Assembly (NCBI GenBank): GCA_017460625.1
Contig: JAFUAT010000004.1
Coordinates: 62,001 to 126,000, forward strand
Source: Candidatus Saccharimonadota bacterium
Lineage (GTDB): Bacteria; Patescibacteriota; Saccharimonadia; Saccharimonadales; Saccharimonadaceae
Direction: 5' to 3'
DNA length: 64,000 bases
In this document: in pieces, positions 1 to 64,000 of the stretch
How the letters are laid out: every line of letters begins with the position of its first letter
How positions within the stretch are numbered: the first letter of the stretch is position 1
Position numbers and translations under genes: made by a program
Notes under the pieces: model-generated
The model's database searches: none
What the model saw: the letters and a program-made list of their open reading frames with translations, nothing else
Told to the model about the DNA's origin: nothing

Positions 1-1242
1 TTAAAAATTACCGTGAGCAACTACGATTCGGAAGGTAATCTAATTAAGAGTACGATCGTCTTTGACCGTGATGATTTGGACTACGAAAGTGGTGTTCTCC
101 CAACTTTTGAGTTAAATCTAGATAACTTTGGCGGACGTGGTCATTATGTAATCACAGCCGAAGGTGTTGGACATGATGGTACTCCAATTGAAAAAATGTT
201 GGAGGTGGTTTATAAATCAGAAGAAGGCGGTAGCGATGATGGTGGCGAAGTCAACCCAGAGCCAGGCGACTCTGAAGTAGATGTCGATGCCGATATTCCA
301 ACCGTTGAAGTTGAGACTATCGCTGTAGAAGTCTATGACAAGGATGGTGATTTAGTAAAGGGGCCAATTATTTACGATAACCCAACTGGCGATGAAGAAA
401 TTGATCTGAGCGATTTGCCTGATGGTGAATATACCGTCGTAATCATTAGTCGTGACGAAGACAATAACGTCATTAAGAAAGAAGTTATAGACGTTGTGGT
501 CGACAAGGATGCTGGTGATTCTGAAGCAGAAGTAACCATCGAAGACCACGGCGAAGATGTAGTAAAAGCAGAAATTACCGTTACAGATAAAGATGGTAAT
601 ATCGTAAAAGATCCAATCGTAATCAATAATCCTACGCCTGGCGATAAGATAAATGTTGATTTAGATGGTCTTGAAGATGGAGACTATAATATCAACGTAG
701 ATTACTATGACGGAAACGGTAACAAGGTTGGTGGCGAAGTAATTCCTGTCACTAAGACTGATGATGGTAAGATATCCATCAAAACCGACAAAGAAGTGGA
801 TGTAGTAACACAAATCGAAATTGACATTTATGACGAAGATGGTAATCTAGACAGAGTAATCATTATCGATAGAGAAACAGGAACAGCATATGTCTATGAT
901 AAAGATGGAAATTTGTTATACACTATCCCTGACGCTTACAAAGATGGCAAAATATTAATCGACCTAGATGGTCTTGCTTCTGGAAACTATACAGCTGTAA
1001 TCACTTACAAAGATGCGAATGGCAAGACGATTGGCAACACTAAGACTGTAAAGATCAAGTATGAAGCAGGTAAAGCAATCATCGTACCAGACACTGGTAG
1101 CTTCTTCCAGGGACTAAACATCTCTAGACAAGATTATCTAATCACCGGTATTATAGTATTCACCGTGATTGGTGTAGTAGCATTTGGAATCGTAAAAAGG
1201 AACCATAACACAAAGAAGTTTAGCGGAAAGAATCGTCGCTAG
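1..1242 (+). CDS. C-terminal part of repeat-rich, sortase-type surface protein (5' end outside window)
   Basis: The frame is open from base 1, so only the last 413 residues are seen. About three beta-type repeat units are visible, each opening with a D-x-D-G-(N/D)-(L/I) turn and closing with D-L-x-G-L-x-x-G-x-Y; the protein is very acidic (Asp/Glu rich), as in calcium-binding adhesin repeats. The C-terminus has a VPDTG motif about 50 residues from the end, then a roughly 20-residue hydrophobic segment and a Lys/Arg-rich tail, the layout of an LPXTG-type wall sorting signal. A sortase is encoded at 50026-51342 and a second PDTG protein at 27835-29391. Function is inferred to be extracellular, possibly adhesion; no enzymatic domain is recognised. 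Confidence 0.75.
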   Translation, partial: LKITVSNYDSEGNLIKSTIVFDRDDLDYESGVLPTFELNLDNFGGRGHYVITAEGVGHDGTPIEKMLEVVYKSEEGGSDDGGEVNPEPGDSEVDVDADIPTVEVETIAVEVYDKDGDLVKGPIIYDNPTGDEEIDLSDLPDGEYTVVIISRDEDNNVIKKEVIDVVVDKDAGDSEAEVTIEDHGEDVVKAEITVTDKDGNIVKDPIVINNPTPGDKINVDLDGLEDGDYNINVDYYDGNGNKVGGEVIPVTKTDDGKISIKTDKEVDVVTQIEIDIYDEDGNLDRVIIIDRETGTAYVYDKDGNLLYTIPDAYKDGKILIDLDGLASGNYTAVITYKDANGKTIGNTKTVKIKYEAGKAIIVPDTGSFFQGLNISRQDYLITGIIVFTVIGVVAFGIVKRNHNTKKFSGKNRR

Positions 1243-1248
1243 AAAAAA

Positions 1249-1282
1249 GGCTACATAGGATAGGTGTGTTACCTATGTAGCC
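1249..1282. terminator. hairpin after the surface-protein gene
   Basis: An 11-bp perfect stem (1249-1259 with 1272-1282) starts seven bases after the stop codon. No T-run follows on the plus strand; AAAAAA precedes it, so it would have a U-tail only if read from the minus strand. Probably an mRNA 3' stabilising hairpin or part of the convergent terminator pair. Confidence 0.5.
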
Positions 1283-1307
1283 TACACTCTACATTATTAT
1301 ATATAAA

Positions 1308-1349
1308 AAAATACCGGCACCGTTTAAACTGCGAGGGTGCCGGTATTTT
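1308..1349. terminator. bidirectional terminator between surface protein and rpmE
   Basis: A 14-bp perfect stem (1308-1321 with 1336-1349) has an A-run on its left side and T's on its right side. It can terminate rpmE on the minus strand and read-through from the plus strand. Confidence 0.8.
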
Positions 1350-1350
1350 G

Positions 1351-1695
1351 TTATTTGACGATTTCTGCGTTAGCTTTTGCTTCTTTCTTTTCTTCCTCTT
1401 TAGCAGCTTTTTTAGCTTTGTTGCCTAGAGTTGAACGAAGTTTAGCAGCGCGCTCTGCGCGAGCTTTGAAGCGGTCCACGCGACCTTCCGTATCGATAAT
1501 CTTCTCTTCGCCAGTAAAGAATGGGTGGGAAGCAGAAGAAATCTGAATTTTAACCAATGGATATTCATTTCCATCGGTCCATTTGATGGTTTCTTCGCTT
1601 TTGGCAGTAGATTTAGTCAAAAATGAGAAACCAGCAGCTTCGTCTGAAAAGACGACAGCACGGTAATCTTTAGGGTGTAATTCTTTTTTACTCAT
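1351..1695 (-). CDS. rpmE: 50S ribosomal protein bL31, type B
   Basis: Component of the large ribosomal subunit. The first about 80 residues match the bL31 family well: HPKDYR near the N-terminus, V-F-S-D, a [18 protein letters not shown] core and the TEGRVDRF motif. No CxxC zinc pairs are present, so it is the zinc-independent type B form. The roughly 30-residue Ala/Lys/Glu-rich C-terminal tail is an extension beyond the usual 80-90 residues. A TATAAT box on the minus strand (1707-1712) lies 11 bases upstream of the ATG. It is a single-gene unit, convergent with the upstream surface-protein gene. Confidence 0.93.
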
Positions 1696-1824
1696 AATTG
1701 CTATTTATTATATCAGAGATTTATAAAAATGTAAAGAGAAAAGGAGAACTTCGTTCTTTGTAAAATTGGGGGTTGCGTACGTGTTTCAATCTATCTTAGT
1801 CTTGATTTTTGCGGCTATGTGTGA

Positions 1825-1830
1825 TATAAT
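1825..1830 (+). promoter_or_regulatory. extended -10 promoter of rpsB-tsf
   Basis: TGTGATATAAT gives an extended -10 (TG-A-TATAAT). It lies about 95 bases before the rpsB ATG, leaving a structured leader. Confidence 0.7.
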
Positions 1831-1858
1831 TAGATTATATATTAATTAATGAAACACT

Positions 1859-1902
1859 CTGTAGGGGATTTCCTTAGACTAGAAGTCTATTTGATCCTAC
1901 AG
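1859..1902 (+). promoter_or_regulatory. structured 5' leader of rpsB
   Basis: Nested hairpin: CTGTAGG (1859-1865) pairs with CCTACAG (1896-1902), enclosing TAGACT/AGTCTA (1875-1880 with 1884-1889). A purine-rich stretch with GGAAAGGAAA follows before the ATG. rpsB leaders in other bacteria are sites of S2 autoregulation; the same role here is inference. Confidence 0.5.
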
Positions 1903-1925
1903 GGAAAGGGAAAGGAAATCATATT

Positions 1926-2612
1926 ATGACAGTAAATGTCGATATGAAAGCTCTGCTTGAAGCTGGTGCTCATTTTGGGCACAAGACAAGCCGGTGGCAT
2001 CCAAAAATGGCACCATATATTCACTCAAAGCGTCAAGGCGCACATATTATCAATCTCGAAAAGACTGTAGAAGCTTTAAACGAAGCTTTGCCAAAAATCA
2101 CTGAGATTTCAAAAGGTGACAAGAAAATTCTTTTCGTTGGTACAAAGAAACAAATGAAAGACATCGTAAAGGCTGCAGCGGAATCCGTTGAAATGCCTTA
2201 TATGACAGTTCGTTGGGTTGGCGGCACACTAACCAACGTCGAAACAGTCAATCGTCAGATTCGCAAACTAAAAGATCTCGAGAAAAAGATGGCCTCTGGT
2301 GAACTCGAAAATCGCTATTCAAAGCTCGAGGTCCAGAGGTTCCAAGAAGAAATCGATCTTTTGAACGAACGCTACGGTGGCATTAAAAACATGAGCGAAC
2401 AGCCTGCCGCTGTAATCATTGTCGATGCCAATGAGGATAGAAACGCAATTAAGGAAGCAAACACTCTAAAGATTCCTGTATTTGCACTTGCTGACACAAA
2501 CGTTGATCCATCTGGAATTGATTATCTCATTCCATGCAACGACGATGCCATCAAGGCCACCCAGCTGGTTCTTGATTATTTCGTTGAGGCTATCAAAGAA
2601 GGTCGTAAATAA
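1926..2612 (+). CDS. rpsB: 30S ribosomal protein uS2
   Basis: Small-subunit protein S2, needed for S1 binding and mRNA handling in other bacteria. Family signatures are clear: LLEAGAHFGHKTSRWHPKM at the N-terminus, HIINLEKT, LFVGTKKQ, the RWVGGTLTN motif, and the PDAN/IPVFALADTNVDP region near residues 180-205. At 228 residues it has normal length. It starts an operon with tsf 22 bases downstream, the common bacterial order; pyrH and frr, often next, are not in this operon (frr is at 4058-4603 on the other strand). Confidence 0.97.
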   Translation: MTVNVDMKALLEAGAHFGHKTSRWHPKMAPYIHSKRQGAHIINLEKTVEALNEALPKITEISKGDKKILFVGTKKQMKDIVKAAAESVEMPYMTVRWVGGTLTNVETVNRQIRKLKDLEKKMASGELENRYSKLEVQRFQEEIDLLNERYGGIKNMSEQPAAVIIVDANEDRNAIKEANTLKIPVFALADTNVDPSGIDYLIPCNDDAIKATQLVLDYFVEAIKEGRK

Positions 2613-2634
2613 ATTTTAAAAAGGAGGCAAAAAA

Positions 2635-3225
2635 ATGGCTGAAGTAACAGTTGAACAAATCAAAAAATTAAAAGAGCTTTCTGGCGCAGGGCTCACTGAT
2701 GCAAAAAAGGCATTAGTCGAAGCCAATGGTGATTTTGACAAGGCACTTGAAGCAATGCGTAAGAAAGGCTTAACTAAGGCTGAAAAACGTGGTGATCGCG
2801 AAACTCGCGAAGGTCTAGTAGAATCCTACATTCATGACGGTCGCCTAGGAGCAATCGTAGAAGTAAACTGCGAGACGTCTTTCGTAGCCAAAACTGACGA
2901 ATTTAAGACTTTGGCTCATCAAATTGCAATGCAAATTGCATCTATGGCGCCACTTTATGTTTCTGAAGATGATATCCCAGAAGCAGACAAGAAAGCAAAG
3001 ATTAAAGAACTTGAAGAAAACTTTAAAGGCCCAGAAAATATGAAGGAAAAGATTCTTGAAGGACAAGTCAAGAAAGCTTTCTCTGACAAGGTACTAATGA
3101 ATCAACCATATATTTTGGATGACACTAAGACCGTGGAACAGTTTATCAAAGAAGCTATTGCTAAGACTGGCGAAAATATCACTATTCGTCAATTTAAGAG
3201 AATTGAGCTTGGTGTAACCGAATAA
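2635..3225 (+). CDS. tsf: elongation factor Ts (short form)
   Basis: Guanine-nucleotide exchange factor that recycles EF-Tu (encoded at 29594-30778). The N-terminal UBA-like domain has the LKELSGAGLTDAKKAL signature, followed by the dimerisation core with the VNCETSFVAKTDEF motif. At 196 residues it is the short type, lacking much of the second subdomain of the E. coli protein (about 283 aa), similar in length to the Thermus protein. An AAGGAGG ribosome-binding site lies seven bases before the ATG. Its stop codon lies inside the left arm of a long palindrome (3218-3383). Confidence 0.96.
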   Translation: MAEVTVEQIKKLKELSGAGLTDAKKALVEANGDFDKALEAMRKKGLTKAEKRGDRETREGLVESYIHDGRLGAIVEVNCETSFVAKTDEFKTLAHQIAMQIASMAPLYVSEDDIPEADKKAKIKELEENFKGPENMKEKILEGQVKKAFSDKVLMNQPYILDDTKTVEQFIKEAIAKTGENITIRQFKRIELGVTE

Positions 3226-3383
3226 GCTTTTTGATAGCTTGGACTTGTTTGCTTGTAAAATTTACAACATAAAGTCAAGAAAAAATGTCCTTAAATTTGG
3301 GACATTTTTTCATTGTTAGGTTGTAAATTTTACGCAAACAAATCTGGTCTAAATCTCATTATGCTATCAAAAAGCTTATTCGG
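3218..3383. repeat. 166-bp nested inverted repeat between convergent tsf and uppS
   Basis: Three coaxial stems are visible: outer 21-bp perfect arms (3218-3238 with 3363-3383), a middle stem of 8 plus 14 bp with a 2-base bulge (3245-3252 and 3255-3268 with 3320-3333 and 3334-3341), and a central 11-bp hairpin flanked by A6 and T6 (3280-3290 with 3300-3310). The outer arms include the tsf stop codon and lie immediately next to the uppS stop codon. The centre is a bidirectional terminator. The extent is far beyond a normal terminator. Confidence 0.85.
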
Positions 3384-4055
3384 CTACTTGCCAAATCTTC
3401 TACTTCTTGAGTCGTATTCTTCAATGATTTTCATAATGTCATCTGCGGACATTTCTGGGAAATATTTTTTAATGAACATAAACTCGGCGTAGGAAGAGCG
3501 CCAAAGCATGAAGCCAGAAATGCGTTCTTCGCCAGATGTTCTTACTACCATATCGATATCAGGGACTTCTGGGTGATACAAATGCGCCCGAATGGTTTCT
3601 GGTGTGATTTTTTGATTATTTTCTATGGCTAGATTCGCAGCATCAGCGATTTCTTGCTCGCCGCCATAGTTAAAACAGAAACAAACCGTAATGCCAGTGC
3701 AGCCGCGAGTCGTTTCTTCTGCTTTTAGAATGGTCTCGGCCAGGCTTTTTGAAACACGATTTTTAGAACCTAGTATTAGCATTCTGGCGTTGTTTTTCGC
3801 TAACTTTTCGGCGTATTTTAAAAGTCTGGTTTCAGCTAGCTTCATAATATAGCCGACTTCGTCGCTACTGCGACCCCAGTTTTCGGTACTAAATACATAA
3901 AAAGTTATATACTTTATGCCTGCCGAGTCGGCTGCAGAAACAAGTTTTTCGATTGCGTCGAGACCTTTTTTGTGTCCTTCGATAGTGGGAAGGCCGCGTT
4001 CTTTGGCCCAACGACGATTGCCGTCTGCAATAATTCCTAGATGATTAATACCCAT
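3384..4055 (-). CDS. uppS: undecaprenyl (polyprenyl) diphosphate synthase
   Basis: Cis-prenyltransferase that condenses isopentenyl diphosphate onto farnesyl diphosphate to make the C55 carrier for peptidoglycan precursors. The IADGNRRWA motif near residue 10 carries the catalytic Asp; GHKKG and the FSTENW motif follow, and the C-terminal substrate site is RTSGEERISGFMLW with SYAEF. At 223 residues it is slightly short but complete. It lies 2 bases downstream of frr in a minus-strand operon; dxr and cdsA, which often follow, are absent here. The lipid carrier would feed the MurJ/PBP set at 17.5-21.9 kb. Confidence 0.95.
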   Translation of the reverse strand: MGINHLGIIADGNRRWAKERGLPTIEGHKKGLDAIEKLVSAADSAGIKYITFYVFSTENWGRSSDEVGYIMKLAETRLLKYAEKLAKNNARMLILGSKNRVSKSLAETILKAEETTRGCTGITVCFCFNYGGEQEIADAANLAIENNQKITPETIRAHLYHPEVPDIDMVVRTSGEERISGFMLWRSSYAEFMFIKKYFPEMSADDIMKIIEEYDSRSRRFGK

Positions 4056-4057
4056 AA

Positions 4058-4603
4058 CTAGATCTTCATTATTTCGTCTGATTTGTTTTTGAATTCTGCG
4101 TCGATTTTATCTGAGAATTCTTTGGTTAGCTCGTCGATATCTTTTTCGGCGCGTTTTTTGATGTCTTCACTTAAATCTTCGGCGATTTTGATAGCTTTTC
4201 TGGCATCTTCGCGGACGTTTCTCATGGCTACTTTAGCATTTTCTACTTTTGCCGAAGCGGTTTTAACAATTTCCTTGCGACGCTCTTCAGTAAGAGCTGG
4301 AATTGGCACCCGAATAACTCGACCATCATCAGCGGGATTTAATCCTAAAGCTTGGTCGGCACGGATGGCGTTTTCGATTGCGGCAATATTGGTAGGATCA
4401 AATGGAGTGACTACCAAGAGAGTTGCATCAGCGGCGGTAATGTTTGCAGCCTGATTTAATGGCATGAATTGACCGTAAACTTCTACTTTGATACCAGCTA
4501 GCATATCGGGGTGAGCACGCCCGGTACGTACTTTTTTCATTTCAGTGCGAAAACGTTCTAAAACGTCCTCCATTTTTTGACGATCTTTTCTGGTGTCAAA
4601 CAT
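4058..4603 (-). CDS. frr: ribosome recycling factor
   Basis: Splits post-termination ribosomes together with EF-G. The 181-residue protein has the full RRF fold: RTGRAHPDMLAGIKVEVYG in the N-terminal half, TPFDP, the LNP..DGRVIRVPIPALTEERRKE motif and a long charged C-terminal helix. A leader with an AAGGAG site and a TG-G-TATAAT promoter on the minus strand (4627-4632) precede it. First gene of frr-uppS; its promoter diverges from that of rseP within about 30 bases. Confidence 0.97.
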   Translation of the reverse strand: MFDTRKDRQKMEDVLERFRTEMKKVRTGRAHPDMLAGIKVEVYGQFMPLNQAANITAADATLLVVTPFDPTNIAAIENAIRADQALGLNPADDGRVIRVPIPALTEERRKEIVKTASAKVENAKVAMRNVREDARKAIKIAEDLSEDIKKRAEKDIDELTKEFSDKIDAEFKNKSDEIMKI

Positions 4604-4626
4604 AGTAACTCCTTATTTATAATTAA

Positions 4627-4632
4627 ATTATA
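4627..4632 (-). promoter_or_regulatory. extended -10 promoter of frr-uppS
   Basis: Minus-strand TGG-TATAAT, 23 bases upstream of the frr start, leaving room for an AAGGAG site. Back-to-back with the rseP promoter at 4660-4665. Confidence 0.7.
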
Positions 4633-4659
4633 CCATACATTTTCACCTTCCTTATGTGG

Positions 4660-4665
4660 TATAAT
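4660..4665 (+). promoter_or_regulatory. leaderless promoter of rseP
   Basis: TGG-TATAAT ends six bases before the ATG at 4672, so transcription should begin at or next to the start codon. Confidence 0.75.
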
Positions 4666-4671
4666 ACATTT

Positions 4672-6024
4672 ATGGATATATTTTTAGGCGTTGTAGTTGG
4701 TTTAATTGTTCTTATGGTGCTTGTGGTGGCACATGAGTTTGGGCATTTCATTATGTCCAGAAGAAACGGAGTTAGGGTACTCGAGTTTGGAATCGGTTTT
4801 CCGCCGCGCGCGATTGCTTGGATTAAGGATAAAAAAACCGGAAAATGGCGAAGACTCAAGAAAACCGAATGGAATAAAACCAATATCACAAAAACTGTTG
4901 GAGTTGAAAAAGGTAAAAAAGAGGAATCAGTAGATAATGATGACAAGAAAATCATCCAGAAGGGTCTGATTTTTAGTATCAACTGGTTGCCAATTGGCGG
5001 ATTTTGTCAGATGGACGGGGAATCTGCAGAAGATTCTAGGCCTGGTACCTTTGGAAAAGCGAGTTTTTGGAAGAAGACCAAGATTCTGTTTGGCGGAGTC
5101 ATAATGAACTGGCTTGTAGCCTGGGTGATATTTACGATTTTGGCCTGGGTAGGGATGCCAAATTTTATGGATAATCAATTTACAATTGAATCCGATACTG
5201 TGGTGGATCAAGTGCCGGTAAAAGTAAAGGCTGTGCATGAAGGTTCGCCAGCCGATGAAGCAGGTTTTCGCGATGGAGATTATATTTTGAAGGTTGCCGG
5301 TGAATCGGTCAGCTATGGTAGCGAAATTATGAAAATCAATGATGCGCATGCAGGAGAAGAAGTGACGTATCTCGTGGAAAGAACGATTAGTTGTAACGAG
5401 ACTCCAGATTTTGAACAGTGCAAAACTGTAGGTATGGATGGCACTGGCAATGCCCCATCATATACTGACACTGTAGAGCTTACAGCAAAATTAAATTCAA
5501 AAGATGACGAATATCTACTTGGCGTGACTATGGAATCTTCACAGGCTCTGTCTCATTCCACTTGGAGTGCGCCAATTACTGGAGCAGGACTAACTTTGCA
5601 ATTGACAGGTGAAACATTTAAAGGCCTTGGCGAGTTGGTCTGGAATTTAATTTCAGGAGTAGGACAACAACTAAGCTTTGATGGGGCTGTGCGCGAGAGC
5701 GGGCGTGAAGCAATTGAAACGGTAGGCAATTCCGTGACTGGTCCGGTAGGGATAATTGGAGTTTTATTCCCGTCATTTACATCAGCAGGTCCAGCGAACT
5801 TAGCGTTCCTTGCTGGCGTAATCTCGGTATCGCTGGCATGCATGAATGTGTTGCCTATTCCAGCACTTGATGGCGGTAGATGGGTGCTTATCGCTATCTT
5901 TAAACTTCGAAAGAAAAAACTAACAAAAGAAATTGAAGAAAAAATTGTCGCAAGGGCCTTTATGATACTACTTGCTTTAATTGTTATTGTTACAATTCTA
6001 GATATCACGAGGTTTTTTAGATGA
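4672..6024 (+). CDS. rseP: membrane zinc metalloprotease, RseP/site-2 protease family
   Basis: Intramembrane M50 protease that cleaves membrane-anchored regulators or leftover signal peptides. The first membrane segment carries the HEFGH zinc motif (near residue 20), a PDZ domain sits in the central region (the GSPADEAGFRDGD stretch), and the third zinc ligand motif NVLPIPALDGGR lies near residue 400, followed by a last membrane segment. Length is 450 residues. The ATG at 4672 is chosen because an in-frame ATG further upstream at 4654 lies across the -10 box. There is a long hydrophilic insert after residue 60 compared with E. coli. It overlaps the next gene by ATGA. Confidence 0.93.
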   Translation: MDIFLGVVVGLIVLMVLVVAHEFGHFIMSRRNGVRVLEFGIGFPPRAIAWIKDKKTGKWRRLKKTEWNKTNITKTVGVEKGKKEESVDNDDKKIIQKGLIFSINWLPIGGFCQMDGESAEDSRPGTFGKASFWKKTKILFGGVIMNWLVAWVIFTILAWVGMPNFMDNQFTIESDTVVDQVPVKVKAVHEGSPADEAGFRDGDYILKVAGESVSYGSEIMKINDAHAGEEVTYLVERTISCNETPDFEQCKTVGMDGTGNAPSYTDTVELTAKLNSKDDEYLLGVTMESSQALSHSTWSAPITGAGLTLQLTGETFKGLGELVWNLISGVGQQLSFDGAVRESGREAIETVGNSVTGPVGIIGVLFPSFTSAGPANLAFLAGVISVSLACMNVLPIPALDGGRWVLIAIFKLRKKKLTKEIEEKIVARAFMILLALIVIVTILDITRFFR

Positions 6025-6740
6025 AAAAGCAGGGGTGGCGAACCTTTTTATTAGTACTTTTTCTCTTGGCGTGGGTGTTTGTAGTTTTAATTTCCACCGA
6101 GCTTTTAATTGGGGTTATCATGGCATGGGCTTTGCCACCTGAAACATTTAATTCTCCTTTAGTGACCACAATTTATTCTGTAATTTCTTACGGGCTGGCA
6201 CTATTTATTATAGTGTATGTACCGCCAAAAATTTTTAAAAAAAGCGAGATCATGCGTTCGACACGTGAGCGAATGGGACTTAATGGACTTCCGACTTGGA
6301 CAGATATTGGTTTGGCGCCAATTGGTTATGTCGCATCGATTTTAATTGCCGCGGGAATTACATTGCTTTTTTCGCTTTTTCCGTGGTTTAATGCCGATGA
6401 AGTACAGGAACTTGGATATAATTTATACATGCAGGGCGGGGAAAGAGTGCTAGCATTTATATCCCTAGTAATATTGGCTCCGATTGTAGAGGAATTAGTA
6501 TTTCGAGGATGGCTTTATGGAAAGTTAAGGCTTAAAGTTCCAAAGGCGATTGCGGTTTTGATTGTGTCACTTTTATTTGGGCTGGTACATTTTCAATGGA
6601 ATGTAGGGATAAGCGTGTTTGCAATGTCTATAATTACATGCTCTCTTAGGGAAGTAACTGGTACAATCTATGCGGGGACTTTAGTTCACATGATCAATAA
6701 CTGCGTGGCGTTTTTTATGGTTTTTATGCTTGGTATGTGA
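6021..6740 (+). CDS. CPBP-family intramembrane metalloprotease (CAAX protease/bacteriocin-immunity type)
   Basis: A 239-residue integral membrane protein with about seven hydrophobic segments. It carries the three abortive-infection/CAAX-protease motifs: EELVFRGWLYG (EExxxR), FGLVHFQWN (the His motif) and the C-terminal HMINNCVAF. Family members cleave prenylated or membrane peptides, or give immunity to bacteriocins; the substrate here cannot be told. Its start codon overlaps the rseP stop (ATGA), so the two membrane proteases are translationally coupled, suggesting a shared proteolytic job. Confidence 0.88.
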   Translation: MKKQGWRTFLLVLFLLAWVFVVLISTELLIGVIMAWALPPETFNSPLVTTIYSVISYGLALFIIVYVPPKIFKKSEIMRSTRERMGLNGLPTWTDIGLAPIGYVASILIAAGITLLFSLFPWFNADEVQELGYNLYMQGGERVLAFISLVILAPIVEELVFRGWLYGKLRLKVPKAIAVLIVSLLFGLVHFQWNVGISVFAMSIITCSLREVTGTIYAGTLVHMINNCVAFFMVFMLGM

Positions 6741-6758
6741 TTTTTTTAAAAAAAGTTA

Positions 6759-6783
6759 CCCCACGACCGTGATGGTCGTGGGG
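6759..6783. terminator. terminator between CPBP protease and GH13-like gene
   Basis: A 10-bp perfect GC-rich stem (6759-6768 with 6774-6783). The better T-run, TTTTTTT, is on the minus strand, so it chiefly serves the convergent GH13-like gene. Confidence 0.75.
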
Positions 6784-6797
6784 CTTTAGGGTGACTA

Positions 6798-7991
6798 TCA
6801 ATAAGCCTTCCATTTCTGGATGGCAGTCTTAGTTAAATTTAATGTACTATTTTCATTTTTTTCTTGTAGTGCATATTCTTCCATGGGTATCGGAAGACGG
6901 CAGTTTGCGCAGGAATTCTGTCTTAATGATTCGGGCGCAATGATGTTCTTCTCGATGCACGACGCCGATTTAGCGTCAAGCGACAGCATATCAGCAATGC
7001 TTAGTTCGTCGGCGGTGGGATTAGTCAATCCCAATTCTTGTCCTTGATAGAGAACAATGTTTGTCGCTTCCGAATTAAACATCATGTTTATCACTGCTTT
7101 GCCGCTCATTTCTGAACGAGAAGTGAAACGCGGGCTGTTTGGAGATTCAAGTTCCAAAAGGAATCTAGAATCTTTTGCGTATTTGTTAATATAATCCAAA
7201 GTGTTTCCTTTGTGAAATGCGGCCATGCTTTTAAGTATAGTATTACTGATGCACTCCACGTCAGTTTCCTTCTCATAATACGCGATTTCGCTGCCTGTGT
7301 TGTCAATACACTCCATAATAATATATGGAGCCGTCTTTGAATAAACATTGGTTAATTCGTTTAGAATCGTCGTTGCTCTTTTGTCCTTCAGGAGTTTATG
7401 GAAGTGCATATCCTGAGAAATGTTTTTATTGAGCGATTCGACCGAACCAATTTTGAACCCATCTACATCGTACTTAGACGCCCAGTAATACATGACATCC
7501 TTAAAGTAACGAACTAGATTTCGGTTCACTACGCCGCCGGGCCACCAATTTAAATCTGCCTGAGAAGAAAGATTCAAATGGAGATAATACTCTCCTCTTT
7601 TTGGATAATATTCCCAAGCGGTGTCTTGATCCACCAAGTTTTGGTAATCAAGCGATGGTTCTTTGGCCCAGATATATTTACTGGGGTCTTGCTTGAACCA
7701 AGGGTGGCTGGTTGACGTCGAGTCAATCACTATTTCTAGAATGACTTTTAAATCTAGGGTATGAGCTGTACTCATGAACTCCTCAAAGTCTTCTATGGTG
7801 CCTAGCCGACTATTTATAGAATAATAATCGGAGATATCGTATCCGCTATTTTTAAGTGGAGACGAAAAGATTGGGCTAAGCCATACATAGTCAGCACCAA
7901 GAGCTTTGATCCGCGGCAAAAATGCCGTCATGGTTCTGATTTTCCCCCATGACAACGGCCACAGGTGATAAATTAATTTTTTGATTGCCAT
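6798..7991 (-). CDS. GH13 (alpha-amylase fold) protein with lost catalytic residues
   Basis: The N-terminal half follows GH13 alpha-glucosidase/trehalose-synthase proteins closely (ALGADYVWLSPIFSSP, NSGYDISDYYSI, HPWF). The conserved catalytic regions are degenerate: in region II, DGFKIG, the nucleophile Asp is Gly182; in region IV the usual N-H-D-x-P-R reads S-P-N-S-P-R (284-285); in region I the usual N-H is D-S. Only the region III Glu (about E227) remains. At 397 residues it is also shorter than active enzymes (about 500+). The ATG at 7991 follows a GGAGG site; an in-frame GTG six bases upstream lies inside that site. It is likely a binding or regulatory pseudoenzyme; an altered-mechanism enzyme cannot be excluded. 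Confidence 0.82.
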   Translation of the reverse strand: MAIKKLIYHLWPLSWGKIRTMTAFLPRIKALGADYVWLSPIFSSPLKNSGYDISDYYSINSRLGTIEDFEEFMSTAHTLDLKVILEIVIDSTSTSHPWFKQDPSKYIWAKEPSLDYQNLVDQDTAWEYYPKRGEYYLHLNLSSQADLNWWPGGVVNRNLVRYFKDVMYYWASKYDVDGFKIGSVESLNKNISQDMHFHKLLKDKRATTILNELTNVYSKTAPYIIMECIDNTGSEIAYYEKETDVECISNTILKSMAAFHKGNTLDYINKYAKDSRFLLELESPNSPRFTSRSEMSGKAVINMMFNSEATNIVLYQGQELGLTNPTADELSIADMLSLDAKSASCIEKNIIAPESLRQNSCANCRLPIPMEEYALQEKNENSTLNLTKTAIQKWKAY

Positions 7992-8171
7992 AATCACACC
8001 TCCAATTATATAGGCAAAAAATCTAAAAAGTTACTAGGTATATCTTTATTATATCACAAGTGTTTTGAATTGTCAATATTTTCACCTGGTGGGGCTATGT
8101 TGGCTATGCCTAGATATGGCCATTTGCAGTAGCAATATCAGATTGAATTTCTAAAAACTGGGGTTTTATGG

Positions 8172-8177
8172 TATAAT
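8172..8177 (+). promoter_or_regulatory. leaderless promoter of proS
   Basis: TGG-TATAAT with six bases to the ATG at 8184; no Shine-Dalgarno sequence. Confidence 0.75.
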
Positions 8178-8183
8178 TTTGAT

Positions 8184-9407
8184 ATGAGATTTTCTAAGAC
8201 TTTTATTAAGACGCTTCGAAGCGCACCAAAGGACGAAATTGCTAGAAACGGAGCACTTTTGTCACGTGCGGGGTATATACATAAGGAGCTAGCTGGGATT
8301 TATGATTACTTACCGCTTGGGCTTAAAGTAATTGAAAATATTAAAAACATCATCCGAGAAGAATTAAATAAAATTGGTTGCGAAGAAGTTATGATGTCGG
8401 CTTTGCAAAATCCGGAGCTTTGGGAAGCTACTGGTAGATTTTCCGATCAAGAAGTCGATATTTGGTTTAAGACAGAGCTAGCATCTGGTGGCGTGCTTGG
8501 GCTTGCCCCGACTCACGAGGAGCCAATGACAAACATGTTAAAAACCTACGTATCTTCTTATAAAGATTTGCCGCTTTATGCGTATCAATTCCAAACTAAG
8601 TTCAGGAACGAGCTGCGAGCTAAGTCTGGTGTAATGCGAGGACGCGAATTTTTGATGAAGGATCTTTATAGTTTTCATACTAGCGAAAAAGATTTGGATG
8701 ATTTTTATGAAAAAGTCGAGAATGCATATAACAAAATCTTTGAAAGACTAGGCATTGGAGATTGTACTTATAAGACATTTGCAAGTGGCGGAATTTTTTC
8801 TAAATTTTCGCACGAGTATCAGACTATTTTGCCAGTAGGTGAAGACACTATATATTATAATAGCGACAAATCTTTGGTCTTTAATAAGGAAGTGTTTGAA
8901 GACGAGATTTTGGCGGATTTTGATGCCTCAAAAGAAGATTTTACCGAAGACAAGGGCGCTGAAGTTGGAAATATCTTTAAGTTAAAATTCAAATACAGTG
9001 AGCCGCTAGGATTAAAATATACTGATGACAAGAATTCCGAACAATTTGTTTATATGGGGTGCTACGGAATTGGAGTATCTAGACTGATGGGTGTGATTGC
9101 CGAGAAATTTGCGGATGAGAAAGGTTTGGTCTGGCCAGAAACAGTCGCGCCGTATAAATATTATTTGGTTGGAATTGGCGAAAAAGGTCAAGCGGCGGCA
9201 GAAGAGCTATACAAGGGTCACGAAGATATAATCCTATTTGATGATAGAGATGTAAGACCGGGCGAAAAGTTTGCTGATGCAGAGCTAATGGGTATACCTA
9301 CTAGAATTGTAATTTCTGATAAAACTTTGGCCGATAATAAAGCGGAGATAACAAATAGAGCTACCTTCGAGACGAAACTGGTTGACTTAAAAGAAATAAT
9401 CATGTAG
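8184..9407 (+). CDS. proS: prolyl-tRNA synthetase, short form without editing insert
   Basis: Charges tRNA-Pro. Class II motifs are visible: SRAGYIHKELAGIYDYLPLG (motif 1 region), FRNELRAKSGVMRGREFLMKDLYSF (motif 2), and the GCYGIGVSRLMGVIAE motif 3, followed by the C-terminal anticodon-binding domain. At 407 residues it is far shorter than the bacterial form of about 570; the YbaK-like editing domain normally inserted between motifs 2 and 3 is missing, so misacylated Ala-tRNA-Pro would need a trans-editing factor. Starts an operon-like run with greA, lysS and uvrB. Confidence 0.95.
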   Translation: MRFSKTFIKTLRSAPKDEIARNGALLSRAGYIHKELAGIYDYLPLGLKVIENIKNIIREELNKIGCEEVMMSALQNPELWEATGRFSDQEVDIWFKTELASGGVLGLAPTHEEPMTNMLKTYVSSYKDLPLYAYQFQTKFRNELRAKSGVMRGREFLMKDLYSFHTSEKDLDDFYEKVENAYNKIFERLGIGDCTYKTFASGGIFSKFSHEYQTILPVGEDTIYYNSDKSLVFNKEVFEDEILADFDASKEDFTEDKGAEVGNIFKLKFKYSEPLGLKYTDDKNSEQFVYMGCYGIGVSRLMGVIAEKFADEKGLVWPETVAPYKYYLVGIGEKGQAAAEELYKGHEDIILFDDRDVRPGEKFADAELMGIPTRIVISDKTLADNKAEITNRATFETKLVDLKEIIM

Positions 9408-9436
9408 AATATTTATTGAATTAGTGGAGCAATAAC

Positions 9437-9883
9437 ATGGCAAAAAAAGAAATTAACTTGACCGCTGACGGGAAGAAGGAGCTTGAAGAAGAGCTTAAAA
9501 CTCTCATAGCTAATCGGCCAGTCATTGCAGAAAAAATCGCGACTGCTAGAGCTTTTGGTGATTTATCTGAAAATGAAGAATATAGCTCAGCAAGAAACGA
9601 GCAAAAGATGGCAGAGAATCGGATTCTCGAGATTCAGGATATTTTGAAAAATGCTAAGGTGATTCGTTCTGGCAATAGAAGCACGATTGGGCTTGGCTCT
9701 AAAGTCGAGTTGAAACTTGGCGATAGAAAGTTGGAATACACTGTGGTGGGACCAACCGAAGCTAATCCGCTTCAAGGCAAGATTTCCAACGAATCTCCGA
9801 TTGGAAAAGTTATAATGGGGCATAAAGAAGGCGAGGAATTAGATTTTAACGGCAGGAAAGTAAAGATTCTAAGCGTGAAGTAG
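9437..9883 (+). CDS. greA: transcription elongation factor GreA
   Basis: Rescues backtracked RNA polymerase by stimulating transcript cleavage. The N-terminal coiled coil carries the acidic tip motif ARAFGDLSENEEYSSAR, with the Asp/Glu needed to place the metal ion, and the C-terminal FKBP-like domain has SPIGKVIMGHKEGE. Length 148 is slightly under the usual 155-160. A GGAGC site precedes the ATG; it lies 29 bases after proS. Confidence 0.96.
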   Translation: MAKKEINLTADGKKELEEELKTLIANRPVIAEKIATARAFGDLSENEEYSSARNEQKMAENRILEIQDILKNAKVIRSGNRSTIGLGSKVELKLGDRKLEYTVVGPTEANPLQGKISNESPIGKVIMGHKEGEELDFNGRKVKILSVK

Positions 9884-9948
9884 AGCGCTTTAGAAGTGGC
9901 TTAATGACACTTGAGCCAGTGCCGCAAGTAAACGCAATAATTTAAAAA

Positions 9949-11433
9949 GTGGTAAAAATGATACTAGAAGATTATAGAAACGAAAGATTAAAAAAACTAG
10001 AAACCTTGAAAGAACGGGGAATTGATCCGTATCCTTCAAAATCATTTCGGAACACGCAGATTGCTGATGTGGTAAATCATTTTGATGAAAAACAAGGCCA
10101 AGAGGTTGTGGTGGCTGGGAGAATTGTAACGATTCGTTCGTTTGGCAAATTGGTATTTTTGAAACTCCGCGATGCTAGTGGCGAAGTACAGATTTTTATG
10201 AAGGCTTCGACGGAACCAACTCCTGATGGAATGCTTGGAGCACGTGATGTGAAATTACTCGATACTGGCGATTTTGTGGAAGCTAGAGGGCTAGTAGATA
10301 AGACTCAAACTGGTGAAATTTCGGTATTTTCGGATTTTGTGCGGCTACTTACGAAAACGCTTAGGCCAATACCTGAGGTATTTACTAATAAGGAAGAGCG
10401 CTATCGTCGACGTTATGTAGATATGAATGTTAATCCAGAGGTCAGGGAACGGTTGGTAAGGCGGTCACGATTCTGGCAGGCAACGCGTGAATATATGAAT
10501 GAGCATGGATACGTAGAAGTGAATATACCGGTTCTCGAGCACACAACTGGTGGCGCGGATGCAACCCCGTTCGTGACGCACATGGATGCCCTAGACGAAG
10601 ATTTTTATCTCAGGATTTCGCACGAGCTGCCTTTGAAACGGCTACTCGGGGGAGGCTTTGAAAAGGTGTACGATATCGGGCCGCGGTTTCGCAATGAGGG
10701 GATTGATGACGAACACTTGCCGGAGCATGTTGCGTTCGAGGCGTACGGGGCTTATGAGAATTACGAAGATGGCATGAAATTCTACGAAGAGATGATTAAA
10801 TATGTCTGCAAAAAGACTTGGGGTACTTTGGAGTTTCATGTTGGTGGTTTTGATATTAATCTTGACTGCGAGTGGCCAAGAATAAAATACGCTGATCTTT
10901 TAATGGATAAATTTGGAGTAGATGTCTTTAACCCTGACCGCGAGCAGATTATCCAGGTGCTACTTGATAATTGGGAAGCTAAAGATTTAAAACGTGAAGA
11001 GTTTGTCAAGAAACTCGAAAATACTACTACTCCACATTTAATTGACGATGTCTGGAAATTAATTAGAAAGACTTCGGCTGGGCCTTACTGGGTGATTGAA
11101 GAACCTTTGTCACTTTCGCCACTTGCTAAGAAGTCTACCGACAATCCTTTGGTAACAGAAAGATTTCATCCGGTAATTGCTGGAACAGAAATGGGCAATG
11201 GGTTTTCTGAGCTTAATGATCCATTGGATCAGCTAACTAGATTTAAAGAACAACAGGCTGCACGCGATGCGGGTGACACAGAAGCACAGATGTTAGATAT
11301 GGATTTCGTAGAAATGCTAGAGTATGGCATGCCGCCAGCCTGTGGATGGGGTAATTCGGAACGGAATTTCTGGCTGCTCGAAGGAGTATCGGGGCGAGAA
11401 GCTGTGCCATTCCCGCTAATTAAACATTCTTGA
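9949..11433 (+). CDS. lysS: lysyl-tRNA synthetase, class II
   Basis: Charges tRNA-Lys. The N-terminal OB-fold anticodon domain (about residues 50-145) is followed by the catalytic core with [14 protein letters not shown] (motif 1 region), the motif 2 sequence [14 protein letters not shown] and a C-terminal motif 3 region (MPPACGWG). At 494 residues it is of normal length. Two starts are possible, GTG at 9949 or ATG at 9958; neither has a good ribosome-binding site, so the choice is uncertain. The C-terminal ten residues lack the usual GIDR ending in its most common form. uvrB starts four bases after its stop. Confidence 0.95.
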
Positions 11434-11437
11434 GAAG

Positions 11438-13402
11438 ATGAACAGATTTAATTTAAAATCTAATTATCAACCGACAGGAGACCAGCCGCAAGCAATTCGC
11501 CAGCTAGTGGATGGTTTAAATCGGGGTAAAAAAGCTCAAACTTTGCTTGGCGTGACTGGTTCTGGAAAAACTTTTACGATGGCAAATATCATAAATGAAG
11601 TTCAGCGGCCGACTTTGATTTTAGCGCACAATAAGACTCTTGCAGCACAGCTCTATTCGGAATTTAGAGATTTCTTTCCAGAAAACGAGGTTCATTATTT
11701 TGTTTCTTATTTTGACTATTATCAGCCGGAAGCATATATTGCATCGACTGACACTTACATCGAGAAGGACTCTGCTATCAACGATGAGATTGACAGGCTA
11801 AGGCACGGAGCGACTGAAGCCTTGCTAACGCGAAGAGACGTAATCGTCGTATCATCGGTTTCTTGTATTTATGGTATTGGTTCGCCAGCAAACTATTTAG
11901 AAATGTCGCTGGAGTTGAAACTTGGTACTGCGGTTTCTCAGACTGATTTTATTAAGTATTTAGTCGGTATGCAGTATCATCGCAATGATTTGGTGTTTGA
12001 GAGGGGGAACTTTCGTGTGATGGGAGACACGATTGATCTTTATCCTGCAAATGGTGAATACGGCTATCGATTTGAATTTGATTTTGATATGCTAGACGAA
12101 ATCAAAATCGTGGACCCGCTAACTTTTGAAGTGCGTGAACGGCCCGAAAAAGTTCATATTTTCCCAAATACCCATTATGCCACACCCCGTGAACAGTTGG
12201 AGCAGGCGTTAGTTTCTATTCGGGCTGAATACGAGGAAAGGCTGGCTTATTTTAATGAGCACGAAAAGTTTTTGGAAGCCCAGAGATTGTCTCAGCGCAC
12301 AAAATATGATTTGGAAATGCTTGAACAAACTGGTTTTGTAAAAGGCATTGAGAATTATTCTAGGCATCTAGAAGGACGAAAGGCTGGCGAACCGCCTTCA
12401 ACACTTTTAGACTTTTTCCCGAAAGATTTTCTTTTGATTGTTGACGAATCGCACATGACACTGCCGCAGGTACGGGGGATGTATAATGGTGACCATGCTA
12501 GAAAATTAAATTTGGTAGATTATGGTTTTAGACTACCATCAGCACTTGATAATCGACCGCTTACATTTGGGGAGTTTGAGAGTAAAGTTGGTCAGGCAAT
12601 TTACGTTTCAGCTACACCTGGTGAGTATGAGCTAGAAAATAGTCCAGCACCAGCCGAGCAAGTGATTCGACCGACCGGACTTCTAGACCCAGAGATTGAG
12701 GTAAGAAAAACTGATGGCCAGATTGACGATTTGATGGAAGAAATCGACCGGAGAATCGCCAAAAACCAACGGACTTTAATTACGACTTTAACCAAGCGGA
12801 TGGCGGAGGATTTAACTGACCACTTGAAGGAACGTGGAGTAAAGACCGCCTATATCCATTCCGACATTGACACTTTGGAGCGCGGTGATATTTTAAAGGA
12901 TTTACGCGAAGGAGTGGTCGATGTGTTAGTGGGGATTAACCTACTAAGGGAAGGTTTGGATCTACCTGAAGTGTCGCTCGTTGCGATTTTAGACGCAGAC
13001 AAGGAAGGATTCTTAAGAAGCGAGTCGGCGCTCATTCAGACTATCGGTAGGGCAGCAAGGCATGTAGAAGGAAAGGTAATCATGTATGCTGACTATATCA
13101 CGGAAAGCATGGAAAAGGCTATTTCCGAGACTAACCGTCGTCGGGAAATACAGCAGGAATATAACTCAAAACATCATATTGTGCCTACTTCGATTAAGAA
13201 GGAGATTAGCTTAGGACTTCGTGCGATTATACCAGAAAAAGAAGTAGAAAACAAACTGGATATCAGAAAAATACCAAAAGATGAATTGCCTGCACTAATT
13301 AAGCAGCTATCTTCAGAAATGCAGCTAGCAGCGGCAAATCTGGAATTTGAGAGAGCCGCTGGGCTGAGAGACGAGATAGAGAGAATTAAAGCAGAGCTTT
13401 AG
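11438..13402 (+). CDS. uvrB: excinuclease ABC subunit B
   Basis: DNA-damage verification helicase of nucleotide excision repair, working with UvrA and UvrC (not in this window). Motifs in order: PTGDQPQAI, Walker [11 protein letters not shown], the beta-hairpin region [15 protein letters not shown] that clamps the DNA strand, DEAH-type VDESH, the helicase motifs ending QTIGRAARH, and a C-terminal UVR coiled-coil. Length 654 is typical. Probably co-transcribed with lysS. Confidence 0.97.
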
Positions 13403-13453
13403 GCTACCCTAAGGGCTATCTGTTTTAAGCTTGACTTTTTTGACGATTCGTGA

Positions 13454-13459
13454 TATAAT
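13454..13459 (+). promoter_or_regulatory. promoter and leader of the 13542 gene
   Basis: CG-TGA-TATAAT gives an extended -10. The roughly 75-base leader holds small inverted repeats (GTGC..GCAC and TAGTTT..AAACTA) and a strong GGAGGTG site before the ATG, in contrast to the leaderless neighbours. Confidence 0.6.
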
Positions 13460-13541
13460 AAAAGAATAGGGTGCTTTTTGCACTGGTAGTTTAAAAACTA
13501 GGGGACAGAAGTTCGTTTTCAAAATTTTTGGAGGTGGAAGA

Positions 13542-14624
13542 ATGAAAAATAGGACAAACGACAAAGTTATGATGACTGTGCTCTGGGTTATAATTGGAGC
13601 ATTATCACTTTTGGTAATGGTTCTTTTGATTGCTTTTTTTGCGTCGATTTATCATCGAAATGACACGGCGGTAGAAGAGCCCATTACTGATTCTTCAGTT
13701 GAGTCTATTTCTCCGGTTGTTACGAAAGAAGTAGACAATTCATCTGAATCTAGTAGTGATGCAACAGTTAATACTGCTCTTGAAACAGACTCAAAAGATG
13801 TGGGATCGGCAGAAGAAGCAGTGGAAACAAGCGACGATAACTCGGAAGGGCCAGTAATGGAACAGACGGAAGATGACTTTGATCCATATGGGATGTATGT
13901 CATCACCGAAGATTGGGTTCATAACGAAGCTAATTCTTCCTGGCCGCATTACGCGGTAGAACATGACGGAAAGTTATATACTCTATCTCGCGAAATACCA
14001 GACGACAATCTTCTTAAATACCATGTCGGTTATCAAATTGCGTTTTTTGATCCGATCAATGAAACATTCCTGTTTTATGACGATGATAGAAATATAGGCA
14101 TGCAAACGAATATTAAAGGACGCACACTAACAACTGCTGGGAATTTTCCGATTATCCAAGTTAAAAAAGGAGAACCAATCAGGGTGTATGCAAGTACACC
14201 ACAGCAACAAGAGCGGATTCTCGATGCAGAATTCTACGGATATACCATCAACGCAGCAGTTTTCGATGGATTTCACCCAATAGTTGATTGTGTCACAGGC
14301 TTCTGGAATACTCAGCCTGTGTACGTCAATAACGTTGATTTGCTTGACAAAAGCGGTGCATCAGTTGACGACGTTCGAGATCTAAATTACGGTGAGGAAT
14401 ATCTTTATACTTGGTATGAAAAGACCGATTACTATGAAATACCAGTAGTAGCTAATTCGCTCTGTTTTGCTGTGCTGGATACATATCAGAGCGTAGCAGT
14501 AGATCCTACTAAAAATGGTTATTTTCAAATAGACACATCTAGCCTGTCTTTAGGGTATCATGCCTTTAAAGGTCAGGTTATATTTGAAATTGTTGATGAA
14601 TTTCATGACAATGACCTTTTCTAA
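13542..14624 (+). CDS. single-pass membrane protein with acidic linker and extracytoplasmic domain, unknown function
   Basis: Not recognised. A short basic N-terminus is followed by one strongly hydrophobic segment (residues about 10-37), a roughly 80-residue Ser/Glu/Asp/Thr-rich linker, and a folded-looking C-terminal domain of about 230 residues rich in Tyr, Trp and Phe with two Cys about 60-70 residues apart, so one disulphide outside the cell is possible. This topology suggests a surface-exposed or periplasm-like protein. It is a single-gene unit with its own promoter, long leader and terminator. Confidence 0.75.
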   Translation: MKNRTNDKVMMTVLWVIIGALSLLVMVLLIAFFASIYHRNDTAVEEPITDSSVESISPVVTKEVDNSSESSSDATVNTALETDSKDVGSAEEAVETSDDNSEGPVMEQTEDDFDPYGMYVITEDWVHNEANSSWPHYAVEHDGKLYTLSREIPDDNLLKYHVGYQIAFFDPINETFLFYDDDRNIGMQTNIKGRTLTTAGNFPIIQVKKGEPIRVYASTPQQQERILDAEFYGYTINAAVFDGFHPIVDCVTGFWNTQPVYVNNVDLLDKSGASVDDVRDLNYGEEYLYTWYEKTDYYEIPVVANSLCFAVLDTYQSVAVDPTKNGYFQIDTSSLSLGYHAFKGQVIFEIVDEFHDNDLF

Positions 14625-14637
14625 CCCCCTAGTGAAG

Positions 14638-14667
14638 CGCGTCCGTAGAAATACGGGCGCGTTTTTA
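14638..14667 (+). terminator. terminator of the 13542 gene
   Basis: A 10-bp GC-rich stem with one G-U pair (14638-14647 with 14652-14661) closed by a GAAA tetraloop and followed by T5. Confidence 0.88.
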
Positions 14668-14705
14668 TTTTTTTGATATTTTTACTTGATTTTTAAAAAC
14701 TATGC

Positions 14706-14711
14706 TATAAT
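14706..14711 (+). promoter_or_regulatory. leaderless promoter of the split phosphoketolase genes
   Basis: TGC-TATAAT with six bases to the ATG at 14718. Confidence 0.75.
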
Positions 14712-14717
14712 ATAAAC

Positions 14718-15650
14718 ATGAGTGGAGTGGGCATAGACAAAACCGAATATATCAAAAAAAGAATCCGCGCCTGTGACTATATGTGCGTGGCACAGTTGTT
14801 TCTGGAAGACAACTTTTTACTAGAAAGACCGCTTGGGTTTGACGATGTTAAGCCGCGGCTGCTTGGGCACTGGGGAACTTGCCATGGCATCAACGTAGCT
14901 TATGCTAATCTCAAGGCCTTTTACGATGGCGACTCGAATTTTAGTTTCGTACTTGGTCCTGGTCATGGTTTTCCTGCTTTGCAAGCAAATTTATTCATGG
15001 ATGGGGAGCTTGAAAAAGTTGATCCAAACGCCAGTAGGGATCTTCGAGGTCTTGCTTATGTCTGCCACAATTTCTCTTGGCCAGATGGCTTTCCTTCCCA
15101 CGCCAGCCCATATACGCCTGGCGTGATTGTAGAAGGTGGCGAGCTTGGCTATGCGCTTGGTAGTGCATACGGCGTAGCACTAGGTCATCCAGAAAAAACC
15201 TTGACCGTACTGATCGGAGACGGAGAACTCGAAACCGCTACTGCACTTGCTTCATTAAACCTACGCTCACTTCTCGCTACTCCTAAAAATGGCAAAGTGA
15301 TTCCAATTCTTCATTTAAACGGTTACAAAATATCTGCTCCTTCAATTTATGCCAGAAGGTCAGAAAGAGAACTAAACGAAATGATTCGTGGATTTGGATT
15401 CCAGCCGATTTTAATTGATGGAGATGATCCAGAAGTATTCCAGAATGCTTTGAAACAAAAAGTTGATTCTCCATTCTATATCCTAAGAACAGCTAAAGGT
15501 GCTGGCGGTCCAAATGCCCACCATGAGTCGCACCAAATTCCTTTGAAGAGTCCAATGAATGATTCTAATGAGCTAAGAACTTTGGAAGAGTGGCTTTCGA
15601 GCTATAAATTTAACGAACTATTTGATGCGGAGAAAGGATTTACACTATGA
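14718..15650 (+). CDS. phosphoketolase, N-terminal half (separate polypeptide)
   Basis: Thiamine-diphosphate enzyme splitting xylulose-5-P and/or fructose-6-P with phosphate into acetyl-P plus a triose- or tetrose-P. This 310-residue protein matches the first domain: LLGHWGTCHG, the GPGHGFPALQANL motif, SHASPYTPG, EGGELGYALG and the metal/ThDP site IGDGELETAT near residue 170, then HLNGYKI. The frame ends cleanly after this domain at a TGA that overlaps the start of the gene for the second half. Normal phosphoketolases are one chain of about 790-820 residues. Confidence 0.9.
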   Translation: MSGVGIDKTEYIKKRIRACDYMCVAQLFLEDNFLLERPLGFDDVKPRLLGHWGTCHGINVAYANLKAFYDGDSNFSFVLGPGHGFPALQANLFMDGELEKVDPNASRDLRGLAYVCHNFSWPDGFPSHASPYTPGVIVEGGELGYALGSAYGVALGHPEKTLTVLIGDGELETATALASLNLRSLLATPKNGKVIPILHLNGYKISAPSIYARRSERELNEMIRGFGFQPILIDGDDPEVFQNALKQKVDSPFYILRTAKGAGGPNAHHESHQIPLKSPMNDSNELRTLEEWLSSYKFNELFDAEKGFTL

Positions 15651-16819
15651 TAGAACATGTTGAGAACCCAGGTGCAGAAAGTTTTTCGCCAGCCGAAAAA
15701 ATTGGCGAGCTTCTAGCTGAACAATTTAAGAAAAATCCGTATTTTTATTTCTTCTCACCTGACGAAACTACGTCCAATCGTTTCAATGCTGTGTTTGACG
15801 TTGAAAAAAGAGCATGGGGAGATCTTTCCAAAGAAACTTGGGACCTTCCTGCTGGCCCAGACGGCAGAATTATTGAACTTTTGTCAGAAAACACATTATT
15901 TTCAGTAATGGCAGGACATTTAATCAATGGCGAGCAAGCCATGATGGGAAGCTATGAAGCATTTTACCCAGTGATTACGTCGCAGATTTTGCAACATATA
16001 AAGTTTATGAAACAATCACGCGAAATAGAATGGCGAGACGAAATGCCTGCTGTGAATTTACTATCTACTTCTACTTGCTGGCGACAAGATCATAATGGAT
16101 TTACACATCAGTCTCCTGCGCTTATCTCTACGCTCTTAACTCTGCCTACAAATCTCTGTAACTGTTTATTCCCAGTAGATGATGTAGCAGCCGAAGTCGC
16201 TTTTGAATTTATGCTAGCTTCTCGCGACGTAGTAAATTTGACTACTTTTAACAAAGTAGAGTTACCACGCTATATTGATTCTAGACATGCGAAGTTTCAA
16301 TTTGAAAATGGTGGTGCTAGCGTTTATCAGTTCGCATCTGATGACAATCCTGATTTTGTCTTAACGGCAGCAGGGGACATTCAAACCACTGAAACTCTTG
16401 AGGCGATGAAAATTCTCAGAAAAGATTTACCAGGAATCCGACTTAAGTTTGTAGGAATTACCGCACTTTCTTATCGTGCGATTGGCACTACTAGAAATAA
16501 GCTCACCAAATCACAATTCGAGGAAATGTTTACGGCTGACAAGCCAATCATTGCTAGCTTCCATGGTTATCCAGAAACGTTGGCTGCGATTTTTGAAAAT
16601 TACACGGCACGGGGAAGAGTACGGGTACATGGTTATAATGAAGAAGGTTCAACCACGACACCATTTGAAATGCTACGCAGAAATGCTGCTTCGCGCTATG
16701 ACATCGCAGCGGATATTGCGAAGGTACTTGGCAGAACTAAACTTGTAGAAAAATACTATAATCTTCTAAACGAGAATCATGCAACAGCCGTAAAGTTTGG
16801 TGAAGACTTGATAAAGTAA
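15647..16819 (+). CDS. phosphoketolase, C-terminal half (separate polypeptide)
   Basis: The 390-residue protein supplies the pyrimidine-binding and C-terminal domains: SPDETTSNRF, a Glu in LLSENTLF at the expected ThDP-activating position, GSYEAFYP, WRQDHNGFTHQ (substrate-binding His region), PDFVLTAAGDIQTTETL, and the C-terminal FHGYPETL and GYNEEGSTTTPFEM. Its ATG overlaps the stop of the first half (ATGA), so equal synthesis by translational coupling is likely. Together the two parts total 700 residues; roughly 90-100 residues seen in single-chain enzymes are missing around the junction. Predicted to form a heteromer, like split transketolases. Confidence 0.9.
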   Translation: MIEHVENPGAESFSPAEKIGELLAEQFKKNPYFYFFSPDETTSNRFNAVFDVEKRAWGDLSKETWDLPAGPDGRIIELLSENTLFSVMAGHLINGEQAMMGSYEAFYPVITSQILQHIKFMKQSREIEWRDEMPAVNLLSTSTCWRQDHNGFTHQSPALISTLLTLPTNLCNCLFPVDDVAAEVAFEFMLASRDVVNLTTFNKVELPRYIDSRHAKFQFENGGASVYQFASDDNPDFVLTAAGDIQTTETLEAMKILRKDLPGIRLKFVGITALSYRAIGTTRNKLTKSQFEEMFTADKPIIASFHGYPETLAAIFENYTARGRVRVHGYNEEGSTTTPFEMLRRNAASRYDIAADIAKVLGRTKLVEKYYNLLNENHATAVKFGEDLIK

Positions 16820-16821
16820 TA

Positions 16822-17514
16822 CTATTTATGGTTTTTGGCAATCTTTGCGAAGAAGATGCGACCAGAAGATGTTTCTAAGTTTTTGATGATTTCAATATCA
16901 ACTTCCTTGCCAATTCGATTTGAAGCCTTGTCTATAATAACCATAGCCCCATCCGGCAGATGACCGACGCCTTGGCCGGGGTTGGAGCCTTTTTCGCGGA
17001 CTGTAACAGAAAGTTTTTCTCCTGGTAGATGCTCATGACGGACGCTTAGAGCTAGATCGTTAATATTTAGAGTTGGGATTTTCTCGGCTTTGGCAACCTT
17101 GATAAGATTAAAATCCAATGTCATAATGAAGCCTTTGTTTTCTTTGGCGACTTTTAGTAACTCTTCGTCGACTTTTTTAAGACCACCTGTATCATCAATT
17201 ATCTCTGTGTTGATATTTATAACCCGTTCTAGTTCCGCTGCGTTGTCTAGACCAGCACGTGCTCTAGACCGTTTTTCTGGATCTTTACCATCAGCAAGAA
17301 GCTGCAGCTCCAAAAGAACGCTTTTTAAGATGATTAGCTCTCCGTCCATAAATCCAGTTTTTGCAATTGGGACGATTCTTCCATCAATTAGTGCGGAAGT
17401 ATCAACGTAAATCTTGCGTTTAGCGCCTTTAAAAGATGGTTTAAATTTTCGAAAAACCAATATTGATGTTTCACATAAGATTAAAATAGCAACAATTAGC
17501 GTTATGATTTCCAT
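16822..17514 (-). CDS. membrane-anchored PIN-TRAM domain protein (YacL-like)
   Basis: An N-terminal membrane helix (residues about 3-21) is followed by a PIN nuclease-type domain starting YVDTSALIDGR with Asp38 and including further acidic residues in ELQLLADG and MTLDFNLIKVA, and a C-terminal TRAM RNA-binding domain (about 160-225). YacL-type proteins are suspected membrane-tethered RNases or RNA-binding proteins. It lies 10 bases after the PBP gene on the same strand and should be co-transcribed with it. Confidence 0.88.
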   Translation of the reverse strand: MEIITLIVAILILCETSILVFRKFKPSFKGAKRKIYVDTSALIDGRIVPIAKTGFMDGELIILKSVLLELQLLADGKDPEKRSRARAGLDNAAELERVININTEIIDDTGGLKKVDEELLKVAKENKGFIMTLDFNLIKVAKAEKIPTLNINDLALSVRHEHLPGEKLSVTVREKGSNPGQGVGHLPDGAMVIIDKASNRIGKEVDIEIIKNLETSSGRIFFAKIAKNHK

Positions 17515-17524
17515 TTTTTTATCC

Positions 17525-20251
17525 TTAGTTACTAGAAGACGAGCCGGACGGCTTGGACGAGCTAGATGAGCCTGAAGTTTTCTTTGGAGTTAGTTTTGCT
17601 TCGGCGGTAGCCGTATAGCCAGCAGAATCTGATACAACTAGTTTAATAGATGTTTCTGAACCATCTAGTGCATATCCAGATACTACACCTTTACTGTTAA
17701 TTGAAATACCTGACTGTTCAATCCCATCTACGTATAGTGTATATCCTGCTATATCGGATGAACCTTTCTTGATAGTGGCGATAATATTGGCACCTGATGT
17801 AGAAAGCGACACAGTTGGAGCCTTGTAATCGCATGGGTCTTCTTTTTCGCGATCATATGGTTCTGGCACGGAATAAACAGCAGCGCCGGTCATCGGATCA
17901 ATAGTCTTGGTGACTTCGATTTGAATCTTTTGATCTTCTGGTGTACAAGTAGTTGCGAGTAAATGATTGTATTTGTTAAAGGTGAGACTTTCTTTGGAGA
18001 CACCGGAGTTTTTACTAGCATTGTACCAGCTTGGCCAGATATCAGTTTGACCGTTTACTGTTAATCTTTGCATACCGGCAGGTTGGACAGGCTGATCACC
18101 ACTATGCCATCTACCATCAGGTTCATAAACCTCTTTATGGACACGTTCCATATAATTACCAATCGTGAAGCGGACTACGTTGTTGGAATTCGATGAAAGA
18201 CCTGAGCCGTCATGGTTGCCGTTCCACACGAGAGTTGAAAGAGCAGTAGAGTAGCTTTCCATGAGAGAATCCTTTGTGACGGCGGAGTTAGTAGTTGTGG
18301 TTGTACCAGTTTTGGTAGCGGTCCAAACACCTGGGACTACGAAACCTTCGTTGTTGAACCAGCGAGCGTTGCGATCGCTTAAAATACTAGAAATCATATA
18401 GGCTACTTGGTCATCAACTACACGGGTGCCAGCAGTATCAGTCCAGGTTTCTACGACGTCACCACTGGAATTTTTGAGCTCTAGAACGTAGGATAAATCT
18501 TTGTAGGTACCACCACGTGCAAGAGAAGCGTAAGCATTGGCATGCTCAACCATTTTTACGCCGCAGCCAGAGCCGATTGCGATAGACAATCCATATCCTT
18601 CGCGGTCTTTACAATAAGTGAAATCACCAAGAGAATGAGCGATTTCTAGTGAATTATCTATACCATTAATATATAGTGCTTTTACTGCAGCGATATTTAG
18701 TGAGTGGCCTAGGGAGAATCTAATTGTTACGTTGCCATAAAATGTACCAGTAGCATTAGTAAGCGAACAACTACCAGTATAGCCTGCACAATACAATTTG
18801 TTAATGTTTTCATCTTTTAGAATGGAGCCAGGGCCGTAATTAATACCTTCTCTTTGCATAAATAATGCAGAATAATCAAGAATTGGCTTAATTGTAGAAC
18901 CTGGCTCAATTAGAGAGTCGGTAGTAGCATTAAGCTCACCATAAGTAGGATTGTTGAAATCAATCGAACCGACCATGGCGACAACTTGCGATGTTTCTAC
19001 GTCTACAGAAACAAGTGCGATATCGTCACTGCGGTTGACATAAGTGTAGGCTGCACCAGTAGCGACGGCTTCCTCGGCGATTTTCTGAGCGCGATAGTCA
19101 AGTGTGGTTTTAATGGTCCAGCCACCTGCACGCATAGTAGAAATGCCATATTTATCTTCTAGCTGCTTTCTAACTTCAAGGACAAAATGTGGTGCCAACA
19201 TATCTGAGTATTGACTGGATTCTGGCTGAATGCGATCTAGAATATTAACAGCTTTAGCAGCTTCGGCTTCTTCGTTTGTGATGTAGCCCATTTCAGCCAT
19301 AACGTCTAAAGTATAATGTTGACGCCAAATAAGCTGATCATGACCATATTCGTTGTATGGATTGAATACACCTGGGTTATTTGGAATAGACGCAAGGAGC
19401 GCAGATTCAGCCAAATCTAGGTCTTTGGCGGATTTACCAAAATATGTTCTCGCTGCGGACTCTACACCATTACGACGACCGCCATATGGAGACTGATTAA
19501 GATACATCGTAATGATTTCATCTTTTGAATACATTCTTTCTAGTTCAATAGCAAGAATTAATTCTTTGATTTTACGCGCAATGCCACCACGGTTTTCACT
19601 TTGTGCTTCGTCGGCAAAATAAACTTGCTTAATAAGCTGTTGAGTAAGAGTAGAGCCGCCTTGTACACCATGACCGCCAACGGTAGAGAATACTGCGCGA
19701 ATAAGGGAAGGAAAATCTACACCAATATGGTTGTAGAAGTTGCGGTCTTCAATGGCGATTGTGGCTTGATACATATACTGAGCAATATCGTCGCCATTTA
19801 CTACTAGGCGATAATTATCCGAACCGGTGTCTTTCCAAAGAACCGTACCGTTGCGATCTAAATAAGTATTGACTGTGTCGGAGATATCAATTTCATCAAG
19901 GCGAAGGCCTTCGATATCCTTTTTGTAATAAAGAAAAAGGCCGCCAATCACAATAATGCCAATTAAAATAAGAGCAGCAAAAGTTTTTAAAATAGCCTTT
20001 TGACCACGCCAAGAAAACCACCATTTGAATACACGCTTTGGATGCAGACGCGCAAAAAATCTTTTGACTGGGTCTTTTGGCAACTTTGCCAGTTCTTCTG
20101 CTCGCCGACGAGACTTTGCGTCCTTTTTCTCCTGATGTTTAGCGGCGAGATTAGTATATAATTTCATTTTTTTGCGGCGACCAAACTTCTTTTGGTGGCC
20201 TGGAATAATCTTATCTGCTTTTTTTGCTCCACTCAATACTTTTTTAGCCAT
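17525..20251 (-). CDS. class A penicillin-binding protein (PBP1A type)
   Basis: Bifunctional glycosyltransferase/transpeptidase that polymerises lipid II and cross-links peptides outside the membrane. From the ATG at 20251 it is 908 residues: a Lys/Arg-rich cytoplasmic N-terminus (about 75 aa), one membrane helix, a GT51 domain with EDRNFYNHIGVD and GGSTLTQQLIKQ, then the transpeptidase with S-T-I-K active site (EPGSTIKPILDY), SLGHS, and KTGTTTT. The tail is Ser/Lys-rich with an Ig-like region. An in-frame start further upstream (20299) is rejected because the -10 box lies between it and this ATG. Divergent from murJ. Confidence 0.94.
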   Translation of the reverse strand: MAKKVLSGAKKADKIIPGHQKKFGRRKKMKLYTNLAAKHQEKKDAKSRRRAEELAKLPKDPVKRFFARLHPKRVFKWWFSWRGQKAILKTFAALILIGIIVIGGLFLYYKKDIEGLRLDEIDISDTVNTYLDRNGTVLWKDTGSDNYRLVVNGDDIAQYMYQATIAIEDRNFYNHIGVDFPSLIRAVFSTVGGHGVQGGSTLTQQLIKQVYFADEAQSENRGGIARKIKELILAIELERMYSKDEIITMYLNQSPYGGRRNGVESAARTYFGKSAKDLDLAESALLASIPNNPGVFNPYNEYGHDQLIWRQHYTLDVMAEMGYITNEEAEAAKAVNILDRIQPESSQYSDMLAPHFVLEVRKQLEDKYGISTMRAGGWTIKTTLDYRAQKIAEEAVATGAAYTYVNRSDDIALVSVDVETSQVVAMVGSIDFNNPTYGELNATTDSLIEPGSTIKPILDYSALFMQREGINYGPGSILKDENINKLYCAGYTGSCSLTNATGTFYGNVTIRFSLGHSLNIAAVKALYINGIDNSLEIAHSLGDFTYCKDREGYGLSIAIGSGCGVKMVEHANAYASLARGGTYKDLSYVLELKNSSGDVVETWTDTAGTRVVDDQVAYMISSILSDRNARWFNNEGFVVPGVWTATKTGTTTTTNSAVTKDSLMESYSTALSTLVWNGNHDGSGLSSNSNNVVRFTIGNYMERVHKEVYEPDGRWHSGDQPVQPAGMQRLTVNGQTDIWPSWYNASKNSGVSKESLTFNKYNHLLATTCTPEDQKIQIEVTKTIDPMTGAAVYSVPEPYDREKEDPCDYKAPTVSLSTSGANIIATIKKGSSDIAGYTLYVDGIEQSGISINSKGVVSGYALDGSETSIKLVVSDSAGYTATAEAKLTPKKTSGSSSSSKPSGSSSSN

Positions 20252-20257
20252 ACATAT

Positions 20258-20263
20258 ATTATA
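20258..20263 (-). promoter_or_regulatory. leaderless promoter of the class A PBP gene
   Basis: Minus-strand TGT-TATAAT with six bases to the ATG at 20251. Only eight bases separate this box from the opposing murJ box. Confidence 0.75.
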
Positions 20264-20271
20264 ACACATGG

Positions 20272-20277
20272 TATAAT
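20272..20277 (+). promoter_or_regulatory. leaderless promoter of murJ
   Basis: TGG-TATAAT with seven bases to the ATG at 20285. Confidence 0.75.
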
Positions 20278-20284
20278 GGAATGT

Positions 20285-21925
20285 ATGAAAAAGTTTCATT
20301 TTAAGTCTGTGACGCAGCTTGCGAATCTGAAACTATCAGTGAAGTCAGCAGCGATTGTACTTGCGTCTTCTAGCTTGATTTCGGCGCTTCTTGGGCTTTT
20401 TCGTGATCGGCTTTTAAACTCGTATTATCTTGGAACTTATCCGACCGGGATTGATGCTTACACGGCAGCTTTTACGATTCCAGATTTTATGTTTTTTATT
20501 TTGACGTCAGGAGCACTCGCTGTTTCATTTATTCCAGTTTTTAATCAGCGTTTGGCGTCTGGTAATAAAAAATCTGCCTGGGAACTTTCGTCGTCACTTT
20601 TAAATTTACTTGCAATTTTGACTTTGATTACGTCGATTCTTATTATGATTTTCGCAGATCCTTTAATTCGCTACGTCGTAAGCCCAGGGCTTGATGAATC
20701 TGGGACAATTCTTGCTATTAATATGACTCGCGTGATTGCGATTAATCCGTTTCTGTTTTCTATTGCTACGGTTTTAACGTCAATCCAACAGGCGGTAAGG
20801 AGATTTGTATTTTATGCGTTTGCGCCTACTATATATAATATAGGTATTATTATCGGTATTACTTGTTTTACGAACGGGATAAATCTCTTTGGCGTGCAAA
20901 TATTTGAAGGCGGTATCATGGGCGTAGCTCTAGGTGTGGTGCTTGGGGCGATTTTGCAGCTGATCGTGGCTCTGATTGGGATGTTTGGGCTGGGGTTTGA
21001 TTATGAATTTAAAATTAATTGGAAAAATCAGGGTTTTAGAACAATTCTAAGACTTTTACCACCACGCTCACTTGACCAGGGAATTGATTACGTAAATTCT
21101 ATCGTTTCTACGAATTTATCATCCAGAATGGGACCGGGTGCGGTGCGTTCGTTTGACCAGGCGACTACACTTCATACAGTGCCGGTTAGCTTGATTGGCG
21201 TGGCTATTTCTACTGCCTTTTTCCCAAAATTGACCGAGGAACTCGGAAAAGGAAATAAGAGAGATTTTTATAATACTTTTAGACAGGCACTTAGAACGAT
21301 TGTATGGATTGCTTTACCGGTTTCTGTGATTGCGTTTTTCGGGCGCGGATACGTGGTTTCATTTATTTCCAACATTGGCAATAACGATAGTAACGGCACA
21401 ATGGCGTCGATTCTCGGGACGCTTTGTATCGCGATTTTTGCAAGATCAATTTTCCATATCGCATCGCGCGGATTCTATGCTTATCAGGATACCAAAACGC
21501 CGTTTATCGTGTCAGTCATCGCAATTGGACTAACGGTAGCTTTATCTGTGATAGCTTATTTTGTAGGTTGGGGAGTAGATGGGCTAGGTATCGCTCAGTC
21601 AATCGGAGCATTAATTGAAATCGTAATATTATTATTCATACTTCAAAGACGTTCTAAAGGTGAGATTCTGGACGCTGGTTTTTGGAAGGGGCTTGGCAGA
21701 ATGCTTTTTGCAACTTTAATATGTGGGTGCGTAGCGTTTTCAATGACAAAATTTGTACCATTAATGGCTACAGATACATCACTCGTAATCACAATTCCAA
21801 AGTTTCTTTTGATTTCGGTAGTATCTTTCGCTTCATATATTGCGGCAAGTTATTTCTTAAACCTAGCCGAAGCTACACCTATTATTAATTATTTCAAAAA
21901 GATTTTGTTTAAAAACGCTAAATAA
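20285..21925 (+). CDS. murJ: lipid II flippase MurJ
   Basis: Moves lipid II across the cytoplasmic membrane. The 546-residue MOP-superfamily protein has about 14 hydrophobic segments; near the start are LLGLFRDRLLNSYYLGT, the cation-adjacent region DAYTAAFTIPDFMF and the SFIPVFNQRLASG motif, and later LGPGAVRSFDQATTL. The ATG at 20285 is chosen because upstream in-frame starts lie within or before the -10 box. Divergent from the PBP that uses the flipped substrate. Confidence 0.94.
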   Translation: MKKFHFKSVTQLANLKLSVKSAAIVLASSSLISALLGLFRDRLLNSYYLGTYPTGIDAYTAAFTIPDFMFFILTSGALAVSFIPVFNQRLASGNKKSAWELSSSLLNLLAILTLITSILIMIFADPLIRYVVSPGLDESGTILAINMTRVIAINPFLFSIATVLTSIQQAVRRFVFYAFAPTIYNIGIIIGITCFTNGINLFGVQIFEGGIMGVALGVVLGAILQLIVALIGMFGLGFDYEFKINWKNQGFRTILRLLPPRSLDQGIDYVNSIVSTNLSSRMGPGAVRSFDQATTLHTVPVSLIGVAISTAFFPKLTEELGKGNKRDFYNTFRQALRTIVWIALPVSVIAFFGRGYVVSFISNIGNNDSNGTMASILGTLCIAIFARSIFHIASRGFYAYQDTKTPFIVSVIAIGLTVALSVIAYFVGWGVDGLGIAQSIGALIEIVILLFILQRRSKGEILDAGFWKGLGRMLFATLICGCVAFSMTKFVPLMATDTSLVITIPKFLLISVVSFASYIAASYFLNLAEATPIINYFKKILFKNAK

Positions 21926-21977
21926 AATTGTTTCGATTTAAAAGATTTTATATTCTGATTTTTATTTTTATTTATGA

Positions 21978-21983
21978 TATAAT
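21978..21983 (+). promoter_or_regulatory. leaderless promoter of the gatCAB operon
   Basis: TGA-TATAAT with six bases to a GTG start at 21990. Confidence 0.72.
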
Positions 21984-21989
21984 AGAGAA

Positions 21990-22277
21990 GTGAATGTAGA
22001 TGTGGATACAATTAACCATTTGGCGGAACTCTCTAATTTTTCTATTTCTGAAAAAGAATGCGAGTCGTTAAAGAAGGATCTTGGGGAAATTCTGAAATAT
22101 GTTTCTCTATTAGACGAAGTAGATGTAGATGGTGTAGAGCCAACTTATCAAGTATTCGAAATGGAAAATGTCTGGCGAGAAGACGCCATCTTACCACAAG
22201 AGGCTAATAGAGGACAGCTTCTGGCTTTGTCAAAAGAGCAAAAAGATAATCAAGTAAAGGTGCCAAAAGTATTATGA
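21990..22277 (+). CDS. gatC: Asp/Glu-tRNA amidotransferase subunit C
   Basis: Small belt subunit that stabilises GatA-GatB in converting Glu-tRNA-Gln (and Asp-tRNA-Asn) to the amide form. The 95-residue protein shows the typical start, INHLAELSNFSIS, and the central DEVDVDGVEPTYQV motif. It begins with GTG placed six bases after the -10 box, so a leaderless GTG start is likely. Its stop overlaps the gatA start (ATGA). Confidence 0.93.
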   Translation: MNVDVDTINHLAELSNFSISEKECESLKKDLGEILKYVSLLDEVDVDGVEPTYQVFEMENVWREDAILPQEANRGQLLALSKEQKDNQVKVPKVL

Positions 22278-23653
22278 AAGTAGCAAATAAAACCGTCAGC
22301 GCAGTCAGACTAGTACAGGACGCTTTGAAAAAGGCGCATGAGTTTTCTGATTATAACATCTTTACATTTTTAAATGAAGAGGGGGCTCTTAAAAAAGCTC
22401 GCGAGATTGATAAAAAGATTGCGCGTGGCGAGAAGGTGGGGCGGCTGGCTGGTGTGCCTTATGCTTTGAAAGACAATTTTCTGACTCCTGAAGGGGAAAC
22501 CACTGCGTCGGCGCATATTTTGCAAGGCTTTTCTTCACCAGTTACAGCAACTGCGGTGAAGAAACTTGAAGACGAAGGCGCGATTATGATTGGGCGGACG
22601 AATATGGACGCGTTTGCGCATGGTTCTTCTACAGAAAATTCGTATTTTGGTCCAACACTTAACTCGCATGATAAGACTCGTGTAGCAGGCGGTTCTTCTG
22701 GCGGTTCGGCAGTAGCGGTGGCACTTGACATCGTGGAGTTCGCGACTGGAACTGACACCGGTGGCTCCATTCGGCAGCCAGCATCTTTTAATGGAATTTA
22801 CGGATTAAAACCAACTTATGGTTGTATTTCTAGGTATGGCGTAGTAGCAATGGCGTCTTCTACGGATTGTGTTGGTTTCTTTACTAAAGATCCGGATGAT
22901 ATGGATCTTTTGATGTCGATTGCCAGCGGAAAGGATAGCAAAGATTTAACTACGCTAGACGATTATTACAATACGGAAACCACTAGCGGAAGAACCATCG
23001 GGGTAGTTAAAGAGTTTGATAATGATTCTGTGGCGCCGGAGATTCGAAAGGCGCTTGAAGAAAAGTGCGAGTTACTAAAATCAAAGGGGTTTGAAATTGT
23101 TGAGCTTGAGATGCCAGCCCTAAAATACGCTCTTTCGGCTTATTATATTATTGTGCCGGCGGAAATTACTTCCAATCTCTCCAGGTATGACGGGATTAGA
23201 TACGGTTTTCGCTCTGATGATTCTAACGATTTGAATAAACTTTATGCAAAAACTAGAGACGATGGGTTTATGCCAGAGAATAAGCGCCGAATTATGATTG
23301 GAAATTTCGTGCTGTCTTCGGGTTTTTATGATGCTTATTTCTTGAAAGCTGCCAAGGTTCGTACTTTAATCGTAAAAGAATATGAAGATGCATTCAAAAA
23401 GTGCGATTTCCTTTTGACGCCGGTGGCTCCGAATCCAGCTTTTAAGCTTGGAGAGAAGGTAAATGATCCGGTTGCAATGTATTTAGAAGACATGATGAGT
23501 GTTTCTTTGAATCTGGCTGGGGTGCCTGGACTAACTATTCCTGCAGGAAAAACAAAAGATGGATTGCCGCTTGGTTTGCAACTAATTGGCCCAAGGAGAA
23601 GCGATAAAGCACTTATAGAATTTTCTAAAAATTTGCGGGAGGTAGAAGAATGA
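22274..23653 (+). CDS. gatA: Asp/Glu-tRNA amidotransferase subunit A
   Basis: Glutaminase subunit releasing ammonia for the amidation. The amidase-signature Ser-cisSer-Lys triad is intact: Lys in PYALKDNF, Ser in AGGSSGGSAVAVA, and the G-G-S motif of GTDTGGSIRQPA. Length 459, normal apart from a slightly short C-terminus. Overlaps gatC upstream and the 23650 gene downstream, both by ATGA. Confidence 0.96.
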   Translation: MKVANKTVSAVRLVQDALKKAHEFSDYNIFTFLNEEGALKKAREIDKKIARGEKVGRLAGVPYALKDNFLTPEGETTASAHILQGFSSPVTATAVKKLEDEGAIMIGRTNMDAFAHGSSTENSYFGPTLNSHDKTRVAGGSSGGSAVAVALDIVEFATGTDTGGSIRQPASFNGIYGLKPTYGCISRYGVVAMASSTDCVGFFTKDPDDMDLLMSIASGKDSKDLTTLDDYYNTETTSGRTIGVVKEFDNDSVAPEIRKALEEKCELLKSKGFEIVELEMPALKYALSAYYIIVPAEITSNLSRYDGIRYGFRSDDSNDLNKLYAKTRDDGFMPENKRRIMIGNFVLSSGFYDAYFLKAAKVRTLIVKEYEDAFKKCDFLLTPVAPNPAFKLGEKVNDPVAMYLEDMMSVSLNLAGVPGLTIPAGKTKDGLPLGLQLIGPRRSDKALIEFSKNLREVEE

Positions 23654-24069
23654 CCGACGGCCCTGCACCTTTCGTGATTGCGATTTTGATTGTAGCAGTA
23701 ATGGTTCTTGTAGCCATGATGATTACTAAGAAGCGCCAATACCGTTTCAATACTGAAGCATATCAGGCTAAATTTTTAAAAATTGAAAATGGTTTGAATA
23801 AACAGAATGCGGCGACTTTCATGAAAACCGTCATCGATGGCGATAAACTTCTAGATAAGGCAATGGTAGAAATGGGAATCCCAGGAAAAACAATGGGAGA
23901 TAGGCTAAAACATTCGAAAGATAGATTTTCTGATATAAACGCCGTGTGGCGAGCGCATAAGTTGCGCAATGCTTTGGCGCATGAGTCTGATTTAGAGATT
24001 ACTTATCGTCAAGCACTTGCTGCACTTTCTATTTATAAACAAGCCTTAAAAGATTTAGGAGCCATCTAA
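23650..24069 (+). CDS. membrane-anchored small protein with HEPN-like RxxxxH motif, inside gatCAB
   Basis: Not a known Gat subunit. Residues about 8-25 form one membrane helix; the remaining about 110 residues are helical and include KLRNALAHE near residue 105, an R-N-x-x-x-H motif as in HEPN RNases and HEPN-like nucleotide-binding helical domains. The start overlaps the gatA stop (ATGA) and the stop overlaps the gatB start (TAATG), so it is built into the operon. Possible roles are membrane tethering of the amidotransferase or tRNA handling; both are inference. The single motif in a helical protein is weak evidence for nuclease activity. Confidence 0.75.
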   Translation: MTDGPAPFVIAILIVAVMVLVAMMITKKRQYRFNTEAYQAKFLKIENGLNKQNAATFMKTVIDGDKLLDKAMVEMGIPGKTMGDRLKHSKDRFSDINAVWRAHKLRNALAHESDLEITYRQALAALSIYKQALKDLGAI

Positions 24070-25499
24070 TGAAATACTACCCAACTATCGGCATCGAATG
24101 CCACGTACAGCTCTCAACCAAAACCAAGCTTTTTTCCGAAGTAGATAACGACGCACGTGGCAAAGAGCCAAATTCTTGCGTATCGCCAGTTGATTATGCG
24201 TTGCCTGGGATGCTGCCGCGACTTAATAAAGAAGCGGTTAGATTTTGTATTTTGGCGGGAAGAGCCATGAATTGTGAAATTAATGCGTTTTCTCGTTTTG
24301 ATCGGAAGCATTATTTCTATCCTGATTCGCCAAAGGGGTACCAAATCACTCAATTTTATCAGCCGATTATTGGAGCGGGGCATGTAGATTTGCCATCTGG
24401 AGTAAGCGTACGGATAAACCATGCGCACCTAGAAGGGGATGCAGGTAAATTAACTCATTTTGATACATATTCTTTGGTCGATTTTAACCGGGTAGATACG
24501 CCGCTAATTGAGATTGTCTCTGAACCAGACATTCACTCGGCCAAGGACGCTCATGACTATTGTAAAGAACTTTGGCGGTTGATGCGTTATGCTGGGGTGA
24601 CTTACGGAGATTTATATAATGGTAATATGCGATTTGATGTAAATGTTTCGATTGCGCCAGAGGGGAGCAAGGAACTTGGAACTAGGGCTGAAGTAAAGAA
24701 TTTGAATTCCTTCCGCTCGGTAGAAAGAGCAGTAGAGTATGAAATATCTAGACAGAGCAAAATTCTGGATAAGGGCGGAAAGGTCATCCAGGAGACTTTG
24801 GGTTGGAATGATGCGACGGGAGTTACCACTGGGCAGCGTTCAAAGGAGGAAGCAAAAGATTATCGTTATATGCCGGAACCAGATTTGCCACCGATTCATT
24901 TGTCGGATGAATATATTAAATCTGAGTCTGAAAAGCTTCCGATGATGCCCGCTGATTATCGTGAGAAGTTTGGTAAAGTGATTAAAGAGGATATTCTGGA
25001 AATATTGCTAGATTATCCGGCGCTAATGCAGAAACTAGATGAAATGGCATGCGATAAAGCAGCAGACACTGTTGCTCTACCACTGATTGCTAATTTGTTT
25101 GCGTCTGTGCTCCTTGCGGAAGAAAAGTCGGCGGAGTATTTAAATGATTTGCCTTCGGCCAAGCAGCTATCTGAGCTTGCCGAGATGAACGAGAAAAAGG
25201 AGCTTTCTTCTACAGCGACAAAAGAAGTATTTCTCAAGATGTTTGACCCACAAATGAAGAACAAGGATGCGCGCACGATTGCAAAGGAATTAGGTGTGGT
25301 ACAAGAAAATGATTTAGGCGCGCTCGAAGCAATTGTGGATGCCGTGCTTAAGAAGCCGGAGACTCTGAAAGCTCAAGAAGATTTCAAAGCTGGCTCTGAA
25401 AAGGTACTTGGTTTCTTAGTTGGACAGGTAATGAAAGAATCGAAGGGTAAAGCCAACCCGTCCGCTGTGCAAGATATTTTAAGAAAAAAACTAGCCTAA
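24069..25499 (+). CDS. gatB: Asp/Glu-tRNA amidotransferase subunit B
   Basis: tRNA-binding kinase/amidotransferase subunit. Starts with the family signature PTIGIECHVQLSTKTKLFS, then the DARGKEPNS..CVSPVDYALPG Cys/His region, HYFYPDSPKGYQITQ, and AEVKNLNSFRSVERAVEYEI; the C-terminal YqeY-like tail domain ends the 476-residue chain. Last gene of gatC-gatA-(small membrane protein)-gatB. With GltX present (55973-57418), this points to the indirect route for Gln-tRNA. Confidence 0.96.
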   Translation: MKYYPTIGIECHVQLSTKTKLFSEVDNDARGKEPNSCVSPVDYALPGMLPRLNKEAVRFCILAGRAMNCEINAFSRFDRKHYFYPDSPKGYQITQFYQPIIGAGHVDLPSGVSVRINHAHLEGDAGKLTHFDTYSLVDFNRVDTPLIEIVSEPDIHSAKDAHDYCKELWRLMRYAGVTYGDLYNGNMRFDVNVSIAPEGSKELGTRAEVKNLNSFRSVERAVEYEISRQSKILDKGGKVIQETLGWNDATGVTTGQRSKEEAKDYRYMPEPDLPPIHLSDEYIKSESEKLPMMPADYREKFGKVIKEDILEILLDYPALMQKLDEMACDKAADTVALPLIANLFASVLLAEEKSAEYLNDLPSAKQLSELAEMNEKKELSSTATKEVFLKMFDPQMKNKDARTIAKELGVVQENDLGALEAIVDAVLKKPETLKAQEDFKAGSEKVLGFLVGQVMKESKGKANPSAVQDILRKKLA

Positions 25500-25587
25500 G
25501 CTAGTTCATAATTCCATTATAGCATTTTTGTTTATTTTTGTCAAGTTATGCCTTAAAAAAATGTTGTAAAAACAAATAGGAATGTGT

Positions 25588-25593
25588 TATAAT
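25588..25593 (+). promoter_or_regulatory. promoter of fusA
   Basis: TATAAT with a TTGTAA -35 element 18 bases upstream (25564-25569). About 75 bases of leader with an AAAAGGAG site precede the ATG. Confidence 0.65.
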
Positions 25594-25667
25594 ACTTTCA
25601 GTATGTCTTTTTGAGTGTGGAACTCGTAACAGAGAAGACAATAAATAATAACAGATAAAAGGAGCAT

Positions 25668-27338
25668 ATGGCTACTAATAACGATTTAAGTAAACTGCGA
25701 AATATTGGTATCATCGCCCATATTGACGCAGGCAAGACCACGACTAGCGAAGCTATTCTTTATCGTACTGGTCTTAAACACAAAATTGACCTTGTAAAAG
25801 GTGGTACTGGTGGTGCTGACACCGACTGGATGGAGCAGGAAAAGGAGCGTGGTATCACGATTACTTCTGCTGCAGTGACTGTTTATTGGAAGGATCATCA
25901 GATTAACATTATTGACACCCCGGGTCACATCGACTTTACCGCAGAAGTAGAACGTTCTTTGCGTGTGCTAGATGGTGCCGTAGTGGTATTTGATGGTAAG
26001 ATGGGCGTAGAAGCTCAGTCTGAAACTGTTTGGCGCCAAGCAACTAAATATGGCGTTCCACGTATTTGTTTCGTAAACAAAATTAACCAAATTGGTGGTG
26101 ATTTTTACAAGTCTCTCGATTCTATTCATAAGCGTTTGTCCAAAAACGCTGTTGCAATTCATCTCCCTATCGGTTTTGAAAAGGATATCTGTGGTGTAGT
26201 TGATCTTGTTGACATGAAAGCTTACACTTACAAAGATTATGCCGACCACGAACTTACCGTTGGTGAGATTCCGGCTGATATGGTAGAGAAAGCCAAAAAT
26301 GCTCGTTCCATGCTCGTAGAAGAAGCCGTCCAAGCTGATGAAGCTTTGATGGACAAATATTTCTCTGAAGGCGAAGACGCCATTACTACTGAAGAACTCA
26401 AAGCTGCTCTTAGAAAGCGCGTGCTTGATGGTGATTTCTTCCTAGTAACTGGCGGTGACGGTAGAGGCGTGATTGTAGAAAAAGTTCTCGATCTTATGAC
26501 CGATTACCTTCCTAGTCCGCTTGATCGCGACCAAGGTCAAACTGTCGGTACCGATCCAAAAACTGGTGATCAAATCATCCGAAAGGCTGATAATTCTGAG
26601 CCGCTTACAGCACTTGCATTTAAGATTGCAACTGACCCATTTGTAGGTAAGCTGATCTTTATCCGCGTTTATGCTGGTAAGCTTAAATCTGGTGACACTA
26701 TCATGAATGCAACCACTGGAGATAAGGAAAGAATTGGACGCCTTGTCCGGATGCATGCAAATGATCGAAAGGATATTAACGAAATTGGTGCTGGCGATAT
26801 TGCTGCGGTAGTAGGGCTTAAAAACTGTACCACTGGTACTACACTTTGTGATCCTGCACACCCGATTTTGCTAGAATCAATCGAATTCCCAGATCCACCG
26901 GTATCTATAGCGGTAGAGCCAAAGACTAAGGCTGACCAAGAAAAAATGGGTATTGGTTTATCAAAGATGGCAGAAGAAGACCCAACCTTTAGAGTCCATA
27001 CTGATGAAGAAACTGGACAAACGATTATTTCTGGTATGGGCGAGCTCCATCTTGAAATCATTATTGACCGTTTGAAGCGCGAGCATGGCGTAGAAGCGAA
27101 TACTGGTGCTCCACAAGTAGCTTATCGTGAAACCATTCGTGGTACCGCGGAAGCTCAAGGTAAGCATATCAAGCAGTCTGGTGGTCGTGGTCAGTATGGT
27201 GATGTTTGGATTAAATTTGAACCGAACGAGACAGGGAAAGGCTTTGAATTTATCGACCAGATTAAAGGCGGTGTGGTGCCTCAGAATACCGCAAACCAGT
27301 CCAAAAAGGTGTGGAAGACACTTTGGCTGGCGGTGTGA
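25668..27338 (+). CDS. fusA: elongation factor G, N-terminal part (reading frame broken)
   Basis: GTPase that drives translocation and, with Frr, ribosome recycling. Domains I-III and the start of IV are normal: [19 protein letters not shown] (G1), the switch region [19 protein letters not shown] (G3), VNKIN (N-K-x-(D/N), G4), and later [14 protein letters not shown] and [15 protein letters not shown]. From about residue 538 the sequence departs from EF-G and stops at 27338. The correct continuation is in the -1 frame from 27284, where the encoded E-Y-R-K-P-V and the rest of domain IV-V resume. A single missing base near 27284 explains the break. Confidence 0.95.
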
Positions 27339-27763
27339 TTGCTGGCTACCCAGTAGTAGATGTAAAGGCAACTTTGTATGATGGTTCTTATCACGACGTA
27401 GACTCATCCGAACTCGCGTTTACCTTGGCAGGTGCTTTAGCTACTAGAGAAGGTATCGCAAAAGCAAATCCTGTACTACTTGAGCCAGTAATGAAGATGG
27501 AAATTACTACTCCAGAAGAATTCATGGGCGATGTAATCGGTGATATTAACTCAAGGCGTGGACGTATCGATGAAATGGAAGATTTGAACGGTGGCGCTAA
27601 GCTAATTAAAGCTTTCTGCCCGCTTGCAAATCTCTTTGGTTACACTGGTGACCTTCGTGGTATGACTCAGGGTCGTGCGGCTTCTTCGATGGAACTTTAC
27701 GGTTACGAAGAAGTACCACCAAACGTAGCGGCCGAGATTATTGAGAAGCGCAATTCTAAATAA
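27284..27763 (+). CDS. fusA: elongation factor G, C-terminal part in the -1 frame
   Basis: Second piece of the EF-G gene. The frame carries the end of domain IV ([22 protein letters not shown]) and domain V up to a normal EF-G C-terminus ([21 protein letters not shown]). No independent promoter or ribosome-binding site is apparent, and the first ATG (27311) lies inside the domain. Together the two parts give an EF-G of normal length, about 700 residues. No slippery heptamer is visible at the join. It is most simply a one-base deletion in the assembly or in this genome copy. Confidence 0.9.
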
Positions 27764-27784
27764 TCGCTCTAGAGTAAATATCTA

Positions 27785-27820
27785 CTAAAAAACTTACCCC
27801 TTACGGGGTAAGTTTTTTAG
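27785..27820. terminator. bidirectional terminator between fusA and the 27835 gene
   Basis: A 16-bp perfect stem (27785-27800 with 27805-27820) with loop TTAC and A6/T6 tracts, serving both convergent genes. Confidence 0.92.
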
Positions 27821-27834
27821 TGGTGTTTCTTTGT

Positions 27835-29391
27835 TTATCTAATTCTTTTAGATAAACAGAAGAAACTAAACGCTGAGACTGTCACGCCGACCAAAATGGC
27901 TACGACGAGATTGCTACTAGTAGCAGAGGCAGACCCCACAGTGGAGACCACACCAGTATCTGGAGTTTGGAGATCAGCGGAGGTGTCTGGGATAATAATA
28001 ACTTCTTCCTCATAATCTTCGTCTACTATCTCTTGATAGAATAGTGCATAAGTAGAAAACTTATCGCTGTAGAATGAGAATGTGCCATCGCCATTATCGG
28101 TAGCATCAAGGACCTCTTTTGTCCCATTGTGATCGCGCACGACATAGAAGATACGCTTAAAACCTTCGGGTACTTCCGACAAATCCATCTCTTCAGGGAA
28201 GGAGAGAGTTATTTTGTGGGTGGTAGCGGATTCGGAGATTTTATCTACTGGTGTGCCGTTTTGTTTGACGATAAGCTCCACATCATAGTAGCCAAGGACG
28301 ATACCTTCAGTTATCATAGCCTGATAGGCGGATTTTTCTTCGTCGGTTAGAGTAGAAGCATTGACGGTCTTTGACTCAATCTCGGTAGTATATGAATCAT
28401 CATCTTCTGGGGTGTCTGTCACGATAATCAAGAAAGATTGATCTTCGACATTATCACCGTGATAATGGATCGTCATAGTGACTTCGCCTGGTTTGTGTGC
28501 TTCAAAGGTAAAACCTCCGATGCAATCTCCAGATACACTCACGATATTTTCATCACTAGATGAGATCTCGTAAAACGGCAAATTGCCGGTATCTTCGATT
28601 TCGTAGTGTCTAGTCTTGACGTCTTCTGTGCCATAAGCGGACATGTAGAGATTCTCCAGATACGGCTCTTCATAGACCTGGACGTATAATCTAGCAAATT
28701 CATCATTACTATCAATCATTTCCGCTGGGCCATCATAATAGCCACCAGAGAATGGATTATAGAAATAGACATCGTCTGCCCAAGCTTCATCACCTGCCAT
28801 GATGACTGCATCCGACACATACTCACCGATAATCGTGAACGGCTGAGATTCTTCCTCGTCATCATAAGTCCAATTGGCTACTTTGATTTCTTCTGGATTA
28901 TCAAAATAGCTCGATACGAGATCGCTAAGCTTGACCGATGAATTAGTAGGTAGGTAAACATCGATGTGTTCGCCTGTGGCTGGATTAGCGTCAGCGTTCG
29001 GATCGGCAAAGACGTGGACGGTCACTTCATTAGTGTAGATGACGTTCTCGTCTTCGTCTAGATATTCGCAGATAGCCGTAGCACGCCCAACTTTTTTACC
29101 AGAAATAATACAGCGATTGTCTTCATTTTCGTCGTAGCCAATGATAGATGTATCGCTTAAGGTTTTCCTGACCGAGACAGAGTCGGCAGGCTCAGTAATA
29201 CCCGCATCATCCAAACCGGCTTGATCGCCGATTTCTATGTATATTTCTGATAATGTTTGACCGTCGTCACCACTGATTTCCCCTCCTCGCCAGTAGGCTG
29301 AGACATTGCCTGCGCTAGCGATGAGAGGTGCGTTCATACCAAAAAGCACCGACATCGCCACTAGGGCACTTGGCATTCTTTTTCTTGCCAT
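27835..29391 (-). CDS. secreted surface protein with Ig-like regions and PDTG wall-sorting signal
   Basis: A signal peptide (first about 30 residues, ending at an A-S-A type site) is followed by acidic beta-rich regions that look Ig-like. Near residues 340-460 is a domain common in Gram-positive surface proteins, ending with FSFYSDKFSTYALFY. The C-terminus has TPDTG, a hydrophobic segment and a short Lys/Arg tail, matching the anchor of the protein at 1-1242. The ATG at 29391 sits after TTGGAGGT; an in-frame TTG at 29403 lies inside that site. Length 518. Probably a sortase substrate with adhesive or structural role. Confidence 0.85.
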   Translation of the reverse strand: MARKRMPSALVAMSVLFGMNAPLIASAGNVSAYWRGGEISGDDGQTLSEIYIEIGDQAGLDDAGITEPADSVSVRKTLSDTSIIGYDENEDNRCIISGKKVGRATAICEYLDEDENVIYTNEVTVHVFADPNADANPATGEHIDVYLPTNSSVKLSDLVSSYFDNPEEIKVANWTYDDEEESQPFTIIGEYVSDAVIMAGDEAWADDVYFYNPFSGGYYDGPAEMIDSNDEFARLYVQVYEEPYLENLYMSAYGTEDVKTRHYEIEDTGNLPFYEISSSDENIVSVSGDCIGGFTFEAHKPGEVTMTIHYHGDNVEDQSFLIIVTDTPEDDDSYTTEIESKTVNASTLTDEEKSAYQAMITEGIVLGYYDVELIVKQNGTPVDKISESATTHKITLSFPEEMDLSEVPEGFKRIFYVVRDHNGTKEVLDATDNGDGTFSFYSDKFSTYALFYQEIVDEDYEEEVIIIPDTSADLQTPDTGVVSTVGSASATSSNLVVAILVGVTVSAFSFFCLSKRIR

Positions 29392-29418
29392 TTTTACCTC
29401 CAATTAGCTATTATATAT

Positions 29419-29424
29419 ATTATA
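29419..29424 (-). promoter_or_regulatory. promoter of the 27835 surface-protein gene
   Basis: Minus-strand TATAAT 27 bases upstream of the ATG at 29391, with a GGAGGT site between. Confidence 0.6.
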
Positions 29425-29539
29425 ACGCTCGTGTTTTAAATGTGCAAGCATTTTTCGACAGCTCTATTTGCGTAATACTTTTCCGCCGGAAATCCCTTTA
29501 CTTTTTTGAAAAAATAAGCTAAAATAGTAATGTAGAGTC

Positions 29540-29567
29540 TTGGAGCTGGTTTTTATTAGCGCTCCAA
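29540..29567 (+). promoter_or_regulatory. leader hairpin of tuf
   Basis: TTGGAGC (29540-29546) pairs with GCTCCAA (29561-29567), 26 bases before the tuf ATG. A possible -10, TAAAAT, lies at 29520-29525. It may set translation rate or RNA stability. Confidence 0.45.
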
Positions 29568-29593
29568 CCGTAATAACAAATAAAGGAGAAAGA

Positions 29594-30778
29594 ATGGCAA
29601 ATTTTGACCGTTCCAAGCCGCATATTAATGTCGGCACCATGGGTCACGTTGACCATGGTAAAACCACTTTAACTGCAGCAATCACTAACGTTCTCGCAAA
29701 GAGACTTCCAAGTGATGTCAACAAAGCAGTTGCATATGATCAAATCGATAACGCTCCAGAGGAAAAAGCTCGTGGTATCACCATCGCTACTTCCCACCAG
29801 GAGTATGAGTCTGAGAACCGTCACTACGCACACGTAGATATGCCGGGTCACGCAGACTACATTAAGAACATGATTACCGGTGCTGCACAGGTAGATGGTG
29901 CTATCTTGGTAGTAGCTGCCAACGATGGTCCTTTGCCACAGACTCGTGAGCACGTACTTCTTGCTCACCAGGTAAACGTACCAAAGATTATCGTTTTCCT
30001 AAACAAGATGGACCTTGCTGATCCAGAACTAGTAGAACTAGTAGAAATGGATGTAAGGGATCTTCTTAACAAATATGGCTTTGATGGCGACAACGCTCCT
30101 ATCATCAAGGGTTCTGCTACTAAGGCACTTGAAGGTGATAAGGAAAATGAAGATGCTATCATGGAACTCGTCAAAGCTATGGATGAATACTTTGACATTC
30201 CAGAACACGATCTTGACAAACCATTCCTAATGCCAATCGAAGATGTCTTCTCAATCAAAGGCCGTGGTACTGTTGCTACCGGTCGTATCAAACAAGGCGT
30301 CGTAAAGATTAACGACGAAGTTGAAATCGTTGGTCTTCGTGACACTCAGAAATCTGTCGTTACTGGTATCGAAGCCTTCCACAAGACTTTGGATCAGGGT
30401 CAAGCTGGCGATAACGCAGGTCTTCTCCTTCGTGGTATTGAACGCGATCAAATCGAACGTGGTCAGGTAATTGCAAAGCCTGGTACTATTACCCCACACA
30501 CTGAATTTGAAGCACAAGTTTACATCTTGAAGAAAGAAGAAGGTGGCCGCCACACCCCATTCTCAAAGGGTTACAAGCCACAATTCTACTTCCGTACCAC
30601 CGATGTAACTGGTGAAGTTGAACTTCCAGCTGACAAGGAAATCGTCATGCCTGGTGACCAAGTAACCTTTAAGGTAAAGCTCTTGGCCCCTGTTGCTATG
30701 AACGATCAAGACCGTTTCGCTATCCGTGAAGGTGGCAAGACAGTTGGTTCTGGTGTTATCACTAAGGTGATTAAGTAA
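29594..30778 (+). CDS. tuf: elongation factor Tu
   Basis: GTPase that delivers aminoacyl-tRNA to the ribosome. G1 is [14 protein letters not shown], the switch region carries [15 protein letters not shown]3 is [16 protein letters not shown]4 is NKMD; domains 2 and 3 follow with [10 protein letters not shown] and [14 protein letters not shown]. Length 394 from the ATG at 29594, which follows AAAGGAG; an upstream in-frame start would add residues not found in EF-Tu. It stands alone and not next to fusA in an str operon, though fusA lies just 1.8 kb upstream with one gene between. Confidence 0.98.
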
Positions 30779-30796
30779 TAAACTCACTAGAAAATG

Positions 30797-30826
30797 AAAA
30801 AGACCCCCGAAGTGGGGGTCTTTTTT
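30797..30826 (+). terminator. terminator of tuf
   Basis: A 12-bp stem (30797-30808 with 30814-30825) with GGGGG/CCCCC core and a T6 tract. Confidence 0.92.
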
Positions 30827-30853
30827 GAAGGTGCAATGGTTCTATTTTAGACA

Positions 30854-31540
30854 TCATGTCAAACTGGTGGGGCGCCAATCCGATGGCCTTTCAAAGGAAA
30901 TCCGAAGTTTTTCTTTTCCTTTAAATTCAATCAAATCATAGCCATTGGGGTGAAAACCATGGATGTCGGAAGGAGCATGTTTGGGGCCATATTTGAATCC
31001 CAATAATACTTCACCGAAATATTCAGTCTGCACTCTAATGCCGCTAATGCGAAGATCATAGTTGTGTAGACATATGTCCGTAAATCCGGGAAAATAAGAT
31101 GAGCTTAGCTTATCGATGATGATTTTGCTAGGCAGAATCGCTAACTCCCCAGACAAAAATGCGGATATTTCTCCGAGAAATTTTACGGAGCGGTCGTCGA
31201 ATATCATCCTTTTCTGATCGTGATACGGCGTCAAAACTATGAATGAATCTGACGGGCTTTGCTCGATGGCTTTCTGATACTTTTTCCGAAAGATACGAGG
31301 AGTGATCATCTCCGAACTATAGCAGACATTACTGCTAAATTTTTCTCCTTTTCGGAATAAGAATGAGATACTGTCGTCCCGCCATGACAAATCAATCCTA
31401 ACTGGATAGGTTATCCGAGCAAGACGCATAGGGTTCTCAGAGCAGTACACATACCGATATTCTCCCCCCACAACTTCTGGTGCTTTTTTGTCACCCCTTT
31501 TGCCAATTTCGTCAACCTTTACTTCTTGCGCAAAAAACAT
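30854..31540 (-). CDS. hypothetical protein, unknown
   Basis: Not recognised. The 228-residue product is hydrophilic with no signal peptide or membrane segment, mixed alpha/beta in appearance, with several Tyr/Phe and Pro-Ser-D motifs but no catalytic signature that can be named. It has a strong AAGGAGGG site, a leader with a 22-base palindrome (31572-31593) and a TGC-TATAAT promoter (31611-31616 on the minus strand). Its neighbours are tuf and a structured RNA, and no operon partner helps to assign it. Confidence 0.7.
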   Translation of the reverse strand: MFFAQEVKVDEIGKRGDKKAPEVVGGEYRYVYCSENPMRLARITYPVRIDLSWRDDSISFLFRKGEKFSSNVCYSSEMITPRIFRKKYQKAIEQSPSDSFIVLTPYHDQKRMIFDDRSVKFLGEISAFLSGELAILPSKIIIDKLSSSYFPGFTDICLHNYDLRISGIRVQTEYFGEVLLGFKYGPKHAPSDIHGFHPNGYDLIEFKGKEKLRISFERPSDWRPTSLT

Positions 31541-31571
31541 ATGTAGTCACCCTCCTTATGTAAAATATACT

Positions 31572-31593
31572 AGACCCCTTTTAAAAGGGGTCT
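31572..31593 (-). promoter_or_regulatory. palindromic hairpin in the leader of the 30854 gene
   Basis: A 22-base perfect palindrome (AGACCCC..GGGGTCT with TTTTAAAA centre) lies about 10 bases downstream of the predicted transcript start and 32 bases before the ATG. There is no U-tract, so it is not a simple terminator; it may be an operator or a leader hairpin. Confidence 0.5.
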
Positions 31594-31610
31594 CTAGAAC
31601 CATAGGATAA

Positions 31611-31616
31611 ATTATA
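31611..31616 (-). promoter_or_regulatory. extended -10 promoter of the 30854 gene
   Basis: Minus-strand TGC-TATAAT giving a leader of about 64 bases. Confidence 0.65.
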
Positions 31617-31675
31617 GCACAAGATTTATCTTTTTTCAATATAAATTTGTGGGCTTGTGGTTTTTAGAAATGTGA

Positions 31676-31681
31676 TATAAT
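31676..31681 (+). promoter_or_regulatory. extended -10 promoter of the structured RNA
   Basis: TGA-TATAAT placed so that the expected start (six or seven bases later) falls on the first bases of the RNA's closing helix at about 31687. Confidence 0.7.
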
Positions 31682-31685
31682 TAAA

Positions 31686-31838
31686 GTGCAACAGTTATGT
31701 ATTTTTACTAATAGCAAGTCTATTTTATTGTAAATAGATTGCCATTGGAACATTGAAACGGCATCATGAGGATGTTGTGCTCTAATGGCAACTTGCTAGT
31801 AGAATTGCATAACTGTTGCACCTCGTGGTGCCGTTTTT
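31686..31838 (+). ncRNA. candidate structured non-coding RNA, about 150 nt, unknown class
   Basis: Ends: 14 bp perfect closing helix P1 (31686-31699 with 31808-31821). Inside: P2 (31712-31719 with 31791-31798), a hairpin (31720-31725 with 31732-31737) and P3 (31740-31746 with 31784-31790) make a three-way junction with only two unpaired bases, then a 5-bp stem (31749-31753 with 31772-31776) with an 18-base loop. That loop (31756-31771) is complementary over 16 bases, two of them G-U, to the 3' tail (31821-31836). The tail also forms a GCACC/GGTGC hairpin (31818-31831) followed by CGTTTTT. Promoter upstream and T-tract downstream fit an independent transcript. The following gene has its own TATAAT at 31869-31874. 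It does not match any RNA class recognised here. Confidence 0.7.
31818..31838 (+). terminator. terminator of the structured RNA
   Basis: A 5-bp GCACC/GGTGC stem with loop TCGT, then CGTTTTT. Its left arm shares GCAC with the RNA's closing helix, so the two helices compete. Confidence 0.55.
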
Positions 31839-31868
31839 GGTTTAGGAAAAAGGCGGCCTCGCGAATAA

Positions 31869-31874
31869 TATAAT
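31869..31874 (+). promoter_or_regulatory. -10 promoter of the FISUMP surface-protein gene
   Basis: TATAAT with 16 bases to the ATG at 31891 and a TGAGG site between. Confidence 0.55.
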
Positions 31875-31890
31875 ATAAAGTGAGGTAAAC

Positions 31891-33207
31891 ATGCAAAAAA
31901 TCATAATCCAACATTTCAAAAAACATAAAACGCAAAAAACAGGGAAAGAAAAAATCATAACCCTGAGTTTTAAAATCATAACTTTTAGTTTTCTTGGGCT
32001 TAGTTTTGGGACTTTTACTCCGGTTTTTGCCGAGACCATGAAGAGCGAAGTCAATATCAGGCCATCTATGACTCTAGACGTATCAGCTAGTAGTGTTAAC
32101 CTTAATCTAGATCCTGCTACAAATGCGTTTGCGTCCGAAGACATCGACATCACAGTAGGTACTAACAACAAGGCTGGCTACTGGATTTCTATGAGTTCTG
32201 CTACTTCTGGTTCGGACTTAGTAAACATTAATGATAACACCAAAACTATTCCTACTATTACTACAGCTGGAAGCTATACTAGTTCTAACTTTCCAATCAA
32301 CCAATGGGGATACAAAATAGATTCTGGGAACTACACTCCATTTGTTTCTGGAGCCACCATCAAAAGCTCTAATACTACCGCAAACGGTGAAACGTTTAAG
32401 CTAAACATTGCCTCAAAAATAGATTATCTTCAATCACCTGGTACTTATAATATGGTTTTAAATATCAAGATGCTGCCGAATGTGATTCAGGAATATATGC
32501 AAGATATCACTCCAGAAATGTGTACTGAAGAACCAAGCGTCGTCATGGACAAACGTGATGGGCAGACTTATACCATTGCGAGGCTTAAGGATGGGAAGTG
32601 CTGGATGACACAAAACCTGAAGCTTGGAAAGTATACCGATAGCCTCACGCTCACGAGCGAAAATTCGAATGTAGGTACGAGTGGGTTCACATTGGATGGA
32701 AAATTGATGGATGGAAAATTTATCGATGAGAAAGTGAATATTTCTACGTATTACTGTACCGATAATTATGGTTGTTATTATAATTGGTATACAGCTGTAG
32801 CAGGAAGTGGCAATACCTCGTCTGCTGCTGGAAATATGCCGTATAGTATTTGTCCTGCTAATTGGATACTACCTTCAGGTGATTCGGGTGGCGATTTTGA
32901 AATATTAGTAAACGCTTATGGCGGAGCTAGTGAAATAGTTTCTCCCATTCTTCTAGTTGATCCGCCAAGTAGTACAGAAAATATCAATGGTGCATCTATG
33001 CCTGGTTTCTTGCTTGGGGGTGATTATAGGACTGACGGTGTTGGGGTGGGGATAAATTTAGATTCCGTTTATTGGTCTAAATCTATGTCAAACAAGATAT
33101 CTTACGAACCTTACGATTTCTTTATTAGGTTGGACCGGCAGCATCAAATAGACACTGGGAGACCTGCTTCTGGCCGTCCCGTCCGTTGTCTCCTTAAAGA
33201 ATTTTAA
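31891..33207 (+). CDS. secreted surface protein with N-terminal adhesin-like domain and C-terminal FISUMP domain
   Basis: Basic N-terminus and signal peptide (residues about 25-50, cleavage near VFAE). Residues about 55-200 form a beta-rich domain with NQWGYKI, NYTPFVSG and SPGTYNMVLN, related to the domain in the protein at 57534-58523. The C-terminal about 220 residues are a Fibrobacter-succinogenes-major-paralog domain: DGQTYTIARLKDGKCWMTQNL, CPANWILPS and the terminal GRPVRCL. Cys residues may pair outside the cell. No PDTG anchor is present. The role is probably surface attachment or glycan contact, inferred from family use in CPR and Bacteroidota. Confidence 0.85.
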   Translation: MQKIIIQHFKKHKTQKTGKEKIITLSFKIITFSFLGLSFGTFTPVFAETMKSEVNIRPSMTLDVSASSVNLNLDPATNAFASEDIDITVGTNNKAGYWISMSSATSGSDLVNINDNTKTIPTITTAGSYTSSNFPINQWGYKIDSGNYTPFVSGATIKSSNTTANGETFKLNIASKIDYLQSPGTYNMVLNIKMLPNVIQEYMQDITPEMCTEEPSVVMDKRDGQTYTIARLKDGKCWMTQNLKLGKYTDSLTLTSENSNVGTSGFTLDGKLMDGKFIDEKVNISTYYCTDNYGCYYNWYTAVAGSGNTSSAAGNMPYSICPANWILPSGDSGGDFEILVNAYGGASEIVSPILLVDPPSSTENINGASMPGFLLGGDYRTDGVGVGINLDSVYWSKSMSNKISYEPYDFFIRLDRQHQIDTGRPASGRPVRCLLKEF

Positions 33208-33239
33208 AAATAGCTCCTGTTTGTAGGGAATTATTAAGA

Positions 33240-33602
33240 CTAATCGTGAATCAAATTAGCGCAATAATCTTTTAGCTCTGGGATATCATTTTCTACCGTA
33301 TCCCACAAAATATCCGGCATAACTTTACCATAAGCGTGCACAATTCTATTTCTAAATCCAATAATAGCTCTCCATTCTATGTCTGAATGTTTTTCCTTAA
33401 ACTCATCACTTAATTTGCCTGCGGTCTCACCAATTTGTTGAACGAAGAAAGCCAGCATCGCTCTATATCCGTTGTTTTCTGTGATTTTCTCTAGACTTAA
33501 ATCAAAATCTTTCACTGCATCAGCAATATTGTCGCAATAATTTATAATCATCCTCAGAAGAAAAGCATCTTTGTCAGGCTCCATATAGTAATATCCTGTC
33601 AT
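33240..33602 (-). CDS. hepT: HepT-type toxin, HEPN RNase family (DUF86)
   Basis: A roughly 115-residue all-helical protein with RNRIVHAYG, the Rx4HxY motif of HepT toxins; the Tyr is the residue that cognate MntA-type antitoxins adenylylate. It overlaps the 3' end of the nucleotidyltransferase gene immediately upstream, typical for the HepT/MntA pair. The start is either the ATG at 33602 or the in-frame ATG at 33584, which gives a shorter 11-base overlap; family alignment slightly favours the shorter form. Expected to be an RNase held inactive by its partner. Confidence 0.9.
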   Translation of the reverse strand: MTGYYYMEPDKDAFLLRMIINYCDNIADAVKDFDLSLEKITENNGYRAMLAFFVQQIGETAGKLSDEFKEKHSDIEWRAIIGFRNRIVHAYGKVMPDILWDTVENDIPELKDYCANLIHD

Positions 33603-33864
33603 TTTTTATTAAATCAAAGAAGCCTGGGAACATGCCGTCTTCGGAAGTGATATCCACGTCCGTGCCCAGTTCGGCCTCTAACTCGTCACAAAAATGAAAA
33701 TAGTCTTTATAAGTATGTAACTCGCCCTTGTCTATCACCAAGTCTACATCGCTATTCTCATTCGCCGTGCCTTTAGCATAAGAACCAAAAAGATACGCAC
33801 TTTTAATGCCATATTTTTTACCAATTTTAGACACCACGTCTTTTATTGTGTTAATAGTTAACAT
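33574..33864 (-). CDS. mntA: MntA-type nucleotidyltransferase antitoxin
   Basis: Minimal nucleotidyltransferase of 96 residues. The polymerase-beta-like motif is intact: YLFGSYAKGTANENSDVDLVID, giving G-S-x-A and D-x-D, with a third acidic residue in TDVDI. In the characterised family the enzyme adds AMP to the Tyr of HepT and so neutralises it. Promoter is the leaderless type (TGG-TATAAT, seven bases before the ATG). First gene of the pair, co-transcribed with hepT. Confidence 0.9.
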   Translation of the reverse strand: MLTINTIKDVVSKIGKKYGIKSAYLFGSYAKGTANENSDVDLVIDKGELHTYKDYFHFCDELEAELGTDVDITSEDGMFPGFFDLIKNDRILLYGA

Positions 33865-33871
33865 ATTTTAT

Positions 33872-33877
33872 ATTATA
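33872..33877 (-). promoter_or_regulatory. leaderless promoter of mntA-hepT
   Basis: Minus-strand TGG-TATAAT with seven bases to the ATG at 33864. Confidence 0.7.
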
Positions 33878-33890
33878 CCATAGCCATAGG

Positions 33891-33921
33891 AAAAATCCCA
33901 GAAACAATTTCTGGGATTTTT
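33891..33921 (-). terminator. terminator of rpsJ
   Basis: A 14-bp perfect stem (33891-33904 with 33908-33921), A/T-flanked on both sides; lies just upstream of the mntA promoter and insulates it. Confidence 0.9.
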
Positions 33922-33927
33922 ACTTGA

Positions 33928-34254
33928 TTACATCTTGATTTCTGCGTCTACGCCGGCTGGCAAGGAAAGATTTTGAAGGCTTTCGATGGTCTTTGGAGTG
34001 GCGTTTAGAATATCGATTAGACGCTTGTGAACCTTCATTTCAAAGGATTCACCACCAGTTTTATAAACGTGTGGGGACTTTACCACGGTAAAGCTACTCC
34101 TTTTAGTAGGCAAAGGGATTGGACCGCTAACCTTAGCACCGGTACGAATAGCGGTATCCACGATTTGGCGGGCACTCTGATCAATCACGCGATGATCATA
34201 AGCCTTGAGACGAATACGGATGGTTAATCCTTCGGTTTTTTTAGCTTCTGGCAT
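33928..34254 (-). CDS. rpsJ: 30S ribosomal protein uS10
   Basis: Small-subunit protein, also the NusE antitermination factor. The 108-residue sequence matches along its length: [47 protein letters not shown]. The N-terminus has about eight extra residues. It is a single gene with its own promoter (34347-34352, minus strand) and terminator and is not at the head of an S10 operon. AGGAGAAAGG precedes the ATG. Confidence 0.97.
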
Positions 34255-34346
34255 TGTTTTCCTTTCTCCTCTATAACCTTAGCTTGACGCTTAGATGGTC
34301 AGGCAATAAGTTTTTTAGGGGTAGATAATTAATTATTGATATCTTT

Positions 34347-34352
34347 ATTATA
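34347..34352 (-). promoter_or_regulatory. extended -10 promoter of rpsJ
   Basis: Minus-strand TGTGA-TATAAT; the leader is about 85 bases with a purine-rich ribosome-binding site near its end. Confidence 0.65.
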
Positions 34353-34382
34353 TCACACTTTGCATGAAAAATCAATATAGAG

Positions 34383-34388
34383 TATAAT
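34383..34388 (+). promoter_or_regulatory. leaderless promoter of the wall operon
   Basis: TATAAT (no upstream TG) with six bases to the ATG at 34395. Confidence 0.68.
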
Positions 34389-34394
34389 AGGTGT

Positions 34395-35666
34395 ATGAGT
34401 TTCGCGACATTCAAAAAGCGATTTTATTTCAAGTTAGCGAAGTATTTTCAGTCTCTAGCAAATCGAGCACTAAAAAGATGGCATCCGCGTATCATCGCGG
34501 TAACTGGTTCGGCTGGAAAAACCACGATGCTGACTCTCTTAGAGCACGAAATGGGAGTTAAGGCCCATTATTCGCATGACGCGAATTCTGCTTTTGGGGT
34601 GCCGTTTGATTTACTGGGACTAAAGGGCGTAAAGGCGTCCAAAATGAAGTGGCTTTGGCTAATTGTAGCCGCGCCGATTAAGTCTCTTTATTTTAAACAC
34701 GATGAACCATTTTATGTAGTAGAAATAGACGGGGAAAGGCCACACGAAGCCGAGTTTTTGGCTGAGTGGCTAAAACCAGAAGTGACGATTTGGGTGTCTG
34801 TGGGGCTCAGCCACGCGGCTCAGTTTGAAAAGGTGGTGGAATCAGGCGAGTATAAGGACTTAAAGAGTGCTATCACGGCGGAGTTTGCCAATTTGCCAGA
34901 AAACACTCAAAAACTGGTATATATAGATGCTGATTCCAAGTTGATGAAAACCGCCACAGAAAATATTAAAGCAAAAGTGATTCCAATTAAAAAATCGCTA
35001 CTTAAAAAATACGTAGTTTATCCTGATTCCACAGATTTTACTTATGGCGACACTACTTTTCATTTTAACCACCCTGAGCCAAGAGATATAGCATTTAATC
35101 TGTTCGTTTTGCAAGATTTAATGAAATATTTAAAGATTAAATTTGATCCAGATTTTTCGGCGGTGCGACAAATCCCAGGTAGGAATTCCTATTTTAAAGG
35201 AAAAAAAGGCATTGATATCGTAGATAGTAGCTATAATGCCCATATGATTTCGATGGCTTCGGTTCTAGATATGGTTAGACGGATGCATGCCGAAAAGAAA
35301 TGGCTGGTAATCGGAGATATTGTTGATCAAGGGTCTTTAGAAGAGGAGGAGCACAAGAAACTCGCAAAATTGATTGCCGATGTGGAGCCGGATAGAGTAA
35401 TTTTAGTGGGGCGACGCACCAAAAAATACACCGCTCCAGAGCTAAAAAAGTTAGGAGTATCTGCCGTTGCAACGACCGACCCAAAGAAGGCGCTTCTATA
35501 CATAGAAAACCACATCACAGGGAAAGAAACATTAGTGTTTAAGGGGAGCCAATATCTAGAATGGATTATTGAAAAATTATTGGCCGACCCGGCAGACGCA
35601 AGTAAGCTCTGCCGCCGCGACAAGGGCTCAGTACAGAGAAGAAAAAATTGGGGGCTAGACTCATGA
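34395..35666 (+). CDS. Mur ligase family protein (MurF-like)
   Basis: ATP-dependent amide ligase fold of peptidoglycan precursor synthesis. The P-loop ITVTGSAGKTT-type motif (AVTGSAGKTTM, about residue 36) opens the central domain; VEIDGERPHEAEF and SVGLSHAAQFE follow the MurF layout; the C-terminal domain has IPGRNSYFKG and DSSYNAHMISM, the latter equal to the MurF D-x-Y-N-A-x-P motif. It lacks the N-terminal UDP-binding domain of true MurF (423 versus about 450 aa), so the substrate may not be UDP-linked. First gene of five overlapping ones including two FemAB proteins. Exact acceptor is unknown. Confidence 0.85.
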   Translation: MSFATFKKRFYFKLAKYFQSLANRALKRWHPRIIAVTGSAGKTTMLTLLEHEMGVKAHYSHDANSAFGVPFDLLGLKGVKASKMKWLWLIVAAPIKSLYFKHDEPFYVVEIDGERPHEAEFLAEWLKPEVTIWVSVGLSHAAQFEKVVESGEYKDLKSAITAEFANLPENTQKLVYIDADSKLMKTATENIKAKVIPIKKSLLKKYVVYPDSTDFTYGDTTFHFNHPEPRDIAFNLFVLQDLMKYLKIKFDPDFSAVRQIPGRNSYFKGKKGIDIVDSSYNAHMISMASVLDMVRRMHAEKKWLVIGDIVDQGSLEEEEHKKLAKLIADVEPDRVILVGRRTKKYTAPELKKLGVSAVATTDPKKALLYIENHITGKETLVFKGSQYLEWIIEKLLADPADASKLCRRDKGSVQRRKNWGLDS

Positions 35667-36397
35667 CGAAAGAAACCCCCGATCTTTATATTATTCATGG
35701 ATGGACTTATACTGTAGAGCCTTGGAATAGGACTCTTGCGATTATGAAAGAGAATGGGATTAATGTAAAAATGCTACATGTCCCAGGTTTAACGGAGCCT
35801 AGCAAAAAAGTTTATGAAATAGAAGATTATGCAAAATGGGCTGATGAAAATATTCCAGACGGTGCAATCGCTCTCGGACATTCTAACGGGGGAAGAATTT
35901 TGCTCAATCTCTGTTCAAATAAGCCCGGGAAGCTAAAATACCTTATTTTACTTGACTCGGCTGGAATTTACGAAGTAACCTACAAAAAGCGAATGATTGA
36001 AAAACTCGCAAAAATGGGACGCCCGCTTAAAAAGATTCCGGTCGTAAATAAGGCATTTCATAAATTTACAGGCACAACTGATTATTCGAAAGCTCCGGAG
36101 AACATGAAGAAAACTTTAGTAAATATGCTGGAGTCCGACAAAAATCTTAAGATAGAAAACGTAGCCACAAAAACTTTCATCCTTTGGGGGAAAAAAGATA
36201 CAACTACACCACCGCGCCAAGCTACGGCGATCTATGAAAAATTGCCGAATGCAGAGCTGAAATTCTATGCTAATTGGACACACGCGCCATACATTTCTGA
36301 TCCGGAGGGCTTGGCAAAGGCTCTAACAAAACTAGTCGAAAAATTAAAGAGAATCGAGCCATCAAAAGCACTACCACAGGAGAAAGAGAATGCCTAG
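35663..36397 (+). CDS. alpha/beta hydrolase
   Basis: Serine hydrolase fold: nucleophile motif GHSNGGR (Ser about 76), Asp in LWGKKDTTTPP, and His in NWTHAPY complete the triad. The ATG at 35663 is preferred because it overlaps the previous stop as ATGA; an in-frame TTG lies 15 bases upstream. Length 244. Position between a Mur ligase and an aminotransferase suggests work on a precursor peptide, ester or thioester, but the substrate cannot be read from sequence. The tail is Lys/Glu/Pro rich. Confidence 0.87.
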   Translation: MTKETPDLYIIHGWTYTVEPWNRTLAIMKENGINVKMLHVPGLTEPSKKVYEIEDYAKWADENIPDGAIALGHSNGGRILLNLCSNKPGKLKYLILLDSAGIYEVTYKKRMIEKLAKMGRPLKKIPVVNKAFHKFTGTTDYSKAPENMKKTLVNMLESDKNLKIENVATKTFILWGKKDTTTPPRQATAIYEKLPNAELKFYANWTHAPYISDPEGLAKALTKLVEKLKRIEPSKALPQEKENA

Positions 36398-37520
36398 AAG
36401 GTATTATTTGGGGCTTAATGCTGGCGGACCGAGCATTCGAAAAATGCTTTTTACGCATGGCAACGCCGGAGATTTACGAGAACTCAATGAGTTTTTGGCC
36501 GAAAAATATCAAGGCGCTCCGATTTTATGTAAAAATGGTCGCTCAGCGCTTGCACTAGCTTTAAAAGCTTATTTTGACCCTGGAGACAAAATCATCGTAA
36601 ATGGTTTTACTTGTTATGCTGTCTATGAAGCGGTGGTCGCAGCGGGAATGACTCCGGTATTTATAGATATTGACCCAAAAAATTTAAACTTTTCGCCAGA
36701 AATTCTGGATGAGTTTTGGAAGAAACTAGAAAAAACGCATCATTCCACCAAACAAATTCGCGGGATAATCGTACAAAACACTCTAGGAAATCCCGTAGAA
36801 ATCAAAAAAATTCAGAGTTTTGCCAACGAACATGGCCTTACCATCATAGAAGATTTGGCGCACTCGGCAGGAATTAAATATAATTTAAAAACCGAAGCTG
36901 GCATGGTCGGAGCAGCGACTGTCTTGTCGTTTGGTAAGGATAAGTCTATAAACACGATTTCTGGTGGCGTCGCGGTTTTAAGAGCCCCGCAAAAGCATGA
37001 AATTAAAGCGCCTACTAAACGTCCGCGTTTTTCTGATGTGGCTCGGGATAGATTTTATCCTTTATTTACGGCTGAGTGTAGGGCTTTGAACCATATTCAC
37101 CTTGGCGGGGTTTTGATGCGTTTTTTGATAACAATTCATTTCGTGGAAAAATCTGCAGATAATCGGCTGAGTCTAAATAGACGAATTCCGAAGTTTGAAG
37201 CAAAATTAGCTCTTAAGCAGCTTAAAAAGTTCCATAAACGCGGCGAGGCTACGCTCCGAGATTTTTATTTAGTGCGAGACAGAGCGGAAGTTTTGAAAAA
37301 GCTACGCAGCGCTGGATATTATTTTGATAGTTTTTGGTACGAAAAGCCAGTATCGCCGGTTCGCTACTACAAAGAAGTAAAATTTCCTGAAAAAGATTGC
37401 CCAAACGCCGTAAAAGTTTCTAACGAAATTATTAATTTTCCAAAATATTACACAGAGAAAGATTTAAAGAAAGCAAAAGAAATAATCAAACCATATTTGG
37501 TGGGAGAATTTTATGGGTAA
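36390..37520 (+). CDS. DegT/DnrJ/EryC1/StrS-family aminotransferase
   Basis: PLP-dependent fold type I enzyme, commonly a sugar aminotransferase. Markers: CKNGRSALALALKAY (phosphate-binding region), IIEDLAHSAG with the Asp contacting the PLP ring, and SFGKDKSINTISGGVAV with the Schiff-base Lys. Length 376 is normal. It overlaps its neighbours by eight bases at both ends. Within this wall operon it might make an amino sugar or an amino acid used in the peptide bridge; that is inference. Confidence 0.88.
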   Translation: MPRRYYLGLNAGGPSIRKMLFTHGNAGDLRELNEFLAEKYQGAPILCKNGRSALALALKAYFDPGDKIIVNGFTCYAVYEAVVAAGMTPVFIDIDPKNLNFSPEILDEFWKKLEKTHHSTKQIRGIIVQNTLGNPVEIKKIQSFANEHGLTIIEDLAHSAGIKYNLKTEAGMVGAATVLSFGKDKSINTISGGVAVLRAPQKHEIKAPTKRPRFSDVARDRFYPLFTAECRALNHIHLGGVLMRFLITIHFVEKSADNRLSLNRRIPKFEAKLALKQLKKFHKRGEATLRDFYLVRDRAEVLKKLRSAGYYFDSFWYEKPVSPVRYYKEVKFPEKDCPNAVKVSNEIINFPKYYTEKDLKKAKEIIKPYLVGEFYG

Positions 37521-38499
37521 AGATTTTGATTGGGATAAAATCGTAAAAAAATATCCAGAAGCGAATTTTTTGCAATCGCCAGAATATGCAAAAATGAACG
37601 AAATACTTGGCTGTACCGTGGTAGAAGAGACTTTTGATGGCAATGGATACGCCGTAATGATAGTAAGAAATGCAAAACGCGGAAGATATCTAGAGATTCC
37701 ATGCGGACCGCTGATTAATTGGCAGGACAAGGAAATTGTGAAATCAGTTTTTCAGAAGATTATTGAAACCGCGCACCAATTGAAATGCGTTTTTATAAGG
37801 ATACGCCCACAGTTAGCCGCGTCAACAGAGAATTTAAAGATGTTGGAAAACTTAGGATTGAAAAAATCACCGATGCATCTTGCGGCAGAACATACTGTGA
37901 TGATTGACTTAACTAAGTCTGAAGAGCAACTTCTGGCTGATATGCGAAGACAGACGAGGTATGAAGTGCGGCGTTCAGAGAAATTGGGAATTAAGGTGAT
38001 CTATAGCAGAGAAACAGAAATATTTGAAGAATTTCACAAGATTCAGGCGGAAACCGCAAAAAGACAGAATTTTGTACCACCAACACTTAAAACTTTGATG
38101 GCCGAGAAAGATGCTTTTAAGGATAAAATCACGATTTATAAGGCGGTCACAGCAGAATCAGAGCCAATTGCTTATGGATTAATCATAAAAAATGGATTCG
38201 AGGCTGATTATTATGAAGCCGCATCAACGCTTCTGAATCGTAAATTACCGGGAGCTTACGGACTACTTTGGCAAGCAATAAAGGATTTAAAGTTAGAAGA
38301 ATATAAGCGTTTTAATCTTTGGGGAATTGCTCCGGCTGGCCAACCAAACCACCGTTATGCAGGTGTAACCACTTTCAAAACTGGTTTTGGTGGTGAAATA
38401 GTTGAATACGTACCGGCACATGATTTAGTAATATCTAAAGTTAAATATCTTAAAAATTTGACTATAGAAACTGTGCGCAAGAAACGGAGACATTTATGA
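37513..38499 (+). CDS. FemAB-family peptidoglycan bridge aminoacyltransferase, copy 1
   Basis: FemX/FemAB proteins (GNAT-fold) add amino acids from aminoacyl-tRNA to the lipid II stem peptide. The 328-residue protein has a double acyltransferase fold with NFLQSPEYAKM at the N-terminus, RGRYLEIPCGPLINW, IRIRPQL, and the C-terminal YGLLWQAIKDL and NLWGIAPAGQPNHRYAGVTTFKTGFGG motifs. No long coiled-coil arm is evident. Starts inside the end of the aminotransferase gene and overlaps the second FemAB gene by ATGA. Confidence 0.93.
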   Translation: MGKDFDWDKIVKKYPEANFLQSPEYAKMNEILGCTVVEETFDGNGYAVMIVRNAKRGRYLEIPCGPLINWQDKEIVKSVFQKIIETAHQLKCVFIRIRPQLAASTENLKMLENLGLKKSPMHLAAEHTVMIDLTKSEEQLLADMRRQTRYEVRRSEKLGIKVIYSRETEIFEEFHKIQAETAKRQNFVPPTLKTLMAEKDAFKDKITIYKAVTAESEPIAYGLIIKNGFEADYYEAASTLLNRKLPGAYGLLWQAIKDLKLEEYKRFNLWGIAPAGQPNHRYAGVTTFKTGFGGEIVEYVPAHDLVISKVKYLKNLTIETVRKKRRHL

Positions 38500-39515
38500 T
38501 TTTGATTAAAGACGCCACTTCCAAAACAGAATGGGACGACTTTGTCTCTAATCGACCAGAGTCAAATTTTTTGCAATCCTGGGATTTTTATGAATTTCAT
38601 CTATCTAGAGGTAATAAAGTTGTTAGAAAATTAGTTTTTGACTCAGAAAAAATCGTAGGAGCCTGGGCTGGCGTAGTAGAAGAAGCTAAACGCGGAAGAT
38701 ATTTAGCTATCGCTGGTGGACCTTTGATTGATTGGAATAAGCCTAGTGTAGTCGATAAGGTATTTGAGAATATACGAAAAGAAGGAAAAAAGGCCGGGTG
38801 TGTTTTCGTAAGGGTGCGCCCGCAGCTTGAGTTGTCGGAAAAATCTCTAGAAATAATGCAGCGTGAAGGACTTAAAAAAGCGCCGATGTATCTTTCGGTT
38901 GAATATGCTGGGATTTTGAATTTAGAAAAAACTGAAGCCGAGATACTCGAGGGGGCAAGCCAGGGTTTTCGTCGAAAGCTGCGCAAAGCCGAGAAAAATG
39001 ATATAGAAGTTGAAGTATCGGACAGTAACCAAGCGATTCGGGATTTTTGTAAACTAGAGAAGTTACATTCAGAACGACAAAAGTACGTGGCCTTTTCTAG
39101 TAGTTTTCTTACTAAACAATTTGAGGCCTTTAAAAAGGGCGGCGAAGTTTTAATTTATACCGCGAAGAAGGACGGGGAAATACTGGCTCAAAACTTTATA
39201 ATTTTTTATGGTCCAGAGGCTAGTTATCATTACGGCGTTTCTTCGGTACTTGGGACAAAGTATTCCGCTGCACCACTTTTACATCTAAAAGCAATGGAAG
39301 AAGCCAGAAAGCGCGGTTGCACCCGTTACAACTTGTGGGGAATTGTAGAAAAAGACGAGGTAAACCACAGGTTTTATGGCGTGAGCGAATTTAAGCGCTC
39401 GTTTGGTTGTGAAGAGTTTAGATATACTCCCGCACATGACATGATTCTGAAGCCACTAAAATATCAGCTCACGAAGGCAGTAGAAAACGCTCGCAAGAAA
39501 AAGCGACACGTCTAG
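38496..39515 (+). CDS. FemAB-family peptidoglycan bridge aminoacyltransferase, copy 2
   Basis: Paralogue of the preceding gene with the same motifs (NFLQSWDFYEFH, RGRYLAIAGGPLIDW, VRVRPQL, YGVSSVLG, NLWGIVEKDEVNHRFYGVSEFKRSFG) but clearly diverged. Tandem FemAB pairs in other bacteria add successive bridge residues, as FemA and FemB do. 339 residues. Last gene of the operon; both FemAB proteins end in a Lys/Arg-rich tail ending R-K-K-x-R-H. Confidence 0.93.
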   Translation: MILIKDATSKTEWDDFVSNRPESNFLQSWDFYEFHLSRGNKVVRKLVFDSEKIVGAWAGVVEEAKRGRYLAIAGGPLIDWNKPSVVDKVFENIRKEGKKAGCVFVRVRPQLELSEKSLEIMQREGLKKAPMYLSVEYAGILNLEKTEAEILEGASQGFRRKLRKAEKNDIEVEVSDSNQAIRDFCKLEKLHSERQKYVAFSSSFLTKQFEAFKKGGEVLIYTAKKDGEILAQNFIIFYGPEASYHYGVSSVLGTKYSAAPLLHLKAMEEARKRGCTRYNLWGIVEKDEVNHRFYGVSEFKRSFGCEEFRYTPAHDMILKPLKYQLTKAVENARKKKRHV

Positions 39516-39526
39516 CATAAGTGTGA

Positions 39527-39532
39527 TATAAT
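39527..39532 (+). promoter_or_regulatory. extended -10 promoter of the HdeD-like gene
   Basis: TGTGA-TATAAT followed by a roughly 25-base leader with an AAAAAGGG site before ATG 39564. Confidence 0.65.
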
Positions 39533-39563
39533 ATAAGCATAAGTATTTAAAAAGGGTAATTTT

Positions 39564-40226
39564 ATGGCACATATTAACCGAAGATTTATCGATAAGCACT
39601 GGATGGTGTTTATTCTAAGGGGATTAATGGCGGCTGGGTTTGGGCTTTTTACTTTGTTTGGCTCAATGGCTGACTTTGAAGTAATGATTTCTGTAATTGC
39701 GATTTTCCTACTTCTAATGGGGATTGTTGATTCGGTAAGTGCGCTTTATGCTTCAGTTAAGAAACACGGATGGATAAATTCCGTAATTGATGCTCTGATC
39801 GACATCGCAGCGGCACTGGCGCTACTTTTCTTTGCGCGCCAAGATATAGTGGTTGGCCTTGTTATTATCGGGGTCTATACGATTGTGTCTGGACTTATCG
39901 ACATTTTCCATGGTTTTCTCTCTACGGTGGATCCAACCGACCGTTTCATCCGTGTGCTCGCTGGCGTGCTTGGATGCATTATGGGTGTAGTAATATTTAA
40001 CGCTGGTGAATTCGAAATCACTACTTTTGTTAGATTCTTCGGCGCATATGTGCTAATTGTAGGGGTGACAAGCCTGATTTATGGGGTACATAACCGTTCT
40101 CAAGACGCAGAAGACAGGGTAGCAAGGAGCCAAGCCGCAAAAAAGCTCGCAAAAGTCGCCGCCAAGAAGAAAATTGTAAAAAATACAGCAAAATCCAAGA
40201 AAAATACCACAAAAAAGAAGAAATAA
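39564..40226 (+). CDS. HdeD-family (DUF308) membrane protein with Lys-rich tail
   Basis: Six predicted membrane segments in three pairs, the layout of HdeD/DUF308 proteins, spanning residues about 15-180; it has the typical RGLMAAGFGLF start and a GLIDIFHGF stretch. E. coli HdeD relates to acid resistance, but the function of most members is unknown. The last 40 residues are almost entirely Lys, Ala, Asn and Thr, a cytoplasmic basic tail not usual for the family that might bind nucleic acid or phospholipid. Confidence 0.83.
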   Translation: MAHINRRFIDKHWMVFILRGLMAAGFGLFTLFGSMADFEVMISVIAIFLLLMGIVDSVSALYASVKKHGWINSVIDALIDIAAALALLFFARQDIVVGLVIIGVYTIVSGLIDIFHGFLSTVDPTDRFIRVLAGVLGCIMGVVIFNAGEFEITTFVRFFGAYVLIVGVTSLIYGVHNRSQDAEDRVARSQAAKKLAKVAAKKKIVKNTAKSKKNTTKKKK

Positions 40227-40290
40227 TAACAGGGGTGTATCCTAGATTTTAAGATAGAAATGATATCTTGATTTTTTAACTTAAGTGTGA

Positions 40291-40296
40291 TATAAT
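40291..40296 (+). promoter_or_regulatory. extended -10 promoter of the 40328 gene
   Basis: TGTGA-TATAAT about 30 bases before the start codon. Confidence 0.65.
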
Positions 40297-40302
40297 GAAA
40301 AG

Positions 40303-40327
40303 ATAGTCTTAAAAAGGGGGTGACTAT
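40303..40327 (+). promoter_or_regulatory. hairpin presenting the ribosome-binding site of the 40328 gene
   Basis: ATAGTC (40303-40308) pairs with GACTAT (40322-40327), leaving AAAAAGGGGGT in the loop; the ATG follows the stem at once. Confidence 0.5.
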
Positions 40328-40732
40328 ATGACTCATGGCAGTAGTGTTCACGACATCTATAAGTCGGGGATGCAACGCAGCATCAATGAGCGACCAAAAA
40401 CATTGGTTGTTCAGGAGATTCACAATTTGACAAAGCAAATGATGTGGTGTTACGGAACTTCTGGAGCTTTGATAAAGCTTGCTCCGGAACCATTCGATGG
40501 TAATCTTTCAGATTTACCATCAGAAACCGGTGTCTACTATGTAGTAGACAAGAAGACAGAAAAAAAATTTGAAAGTAGCAATACTTGCAGCCATCTTGCT
40601 CATTCTTATTTCTCAGGAATAGGATATGGTGGAGTCGGAATCTTCCACTTTACTATTTCAGGCGCAAATGGAGAAATTCCAATTGCTCCTATTTCGGAAA
40701 AAACGGGCATTATCGGCTCGAGCATTTGGTAA
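40328..40732 (+). CDS. hypothetical protein, unknown
   Basis: Not recognised. The 134-residue soluble-looking protein has no signal peptide; it contains two Cys/His spots (MMWCYG and NTCSHLAHS) and a Gly-rich GIGYGGVGIFHF stretch. It has its own promoter, a hairpin that holds the ribosome-binding site and a terminator, so it is a real single-gene unit. No function can be assigned from context (HdeD-like protein upstream, galU downstream). Confidence 0.65.
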   Translation: MTHGSSVHDIYKSGMQRSINERPKTLVVQEIHNLTKQMMWCYGTSGALIKLAPEPFDGNLSDLPSETGVYYVVDKKTEKKFESSNTCSHLAHSYFSGIGYGGVGIFHFTISGANGEIPIAPISEKTGIIGSSIW

Positions 40733-40777
40733 AAACCAAAAACACACCACATAAAAAACGCTTGTCGCGCACCTTGA

Positions 40778-40806
40778 AACCCAGAATCATAGATTCTGGG
40801 TTTTTT
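40778..40806 (+). terminator. terminator of the 40328 gene
   Basis: An 11-bp stem (40778-40788 with 40792-40802) with a T6 tract (40801-40806). Confidence 0.9.
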
Positions 40807-40821
40807 CCTGCATAGTTGTGT

Positions 40822-40827
40822 TATAAT
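40822..40827 (+). promoter_or_regulatory. promoter of galU
   Basis: TGT-TATAAT followed by an AAGGAG site (40836-40841) and ATG 40846, a short-leader type. Confidence 0.7.
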
Positions 40828-40845
40828 AAGGTTTTAAGGAGAAAT

Positions 40846-41739
40846 ATGAAAACTGTAAAAAAAGCGATTATCACCGATGCTGGGTTTGCTAGTAGATATT
40901 TACCAATTACTAAAACTTTGCCAAAGGCGATGGTACCGATTGGTGCAAAGCCTGCCATGCAATTATGTGTAGAAGAATGTGTAGCTGCTGGAATCGAAGA
41001 AATCATCATCGTCGCTACTCCAGGCACGATGGCGCGCGAGATTTATGACAATTATTTCCATGACGAAGCAAAAAACGTTGAGGCGCTTCTCGCAAAACAG
41101 GGTAAAGCAGAACGTTTCGAACCGGTAAAGGAAGTTCTGGATTTTCCAAAGGTTACTGTAATCGAGCAAGACGCAAGCCTGCCATACGGAAATGGTTCGC
41201 CGATTGTTTCCGCAAAGGAATTCGTAAAAGACGTGGAGGCGTTCGTGGTGCTGTATAGTGATGATTTGATTTTTGGTAAATCCGACGTAAAGACTTTAAT
41301 AGAAGCGTTTAATGAGCACGAAGATGCGAAGGCTGTAATTGCAGCACAAGAAATGCCAGAGGAAGTTTGGCATAAGTACGGAATGATTGCCTTGAAAGAC
41401 AATGGCACGCTTTCTCATATCGTCGAGAAACCAGAAACTCCAGACAAGAGCCCAAGCAATTTAACCAGCTATGGGCGATATCTATTGACGCCAGAAGTGT
41501 TTGAATATTTGATTCCTTCAAATACTGGCCTTGATGGTGAGTTGTGGACGGTAGATGCTATCACAAGACTAGCCGAGAATGGCGATGTAATTGTAGCAAA
41601 AAGCGAAGGGAAGTGGATGACGACTGGCGATCCAAAGAACTATTTCATGACGCTCCTTGAATATGTATTTGAACAAACAGACTACGGCGATGAAGTGTGT
41701 GAAGTATGTTATAATAGACTTAAGGAGAAAAGCAAATGA
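40846..41739 (+). CDS. galU: UTP-glucose-1-phosphate uridylyltransferase
   Basis: Makes UDP-glucose, donor for glycolipids and wall glycans. The nucleotide-binding start is KAIITDAGFASRYLPITKTLPKAMVPIGAKP (variant of the usual AAG-x-G-T-R), followed by EEIIIVATPG, and the sugar-nucleotide region IVEKPETPDKSPSNLTSYGRYLLTPEVFEYL. 297 residues. The ATG at 40846 follows AAGGAG; an upstream in-frame TTG lies before the -10 box. A candidate UDP-sugar user is the glycosyltransferase at 48746-49966. Its 3' end contains a second TGT-TATAAT (41710-41715) and the ribosome-binding site of the next gene. Confidence 0.94.
   Translation: MKTVKKAIITDAGFASRYLPITKTLPKAMVPIGAKPAMQLCVEECVAAGIEEIIIVATPGTMAREIYDNYFHDEAKNVEALLAKQGKAERFEPVKEVLDFPKVTVIEQDASLPYGNGSPIVSAKEFVKDVEAFVVLYSDDLIFGKSDVKTLIEAFNEHEDAKAVIAAQEMPEEVWHKYGMIALKDNGTLSHIVEKPETPDKSPSNLTSYGRYLLTPEVFEYLIPSNTGLDGELWTVDAITRLAENGDVIVAKSEGKWMTTGDPKNYFMTLLEYVFEQTDYGDEVCEVCYNRLKEKSK
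41710..41715 (+). promoter_or_regulatory. internal promoter within the galU 3' end
   Basis: TGT-TATAAT, encoding C-Y-N of GalU, followed by TTAAGGAG and the ATG at 41736. It could give the downstream genes expression independent of galU. Confidence 0.5.
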
Positions 41740-42011
41740 ATGTAGCAGAATGGATACTAGTAGTAATATTATCACTAACTTTATTAGTATTTTTAATTGT
41801 AGGGATTATCTTAATCGTGAAGCTACTTGGGATTGCGGACGAAGCTCGCAAGATTGTAGTGCGCGGTCAAGATATTGCCGATAATGCTAATGGCGTAATG
41901 TCAAACGTCCGTGGGATGACTTCTATTGGTGGAGTCGTTCAAACATTTGTAGATAAATACGTAGAGCCAAAGTTAAAAGAAAATAAATCAACCAAAAAGG
42001 AGGAAAAATAA
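41736..42011 (+). CDS. small single-pass membrane protein (DUF948-like)
   Basis: A 91-residue protein with an N-terminal membrane helix (about residues 6-30), then an amphipathic helical stretch and a Lys/Glu-rich tail. It resembles DUF948/YtxG-type stress proteins, which often pair with a YtxH-type protein as here. Start overlaps the galU stop (ATGA). Likely co-expressed with the next gene, one base downstream. Confidence 0.75.
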   Translation: MNVAEWILVVILSLTLLVFLIVGIILIVKLLGIADEARKIVVRGQDIADNANGVMSNVRGMTSIGGVVQTFVDKYVEPKLKENKSTKKEEK

Positions 42012-42012
42012 T

Positions 42013-42360
42013 ATGGCTAAGAGTTGTAACTGCGACAAAAAATGCGAATGCAAAGACGGTAAGTGCACCTGTGGCGACGATTGCAACTGTGACTGCAAGA
42101 AAGAGGCCAAAAAGAGTAGCGGAAAGGGCAAATTTTTTCTAGGTGCCGCGCTTGGCGCCATAGCTGGTGCCGCAGCTGGTCATTTTATTTCTAAAAAAGC
42201 CCGCGAAGCAAAGGAAGAGGAGGAAAAAGAAAACGAAGCGCTTGAAGACGCCGCTAAAAAAATAGAAAAACAAGCCGAAAAGTCTGAAAAAACAGTAGCC
42301 AAAACCGCCGCGAAGGCTAGCAAGGAGGCTACTAAAGAAACCACTAAGAAAAGCAAGTAA
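42013..42360 (+). CDS. metallothionein-like Cys cluster fused to a YtxH-like glycine-zipper membrane protein
   Basis: Nine Cys lie in the first 28 residues (5, 7, 11, 13, 18, 20, 24, 26, 28), five of them in Cys-x-Cys pairs plus an extra linked Cys, a metallothionein-like metal cluster. A Gly/Ala-zipper membrane segment follows (residues about 41-60), then a long charged Ala/Lys/Glu helix like histone H1 or YtxH tails. It is 115 residues long with an AAGGAGG site just upstream. A membrane-linked soft-metal store is a reasonable guess, not shown. Confidence 0.8.
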   Translation: MAKSCNCDKKCECKDGKCTCGDDCNCDCKKEAKKSSGKGKFFLGAALGAIAGAAAGHFISKKAREAKEEEEKENEALEDAAKKIEKQAEKSEKTVAKTAAKASKEATKETTKKSK

Positions 42361-42368
42361 CTAGGTAA

Positions 42369-45300
42369 ATGAAGCTTAAACCTAGTGATTTTGTGCATTT
42401 GCACAACCATACTCATTATTCTCTGCTAGATGGACTCACGAAGGTTCCGGAACTTGTTGATTTCGTAAAGGAAGACGGAATGGAAGCTGTGGCGGTGACT
42501 GACCACGGCACGATGAGCGGGCTAGTAGAGCTTTATGAGTGTTGCAATGCTGCAGAAATAAAGCCAATCCTAGGACTTGAAGCATATGTCGCGGCTAGAA
42601 AACGCACCGACAAGGATGCCACACATGACAAAAGACGTTTTCACGTCACTTTAATTGCGATGAATAATAAAGGTTTTGAGAACCTTTGTCGGATTATGAG
42701 TGATGCCGAGATAAACGGAAAATATTACAAACCACGTACTGACCACGAAATGCTAGAAAAGTACAACGAAGGCATTATTTGTCTTTCTGGATGTATGGGG
42801 TCAGAAATTTCTGAAGCAATTCGCGCCGATGACGACGAGAGGGCGCTAAAACTAATCGACTGGTACAGAAACGTTTTTAAGGATCGCTTTTACCTGGAAA
42901 TGCAAGACCACGGTCACCCGCTATCTTCGACCCATTCAGCCGAGCAGAAGAAGGTTAATGATTGGCACATGGCGCACGCTAAAGAACTTGGTTTGCCACT
43001 CGTAGTGACATGTGATGCACACTATTTAAAAAAGGAAGATCAAGACGCACACGAAGTATTACTTTGCATCGGTACGGCGGCGAATCTTTCTGACAAGAAC
43101 CGGATGACACTTAAAGATTATGATTTACACGTTATACCGGCCGAAGAAATAATTTCTCACTGGGAAGAAACTTGTCCAGAAGCAGTTCTAAACACTAAAA
43201 AAATCGCAGACCGATGCAATGTAGATTTGCAACTGGGGCGAATTTTGATTCCAAAATTTCCAGTACCGGATGGCGAAGACGAAAAATCGTACCTTGATAA
43301 GCTAGTTTTTCAGGGACTAGTTTATCGTTATGGTGACAAAAAACTAGATGAAACATTGGAACTTACAGTTCCGGAGTGCCGCAAAATCCTTGAGACGATT
43401 GACAAAGAGCGCGACGAAATGCATCAAATCTTGCCGAGAATTGATTATGAGTTATCTGTAGTAGATAAAATGGGCTATAATGGTTACTTTTTGATCGTGC
43501 AGGACTTTATTAACTGGGGTAAATCACAAAGAATTGTCTATGGACCAGGAAGAGGTTCGGCAGCCGGTTCTATTTTGGCTTATGCGCTTAGAATTACTGA
43601 TTTAGACCCTTTAAAATACGACCTACTCTTTGAGAGATTTTTGAACCCTGACCGTATTTCCATGCCAGATATTGATACCGATATTCAAGATACAAGACGA
43701 GACGAAGTGATTGAGTATTGTACGCGAAAATACGGCGACGGTAGAGTGTCAAACATCGCTACTTTTGGTAAAATGATGGCCAAAAACGCCGTGCGTGATG
43801 TAGCAAGAGTGCTAGAAGTTCCTTACGCAGAGGCAGATAGACTAGCCAAAATGGTACCAGATCCGGTTCAGGGGCACCATGTACATCTTGCCGACGCAAT
43901 TAAGGAAGTGCCTGATTTAAAGGCGGAGTACGAGTCTAACCCGACTTCAAAAGAAGTGATTGATTATGCTTCTAGACTAGAAGGAACTATCAGAAATCAC
44001 GGTGTACATGCCTGTGGTGTGATTATTGCGCCAGACGATTTGGTAAAATTCTTACCACTAGAAGTTTCTGCGAAGGGACCAATTGCTGCGCAATTTCCAA
44101 TGACTCAAGTAGAAGAGCTAGGACTTCTTAAAATGGACTTTCTTGGTCTATCCAACTTATCCGTGATTAACAACGCTCTTCGGATGATTCGAAAAGTTTA
44201 CCACGAAGATATTGACATGAGCACTTTACCACTTGACGACGAGGAAACTTATAAGCTATTCCAGAGAGCAGAAACAACTGGTGTATTCCAACTAGAATCT
44301 GCTGGCATGAAACGATATTTGCGCGACTTGAAGGCATCGTCATTTGAAGATATCATCGCTATGGTGGCGCTGTATCGTCCTGGACCAATGCAGTTTATTG
44401 ATTCGTTTATTAGAAGAAAACATGGCGAAGAGCCAATTACTTATCTTCATCCAGGGCTAGAGAACTCACTCAAAAGTACCTATGGAATCATGATTTACCA
44501 AGAGCAGTTCATGCAGATTTCTAAGGAATGGTGCGGATTTACTGGTGGTCAAGCGGATACCCTAAGAAAAGCAGTGGGGAAGAAAAAAGTCAAACTAATG
44601 GAGCAAGTAAAACCGCAGTTTATCGAGGGGGCTGTAAAAGTCGGCGGAGCAACCGAAGAAATTGCCGAGACTTTTTGGAATCAGCTACTAGATTTCGCAA
44701 ACTATTGTTTTAATAAGTCCCACGCGGCGTGTTATGCACTGGTGGCTTATTGGACTGCTTATCTTAAGGCACACTACCCAGACGCCTTTATGGCGGCCCT
44801 AATGACATCTGACATGCGTTGGACAGAAAAACTCGCCCCAGAAATTGCCGAATGTAAAAGAATGGGCATGAAAGTGCTCGGTCCGGATATTAACCAAAGT
44901 TACGGTGATTTTGGTATTGTAGGTGGCGAAAAGACGATTCGGTTTGGACTTTCTGGCGTTAAGAACATGGGGAAATCCTTGATTGAAGAAATTGTAATCC
45001 CAGAACGCGAAAAAAACGGTCCGTTTAAATCTGTTTGCGATTTTGCTAAAAGAGTTGATTCAACTAAATTTAACAAAAAATCCTGGGAATCGGCGATTAA
45101 AACTGGCGCGTTTGATAGCTTTGGCTATTCTAGATCTGATTTGCTTTTTAACCTAGAGGCAATTCAGGCTTTTGGTACTAAATCACAGAAAGATAATAAA
45201 AGCGGGCAGCTGGATCTCTTTTCATTGATGGGTAAAGCTGGCGAAATCCCAGATGTAGAGATTAAACCAGCGCCAACTCAACATTCCAACAAAGAGCAAC

Positions 45301-46058
45301 TGCTTTGGGAAAGAGATTTGATGGGGCTTTATCTTTCTGCACATCCGCTGGATAAATACGATCTTTATTTTGAAGAGCAATGCCACCCGATGAGCGTAGT
45401 AAATCCCGAAAATCACGGCAAGACAGCCTGTGTCGGTGGGATTATTACAAATGTACGAGTGATCAACACCAAAAAAGGCGACAAAATGGCTTTTGTAAAA
45501 ATTGAAAGCAAGTCGGACGAGCTAGAAATAATCGTATTCCCAAAAACCTTTGCCACTTGTGGTGCGAAGCTAGAAGTAGATAACGTGATTCGAGTACAGG
45601 GAGAAATTGACGCAGCGGATAGGGAAGGGAATATCGGCAACGAAGTAAAAATCAAAGCCGAAGTGGTAGAGTTGGTTTCTGATGATACTCTAGAAAACTA
45701 CAAAGCTACTGGCACTAGAATTGCCGCACCGTGGAAGGCGGCGCAGCCAGAGGGGGCGGCCTTTTGGCGTCAAAAACGACCAACGGAAATTGACGCGCCA
45801 AAGGTTCTGAAAAATATTCCGAAGGATCCGCGCAAAGAGAGATTGTTTATTTTAATGGACGATTTAAATGACACAAAACTTCTTACCAAGATTCGTCAGG
45901 CGGCTGCAAATTATATGGGGATGCAAGAGGCCATAATCGTATTTTATGATGCGGGAGAAAAACGCGCTCTTAAAATGCCGTTTAAAGTCGATATCTGCAT
46001 AAACTTTCTAGATGAACTAAGGGGGCTTGTTGGTGAAAGCCATGTAAAAGTGGTATAA
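42369..46058 (+). CDS. dnaE: DNA polymerase III subunit alpha
   Basis: Replicative polymerase, 1229 residues. The N-terminal PHP domain has HLHNHTHYSLLDG and VTDHGTMSG with most metal-binding residues in place. The polymerase core has GPGRGSAAGSILAYAL and the catalytic PDIDTDI motif, plus RNHGVHACGVII and AMVALYRPGPM; a helix-hairpin-helix region and OB fold follow (VGGIITNVR). The C-terminal domain is the DnaE1 type. Starts eight bases after the Cys-rich gene and its stop codon lies within the smpB -10 box. Confidence 0.97.
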   Translation: MKLKPSDFVHLHNHTHYSLLDGLTKVPELVDFVKEDGMEAVAVTDHGTMSGLVELYECCNAAEIKPILGLEAYVAARKRTDKDATHDKRRFHVTLIAMNNKGFENLCRIMSDAEINGKYYKPRTDHEMLEKYNEGIICLSGCMGSEISEAIRADDDERALKLIDWYRNVFKDRFYLEMQDHGHPLSSTHSAEQKKVNDWHMAHAKELGLPLVVTCDAHYLKKEDQDAHEVLLCIGTAANLSDKNRMTLKDYDLHVIPAEEIISHWEETCPEAVLNTKKIADRCNVDLQLGRILIPKFPVPDGEDEKSYLDKLVFQGLVYRYGDKKLDETLELTVPECRKILETIDKERDEMHQILPRIDYELSVVDKMGYNGYFLIVQDFINWGKSQRIVYGPGRGSAAGSILAYALRITDLDPLKYDLLFERFLNPDRISMPDIDTDIQDTRRDEVIEYCTRKYGDGRVSNIATFGKMMAKNAVRDVARVLEVPYAEADRLAKMVPDPVQGHHVHLADAIKEVPDLKAEYESNPTSKEVIDYASRLEGTIRNHGVHACGVIIAPDDLVKFLPLEVSAKGPIAAQFPMTQVEELGLLKMDFLGLSNLSVINNALRMIRKVYHEDIDMSTLPLDDEETYKLFQRAETTGVFQLESAGMKRYLRDLKASSFEDIIAMVALYRPGPMQFIDSFIRRKHGEEPITYLHPGLENSLKSTYGIMIYQEQFMQISKEWCGFTGGQADTLRKAVGKKKVKLMEQVKPQFIEGAVKVGGATEEIAETFWNQLLDFANYCFNKSHAACYALVAYWTAYLKAHYPDAFMAALMTSDMRWTEKLAPEIAECKRMGMKVLGPDINQSYGDFGIVGGEKTIRFGLSGVKNMGKSLIEEIVIPEREKNGPFKSVCDFAKRVDSTKFNKKSWESAIKTGAFDSFGYSRSDLLFNLEAIQAFGTKSQKDNKSGQLDLFSLMGKAGEIPDVEIKPAPTQHSNKEQLLWERDLMGLYLSAHPLDKYDLYFEEQCHPMSVVNPENHGKTACVGGIITNVRVINTKKGDKMAFVKIESKSDELEIIVFPKTFATCGAKLEVDNVIRVQGEIDAADREGNIGNEVKIKAEVVELVSDDTLENYKATGTRIAAPWKAAQPEGAAFWRQKRPTEIDAPKVLKNIPKDPRKERLFILMDDLNDTKLLTKIRQAAANYMGMQEAIIVFYDAGEKRALKMPFKVDICINFLDELRGLVGESHVKVV

Positions 46059-46059
46059 T
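46054..46059 (+). promoter_or_regulatory. leaderless promoter of smpB, overlapping the dnaE stop
   Basis: TGG-TATAAT with six bases to ATG 46066. The dnaE TAA (46056-46058) is inside the box. Confidence 0.75.
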
Positions 46060-46065
46060 CTAGGT

Positions 46066-46479
46066 ATGAAGAAAAAGAGTGTGCCTGCAACAGTTACGGA
46101 GAATCGCCGAGCTCATTTTGATTACCAACTTGGCGAGGAACTGGTTTGTGGGATGTCTCTTACTGGGCCACAAGTCAGACTAATACGCGACCATCATGTA
46201 CAGCTTAAAGGGTCTTACGTGGCGATCAGAAATAGCGAGCTGTGGTTGTATGGATTAACACTTGGTGCAGAAACTACATCTAACATTCGTTTGCTCGCCA
46301 CGAAAAAGCAAATTGAGAGTCTAGAGCGAGCAAAAGTTGCTGGTTCTACGATTGTGCCGGTGAGACTACTTGGCGGCGGAAGACACATTAAACTCGTAAT
46401 TGCGACTGGCAAGGGTAAGAAAAAATACGATAAGCGCGAAACCATTAAAAAACGCGACATCGAAAGGGGAAAATATTAA
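46066..46479 (+). CDS. smpB: SsrA-binding protein SmpB
   Basis: Carries tmRNA to stalled ribosomes. The OB-like core has TENRRAHFDYQLGE, the tmRNA-contact strand CGMSLTGPQVRLIRD (usually G-T-E-V-K-S), and the basic C-terminal tail KGKKKYDKRETIKKRDIERG. Length 137 is a little short at the C-terminus. The tmRNA gene was not found in this window. Overlaps xth by one base (TAATG). Confidence 0.95.
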   Translation: MKKKSVPATVTENRRAHFDYQLGEELVCGMSLTGPQVRLIRDHHVQLKGSYVAIRNSELWLYGLTLGAETTSNIRLLATKKQIESLERAKVAGSTIVPVRLLGGGRHIKLVIATGKGKKKYDKRETIKKRDIERGKY

Positions 46480-47330
46480 TGGTCCAAAAGGTTAGGATTT
46501 TTTCTTGGAATGTGAATGGGATTCGGGCGGTGCTTCGGAAAAAGGCTTTGCAAGATTTCATCTCCGAATATCAGCCGGATATTTTATGTCTTCAGGAAAT
46601 CAAGGCTCGTCCTGAGCAGGTTGATTATGAATTTGACGGATATAAAGTATTTTGGAATCCAGCAGAACGAATGGGTTACAGTGGGACTGCGACGCTGGTT
46701 TCTGAAAAATTTTTAGCTTCCTTTTCTTTGCGGGGCTTATCACCAAAAAATATCATACACTGGTTCTCAGAAAACAGTGTCGCAGTCTCCGAAGGTCGCA
46801 TTTTAGTGCTGGACTATGGGTGCTTTTATTTGGTGAATGTTTATACGCCAAATTCTAAGCCAGATTTATCACGGCTTAATCTTAGATATACAAGCTGGGA
46901 TCCTGAGTTTTTGAATCTATTAAAAGAGCTAGAAAAAGAAAAACCTGTCATAACTTGTGGAGATTTTAACGCCGCTCATAATGAAATTGATATCGCAAGG
47001 CCTGATTCTAATCACCATAGTGCTGGATTTACTGACGAAGAAAGAAAAGGTATTTCTAATTTAATTCGAGCTGGGTTTGTGGACACATTTCGCGCTATTC
47101 ATCCAAAGGCTGAGCGCTACACTTGGTGGAGTCACTGGGGGCAGGCAAGAGCAAACAATGTTGGTTGGCGGATTGATTATTTCTTTATTTCGGAGAATCT
47201 CCGCAAAAGTTTGGTAGATGCTGAAATTTACGAGAGTATAATGGGCTCGGATCATTGCCCGATTTCGATTGAACTGAATTTAAAACCTAATGGAAGCGCG
47301 TCTTTTTCTTCCGAAACGGAGAAACATTAA
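46479..47330 (+). CDS. xth: exodeoxyribonuclease III (AP endonuclease)
   Basis: Cleaves DNA at abasic sites and trims 3' ends. Motifs: SWNVNGIRAVLRKKAL at the N-terminus, CLQEIK with the metal-binding Glu, LVNVYTPNS, the CGDFNAAHNEIDIA stretch, TWWSHWG, and the C-terminal GSDHCPISI with the catalytic His. 283 residues with a short Ser-rich tail. Overlaps smpB by one base. Confidence 0.96.
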   Translation: MVQKVRIFSWNVNGIRAVLRKKALQDFISEYQPDILCLQEIKARPEQVDYEFDGYKVFWNPAERMGYSGTATLVSEKFLASFSLRGLSPKNIIHWFSENSVAVSEGRILVLDYGCFYLVNVYTPNSKPDLSRLNLRYTSWDPEFLNLLKELEKEKPVITCGDFNAAHNEIDIARPDSNHHSAGFTDEERKGISNLIRAGFVDTFRAIHPKAERYTWWSHWGQARANNVGWRIDYFFISENLRKSLVDAEIYESIMGSDHCPISIELNLKPNGSASFSSETEKH

Positions 47331-47331
47331 A

Positions 47332-48120
47332 GTGGAATTTTTAGAAAAAATTACCAGCAACCCGTACAAAGATTTGTATTGGAACGTTCCGGACGATCAA
47401 AAATTTGGCTCGGCTGCGGTGATTGGCGGAAATGGTCAAAATTTTCGTTCAGTGATAAAAACGGCTGAGTACTTAACCAACTCTTTTCCGCTAAAAGAGG
47501 TAAAAACCGTTCTTCCTGATAGTTTAAAGTCAAAATTGCCACCGCTAGATAATTTCGTTTTTCTTAAAACTACTGATATGGGTAGTTTTTGTGATGTGGA
47601 TGAGATGAAAGGAGTGATTGATAGCTCTGATTTTAATCTGATTGTAGGTGATTTATCCAAAAATAAGGTCACAGGGATGGCGCTTTCTAGCGCGTTTTTA
47701 TCTTCCGAAAAACCTTTGCTGATTACAAGAGATACGATTGATTTAGTTGCTAGAGAAAAGCTTGAACAAATTTTGATGCGTGATAATTTAACGATTTTTG
47801 GCTCCATCATGCAATGGCAAAAAATCTTTCGCGGGATTTACTATCCTAAGGTTTTGCAACCTTCGCAGTCGCTGATCAATGTGGCTGAGAGTTTTCATAA
47901 ATTCACGCTTAGTTTTCCGGTGCAAGTTTTGACACTTCATGATAATCAGATTTTGATTGCTAAAAATGGAGTGGTAAAAGTAGTACCAATTGAAAAGTCT
48001 GGCTATCCTGCCATTACGGTTTGGAACGGGGAACTAGCATCGAAAATCGCGGCAATGAATTATTATAATCCAGATAAATTTATCGAGGCGACGGTGGCAG
48101 CGATTTTTAAAGATAATTAG
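47332..48120 (+). CDS. degenerate NAD(P)HX dehydratase-like (ribokinase-fold) protein
   Basis: About 262 residues from a GTG at 47332, chosen because it follows the xth stop and a CGGAG site; an upstream in-frame ATG at 47290 would lie in xth. The N-terminal AAVIGGNGQNFRSVIKTAEYL resembles the start of NnrD-type ADP-dependent NAD(P)HX dehydratases. The signature that carries the catalytic Asp (N-x-G-M-A-T-G-G-x-G-D) is absent: the matching region reads KSGYPAITVWNGELA. So the enzyme activity is doubtful, and a divergent paralogue or other ribokinase-like role is possible. Confidence 0.6.
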   Translation: MEFLEKITSNPYKDLYWNVPDDQKFGSAAVIGGNGQNFRSVIKTAEYLTNSFPLKEVKTVLPDSLKSKLPPLDNFVFLKTTDMGSFCDVDEMKGVIDSSDFNLIVGDLSKNKVTGMALSSAFLSSEKPLLITRDTIDLVAREKLEQILMRDNLTIFGSIMQWQKIFRGIYYPKVLQPSQSLINVAESFHKFTLSFPVQVLTLHDNQILIAKNGVVKVVPIEKSGYPAITVWNGELASKIAAMNYYNPDKFIEATVAAIFKDN

Positions 48121-48743
48121 TGTTCTAATTTCTTTTCTATATCTACCGCGTCTCTAGAAATGTGGTGACGGCGCTGCGATAAAAAGAACCAGAGAATGAT
48201 TGAAATTATCACCGCAATAACTGTAATGGTGATTTTTGCGGCGAGACCCCATCCTGAAGCGTAAAGTGTCCAGGTAGCTACAAGTGCGATTAAAAATAGA
48301 TAAAACATGCGGCGCGCCATGATGATTTTTTTGGCCTTTTTGAAATTTTTTCGCATCAAGGAATTTTTCGTGCAATCGTCTGGATGGCCTAAGAGTTTGC
48401 CGTATACTGCGTATTCGATAATTAAAGCAATAACGGAATAGGTAAGAAAGATGATTAGCCCGGCGACGAAATCAACCCTAAAGGTAAAGAATATGATCAT
48501 AGAAAAGGCGATCAAGGCGTCAGCTAACATGTCATATTTGGCGGCGTATTTACGATATTTTGGGGTTTTGTTTTTTGGAAAAGGCCACCTTGATGCGCAG
48601 GTACCATCAAAAGCGTCGGTTAATTCGCCAATGATAAAGATTAAAAAGCCCGTTGCGATTTCTATACGCGTAAAACTAAGCATAAAAAGTATGATTGCTA
48701 AAATAATTCTAGAAAAAGTTAGAATATCTGCCAAATATCTCAT
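48117..48743 (-). CDS. CDP-alcohol phosphatidyltransferase family membrane protein
   Basis: Integral membrane protein with about five or six helices. The family motif is present with an unusual gap: ELTDAFDGTCASR then about 15 residues before KYDMLADA, instead of the usual 8-9 residues and a Gly before the second Asp pair. Family enzymes join CDP-diacylglycerol to glycerol-P, inositol-P or similar. Starts two bases after the glycosyltransferase stop (minus strand); the two probably make phospho- or glycolipid. Its 3' end overlaps the convergent 47332 gene by four bases. Confidence 0.85.
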   Translation of the reverse strand: MRYLADILTFSRIILAIILFMLSFTRIEIATGFLIFIIGELTDAFDGTCASRWPFPKNKTPKYRKYAAKYDMLADALIAFSMIIFFTFRVDFVAGLIIFLTYSVIALIIEYAVYGKLLGHPDDCTKNSLMRKNFKKAKKIIMARRMFYLFLIALVATWTLYASGWGLAAKITITVIAVIISIILWFFLSQRRHHISRDAVDIEKKLEH

Positions 48744-48745
48744 GA

Positions 48746-49966
48746 TTACATTTTAATATATTTTTCTAATTTGTCAACAACTCTAGAAACCCGCACTACG
48801 TCACGATTTTTTAGCATCGCCTTGGACATTTTTTCGATTTGGTCTGGGTTTTTCATGAGTTCCTCTAGGGAAGCAGCGATTGATTCTCGGCTAGGACCGC
48901 TGGTTAAAATAGAGCCAGCACTCGGCGCGATTTCTTTTAAATCTGGATCTACATAGAGGACTGGCGTGCCAGCCGATTCGGCTTCGATTAAAGTCATGCC
49001 AAAAGTATCAAAATGATATGAAACCAAAACATCTAGGTGACTTTTGATGATTTCTGGGTAGATTTTTGAAAATGGTTTTGGACCATGAAATTTAACATTT
49101 AAGTGACGCGCTTTTACATATTTTTGGGCGCGAGAAAGGTCGTTACCATCGCCATAGACATCTAAACGATATTTGCCGTTTACAAGCTCTAGAGCCTGCA
49201 AAAACGGAAGAATTCGTTTTTCTTTTGACACGCGAGAGTGCCAGATGATTTTCATGGTTTCACCGGGAAGAAGGGCTTTTGGTGTGAGATTTGAAATGAA
49301 AAGACTGTCTTCTACGCCGTTAGGTAGAACTTTGGCAGGACGTTTTAACCCCATTTTGACCAATTTGATTTTAAAGTGTTCGGACGGAGTAAGGACTAGG
49401 TCGGCATTTGCAGCGTGATTCACCATAAGCGACCACATTTTGGAAGCGGCGATAGTGGGGGCGAGCTCTTCGTTTTTTGGGATTTTGATATGGTGGGGAA
49501 GATACCAAGAATGGAACCAGTTAAGAAGCAGCGCTGTGATGGTTCTTAGCCCGGCTGGGATGAGGTTTTGCTCGCCGATATCTTCGCGGCCGTGCATGAC
49601 TTGAATGGTTTTGATTTGATATTTTTTTCCGAGCCTAAGGCCTGCGATGGAGCAACCTGCCTCGTAGTGAACGTAAAAAACATCAAAATCTTTCAGCTCT
49701 GGGTGCTCTTTTTCTAGCTGGCGTTCGATGATTTTAGGGCGACGTGCGATGGGAGTTATACCGCGGCCGATAAAACAACAAGATTTAACTGGGAAGATGT
49801 TTTCCTTGGCTAACTTTTGACGTTCTTCTGGTGATTTGGGATAGGAGCTAGAAAAAACATAAACGGTGTGTCCGCGTTTTTCTAGTTCCTTTTTTTGCGC
49901 GGTGATGGTGGTGACAATACCGCCTGTAAGATCTAAATAGCAATCCGAAAAAAACGCAATTTTCAT
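48746..49966 (-). CDS. GT4-family glycosyltransferase
   Basis: GT-B fold, 406 residues. N-terminal domain has FFSDCYLDLTGGIVTTITAQKKELEKRGH with the Gly-rich acceptor loop and MHGREDIGEQN; the donor domain has LPNGVEDSLF, WHSRVSKEKRILPFLQALE, YGDGNDL, and DTFGMTLIEAESAGTPVL, with the E-x7-E motif. Resembles diacylglycerol glucosyltransferases (UDP-glucose users), which matches the lipid gene next to it and galU. Acceptor unproven. Confidence 0.88.
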   Translation of the reverse strand: MKIAFFSDCYLDLTGGIVTTITAQKKELEKRGHTVYVFSSSYPKSPEERQKLAKENIFPVKSCCFIGRGITPIARRPKIIERQLEKEHPELKDFDVFYVHYEAGCSIAGLRLGKKYQIKTIQVMHGREDIGEQNLIPAGLRTITALLLNWFHSWYLPHHIKIPKNEELAPTIAASKMWSLMVNHAANADLVLTPSEHFKIKLVKMGLKRPAKVLPNGVEDSLFISNLTPKALLPGETMKIIWHSRVSKEKRILPFLQALELVNGKYRLDVYGDGNDLSRAQKYVKARHLNVKFHGPKPFSKIYPEIIKSHLDVLVSYHFDTFGMTLIEAESAGTPVLYVDPDLKEIAPSAGSILTSGPSRESIAASLEELMKNPDQIEKMSKAMLKNRDVVRVSRVVDKLEKYIKM

Positions 49967-49972
49967 GGTTTT

Positions 49973-49978
49973 ATTATA
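49973..49978 (-). promoter_or_regulatory. leaderless promoter of the glycosyltransferase-lipid operon
   Basis: Minus-strand TATAAT (no TG) with six bases to the ATG at 49966. Confidence 0.68.
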
Positions 49979-50025
49979 TTCCTAAAATGTGAGAGTGGTC
50001 AAGGTTTGATAAATACAAGAAACCT

Positions 50026-51342
50026 TTATTGACCGGTGAGCCAATTCCAAATACCTTCGAAGAAGGATGGCTCGTTTGATGGAAGTTCAGTAGCTTCATC
50101 TACCGTGACGGTTTCTTCGCCACCACCAGCATAGGAAGCATCGCTATAGCTTGGTGAGATTTGTTCGCCAGTGACAAGTAAGCGATAGCGAGAAGTGCCA
50201 AGCGGCGTACAAGTGACTAGGGTAATAAGTGGGCGATCCGTTTGAACAACCAGCGCTGCAACGTTGGTTGGCTCTATCACCTGTTTGCCAGAAACTTTGT
50301 AAGTATAGCGGACGGAATTATAATTTACATAAATCAAGTCGCCTTCTTCGAGACGCTCTAGACCAGAGAAAATGTATTTGTATGGATTGGAGCTGTAGAC
50401 ATCGCCCGCGGAGTGACCGGTGATGATAAAGTTGCCGATTTCGCCAGGATAAGCGCTAGCGCCAGCAATCCGGTAATGTGCTACGCCGTGATTCATTGCC
50501 GCCATCACGTCAGACAAGGGCACGTCGAAATTTATCGGCACGTCGATATTTAATTTCGGAATGATAAGGCGCGGGTCCGCGGAAACGGTTTGAGTGATGG
50601 TTGGATCCAAAGCCTCAATTTCGGTGGCTGGGGCGTTTCCTGGAGAAACATAGGCCATGATTGGCGCAAAAATCATTCGGTTGTATTGCAAAAACAAAAT
50701 CGTCAGAACCACAGTAATGCCAGCGATAATTGGAATAAAACGACGATGGCGACGAGATTTTTTGGCGCTGTCGGTGGCTTTTTTGCGAATTTTGCGACGA
50801 AGGCTGTCTGCGATACTTTCGGTTTCGTCGCCAGAATACTGGTCGTTTGAAACACTGTCTAGGGAAAGACCTGGTTTAGTCTCGCCAGATTTGTTTGTAT
50901 TGTTGCGACTTCCTATGCGACTTAACATAGAAGTGATTTCTTCGTCTTCGGCTTGCTCACGCGCGTCTTTTAAACGTTCCTTCGCAATGTAATTTCGGGC
51001 GGCATTGGAATAATACTCGCTGTAATACTTTTGGTAATAATCCTGCCAGGCGGAGTGGTAGGTCCGCCAAGAATCGGAATTCACTCTGGACGGGTTCGGG
51101 ACGTTCTTGTAATGGGTTGGGGTAGAATAACCACCTGTGGAGGCCTGGCTGCCACTATAAATTCCTTGACGAGCGCCTGTGTAGCCGCTGTTTTGGCCGC
51201 TGAGTGGGCCGTTTTGGGCGCTAGAAGCATAAGCCGCTAAGACCTTTTGTCTAGCGATATCTACCGCGGCACGTCTCTCTGCATCACTGGATGCACTTCT
51301 ACTAAAGCCATTAGAAAATTGCCCACCAGTATCTGAATCCAT
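50026..51342 (-). CDS. sortase (class E/D-like transpeptidase)
   Basis: Anchors surface proteins to the wall through a Cys thioester. From the ATG at 51342 it is 438 residues: a long Ser/Gly/Tyr-rich cytoplasmic N-terminus (about 210 aa), a membrane helix near 220, and the sortase domain with His310 (ITGHSAG), Cys378 (LVTCTPLG) and Arg385, the full catalytic triad. A Glu/Asp-rich tail follows. Likely substrates are the PDTG proteins at 1-1242 and 27835-29391. The unusual long N-terminus may be a regulatory or interaction region. The ATG is chosen because the -10 box sits six bases upstream. Confidence 0.92.
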   Translation of the reverse strand: MDSDTGGQFSNGFSRSASSDAERRAAVDIARQKVLAAYASSAQNGPLSGQNSGYTGARQGIYSGSQASTGGYSTPTHYKNVPNPSRVNSDSWRTYHSAWQDYYQKYYSEYYSNAARNYIAKERLKDAREQAEDEEITSMLSRIGSRNNTNKSGETKPGLSLDSVSNDQYSGDETESIADSLRRKIRKKATDSAKKSRRHRRFIPIIAGITVVLTILFLQYNRMIFAPIMAYVSPGNAPATEIEALDPTITQTVSADPRLIIPKLNIDVPINFDVPLSDVMAAMNHGVAHYRIAGASAYPGEIGNFIITGHSAGDVYSSNPYKYIFSGLERLEEGDLIYVNYNSVRYTYKVSGKQVIEPTNVAALVVQTDRPLITLVTCTPLGTSRYRLLVTGEQISPSYSDASYAGGGEETVTVDEATELPSNEPSFFEGIWNWLTGQ

Positions 51343-51348
51343 AAAATA

Positions 51349-51354
51349 ATTATA
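51349..51354 (-). promoter_or_regulatory. leaderless promoter of the sortase gene
   Basis: Minus-strand TGC-TATAAT with six bases to the ATG at 51342. Confidence 0.75.
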
Positions 51355-51431
51355 GCATAATTTATGAAAATATGTTAAAATTATATCGGACACCCGTTGT
51401 CCGATTGTTGTTGGTTTCAAGCCCCTTTTGG

Positions 51432-51528
51432 GGTTTGAAGCGGGCGAATGGCGGAATTGGTAGACGCGCTAGACTCAAAATCTGGTTCTCGCAAGAGAGT
51501 GTGGGTTCAAGTCCCACTTCGCCCACCA
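51432..51528 (+). tRNA. tRNA-Leu (anticodon CAA)
   Basis: Seven-bp acceptor stem GGGCGAA/TTCGCCC with encoded CCA (51526-51528), anticodon stem CTAGA/TCTGG with loop CTCAAAA, the class II long variable arm and T-arm GTGGG-TTCAAGT-CCCAC. The long variable arm is right for Leu. Confidence 0.95.
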
Positions 51529-51535
51529 TTAGCTT

Positions 51536-51561
51536 AAACTTTCTTTCAAGAAAGAAAGTTT
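51536..51561 (+). terminator. hairpin downstream of tRNA-Leu
   Basis: An 11-bp perfect A/T-rich stem (51536-51546 with 51551-51561) with loop CAAG; no T-tract directly behind, so possibly a processing or stability hairpin. Confidence 0.5.
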
Positions 51562-51579
51562 AGCAAAGAAAGCATGTAT

Positions 51580-51617
51580 AAAAAAGAAAACAGGCGCATG
51601 TCCTGATTTTCTTTTTT
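51580..51617 (+). terminator. terminator downstream of tRNA-Leu
   Basis: Stem of about 15 bp with one bulge (51580-51594 with 51602-51617), ending in T6. Confidence 0.75.
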
Positions 51618-51648
51618 GATTATTGACAAATCACTGCGTGATTTGTGG

Positions 51649-51669
51649 CAAGTCCCTCCTCGCCCACCA
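51649..51669 (+). repeat. partial second copy of the tRNA-Leu 3' end
   Basis: Twenty-one bases, 19 identical to tRNA-Leu positions 51508-51528, including CGCCCACCA. It follows an 8-bp hairpin (CAAATCAC/GTGATTTG). No intact tRNA is attached to it. The stretch 51529-51866 has no gene; apart from these items and the 51829 promoter I see nothing else in it. Confidence 0.75.
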
Positions 51670-51828
51670 AATTTTATCGCGTAAAAGCTTAAAATTAAAA
51701 TCTTTTTTAGTTTACCCTCTAGAGAATAAGGGGGTGGATAACAACTTATTTTTGTTATTAGCCCTAAAGGTACCTTTTTTTAGTGATGCATATCGCCTAC
51801 CATTTTTTGATTATTAAATGATACGTGA

Positions 51829-51834
51829 TATAAT
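51829..51834 (+). promoter_or_regulatory. promoter of the 51867 gene
   Basis: CGTGA-TATAAT, about 30 bases before ATG 51867, with a GGAGG site in between. Confidence 0.65.
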
Positions 51835-51866
51835 GAAGTTATCATTAGCTAAATGGAGGACGAAGG

Positions 51867-52673
51867 ATGAAGAGCGAGGAAACTCATCCAACCCAAACAA
51901 AAATAACGGCCGAAAAGCCAGAAGTAACCGATACGAACGAAAAGGCTACCGCCGAGAAAAAGCCTGCTACCAGCAAGAGCGCACCGTCAAAAAATAAATT
52001 CAACACAAAACTTATCGCGATTATAGCAGCAGCGGTTGTAGCCGTCATTGTTATTATTGTTGTCGTAATGAATATCACTAAACCAAGCTTTGAAGAATAC
52101 GATCTTAAAGGTCTAACCATCAAAGAAGCCTGCGAAAAAGCTCGTAAAGCCGGTTGGAGAGTTTCTTCTGTTACATCGCGCGACTACTCCGATAAGACTG
52201 ATTGCTACAACACCGACAAAACCGTTACTGATTATGACTACTTTAACTTTAATAAGACCGTAGATATTTACTTTGGCGAGAAGAAAGAACAACCAAAGGA
52301 AGAACCAGAAGAGGAGCCTGAAAAAGAACCTAAGGAAGAGAAAAAGGAAGAACAGTCAGCACCGAGCACGCCTGCTACTCCAAGTACTCCAGCACCAAGC
52401 GCAAGCTCTTCTAGCACCAACTGGAGACAACTACTCAAAGAATACGAAGCGTGGGTTGATAAGTATATTGACTTCATGGCTAGATATAAAAACGCTACCG
52501 ACACTACTTCAAAACTCAATATGCTTAGCGAGTACAACAGCCTACTCACCGAAATGACTGAATGGAGCGAAAAAGTTGACAAGGAAAAGAGCGACCTTAG
52601 CGGCTCGGATTTGACAGAATACTTGCAGACTATCACTCGTATCAGTCAGAAGATAAGCCAAATACAGTATTAA
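51867..52673 (+). CDS. single-pass membrane protein with PASTA-like and C-terminal helical (DUF6591-like) domains
   Basis: Order: a hydrophilic Lys/Glu/Thr-rich N-terminus (about 48 residues), one membrane helix of strongly hydrophobic Ile/Val/Ala (about 50-70), a PASTA-like segment starting DLKGLTIKEACEKARKAGWRV with two Cys pairs nearby, a Pro/Glu-rich spacer (PKEEPEEEPEKEPK), a Ser/Pro/Thr-rich stretch, and a roughly 80-residue helical domain starting WRQLLKEYEAWVDKYIDFM. 268 residues. PASTA domains bind muropeptides in kinases and PBPs; here no kinase domain exists. Probably a surface-exposed wall-contact protein. Confidence 0.78.
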   Translation: MKSEETHPTQTKITAEKPEVTDTNEKATAEKKPATSKSAPSKNKFNTKLIAIIAAAVVAVIVIIVVVMNITKPSFEEYDLKGLTIKEACEKARKAGWRVSSVTSRDYSDKTDCYNTDKTVTDYDYFNFNKTVDIYFGEKKEQPKEEPEEEPEKEPKEEKKEEQSAPSTPATPSTPAPSASSSSTNWRQLLKEYEAWVDKYIDFMARYKNATDTTSKLNMLSEYNSLLTEMTEWSEKVDKEKSDLSGSDLTEYLQTITRISQKISQIQY

Positions 52674-52681
52674 AGTATCAC

Positions 52682-52713
52682 GGTAGCATGGCGCGGTCCA
52701 TGCTACCTTTTTT
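52682..52713 (+). terminator. terminator of the 51867 gene
   Basis: A 10-bp perfect stem (52682-52691 with 52698-52707) and T6. Confidence 0.92.
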
Positions 52714-52791
52714 GATGGCAAGATGCTATCAATTTATGTTGCAAAGGTTGTGAGATAATACGCATCTCTTGTAAAAAATAGGCAAATGTGG

Positions 52792-52797
52792 TATAAT
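52792..52797 (+). promoter_or_regulatory. promoter of the 52878 gene
   Basis: TGG-TATAAT followed by a leader of about 80 bases and an AGGGGGTGG site. Confidence 0.65.
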
Positions 52798-52877
52798 ACA
52801 AGTATAGGTTTGTTTTTAACAACAGATGGACATTAATAAGTTTTGTCTAGATTTTCTTAAAATAGGGGGTGGCAAGA

Positions 52878-53348
52878 ATGAAACTTCTAGATAATTTGGT
52901 AAAAAATATTGCTCAAGAACGTATGACCGTTTATGAGAAAAACCGCAGGGAAGGGTACGATAGTTGCAGAATAAGAAATATGGATTTGCTACTCTTGTCT
53001 AATAACGACAAAGAAATAGGTCGCTTTAAGACTCAGGATGGAATAGTGAGGCTTAAGCGATTAATCAGGGATTTAATAAAAAACCTTAAACTACTCATAA
53101 GAGAAACTATTCTCTGCGCAATTTTGATTATCCTGATGTTTTGGCCACTAGTGCTTGTACTCGGCGACTATTTCTTTCTGGTACTTATACTCATAATCGT
53201 GTGGGCTATCATAAATGCAGTAATACTGCATCGTACGGATATGCTAATTAAGCGTGCATACACAGCTTACGGCATAGAAGAAGCAATTTTGATAGCCGTA
53301 GATTACAGGCATATACACAAAGTCGATCTAGACGAACCAATTTTTTAA
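52878..53348 (+). CDS. two-pass membrane protein, unknown function
   Basis: Not recognised. 156 residues: a charged N-terminal region of about 75 residues, two closely spaced hydrophobic helices (about 77-97 and 100-122), then a short cytoplasmic tail. The ATG at 52878 is used since an in-frame GTG at 52869 lies inside the GGGGGTGG ribosome-binding site. It has its own promoter, long leader and terminator, the same single-gene style as the genes at 13542 and 40328. Confidence 0.7.
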   Translation: MKLLDNLVKNIAQERMTVYEKNRREGYDSCRIRNMDLLLLSNNDKEIGRFKTQDGIVRLKRLIRDLIKNLKLLIRETILCAILIILMFWPLVLVLGDYFFLVLILIIVWAIINAVILHRTDMLIKRAYTAYGIEEAILIAVDYRHIHKVDLDEPIF

Positions 53349-53351
53349 CTA

Positions 53352-53378
53352 AACCGCAGGGTAACCTGCGGTTTTTTC
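53352..53378 (+). terminator. terminator of the 52878 gene
   Basis: A 9-bp stem (53352-53360 with 53365-53373), loop GTAA, then T-tract. Confidence 0.9.
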
Positions 53379-53408
53379 ATGGTAGCACTCACAAATAAGT
53401 CCGTGGTA

Positions 53409-54794
53409 TTATTTTTCGTAAAGATACTCACGGATGAGAGAGCCGTCACGGAAATAGTAAAGATATTTATCGGCCGTAATAGTGACAGGGAAATGAGATG
53501 ATACGTTTGATGAGAGTAAACGATGATTAAGCCCGTCGAAGTCATAAACATTTAAACCACCGTCTTTAACCGCATAAATCATACTACCATCTAGCCAGCC
53601 GAAACTATCTGTTTCTGTAGTCCATTCAGTAAGTTCCATCGACTCAAGGTCCAATGTAGCAACGTTGCCGCCGTTATATATTGCAATGAATTCACCGTCT
53701 TGACCGACTTTAATGTTTGCCGGCTCGATATTAAAAGCAAAGTTATTTTTTTCTTCAAAATTGTTTTTGAGATAAAGCGTAATACTGCCGTTTCTTACGA
53801 CACCGATATACTCTTCGTCATAAAACTTAGTTACAATCACATCTGACGGAGTATCGATGTCTTGGAGCTTGGTCACTTCGCCGTTTCCGAGTTTTAAAAT
53901 ACTGATGACATCTGGTGTAGAAAAGACGACTTCTTGGTTGTAATAATCAAACGATTTAACATTTTCGGCAAGAATCGCAGAAATTTGTTTGGCTGGTACA
54001 TCCACTCGATGGAGATTTCCATCCAAAATAACTAACAAGTTGTTTGCGGAGCTATCGAGAATTTCTACTTTTGAAAAATTCGCATTAAACTCTTTGGTGA
54101 GATTAAAAGAGTTAGATGGGTTTTTGGTGTTTAAAATGAGCCAGCTAGCCGCTCCTTCGTTTTCTATTCTTAATAAAACGTGTTCGTTGTCCGCTGCCCA
54201 ATCGGCAGTTTTGATTTGACCGGTGAAAAGTCCAGTAGTAGCCGACTCTGCGTGGTTTGAAAAGGGCAAAATGTCTATCAGCTCTAGAGATTTTGGCGTA
54301 GCGCTGTCACTATCTAGATTAAACGTTTGCCAGGTGGTAGTATTGTTGCTAAGTAACATTGTATTTCTATCTGGAGAAACCGTGGCAAAGTTACCAGGGA
54401 AATCAAAGGCAACTTCCACTGTGCGATTGTTTAAGAATAACCTTGGATAGTGCAAACGGTAGAGCAATCCTTCTGTAATATTAATGGTACGAGACCAGGA
54501 ATCATAACCTTCCTTGGTAAGTTTAATGCTGTGTTCGCCAGCAGACAGGGTTTTGCTCGTATTGGTACGCTGGAGCCAAGATGCTGGGCTATTGTCGATT
54601 TCTACATCCGCACCGGTAGGAGTGGAATAAATTTGCAAGAGCCCCTGACGTTCGATTTTAAAATCGGAATTGACCCAATAGCCTGATACCACTAGAGCCA
54701 AAATCGAAACAGTGGCGATTACGGCAATTACCATAATAACTTCTGACAAAATAATTCGGAGACTTTGACGACGCGCGCGCCTTTCTATATCCAT
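53409..54794 (-). CDS. PEGA-domain membrane protein with beta-propeller-like repeats
   Basis: N-terminal membrane helix (about residues 14-40) then a PEGA domain (LLQIYSTPTGADVEIDNSPA..LSAGEHSIKLTKEGYDSW..INITEGL), a surface-protein domain in which the named motif is present. The remaining roughly 340 residues contain WD/YVTN-like repeating beta blades (for example SPDRNTMLLSNN, AADNEHVLLRIE, GQDGEFIAIYNG), so an extracytoplasmic propeller is likely. 461 residues from ATG 54794, placed six bases after the -10 box. Possible roles: wall binding or scaffolding. Confidence 0.82.
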   Translation of the reverse strand: MDIERRARRQSLRIILSEVIMVIAVIATVSILALVVSGYWVNSDFKIERQGLLQIYSTPTGADVEIDNSPASWLQRTNTSKTLSAGEHSIKLTKEGYDSWSRTINITEGLLYRLHYPRLFLNNRTVEVAFDFPGNFATVSPDRNTMLLSNNTTTWQTFNLDSDSATPKSLELIDILPFSNHAESATTGLFTGQIKTADWAADNEHVLLRIENEGAASWLILNTKNPSNSFNLTKEFNANFSKVEILDSSANNLLVILDGNLHRVDVPAKQISAILAENVKSFDYYNQEVVFSTPDVISILKLGNGEVTKLQDIDTPSDVIVTKFYDEEYIGVVRNGSITLYLKNNFEEKNNFAFNIEPANIKVGQDGEFIAIYNGGNVATLDLESMELTEWTTETDSFGWLDGSMIYAVKDGGLNVYDFDGLNHRLLSSNVSSHFPVTITADKYLYYFRDGSLIREYLYEK

Positions 54795-54800
54795 ATACAC

Positions 54801-54806
54801 ATTATA
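54801..54806 (-). promoter_or_regulatory. leaderless promoter of the PEGA protein gene
   Basis: Minus-strand TGA-TATAAT with six bases to the ATG at 54794. An in-frame ATG at 54800 would abut the box. Confidence 0.72.
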
Positions 54807-54842
54807 TCATAGTTTTGGGCTTGTTTTTTTACCATAAACATA

Positions 54843-54848
54843 TATAAT
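54843..54848 (+). promoter_or_regulatory. promoter of the DUF4367-like gene
   Basis: TATAAT about 22 bases before ATG 54871 with a GTGAGG site. Confidence 0.55.
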
Positions 54849-54870
54849 ATATATAAGAATCAAGTGAGGT

Positions 54871-55953
54871 ATGATGTCAGAGAATAATAATAAATCAGAA
54901 AAGTCTAAGGTACGCGGAATTGATATTAGCGTCTTTCAGGAAGAAGCTTCGATCGGGCGTCAAACTCATACTAAGTCTGAAGATAAAACGTCCAAAAAGA
55001 TTGATAACGTCGCCGAAAAGAAAAATACAAATAAAAAGAAGAAGCCGGTTAGCAAGAAGGAAGTAACTAAAAAGAAGACTGAGACTGTTTCAGAAAAGGT
55101 TTTAACCGAGAAGAAGACAGAGATTATTCCAGAAAAGGAAGTAGCTCAGAAGACCGACGATACTCAAAAAAAGAATGAGTTTGAAACTTTAAAGATTGAT
55201 GTTTCGGAGACAAAAAAGGATTCAAAGATTATCGTGCGTGATGTGGCACGGATAATTCCTGTAATAGAAAAACAGTCAGTAGAGAGTCTAAAACCATCTA
55301 GCAAAAAAACCGAGAGTCCTGCAATCGAACTACCAAAACCTGCCACGATTATTCAGCAAGCCCCTCGCGCCCAGGCACAGCCAAAACTTTCGGCTAAGGA
55401 AATCAAGGAAAGGGAGATTAAAAGAGCAATTAATACCGCCACAAAGTTGCCGGGCAATTCTAAAACTCGCAAACAAAAATCCATGCTTAAAAGATTTGGA
55501 GTTGCAAGAATTGCGCTCGCGACAGCCTGTATGGCGACAGCAGTGTTTGCGATAGTGTATTTTGTAAATCTTACATCTAAAGATATGTCTATGCAGGTAG
55601 CTGCCGTACAATCTGGTATTGAAGCGTCGTATCCATCTTACATTCCACGCGGTTTTGATCTTTCTGATGTAACTTCTTCTAAAGGGAAGATAACTATGAA
55701 TTTCAAGTCCGAAGACGGAACTTACACAATTTCTCAAGAATCATCTAACTGGGACTCTGATGGACTTCTGGATAATTACATTAAAGAACAATACGATGAC
55801 GACGAATACACAATCCTGCGTGAACAAGGGCTTACCATTTATATGGGTACAAATTGGGAAGCTTGGATAAATGGTGGAATACTTTATAAGTTAAATATCA
55901 CTTCTGGAACTCTCACCAAGAAACAAATGAAAACCATCGCCACCTCATTCTGA
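54871..55953 (+). CDS. membrane protein with Lys-rich cytoplasmic region and C-terminal DUF4367-like domain
   Basis: The first about 210 residues are hydrophilic and full of Lys/Glu/Thr repeats such as KKTETVSEK and KKEVTKKK, likely unstructured and cytoplasmic. One membrane helix (about 212-234) follows, then a roughly 125-residue outer domain whose GFDLSDVTSSKGKITMNFKSEDGTYTISQES part resembles DUF4367. 360 residues. Two adjacent ATG codons (54871, 54874) are possible starts. A membrane-anchored envelope protein of unknown role. Confidence 0.75.
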   Translation: MMSENNNKSEKSKVRGIDISVFQEEASIGRQTHTKSEDKTSKKIDNVAEKKNTNKKKKPVSKKEVTKKKTETVSEKVLTEKKTEIIPEKEVAQKTDDTQKKNEFETLKIDVSETKKDSKIIVRDVARIIPVIEKQSVESLKPSSKKTESPAIELPKPATIIQQAPRAQAQPKLSAKEIKEREIKRAINTATKLPGNSKTRKQKSMLKRFGVARIALATACMATAVFAIVYFVNLTSKDMSMQVAAVQSGIEASYPSYIPRGFDLSDVTSSKGKITMNFKSEDGTYTISQESSNWDSDGLLDNYIKEQYDDDEYTILREQGLTIYMGTNWEAWINGGILYKLNITSGTLTKKQMKTIATSF

Positions 55954-55959
55954 ATGTGA

Positions 55960-55965
55960 TATAAT
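55960..55965 (+). promoter_or_regulatory. leaderless promoter of gltX
   Basis: TGA-TATAAT with seven bases to ATG 55973. Confidence 0.72.
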
Positions 55966-55972
55966 TATAGAG

Positions 55973-57418
55973 ATGAAAGACGTAGTAACACGGTTTGCGC
56001 CGAGTCCGACTGGCTATATTCATATTGGAAATGTACGGAGTGCGATTTATCCGTATCTTTTGGCACGTCAGAATAATGGTAAATTTATTTTAAGAATTGA
56101 AGATACTGATAGAGAACGCTATGTAGAAGGCGCGACAGAGTTAATCGAGGATACTCTGAAATGGCTTGGGCTAGAATGGGACGAAGGGCCGATTGTAGGG
56201 GGTGATAGTGGGCCGTATTTTCAGAGCGAGAGACTGGAGATTTATCACGACTACGTACGGAAATTGATTAAATCTGGGCGAGCTTATGCTGATCCAACAC
56301 CCCCAGAAAAAATTGATGAATACCGAAAAATCTGTAATGAGCAGAAAAAACCGTTTCTTTATCGCAATTTTCGCCCAGAGAAGCTCGACTTTTCTTTTAA
56401 AGAGGGGGTGCCGATTCGGTTTTTGAGTGACCCGAAAGACCGGAAATGGACGGATGCAGTGATGGGAGAGATGGCTGCTGGTCCAGAAACTCAAGATGAT
56501 ATTATTTTAATTAAAAAAGATGGCTATCCGACTTATAACTTTGCGCACATCGTGGACGACGCTGAAATGGGCGTTACGCATGTAATGCGGGGAGTTGAGT
56601 ATCTATCTTCTACCCCTAATTATTTGGCCCTTTATGAAGCATTGGGGCTGAAAGCGCCTATTTTGGTTTCATTGCCACATATCTTAGCCCCTACTGGAAA
56701 CAAGAAACTTGGAAAGCGCGACGGAGCAAAATCTGTCACCGAATACCGAGATGACGGAGTGCTTGCCGAAGCGATGCTAAACTACCTTGCGTGTCTTGGC
56801 TGGAACGATGGAACGGAACAGGAAATCTATACAAAAGACGAGTTGATTCAAAGATTTTCACTTGACAGAGTCCAAAACTCAGGCGCGCGCTACGACGAGA
56901 CTAAACTACTTTGGATGAACGGGCAATGGATACGGAGAATTTTTGACAAAAACGGTGCTGAAGCGCTTTATAATAAAACTGAAGGTTTCTGGCCAGAAAC
57001 CGCAAAGAGTTATAGTGATGAATATCGGTTGAAAGTTCTTTCAATTATATACGACCGTCTGAAAACCTTAGGTGATTTAAGAGAAATGACTGGGTATTTC
57101 TTTAACGATCCAGAAATTGACACGGAAATGCTAAAGGGAAACAAGTTTTTGAAAAAATTATCCGAAGCAGAGCTCGAAGATTTGATGAAAAAATCTATCG
57201 CTAAGCTTTCTAGTGTTCAAGATTGGAACGAAGAAACTTTGCAAGACGCTCTCAATTTGCTACTCGAAGAAACAGAACAAAAACCCGCCGTACTGTTTTC
57301 TCTGATTAGAATTGCTATTAGTTTTGCGCCGTTTAGCCCTGCACTCAATCTAACACTTAATGTACTAGGTCGAGAGACAAGTCTGGCACGACTAAATGCC
57401 GTGGCTAGAAGTATTTAG
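55973..57418 (+). CDS. gltX: glutamyl-tRNA synthetase
   Basis: Class I enzyme charging tRNA-Glu, and in organisms that use GatCAB also tRNA-Gln. RFAPSPTGYIHIGNVRSA carries the HIGH-type motif, EDTDRERY and GVTHVMRGVEYLSS are typical, and the second signature is GNKKLGKRDGA, a Gly in place of Ser in the usual K-L-S-K-R. 481 residues. No glutaminyl-tRNA synthetase was seen in this window, in keeping with the GatCAB route. Confidence 0.96.
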   Translation: MKDVVTRFAPSPTGYIHIGNVRSAIYPYLLARQNNGKFILRIEDTDRERYVEGATELIEDTLKWLGLEWDEGPIVGGDSGPYFQSERLEIYHDYVRKLIKSGRAYADPTPPEKIDEYRKICNEQKKPFLYRNFRPEKLDFSFKEGVPIRFLSDPKDRKWTDAVMGEMAAGPETQDDIILIKKDGYPTYNFAHIVDDAEMGVTHVMRGVEYLSSTPNYLALYEALGLKAPILVSLPHILAPTGNKKLGKRDGAKSVTEYRDDGVLAEAMLNYLACLGWNDGTEQEIYTKDELIQRFSLDRVQNSGARYDETKLLWMNGQWIRRIFDKNGAEALYNKTEGFWPETAKSYSDEYRLKVLSIIYDRLKTLGDLREMTGYFFNDPEIDTEMLKGNKFLKKLSEAELEDLMKKSIAKLSSVQDWNEETLQDALNLLLEETEQKPAVLFSLIRIAISFAPFSPALNLTLNVLGRETSLARLNAVARSI

Positions 57419-57491
57419 CTTATAAATCTTATACCTGTGGTTTTCCGTTTTGGGCTAGCAGACTAATCTAAGCGCGTAATTATTTCCCGAC

Positions 57492-57515
57492 AAAAAGCCC
57501 CCTTTCGGGGGCTTT
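57492..57515 (-). terminator. terminator of the 57534 gene
   Basis: A 9-bp stem with CCCCC/GGGGG (57494-57502 with 57507-57515) and A5 on the left, which is a T-run for the minus strand. Confidence 0.85.
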
Positions 57516-57533
57516 AGTCAGGTTTTGACTTAG

Positions 57534-58523
57534 CTAGGCTTTTTCTTCTTCTTCGTCGTCATCGTCGTCACGACGCTTCGCAAGGATGAAGAATAGTGTA
57601 CCAGATGTGGCGGCTACTGCAGCGGCAACTGCGAGAGCACCAGCGACGGATGAGCCAGAGTTCATGCCAGATGTGGTGACACCTGCAGGCGGTTGATAGG
57701 TATTAGTAGTATTGCCAGTAGTGACCGTAGTAGTGGTTGTCTTGGTGTTGCCAGAAACACCTGCGCTGCTACCGGTGCCAGAACCAGTAGTGGTGGTTCT
57801 GGTGGTGTAAGTAGTTCTATTGTTCGTAGAATCGTAGACTGCTACGTTATTAGTTGTGTTATCTTCAGCTGGAGCAGGATTTGTAGGCTCTACAGGAACT
57901 GCTGGATTTGTAGATGTATCAATAGTATCTGTTACGGCTACAAAGTTGACGGTTTGGCCATAGGTACCAGATTTTTTGCTAGAACTAGAGCGAGCGCCAA
58001 AGAAAACGTCTTTAGTTGCTGCATCGGCAGAGCCAAAAGAATAAGTCAATACAGTTACTGGGTGAGCAGTATCGGTAACAATTGGCAGATAGCTAGCACT
58101 ATCAACGCCAGCTGCTGTGTCTGTTAATGAATAACCCCAGGCATTGGCAGGAAAAGTAGCCTTGGTATAAGTAGAGGTATCTAGGGTGTTAATATATGAC
58201 GTTGCGTCAGATGCACTATATAGAGTTTTATGCTCTAGTTTATTACTGTCCGCATACATTGAAACGGTCGCCCCGTTTTTGTTGTTCGTGAGCGCAGTAA
58301 CTGTAATTTTGTTACGAAGCAAATCATCTGTATTACCAGATGCCCAAGTGGTAGGCTCAGTGATAGAAACAGTAAGGGCTTCTTCCAGAATAACACTGAA
58401 TTCTGTTTCGCCTGATTCGGCAGCTTTTGATATTGGTGAAATAATGTTTGTTGAAATCGCAAGAGCGCCTACTGCTGCCATTGTAAGCCCTGCGATTTTT
58501 AGTTTATGTATTGACCTGACCAT
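57534..58523 (-). CDS. secreted, membrane-anchored surface protein with adhesin-like domain
   Basis: Signal peptide (about residues 1-35), then a beta-rich domain (about 40-210) with FPANAWGYSL, SYLPIVTD and KKSGTYGQTVNFVAV, clearly related to the N-terminal domain of the protein at 31891-33207. A Thr/Asn/Gly/Ser-rich linker (about 80 residues) follows, then a hydrophobic helix and a tail of Arg-Arg-Asp-Asp-Asp-Asp-Asp-Glu-Glu-Glu-Glu. No PDTG motif, so probably held by the membrane helix. 329 residues; ATG 58523 placed six bases after the -10 box. Confidence 0.83.
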   Translation of the reverse strand: MVRSIHKLKIAGLTMAAVGALAISTNIISPISKAAESGETEFSVILEEALTVSITEPTTWASGNTDDLLRNKITVTALTNNKNGATVSMYADSNKLEHKTLYSASDATSYINTLDTSTYTKATFPANAWGYSLTDTAAGVDSASYLPIVTDTAHPVTVLTYSFGSADAATKDVFFGARSSSSKKSGTYGQTVNFVAVTDTIDTSTNPAVPVEPTNPAPAEDNTTNNVAVYDSTNNRTTYTTRTTTTGSGTGSSAGVSGNTKTTTTTVTTGNTTNTYQPPAGVTTSGMNSGSSVAGALAVAAAVAATSGTLFFILAKRRDDDDDEEEEKA

Positions 58524-58529
58524 AAGCTT

Positions 58530-58535
58530 ATTATA
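58530..58535 (-). promoter_or_regulatory. leaderless promoter of the 57534 surface-protein gene
   Basis: Minus-strand TGT-TATAAT with six bases to the ATG at 58523. Confidence 0.75.
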
Positions 58536-58557
58536 ACACAAGCTTTTAAAAATGTGC

Positions 58558-58563
58558 TAAAAT
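58558..58563 (+). promoter_or_regulatory. possible promoter of the DUF3048 gene
   Basis: TGC-TAAAAT, an extended -10 with one mismatch, about 30 bases before ATG 58595; a GTGGAG site lies between. Confidence 0.45.
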
Positions 58564-58594
58564 TATATTAAGAATTTTAAAAGTGGAGTAAAAA

Positions 58595-59830
58595 ATGACG
58601 GCCAAAAAATCCAAAAAACACAATTCTCATCTTAAAAAGTCTGGTGACAGACCAAAAAGACCTGTGGAAAACTCTCATAAAAAGTCTGGAAAATTTTTGC
58701 TCGTACTTGGTGTTTTTGGAATAATTGGTGGTGTTTCTATGGGGGTGGCTGGATTTTTGCTTCCGGAAAAAGTCAGCAGGAGTGATTCGTTTCCAGATTT
58801 AAGTCTAAAAAAACCAGTGGACGCTACATATAGCAAATTAACTGGTCTGCCGCTTGCGAATGCGGCAGATGTGAATGCGCCGGTTTACTGTATTCAAACC
58901 CCAAATGGTACTGACGGGGCGCGGCCGCAAGCTGGACTGAATCAAGCTGGAGTGATTTTTGAAGCGGTGGCAGAAGCGGGAATTACGAGATTCGCGGCGA
59001 TTTATCAAAATCCGTCTTCGGCTGTGATTGGGCCGATTCGTTCACTTAGGATTTATTACCTTGAGTGGGATACTCCATTTGATTGTACGATTGTGCATGC
59101 TGGTGGTTCTGGCGACGCGCTAGCGGCGGTTTCGCATGGATATAAGGATTTGACAGAGGATTATGCTTATATGTACCGGGGGACTTACGGTTCTAGGCTC
59201 TGGAACAATCTCTTTACTACGTCTTCGTATCTAAAGAAGATGAGTAACGACCGTGGATATACTTCTTCTGATATTAAAGGGTTTTCTAGGATGACGCCAG
59301 AAGAGTCAGAGATAGCCAGAATTGATGCGCTCGCAGAGGAAAAACTAAATATTTTGGAACCGTCTTCTGGTAAGACCGCTAGTTTGAAACCAGCAGTATC
59401 CGAAATTGGGGTGAATTTCGGTGGATGGGCGACCTTTAACGTCAAATATAAATACGATGCAGAGAAAAATGTTTATCTCAGAGATTATGAGACGGGCGCT
59501 GCACATAATGTTTATGATTGCCCAGATGGTGATTTGGGCGAAAAAAATCCAGAAGACATCTGTACTTTAACCCAAATGTCGCCGTCGGTAGTGGCGGTGA
59601 TGATGGTGCCAGAAAAACGTGCCGCGGATAACTATCACGAAGATATCACCACCGTAGGTACTGGGACGGCTTATGTTTTTCAAAATGGTTCAGCTACGAA
59701 GGGAACTTGGAAAAAATCATCAGTTGCTGAACAAATCAGATTCTTTGACGAGTCGGGCGCAGAAATAAAATTAGCACCGGGACAGACATTTGTGGAAGCG
59801 GTGCCAAATTATGGTAGCGTTGTTTATTAG
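58595..59830 (+). CDS. DUF3048 (YerB-like) membrane-anchored protein
   Basis: A Lys-rich N-terminus, a membrane helix (about 31-55), then the DUF3048 domain: LTGLPLANAADVNAPVYCI, ARPQAGLNQAGVIFEAVAEAGITRFAAIY, GPIRSLRIYYLEW and HAGGSGDALAAV. The C-terminal part has the DUF3048 end, LAPGQTFVEAVPNYGSV. The family includes B. subtilis YerB; function is unknown but it is found outside the membrane. 411 residues. Confidence 0.88.
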   Translation: MTAKKSKKHNSHLKKSGDRPKRPVENSHKKSGKFLLVLGVFGIIGGVSMGVAGFLLPEKVSRSDSFPDLSLKKPVDATYSKLTGLPLANAADVNAPVYCIQTPNGTDGARPQAGLNQAGVIFEAVAEAGITRFAAIYQNPSSAVIGPIRSLRIYYLEWDTPFDCTIVHAGGSGDALAAVSHGYKDLTEDYAYMYRGTYGSRLWNNLFTTSSYLKKMSNDRGYTSSDIKGFSRMTPEESEIARIDALAEEKLNILEPSSGKTASLKPAVSEIGVNFGGWATFNVKYKYDAEKNVYLRDYETGAAHNVYDCPDGDLGEKNPEDICTLTQMSPSVVAVMMVPEKRAADNYHEDITTVGTGTAYVFQNGSATKGTWKKSSVAEQIRFFDESGAEIKLAPGQTFVEAVPNYGSVVY

Positions 59831-59835
59831 ACTCT

Positions 59836-59875
59836 GATGTTTTTAAATAAAAATGGTGATCTCGGCGGGATTCGA
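59836..59875 (+). repeat. partial copy of the tRNA-Glu 3' end and flank (direct repeat 1)
   Basis: Forty bases with two mismatches to 59901-59940, which comprise 18 bases of downstream flank and the last 22 bases of tRNA-Glu (minus sense). The copy is 65 bases away from the real one, with no gene between. Confidence 0.85.
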
Positions 59876-59900
59876 TTCGAAGAACGAATCCCCCTTTTTT
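59867..59900 (+). terminator. terminator built on the tRNA-Glu fragment
   Basis: GGGATTCG (59867-59874), from the tRNA-derived copy, pairs with CGAATCCC (59885-59892) and is followed by T6. It serves the DUF3048 gene. Confidence 0.75.
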
Positions 59901-59940
59901 GATGTTTTCAAACAAAAATGGTGATCTCGGCGGGATTCGA
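59901..59940 (+). repeat. tRNA-Glu 3' end and flank (direct repeat 2)
   Basis: Second member of the 40-base direct repeat, covering the genuine 3' end of the tRNA gene. Confidence 0.85.
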
Positions 59941-59995
59941 ACCCGCGATTGCCTGGATGAGAACCAGGAGTCCTGGACCGCTAGACGACGAGACC
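59919..59995 (-). tRNA. tRNA-Glu (anticodon CTC)
   Basis: Acceptor stem GGTCTCG/CGAGATC with a G-U pair, anticodon stem CCTGG/CCAGG with loop TTCTCAT (CTC, Glu), T-arm GCGGG-TTCGAAT-CCCGC and encoded CCA at the 3' end. Confidence 0.95.
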
Positions 59996-60077
59996 ACTGT
60001 AAGATTTATTATAGCATAATATGGTTTTTTATACAATCTTTCCCCGCGCGCGGCTTGATTTTTTAGGGAAAATATGA

Positions 60078-60083
60078 TATAAT
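60078..60083 (+). promoter_or_regulatory. leaderless promoter of der
   Basis: TGA-TATAAT with six bases to ATG 60090. Confidence 0.75.
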
Positions 60084-60089
60084 GGTTTT

Positions 60090-61457
60090 ATGGGACGATT
60101 GCCGATTGTAGCACTGATTGGTCAAACAAATGCTGGGAAATCTAGCATTTTAAATCGGTTGGCAAAACGGCAAATCGCTATCGTAGCAAGAGAAGAAGGC
60201 ACTACGCGTGACAACGTAATGGCTACGATTGATAATTCTTTTGTTTTGATTGACACCGCTGGCCTGAAGGAGCCTACTGATGATTTTGAAGCGTCAATTC
60301 AGGAGCAAATCGAAGATGCAATTGGTTCGGCTGACATAATTTTGGTGACGCTTGATTCCGCGAAATATCCAGATTATCACGACAAAGAAATCGCCAAAAA
60401 AGCTCTAAAATCAAAAAAACCAGTGTTTTTGATTTTAAATAAATGCGACCTTAAAGAGTCTTTGCCTGCAGAAGAGTTTTTGAGATTTGGCATTAAACCT
60501 TCAGAGACTCTTAGAGTTTCGGCGACTACAGGGCAGGGAATAAATGATTTAAAGACTGCCGTTATGAACGCTATCGCTTTAGCAGGACTAAAGACGTCAA
60601 ATAAATCAGATCAAGAAGCGCCTTTAAAGCTCGCTTTGATTGGGCGACCGAATGTGGGCAAATCGAGCCTTTTTAACACCCTTTCTAAAAAACAGCAGGC
60701 AATCGTAAGTTCTAGACAGGGGACTACTAGAGACGTAAATCGGGTCGTCGTTAAGTATAAGGGGCGGGAGATTGAGATTTTGGATACAGCAGGACTGAGA
60801 CGTCCAGGAAAAAGGGAAGTGGGGATTGAAAAATTCTCCGCTATTCGGACGCTTGCAGCGATTGAAGAAGCTGATGTTTGTTGCCTTTTGGTTGATTCTA
60901 CCGAGCCACATGCTAAGCTAGACCAGACTTTGGCTGGACAAATCGTAGAATCGGGCAAGGGGATCATTATGGTAGTAACTAAGTCTGATTTGCTAGAGAC
61001 GGCTGAGCCAACTAATTATTTTGGTGAAGAAAATATCAAAAATCGTACCGCGGCAGATTTTCTTTTGGATGGACTCGAGAGAGATTTTGATTTTTTGCCA
61101 TATGCACCGGTGATTTTAACTTCGTCAGAAACAGGGAAGAACACTACTCAAATTTTTGAGCTCGCGCTTGAGATTGACGCGGCGCGTCATACGGAGATAA
61201 AAACCACCGAGTTAAACAAGATTTTGGCCGAGGCGATAAGCGAACATATCCCGGCGGGGCTAAAAAACACCCGTCCAAAGCCAAAATACTTAGTGCAGAC
61301 TGATACTTGCCCACCGTGGTTTGTTCTACATGGGCATTCGCTGGGGCTTTTGCATTGGTCGTGGAAGCGCTTTTTGGAGCGAAAAATTAGAGAAAAATAT
61401 CCGCTTATAGGGACACCGATTATGTTTTCATACAGGAGTGACGACAAAGATAAGTAG
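60090..61457 (+). CDS. der: GTPase Der (EngA), ribosome assembly
   Basis: Tandem-GTPase 50S assembly factor. The first G domain starts GQTNAGKSSILNRLAKR (variant of GRPNVGKST) with DTAGL and NKCD; the second has GRPNVGKSSLFNTL, DTAGLRRPGK and TKSD. The C-terminal KH-like domain has NTRPKPKYLVQTD and a short tail. 455 residues, normal length. Leaderless promoter. Confidence 0.96.
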   Translation: MGRLPIVALIGQTNAGKSSILNRLAKRQIAIVAREEGTTRDNVMATIDNSFVLIDTAGLKEPTDDFEASIQEQIEDAIGSADIILVTLDSAKYPDYHDKEIAKKALKSKKPVFLILNKCDLKESLPAEEFLRFGIKPSETLRVSATTGQGINDLKTAVMNAIALAGLKTSNKSDQEAPLKLALIGRPNVGKSSLFNTLSKKQQAIVSSRQGTTRDVNRVVVKYKGREIEILDTAGLRRPGKREVGIEKFSAIRTLAAIEEADVCCLLVDSTEPHAKLDQTLAGQIVESGKGIIMVVTKSDLLETAEPTNYFGEENIKNRTAADFLLDGLERDFDFLPYAPVILTSSETGKNTTQIFELALEIDAARHTEIKTTELNKILAEAISEHIPAGLKNTRPKPKYLVQTDTCPPWFVLHGHSLGLLHWSWKRFLERKIREKYPLIGTPIMFSYRSDDKDK

Positions 61458-61501
61458 GCGCCTTTGATTTTTTAAAAGAATCTGGTAAAATGGGGATAGG
61501 T

Positions 61502-61524
61502 GGGAGTGAGCTTGCTCCTTTTTT
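61502..61524 (+). promoter_or_regulatory. attenuator-like hairpin in the leader of the PhoH gene
   Basis: A short stem (GGAG with CTCC, loop TGAGCTTG) followed by T6, located before the GGAGG site and start of the PhoH gene. Weak, 4-5 bp. Confidence 0.35.
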
Positions 61525-61559
61525 GATTGGAGTAAGTGCTTTTAAAAGGAGGTGGTTAT

Positions 61560-62990
61560 ATGAGCCAAGAAAGTTTTCATAATTATATTGTGCCAGGGCT
61601 TGATGTCTTAATCAGCGATCCGAGTTTCTTGACCCCAGGAAAGAACACTAGGAGAAAAGCAGATACGCTGTATATTCCTTCGTTCTATGTTTATCGTCTG
61701 CTAGATTTTTATAATGAGCAGACGAATCGCGGGGAGTCGGCAAGAGAGCTAATCATGATTTTTGGTGAAATTTTTGAAAGAATGAATCATAGTGATAGCA
61801 AAACTTGCGTGCTCGAGAACGGAATGAGACTGGAATTTCGAGATTTCCCAGAAAATCCGGTTTTTAGGGGATTTTCGAAAGGTGATGTAGAAAAACACAA
61901 CAGTTCGAAGTTTCATGCAATTGCGATTGCAAAGGTTTTGCAGGATGAACTCGGCAAAGATAACGTTGCAATTATGACTGGTAGCGATCAGCTCGCTACA
62001 CCGGCGGCTTTTAATAACATCGATATTGCAAGAGTCAATCCTGATGTTTATACTGGACGAACCAGGGTGAAGTTTCCGGATGATTTGGCGAGCCTTTGGT
62101 GGTCGGGGCATGCTATCCCAAAGGATGTTTGGGATGATGTTTTTCCGAATCAACCTTTAATCGTCAACCAATATATCGAGCTCATGTTTAGTGAAAGCGG
62201 GCAGGTAGATAGCGGTTTTCAGAATATCGGACGCTTTGACGGTGAAACCATTGTACCACTTCGGACGACCAGGATTAATAATCCAGCTTTCTCGAAAATT
62301 CGTCCAAAGACTCCTGGACAAGCTATGCTGTTTGATGCTCTGCTTGCACCAGTTGAAGAATTACCCATTGTGGTAGTTTCTGGTACTTTTGGCACGGGAA
62401 AAACTTTCTGCACCGTGGCAACTGGGCTGGCGCAAGTAATGAATGGAAACTACGAACAGATTTTTGTTTGTCCGCGTGATGGGGCTTTAGGAAGAGAGAT
62501 TGGATTCTTAAAAGGAGACAAACTCGATAAAATTTTGCCCCAAGCTGCGCCGATAATCGACAATCTCGGTTCGGTGTTAAGATTGGTCGATATGAAGCCC
62601 AAAAAATTACCTGGAGAAGCTGGCAGAGAAGTTCCAATTAAGACGCTTGTTGAAGACTATCAGAAGCGCTATTTTGAATTTGAACCAGTGATCTTTATGG
62701 GCGGGCGTTCGATTGAGAATTCATTTATGATTTATGATGAATTTCAAGATATGGAGCGCGGTCAGGCCAGGGCACTACTCTCGAGAATTGGCAATAATAG
62801 CAAGATAGTGATACTGGGCGATCCAAACCAAACTACTAACCCGCATCTAAACAAGACCAGTAACGGTCTTAGTTATACCGCGAGCAAGCTTGCTGGGGAT
62901 TCACTTGCCGCCGTGATTTCGTTTGATAAAACCAGAGAGATTGTACGCTCTGCGGCGGCTAAGCACATTGCTGAAAGACTGGCACATTAA
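61560..62990 (+). CDS. PhoH-family ATPase with N-terminal PIN-like domain
   Basis: About 476 residues from ATG 61560, which follows AAAAGGAGGTGG. The N-terminal about 230 residues resemble the PIN part of PhoH2/YlaK proteins (VPGLDVLISDPSFLT, YIPSFYVYRLLDF) but the usual DTN opening is not kept. The C-terminal ATPase has the Walker A VVVSGTFGTGKTFC and Walker B MIYDEFQDME, then ILGDPNQTTNP. PhoH2 proteins are RNA helicase/RNase fusions; whether this PIN domain still cuts RNA is uncertain. An upstream in-frame GTG (61536) lies before the ribosome-binding site and is rejected. Confidence 0.9.
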   Translation: MSQESFHNYIVPGLDVLISDPSFLTPGKNTRRKADTLYIPSFYVYRLLDFYNEQTNRGESARELIMIFGEIFERMNHSDSKTCVLENGMRLEFRDFPENPVFRGFSKGDVEKHNSSKFHAIAIAKVLQDELGKDNVAIMTGSDQLATPAAFNNIDIARVNPDVYTGRTRVKFPDDLASLWWSGHAIPKDVWDDVFPNQPLIVNQYIELMFSESGQVDSGFQNIGRFDGETIVPLRTTRINNPAFSKIRPKTPGQAMLFDALLAPVEELPIVVVSGTFGTGKTFCTVATGLAQVMNGNYEQIFVCPRDGALGREIGFLKGDKLDKILPQAAPIIDNLGSVLRLVDMKPKKLPGEAGREVPIKTLVEDYQKRYFEFEPVIFMGGRSIENSFMIYDEFQDMERGQARALLSRIGNNSKIVILGDPNQTTNPHLNKTSNGLSYTASKLAGDSLAAVISFDKTREIVRSAAAKHIAERLAH

Positions 62991-63012
62991 TTTCCACCTG
63001 TTTTTAAAAATT

Positions 63013-63037
63013 GCCCTGCCTTATGCAGGGCTTTTTT
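63013..63037 (+). terminator. terminator of the PhoH gene
   Basis: A 7-bp GC stem (63013-63019 with 63025-63031) with T6. Confidence 0.9.
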
Positions 63038-63041
63038 ATGA

Positions 63042-63047
63042 TATAAT
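63042..63047 (+). promoter_or_regulatory. leaderless promoter of pth
   Basis: TGA-TATAAT with six bases to ATG 63054; lies five bases after the PhoH terminator T-tract. Confidence 0.75.
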
Positions 63048-63053
63048 CTAGAC

Positions 63054-63578
63054 ATGAAACTAGTAGTAGGATTGGGTAATCCAGGAGAGAGATTTAACTT
63101 TACGCGGCACAATATGGGCTTTCTCGCGCTAGATTTTTATTTTAAGCGTAATAACCTTAGTTGGGATGAAAAACCGCGTCTTGGGGCCATAAATGGCCGT
63201 AAGGGCGATATTTTCTTTATTAAACCGCAGGATTATTATAATTTGTCGGGGCAGGCGGTTGCGGCTTTTTCGAAATATTACAAGATAAAAAATCCCGATA
63301 TTTTAGTGATTTGTGATAATTTTGACTTAGAACTAGGCAAAATTCGGTATCGCTCCTCAGGCTCATCCGGTGGCAATAATGGCCTAAAATCTGTAGATAA
63401 AGAGCTTGGGGGCACTGATTATGCACGACTTCGTATAGGTACTGCAAACCCAGATTTACAGGGAAAGATGAACGCGGTGGATTTTGTTTTGTCGCGTCTT
63501 ACCCCTGATGAAAAGAAACGCTTGCCAGAGATTTTGTCGGAAGTTTGTGACAAAATCGATGAGTTTATAGAGTCTTAA
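63054..63578 (+). CDS. pth: peptidyl-tRNA hydrolase
   Basis: Releases peptides from drop-off peptidyl-tRNA. KLVVGLGNPGERFNFTRHNMGF carries the Asn and catalytic His, KPQDYYNLSGQAV and ICDNFDLELGKIRYRSSGSSGGNNGLKSV the substrate-binding loop, ending with the short 174-residue C-terminus. The usual K-P-x-T-Y-M-N reads KPQDYYNLS here; otherwise complete. Single gene with leaderless promoter and an 18-bp terminator. Confidence 0.95.
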   Translation: MKLVVGLGNPGERFNFTRHNMGFLALDFYFKRNNLSWDEKPRLGAINGRKGDIFFIKPQDYYNLSGQAVAAFSKYYKIKNPDILVICDNFDLELGKIRYRSSGSSGGNNGLKSVDKELGGTDYARLRIGTANPDLQGKMNAVDFVLSRLTPDEKKRLPEILSEVCDKIDEFIES

Positions 63579-63579
63579 A

Positions 63580-63626
63580 CCAAAAAGAGCTCAGGTATGG
63601 GTGGGCACTACCTGAGCTCTTTTTGG
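63580..63626. terminator. bidirectional terminator between pth and the minus-strand RNA
   Basis: An 18-bp perfect stem (63580-63597 with 63609-63626) with A5/T5 on the arms and an 11-base loop. Confidence 0.93.
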
Positions 63627-63892
63627 CCCTCTAACGCTTCTCACTATACCGGGAGGAACCCCGGAAGCGCGACCCACCTCACACAAAATTGGGGCCCGCC
63701 GGTTAGAGGGATTGCTATGCCTTCGAAATATTCCTTTCAAAGTGGAGGTAATACTTATAACTTAAAACCTTTGAAGAAATTTTAAGCCTGAAAGGGTTTC
63801 AAAAGCACGCAATTTCTGCTATACTTGTGATAAGTATAGCGTTGAAATTATAACTTATTTAGGTGCGGTGTAGGGATTTTTTGTCCCTAACT
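63597..63892 (-). ncRNA. candidate highly expressed structured RNA on the minus strand, about 300 nt, unknown class
   Basis: Promoter with perfect TTGACA (63922-63927) and TATAAT (63899-63904), 17 bases apart, is the only full consensus pair I found in the window; it points at this stretch, which ends at a strong terminator. No convincing reading frame exists. Local stems include TAGGGA/TCCCTA (63873-63889 region), a 9-bp hairpin (63821-63843 region), CTTAAAA/TTTTAAG, and a long-range 9-bp helix (63702-63710 with 63627-63635) that closes a GC-rich domain of about 65 bases. The promoter-distal third is GC-rich, the rest A/U-rich. I could not match RNase P, tmRNA, SRP or 6S hallmarks. Beyond the promoter (63928-64000) I see nothing. 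Confidence 0.6.
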
Positions 63893-63898
63893 GCTATC

Positions 63899-63927
63899 AT
63901 TATATCACACAGGAGAAAATATGTCAA
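63899..63927 (-). promoter_or_regulatory. perfect sigma-70-type promoter, minus strand
   Basis: TTGACA, 17-base spacer with TGTGA before the -10, TATAAT. Predicted start about 63892. Confidence 0.85.
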
Positions 63928-64000
63928 CACTTTTTACACACTTTTTTACAAAAATCAACCATTTTTCACCCCTAGAGCATGATTTTACAGAGAAGTTAAG

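Follow-up and report, generated by a model that had tools for sequence, protein, structure and literature searches.

Covarying loop-tail pairing in a family of probable leader RNAs that precede genes for secreted and membrane proteins in Saccharibacteria

The window that we analysed, a stretch of 64,000 nucleotides of a Candidatus Saccharimonadota genome (G000, contig C1), contains on its plus strand a compact structured element between a promoter and a gene for a secreted protein. The extended -10 promoter element TGATATAAT (31673-31681) ends 4 nt 5' of the 5' arm of a closing helix, P1 (31686-31701), and the transcript 5' end is predicted within the first bases of that arm. The 3' arm of P1 (31806-31821) was assigned on the basis of fold and covariation. 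Enclosed by P1 are the 7-bp hairpin P2 (31719-31738; arms 31719-31725/31732-31738), which takes part in a three-way junction, and the hairpin P3 (31739-31791), which according to the fold has 14-nt arms (31739-31752/31778-31791) and presents the apical loop L, AAACGGCATCATGAGG (31756-31771). This loop is the covarying complement of the tail T, CCTCGTGGTGCCGTTT (31821-31836), the 3' arm of the L:T helix. T runs into the sequence TTTTT (31834-31838), the U-tract of a proposed terminator, and is followed by a weak candidate for a second complement of T, segment D (31853-31865, score 8.5), by the Shine-Dalgarno motif GAGG (31882-31885; similarly placed in relatives) and by the gene taken to be controlled (31891-33207). 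An alternative local tail hairpin (GCACC-TCGT-GGTGC, 31818-31831, -8.3 kcal/mol) is also available.

The original prediction, made from the letters of this DNA alone, described a perfect 14-bp closing helix, P2, P3 and a tight three-way junction, and all of these are present at the given positions. The arms of the closing helix extend further (31686-31710/31797-31821) and span 25 nt with 88% Watson-Crick pairs, the perfect stretch being the first 14 bp. The predicted pairing of loop and tail over 16 bases likewise exists, with 14 Watson-Crick and 2 G-U pairs and a duplex energy of -28.0 kcal/mol for 18-nt segments, and the tail would double as a terminator arm, the helix running into UUUUU. 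The RNA fold of 31676-31845 has an energy of -65.6 kcal/mol, versus -35.7 ± 4.0 for dinucleotide shuffles (z -7.5), and none of the 200 shuffles folds as stably. The reverse strand folds equally well, as is expected of inverted repeats, but promoter, U-tract and gene orientation agree on the plus strand.

The downstream gene encodes a 438-aa secreted protein with a signal peptide and a Fib_succ_major domain, the match to PF09603 (E 1.9e-7, 32.0 bits) lying slightly below the cut-off of 33.9. Two other loci on the minus strand of the window deserve mention: two adjacent small genes, HEPN-like (33240-33602) and nucleotidyltransferase (MNT)-like (33574-33864), by eye a candidate toxin-antitoxin pair, and a gene for a 522-aa secreted protein (27835-29403) with a C-terminal PDTG motif, a hydrophobic segment and a basic tail, as in sortase-anchored proteins. 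The arrangement differs in a related genome (G007), where a HEPN-like gene is found 5' of the element.

A DNA search of 60 congeners recovered a single close copy, 98% identical, together with numerous matches limited to loop and tail; in the elements behind the latter the stem sequences differ and the overall plan is unchanged. The covariance model R1, in which P1 was entered as paired and the remainder as sequence, without supplying the L:T pairing, matched 58 of 147 congeneric genomes, often with 15-20 copies per genome and with at least 20 matches in each of G056, G064, G100 and G103. Because the scoring of candidates was capped for each genome, these copy numbers are minimum values, and the covariance-model E-values are rough. 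The remainder of the order is nearly without R1 matches. Public records that have the same tail and match R1 belong to Candidatus Saccharibacteria MAGs, largely from ruminant gut, and to rabbit-gut MAGs. Exact matches to the tail pattern in Pantoea, Halomonas and others score 20-28 bits with R1, are mostly short and partial, and were discarded as ordinary terminators. When the window and 20 relatives were searched against Rfam 15 at the gathering threshold, tRNAs alone were matched, and in a relaxed search around the element all scores were far below gathering. The prediction of a new structured RNA holds in this respect, and the element is no isolated sRNA but belongs to a large RNA family that has no name yet.

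Compensatory changes, the check that had been proposed, were found in both long-range helices. All 15 scored pairs of P1 change on both sides (98.9% paired) and the L:T helix has two-sided changes at 9 of its 16 pairs (94.8% paired), in each case over 108 distinct rows that are not independent events, as some are orthologues between close species (e.g. L098/L126, L095/L123). For P1 and L:T together the covariation score is 0.457, versus 0.18 for shuffled and below 0.1 for slid alignments; eight weak rows of the alignment (A2) are probably reverse-strand or chance matches. The covariation in L:T does not stem from fitting, because the model had been given P1 but not this pairing. Among 101 related elements, on average 16.8 of 18 loop-tail positions are paired, with a best-segment score of 14.6 versus 6.1 with shuffled tails, and because the pairing recurs throughout these elements a chance complementarity is excluded. 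The mutually exclusive or pseudoknotted loop-tail pairing that had been suggested for the window is accordingly a conserved property of the family. G-U pairs are tolerated throughout L:T. One genome (G029) holds three copies that are each compensated differently (GAGT/ACTC, CAGC/GCTG and CAAGG/CCTTG), and since the differing L and T of each copy match internally, the pairing occurs in cis.

Within genomes conservation is confined to L and T, the identity over P1-P3 being about 0.52-0.67. In each of G100, G103 and G064 the 10-11 sampled copies share one and the same tail, although P1-P3 identity there is just 0.52-0.59 and L identity 0.80-0.87, the variation in L remaining compatible with T. 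As T is invariant while stems and L vary, it seems to be under a second constraint, be it the local hairpin, D or a common trans factor. The L:T duplex has a median energy of -25.3 kcal/mol versus -7.5 for the local tail hairpin, which is kept in most copies and lost in one (L046) where L:T stays. The P1-enclosed region folds with a median z of -4.5 over the 101 copies. A three-way junction with a 5'-side branch is predicted in only 65 of them, so P2 seems optional and less constant than P1 and P3. We also observed in the P2 region (about element position 34) a U-run of TTTT or longer in 92 of 101 copies, versus 67 expected, mostly at a near-identical place.

A shorter form, class II, occurs in other genera and has the loop ACGGCACCGCATAAGCA and the tail CACCTTGCGGTGTCGTTTTT. 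With model R2, class II or its relatives were found in 62 of 295 genomes of the class, distributed over 31 of 129 genera and including families f38 and f41, which lie outside the order of the window; where the phylum at large was sampled, matches came from 8 genomes, each of them in the order of the window. Across the class, genomes often have 10-20 copies. Class II elements of other genera and orders keep L:T, which is complementary with compensation (e.g. GCA/TGC to GTG/CAC), and the U-tract, and nearly all have the -10 box. The genes 3' of them, many of which are short, encode small membrane or secreted proteins, T4SS pilins (L294) and surface proteins (G333); neighbours named by eye include an R-M-type methylase (L335) and a radical SAM protein (L310).

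Several observations concern the surroundings and spread of the copies. In G005, G012, G058, G094 and G103 many copies (e.g. L055-L059, L125, L126, L137, L138) lie some 30-500 bp from the gene-side end of a contig, from which we gather that the genes that follow are probably repeated or population-variable and so break assemblies. Rabbit-gut MAGs labelled Clostridia/Oscillospiraceae/Dysosmobacter (2.1-3.2 Mb; G478, G479, G480, G481, G482) hold 1-3 copies of the element with a surface gene, for instance L212 5793-5944, L224 4679-4834 and L248 6114-6246 (in G478, G479 and G480), the first two near large serine recombinases. GC content and tetranucleotides of the tested contigs fit Clostridia genomes, which suggests cross-phylum transfer on mobile elements, with assembly chimeras as the alternative. 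Blastn searches of plasmid and phage collections gave no element match, the spaced loop-tail pattern is absent from the viral contigs searched, and six matches of the class II loop pattern in such contigs were rejected as chance matches that lack the surrounding element. One IMG/VR contig (IMGVR_UViG_3300029305_004784; L172 861-11423) has a true element with a 252-aa surface gene beside an integrase-like gene. Terminase-, portal- and capsid-like phage genes, named by eye, adjoin this element, and the surface gene is cut short, as though interrupted by an integrating provirus.

A TATAAT-like box stands at a fixed distance of 4 nt 5' of P1 in 83 of 101 copies (with a TGn extension in 70), which supports the proposed transcript start on the closing helix, and a TTTTT U-tract is present in 94. 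The columns of the U-tract are U in 100-101 of 101 copies, the opposite A's being kept in as few as 75; because the U's are near-invariant where their partner A's are lost, the tract seems to be maintained for its own sake, which a terminator would require. A Shine-Dalgarno-bearing ORF, mostly 26-220 nt 3' of the U-tract, follows in about 90 of the 93 copies with enough downstream sequence, the choice of ORF having been mechanical (first 320 nt, Shine-Dalgarno preferred). Nearly all these ORFs, usually of 400-1000 aa, have an N-terminal hydrophobic secretion signal, and the domains found are Fib_succ_major, List_Bact_rpt and, weakly, Lcl_C. Exceptions are L083, whose gene lacks a signal, and L087 and L171, which have no obvious partner gene. 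The element thus has the position of a cis-regulatory leader, between a promoter and a same-strand gene with no conserved promoter intervening, and, with a stable helix directly 5' of a U-tract, the structure of an intrinsic terminator.

With moderate confidence we regard the element as a 5' leader that acts in cis on the mRNA of a secreted protein, by transcription attenuation. RNA polymerase would start at the first bases of P1 and the leader would fold as P1-P2-P3, with P3 displaying L; the emerging T would then pair with L, and the resulting helix of 13-16 bp, ending at the U-tract, would form an intrinsic terminator in which an apical loop, and not an adjacent strand, supplies the 5' arm. 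Terminated transcripts would end as a compact RNA of ~155 nt whose 5' end is paired, the gene would be carried by read-through transcripts, and regulation in vivo would come from something that masks L or T. The local tail hairpin and sequestration of L by P3 are candidate alternative folds ahead of the terminator. Intrinsic (Rho-independent) terminators and attenuators resemble the family in having a GC-rich helix with a U-tract directly 3' of it between promoter and gene, and a terminator arm with alternative pairings. The family differs in that the 5' arm lies 49 nt upstream, in the apical loop of an extended P1-P2-P3 fold, so that the terminator would be pseudoknotted, and in that the stem sequences are free and loop and tail are constrained.

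Several points count against attenuation. A full 16-bp helix within the loop closed by P3 is topologically awkward and P3 may have to open; our guess is that P3 and L:T are alternatives and that breathing of P3 is probably needed. A constant terminator makes the genes depend on read-through. Finally, attenuation alone leaves the conservation of D unexplained. Between U-tract and Shine-Dalgarno, 66% of leaders have a further stretch complementary to T (with a score of at least 8), versus 5% of dinucleotide shuffles, and GGCACC-like words occur there in 46 leaders versus 5 expected. D is strong in other genomes and marginal in the window. Being downstream of the U-tract, it cannot prevent termination and is no antiterminator; its role may be to release L, to reset the leader or to influence translation, and in many genomes D would take T from L after read-through.

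These properties of D lend some weight to a rather unlikely alternative, namely a leader that does not terminate at all, in which the P1-capped pseudoknotted RNA protects the 5' end of the mRNA and tunes translation through competition of L, T and D near the ribosome site. The transcript 5' end inside P1, the location of D in many genomes at 25-40 nt before the start codon, where it competes for T, and the position of nearly all elements 5' of a Shine-Dalgarno-bearing gene agree with it, but the U-tract, conserved independently of its pairing partner, would be unneeded for translation control. Two further candidates were set aside by eye. A leader peptide starting from the RUG of P1 fails as the frames stop at once in several copies (for instance L059, GTG CTA TAA), and sequestration of the Shine-Dalgarno by T, with 5-7 possible pairs in the window, is not supported, as the former stays GAGG where T becomes CCTTG. 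In relatives such as L063, L155 and L150 we noticed by eye that ATGGCC/ATGACC just 3' of the U-tract matches GGCCAT/GGTCAT near codons 3-5; this possible second hairpin would enclose Shine-Dalgarno and start codon, and its changes are apparently compensatory.

The original reading was a free-standing sRNA, with the gene having its own promoter. Such an RNA would be fully terminated and would act in trans, perhaps on T, L or D segments of its many relatives, and we now consider this improbable. The very stable fold flanked by promoter and terminator fits such an RNA, as does a tail that is identical among the sampled copies of three genomes with near-random stems, as a trans partner would demand. 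However, the adjacency of about 90 of 93 copies to a gene is not that of a trans-acting sRNA, and the single-copy genome of the window has no other convincing T-like site. The promoter that had been assigned to the next gene (TATAAT, 31869-31874) does not stand either, as its start would fall inside the Shine-Dalgarno, and an extended -10 between tail and start codon was found in none of 89 leaders. Loose -10 matches (5 of 6) between tail and gene are somewhat enriched over single-base shuffles, and weak secondary promoters there are possible. Overall, the earlier reading of the element is partly supported, and the leader may still yield, as a by-product, a short RNA ending at the terminator after some 155 nt.

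Among known leaders, preQ1-I and SAM-II are riboswitches with pseudoknot switching, and EAR elements are structured nascent RNAs that suppress termination. The former share with the family the leader position, the pseudoknot, a terminator and a possible sRNA by-product; the family differs in having no conserved junction or pocket nucleotides, its conservation being limited to L and T, and in its many copies per genome, which precede surface genes and not metabolism. Stems that vary in sequence give no hint of a small-molecule pocket, which also counts against attenuation, and conserved aptamer nucleotides of a metabolite riboswitch are absent outside the switching helices. For SAM-II, termination to an sRNA has been predicted (PMC9373788). 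HK022 put RNA is described as a structured nascent RNA near the transcript start that suppresses termination (PMC9378689). It is very unlikely that our element is a comparable antiterminator that modifies RNA polymerase: the complex fold at the transcript start, by inference affecting termination, and the often long class I genes are compatible with it, but with a conserved terminator-like L:T and U-tract of its own an antiterminator would defeat itself, short genes are common in class II and the stems lack sequence conservation; put and EAR, compared by description, suppress termination, whereas a putative terminator is built into the family. Palindromic or terminator-like candidate RNAs from the human microbiome are similar as comparative-genomic structured RNAs with terminator character; the main text of that report names no Saccharibacteria or TM7, and overlap with the family is possible (PMC8040213). 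The least probable explanation is a DNA-level folded site (attC-like or a transposon end) that moves or recombines surface-protein genes, to which the dispersed copies, many at contig ends, and the rabbit-gut Clostridia copies, two of them near serine recombinases, could point, but promoter, U-tract and Shine-Dalgarno placement are constant, the G-U pairs accepted in L:T fit RNA, no attC R-box consensus was seen by eye, and recombinases were noticed only near Clostridia copies and one provirus and not beside the window copy.

Beyond the attenuating leader itself, we tentatively consider a class-wide Saccharibacteria regulon, a possible but doubtful extension in which one trans factor (protein or RNA) reads L, T or D of 10-20 or more leaders and pseudoknot-gated termination picks among paralogous surface proteins, which in an episymbiont are likely to mediate host contact, with the short leaders possibly cross-talking via D. 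Our literature search found no paper that joins Saccharibacteria with structured RNA and no description of such an RNA from this group, and the native RNA regulation of these episymbionts has apparently received very little study. A large, covariation-backed family tied to genes for secreted and membrane proteins would open the control of surface proteins in a host-dependent phylum to direct tests. The proposed terminator, its 5' arm exposed in a loop, is of unusual design, and the leader might be developed into a regulatory part for a group that is short of genetic tools.

Follow-up and report, generated by a model that had tools for sequence, protein, structure and literature searches.

The question raised by this locus is what kind of gene occupies about 300 bases near the end of the window, that is, of the whole 64,000-nt stretch of Saccharibacteria DNA that was analysed (C1:62001-126000 of a source genome of 711,783 bases in 14 contigs). 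The initial annotation had described a perfect TTGACA-17-TATAAT promoter on the minus strand, about 300 bases with no gene and a strong terminator, and had proposed a stable structured RNA. The elements concerned and their neighbours are the following:

63582 to 63892, minus strand: RNA gene of about 311 nt, its start placed by inference some 7 nt downstream of the -10 box and its end at the T run
63899 to 63927, minus strand: promoter of the RNA gene, with -35 box TTGACA at 63927-63922, a 17-nt spacer and -10 box TATAAT at 63904-63899
63054 to 63578, plus strand: pth (peptidyl-tRNA hydrolase), convergent with the RNA; sequence MKLVVGLGNPGERFNFTRHN..
63921 to 64000, plus strand: dprA-like gene, divergent from the RNA, truncated at the edge of the window but 307 aa long in the contig (L001:1842-2765)

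The promoter is found as described, at 63927-63899, and its -35 box shares bases with the start codon listed for the dprA-like ORF that runs divergently from it (ATGTCA at 63921). It had also been called the sole full consensus pair in the window, which proved wrong: the window has three, each of them on the minus strand, against a chance expectation of 0.05, and the other two lie at 8048-8076 and 25516-25544. Near-consensus boxes with a 17-nt spacer are present in 97 of the 107 parsed homologous loci. No convincing gene is seen downstream of the promoter, and the stretch ends, as had been claimed, in a terminator recognizable by sequence, a long GC-rich hairpin at about 63626-63587 followed by T5 at 63586-63582. 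The predicted folding energy of the RNA is -112.8 kcal/mol (z = -7.0 against shuffles), part of which is contributed by the terminator; this fold, seven standard deviations better than shuffles, together with covarying homologues throughout the order, bears out the proposal of a stable structured RNA. By comparative evidence, the predicted minus-strand transcript from about 63892 to 63582 is a real RNA gene. As judged from its sequence, it is a structured RNA that encodes no protein and forms an independent gene, bounded by a sigma-70-type promoter and an intrinsic terminator of its own, and it is presumably expressed and abundant.

The distribution of the RNA was followed with successively broader searches. 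With the 314-nt stretch as the query, blastn detected it in 22 of 40 relatives; every one of the 22 belongs to the window's genus, and the 16 relatives from other families gave no match. The alignment of the homologues shows near-invariant blocks and a conserved promoter. A covariance model built from 22 sequences (R1) matched 162 of 294 genomes of the class. A second one, built from diverse genera (R2), detected the RNA in 162 of the 246 order genomes and in 90 of the 132 genera, and within the same family in 75 of 76 genomes. The third model (R3), to which other families were added, was run on a phylum-wide sample; it matched all 32 order members sampled, three of five other genomes of the class, and one of about 340 genomes elsewhere in the phylum. 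That lone match outside the class (G725, locus L167, 28.4 bits) lies inside a reading frame without synteny and was rejected as chance. The class-level matches L164, L165 and L166 are weak (39.7, 30.2 and 23 bits) and overlap the score of this chance match. They adjoin dprA or pth in the same orientation, and they have a CACCCUCC hairpin loop and a CCCUU..AAGGG helix, all of which speaks for them. Since L165 and L166 score near the chance match, their case rests on synteny and layout, not on the score. Database records that are named and bear the terminator loop are almost all Saccharibacteria. A match in Antrihabitans (L191) was discarded as a homologue, being only a terminator-like hairpin. 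The copy on contig L175, in a record named Chloroflexi PMG_070, scores 166.6 bits and is of the usual Saccharibacteria type, so this contig is probably misbinned. Covariance-model searches nearly always return one copy per genome; the G013 assembly has two differing copies (L019 and L023) on two contigs, which may represent a second copy or mixed strains. Within the genomes searched, the RNA is thus shown to be nearly always single-copy and conserved throughout the order.

The alignment with other Saccharibacteria, which had been recommended at the outset, shows homologues that covary throughout the order and allows the predicted fold to be described. From 5' to 3' it consists of the P1 hairpin, a linker, the P2 hairpin, the P3 arm, P6 with its domain, and the terminator hairpin P8. 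P3 is a long arm that bears the L-hairpin, and P6 encloses a domain of variable size that contains P7. The individual parts are:

63871 to 63889, minus strand: P1, the 5' hairpin (UAGGGA-loop-UCCCUA), its pairing held across the genus while the sequence varies
63847 to 63870, minus strand: linker, predicted unpaired; conserved CACCGCACCUAAAUAAGUUAUAAU, C-rich in other genera (CGCACCUUAUACCCCC)
63812 to 63848, minus strand: P2 hairpin, AUUUC..GCUAUACUU..AAGUAUAGC..GAAAU, variable in sequence
63797 to 63812, minus strand: P3 5' strand, UUGCGUGCUUUUGAAA, pairs with 63728-63712
63740 to 63756, minus strand: L-hairpin, AAGU[AUUACCUCC]ACUU, with the loop at 63752-63744
63712 to 63728, minus strand: P3 3' strand, UUUCGAAGGCAUAGCAA
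63702 to 63710, minus strand: P6 5' strand, CCCUCUAAC; nine pairs, four changed on both sides
63692 to 63699, minus strand: P7 5' strand, GCGGGCCC, pairs with 63675-63667; one-sided variation only within the genus
63672 to 63678, minus strand: G-rich element GGUGGGU, complementary to GCCCACC of the terminator loop, with which it may form a pseudoknot
63667 to 63675, minus strand: P7 3' strand, GGGUCGCGC
63627 to 63635, minus strand: P6 3' strand, GUUAGAGGG
63582 to 63626, minus strand: P8 terminator hairpin with T5; near-invariant loop UGCCCACCC, GCCCACC at 63606-63600

In the genus alignment, 98.8% of the cells of 42 pairs are standard pairs. Nine pairs are changed on both sides, compared with 3.1 in shuffles and 0-1 in slid controls, and 26 cells show a two-sided change, compared with 7.3 in shuffles. 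The slid control is more telling, because shuffles ignore relatedness. P3 (15 pairs, five of them changed on both sides, 97.9% of cells paired) contributes to this signal. P6 is the long helix 63702-63710/63627-63635 pointed out in the initial annotation; the pairing is exact, and it is among the helices best supported by covariation. Across about 80 loci, the stems of the L-hairpin, P6 and P8 change in sequence with pairing kept, and their loops stay fixed. A neutral count over P6 and P8 gives 144 G-U but only 4 A-C cells, and this excess indicates that the minus strand is the one that folds. Judged from these alignments, the fold lies on the minus strand and is under selection. One further pairing was considered, between the 5' linker UUAUACCC and GGGUGUAA after P6; it is good in several loci of other families and was dropped because it is not kept in the window's family. 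It is also worth noting that in some genera (L089, L096-L098 and similar loci) the P6 domain contains a large insert, in which a GACUAUNCAGUAGUGA motif recurs, and that CUGCGAG loops recur in P1 and in the inserts.

The position of the RNA raises the question of whether it could be a cis element of a neighbour, either an antisense or leader of dprA or the terminator region of pth. The gene order der-pth-[RNA, divergent]-dprA-topA is constant in the window's family and beyond it, with pth present in 56 of 69 loci. The name dprA-like is based on a DprA-like sequence and a recurring place before topA, with no family search behind it. The RNA always adjoins dprA or its former place, and the overlap of its -35 box with the dprA start region is what one might expect of such an element. 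However, the G-U/A-C asymmetry places the fold on the strand divergent from dprA, and 13 of 69 loci retain the RNA although no dprA was found nearby (L083, L135, L144 and L151, for example, run pth-RNA-topA). As it persists where dprA is lost, it is not an accessory of dprA. A leader or antisense element of dprA was rejected on these two grounds, and a cis role of any of these kinds is highly improbable. In one locus (L140:4239-4296, plus strand, upstream of topA) there is a match resembling a type III hammerhead ribozyme; it scores 37.8 bits, and Rfam's gathering score is 48.5.

The possibility that the stretch encodes a conserved small protein had been named at the outset as a finding that would overturn the RNA interpretation. 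Open reading frames of 49 and 62 codons are present in the window's stretch, which could be taken as a hint of such a protein, but across 44 loci of the same genus no frame through the RNA core stays open (the minimum stop-to-stop length is 4-18 aa) and indels break the frame. A protein-coding role can hardly be credited.

Another candidate, in view of its size, promoter and ubiquity, is an extremely divergent form of a known housekeeping RNA, namely SRP RNA, RNase P RNA, tmRNA or 6S RNA. The initial annotation had found none of the hallmark motifs of these four RNAs and had suggested scanning the stretch against Rfam and checking which house-keeping RNAs are missing elsewhere in the genome. 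Rfam 15 gives no credible match for the window even at E = 10, and none for 24 homologous loci at E = 0.5, so no confident match to a known RNA was obtained. RNase P RNA (RF00010) and tmRNA (RF00023) are encoded elsewhere in the source genome, at C5:14918-15256 (225.9 bits) and C5:11232-11589 (86.3 bits), which effectively refutes an identity with either of them. SRP RNA is not detected: its models (RF00169, RF01854) match neither the locus nor anything else in the source genome, the large form is found in none of 20 genomes, and the small form gives a single chance-level match (E 0.4) in 61 class genomes. The Ffh/FtsY GTPase domain (PF00448) is likewise absent from the source genome, while all 14 control genomes are positive. 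With neither SRP GTPases nor SRP RNA found, identity with SRP RNA was rejected. This agrees with publications that describe a lack of SRP in Parcubacteria (PMC4508563) and in many CPR bacteria (PMC8080830). For 6S RNA, the model RF00013 has no match in the source genome, although the same model finds only 5 of 14 control genomes. 6S RNA is a single long rod with a central bubble and paired 5' and 3' ends. The architecture here is different, as the 5' and 3' ends form separate local hairpins and P3 and P6 form internal arms. All these data make a divergent member of a known housekeeping class very unlikely. The description as an uncharacterised RNA thus stands. The literature searched contained no paper describing it, and with no Rfam family it appears to be new.

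What the RNA might do is suggested by its loops. CCUCC is present in the L-hairpin loop of every parsed member and is predicted to be unpaired in 98% of loci; 42 of 44 loci of the window's genus have AUUACCUCC as this loop. In relatives, the 16S rRNA has the 3' end GGAUUACCUCCUU instead of the usual GGAUCACCUCCUU, with U in the place of the C of most bacteria, and its 3' tail, GGATTACCTCCTT, is the anti-Shine-Dalgarno (anti-SD) tail. These tails were read in L171:1525-1537 and in G001, G003, G010 and G028-G030; the 16S-end pattern had no match in the source genome, whose own 16S end was not seen. Given the U variant in the tail of the relatives, the AUUACCUCC loop is identical to nine bases of the anti-SD tail that the lineage itself has, a match spotted after the fact, so that its chance probability cannot be cleanly stated. 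In other genera, the loop has one extra C (UUACCCUCC, CUACCCUCC; ..ACCCUCC) and the 16S tail is unchanged, so that the two agree exactly only in the window's genus and in a few genera close to it. Of 52 start sites in the window, 18 show a complementarity of six or more bases to the 16S tail, compared with about 5% of control sites. At about 10 of the 52 start sites of long ORFs, a TATAAT-like box ends a few bases before the ATG, which suggests many leaderless mRNAs; many genes of the window look either SD-led or leaderless.

The reading that we favour, tentatively and at somewhat less than even confidence, is a housekeeping RNA that would bind the SD sequences of mRNAs through its C-rich loops and so act on translation; both the pairing with mRNAs and its effect on translation are what we infer from the loops. 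According to this proposal, the RNA would display its L-loop, which reads AUUACCUCC here and ..ACCCUCC in other genera, together with the terminator loop UGCCCACCC, and many relatives would add the C-rich 5' linker as a further site. These sites may pair in trans with SD sequences (GGAGG..) of mRNAs, and the RNA may thereby shift translation between the SD-led and leaderless gene classes. In the genus, the L-loop, as an exact 9-nt copy of the 16S anti-SD tail, would compete directly with the ribosome. Against the proposal, an exact copy of that tail is confined to the window's genus and a few genera near it, the loop elsewhere being ACCCUCC, and the large invariant stretches (the P6-P7 region, GUGAGGUGGGUC) together with the near-universal single copy hint at a role beyond that of an antisense RNA. 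Known SD-binding sRNAs are for the most part shorter and less widespread. The broader version, in which a Saccharibacteria-specific housekeeping RNA displays an anti-SD copy and globally sets the balance of SD-led and leaderless translation in reduced, host-dependent cells, is speculative and on present evidence improbable. If it were true, such setting of the balance by an anti-SD copy would be a translation control not described before.

The same loop can be interpreted in another way, in which the L-hairpin mimics the 16S 3' end and, as a decoy, titrates a factor that recognises this end (Era, a GTPase, or the ribosomal protein S1, for instance) instead of mRNAs. Era binds the 16S 3' end, and AUUACCUCC, which reproduces the tail exactly in the window's genus, is predicted to be exposed. 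The loop of other genera, however, departs from the tail by an inserted C while the tail itself is constant, and a decoy function seems unlikely. The size and ubiquity of the invariant core keep another role open, that of the RNA of an unknown ribonucleoprotein, either a 6S/Ms1-like regulator of RNA polymerase or some other scaffold, in which the loops would be protein-binding or tertiary contacts. The near-universal presence in the order, the single copy, the conserved near-consensus promoter and the large multi-helix core are consistent with such a role, as is the lack of a 6S RNA match in the source genome, an argument weakened by the 5 of 14 controls that the model detects. It lacks a known protein partner, and for its 6S-like form the separate 5' and 3' hairpins in place of a long rod with a central bubble are unfavourable. 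A ribonucleoprotein role is thus a real but lesser possibility.

Another element is GGUGGG, which is present in 104 of 107 homologues, compared with about four expected after shuffling. Its place in the window's family is either P7 or immediately ahead of the P6 3' strand; those family members observed to lack the P7 site carry the other one or a sequence close to it. A pseudoknot with the terminator loop is plausible from base complementarity. The terminator loop hardly varies, so covariation cannot prove it. Within the SD-binding proposal, GGUGGG pairing could cover or expose the terminator loop. A different interpretation takes the RNA itself as a ribozyme or structural switch, with GUUAG pairing to CUAAC on either side and GGUGGG to the terminator loop. 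The arrangement CUAAC-GUUAG-CUAAC/U, found in 27 of 41 loci from other genera of the family and in 15 of 22 loci from other families of the order, and the near-constant GGUGGG would fit a switch; yet the GUUAG arrangement is missing from the window's genus, the invariant terminator loop offers no covariation test, and the RNA has neither a catalytic motif nor an Rfam ribozyme match. A ribozyme or switch is therefore doubtful.

Saccharibacteria are widespread ultrasmall epibionts, with the human mouth among their habitats, and to our knowledge almost nothing is known about how they regulate their genes. A structured RNA that stays in single copy throughout an order of strongly reduced genomes probably does something indispensable. 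The covariance models and alignments permit its immediate annotation, and carriers close to cultured oral strains make tests of expression and targets practical.

Several known systems can be compared with this RNA. OLE, ROOL and GOLLD are large, structured, conserved bacterial RNAs whose function is not evident, and the same can be said of the RNA described here, which unlike them is smaller, near-universal in one order and matched by no Rfam family. It would resemble SRP RNA (4.5S/scRNA) in being a housekeeping RNA, and no SRP RNA is detected in these genomes, but no SRP model matches it and the partners Ffh and FtsY are absent from the source genome. With 6S RNA and Ms1, the latter about 300 nt long, it shares independence, a single copy and a strong promoter; it differs in having no long rod with a central bubble, in ends that do not pair with each other, and in having no Rfam match. 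The closest parallel in layout is LhrC of Listeria, in which UCCC sites bind the SD region of lapB mRNA (PMC4132741). The SD sequence was also proposed as the target of other sRNAs with a UCCC motif, RNAIII, RsaE, SprD and FsrA (PMC4132741). The three-site C-rich layout of LhrC (a loop, a single-stranded stretch and the terminator loop) is matched here, and this correspondence is what favours a trans-acting, SD-pairing RNA. Other traits of C-rich SD-binding sRNAs are present as well, namely a C-rich motif in a loop predicted to be unpaired and, as far as the sequence can tell, an own promoter and intrinsic terminator. Unlike RNAs of the LhrC type, the one described here has no Rfam family, is about 310 nt long with a large conserved core, occurs in a single copy throughout an order, and carries a CCUCC loop that in the window's genus copies the 16S tail.
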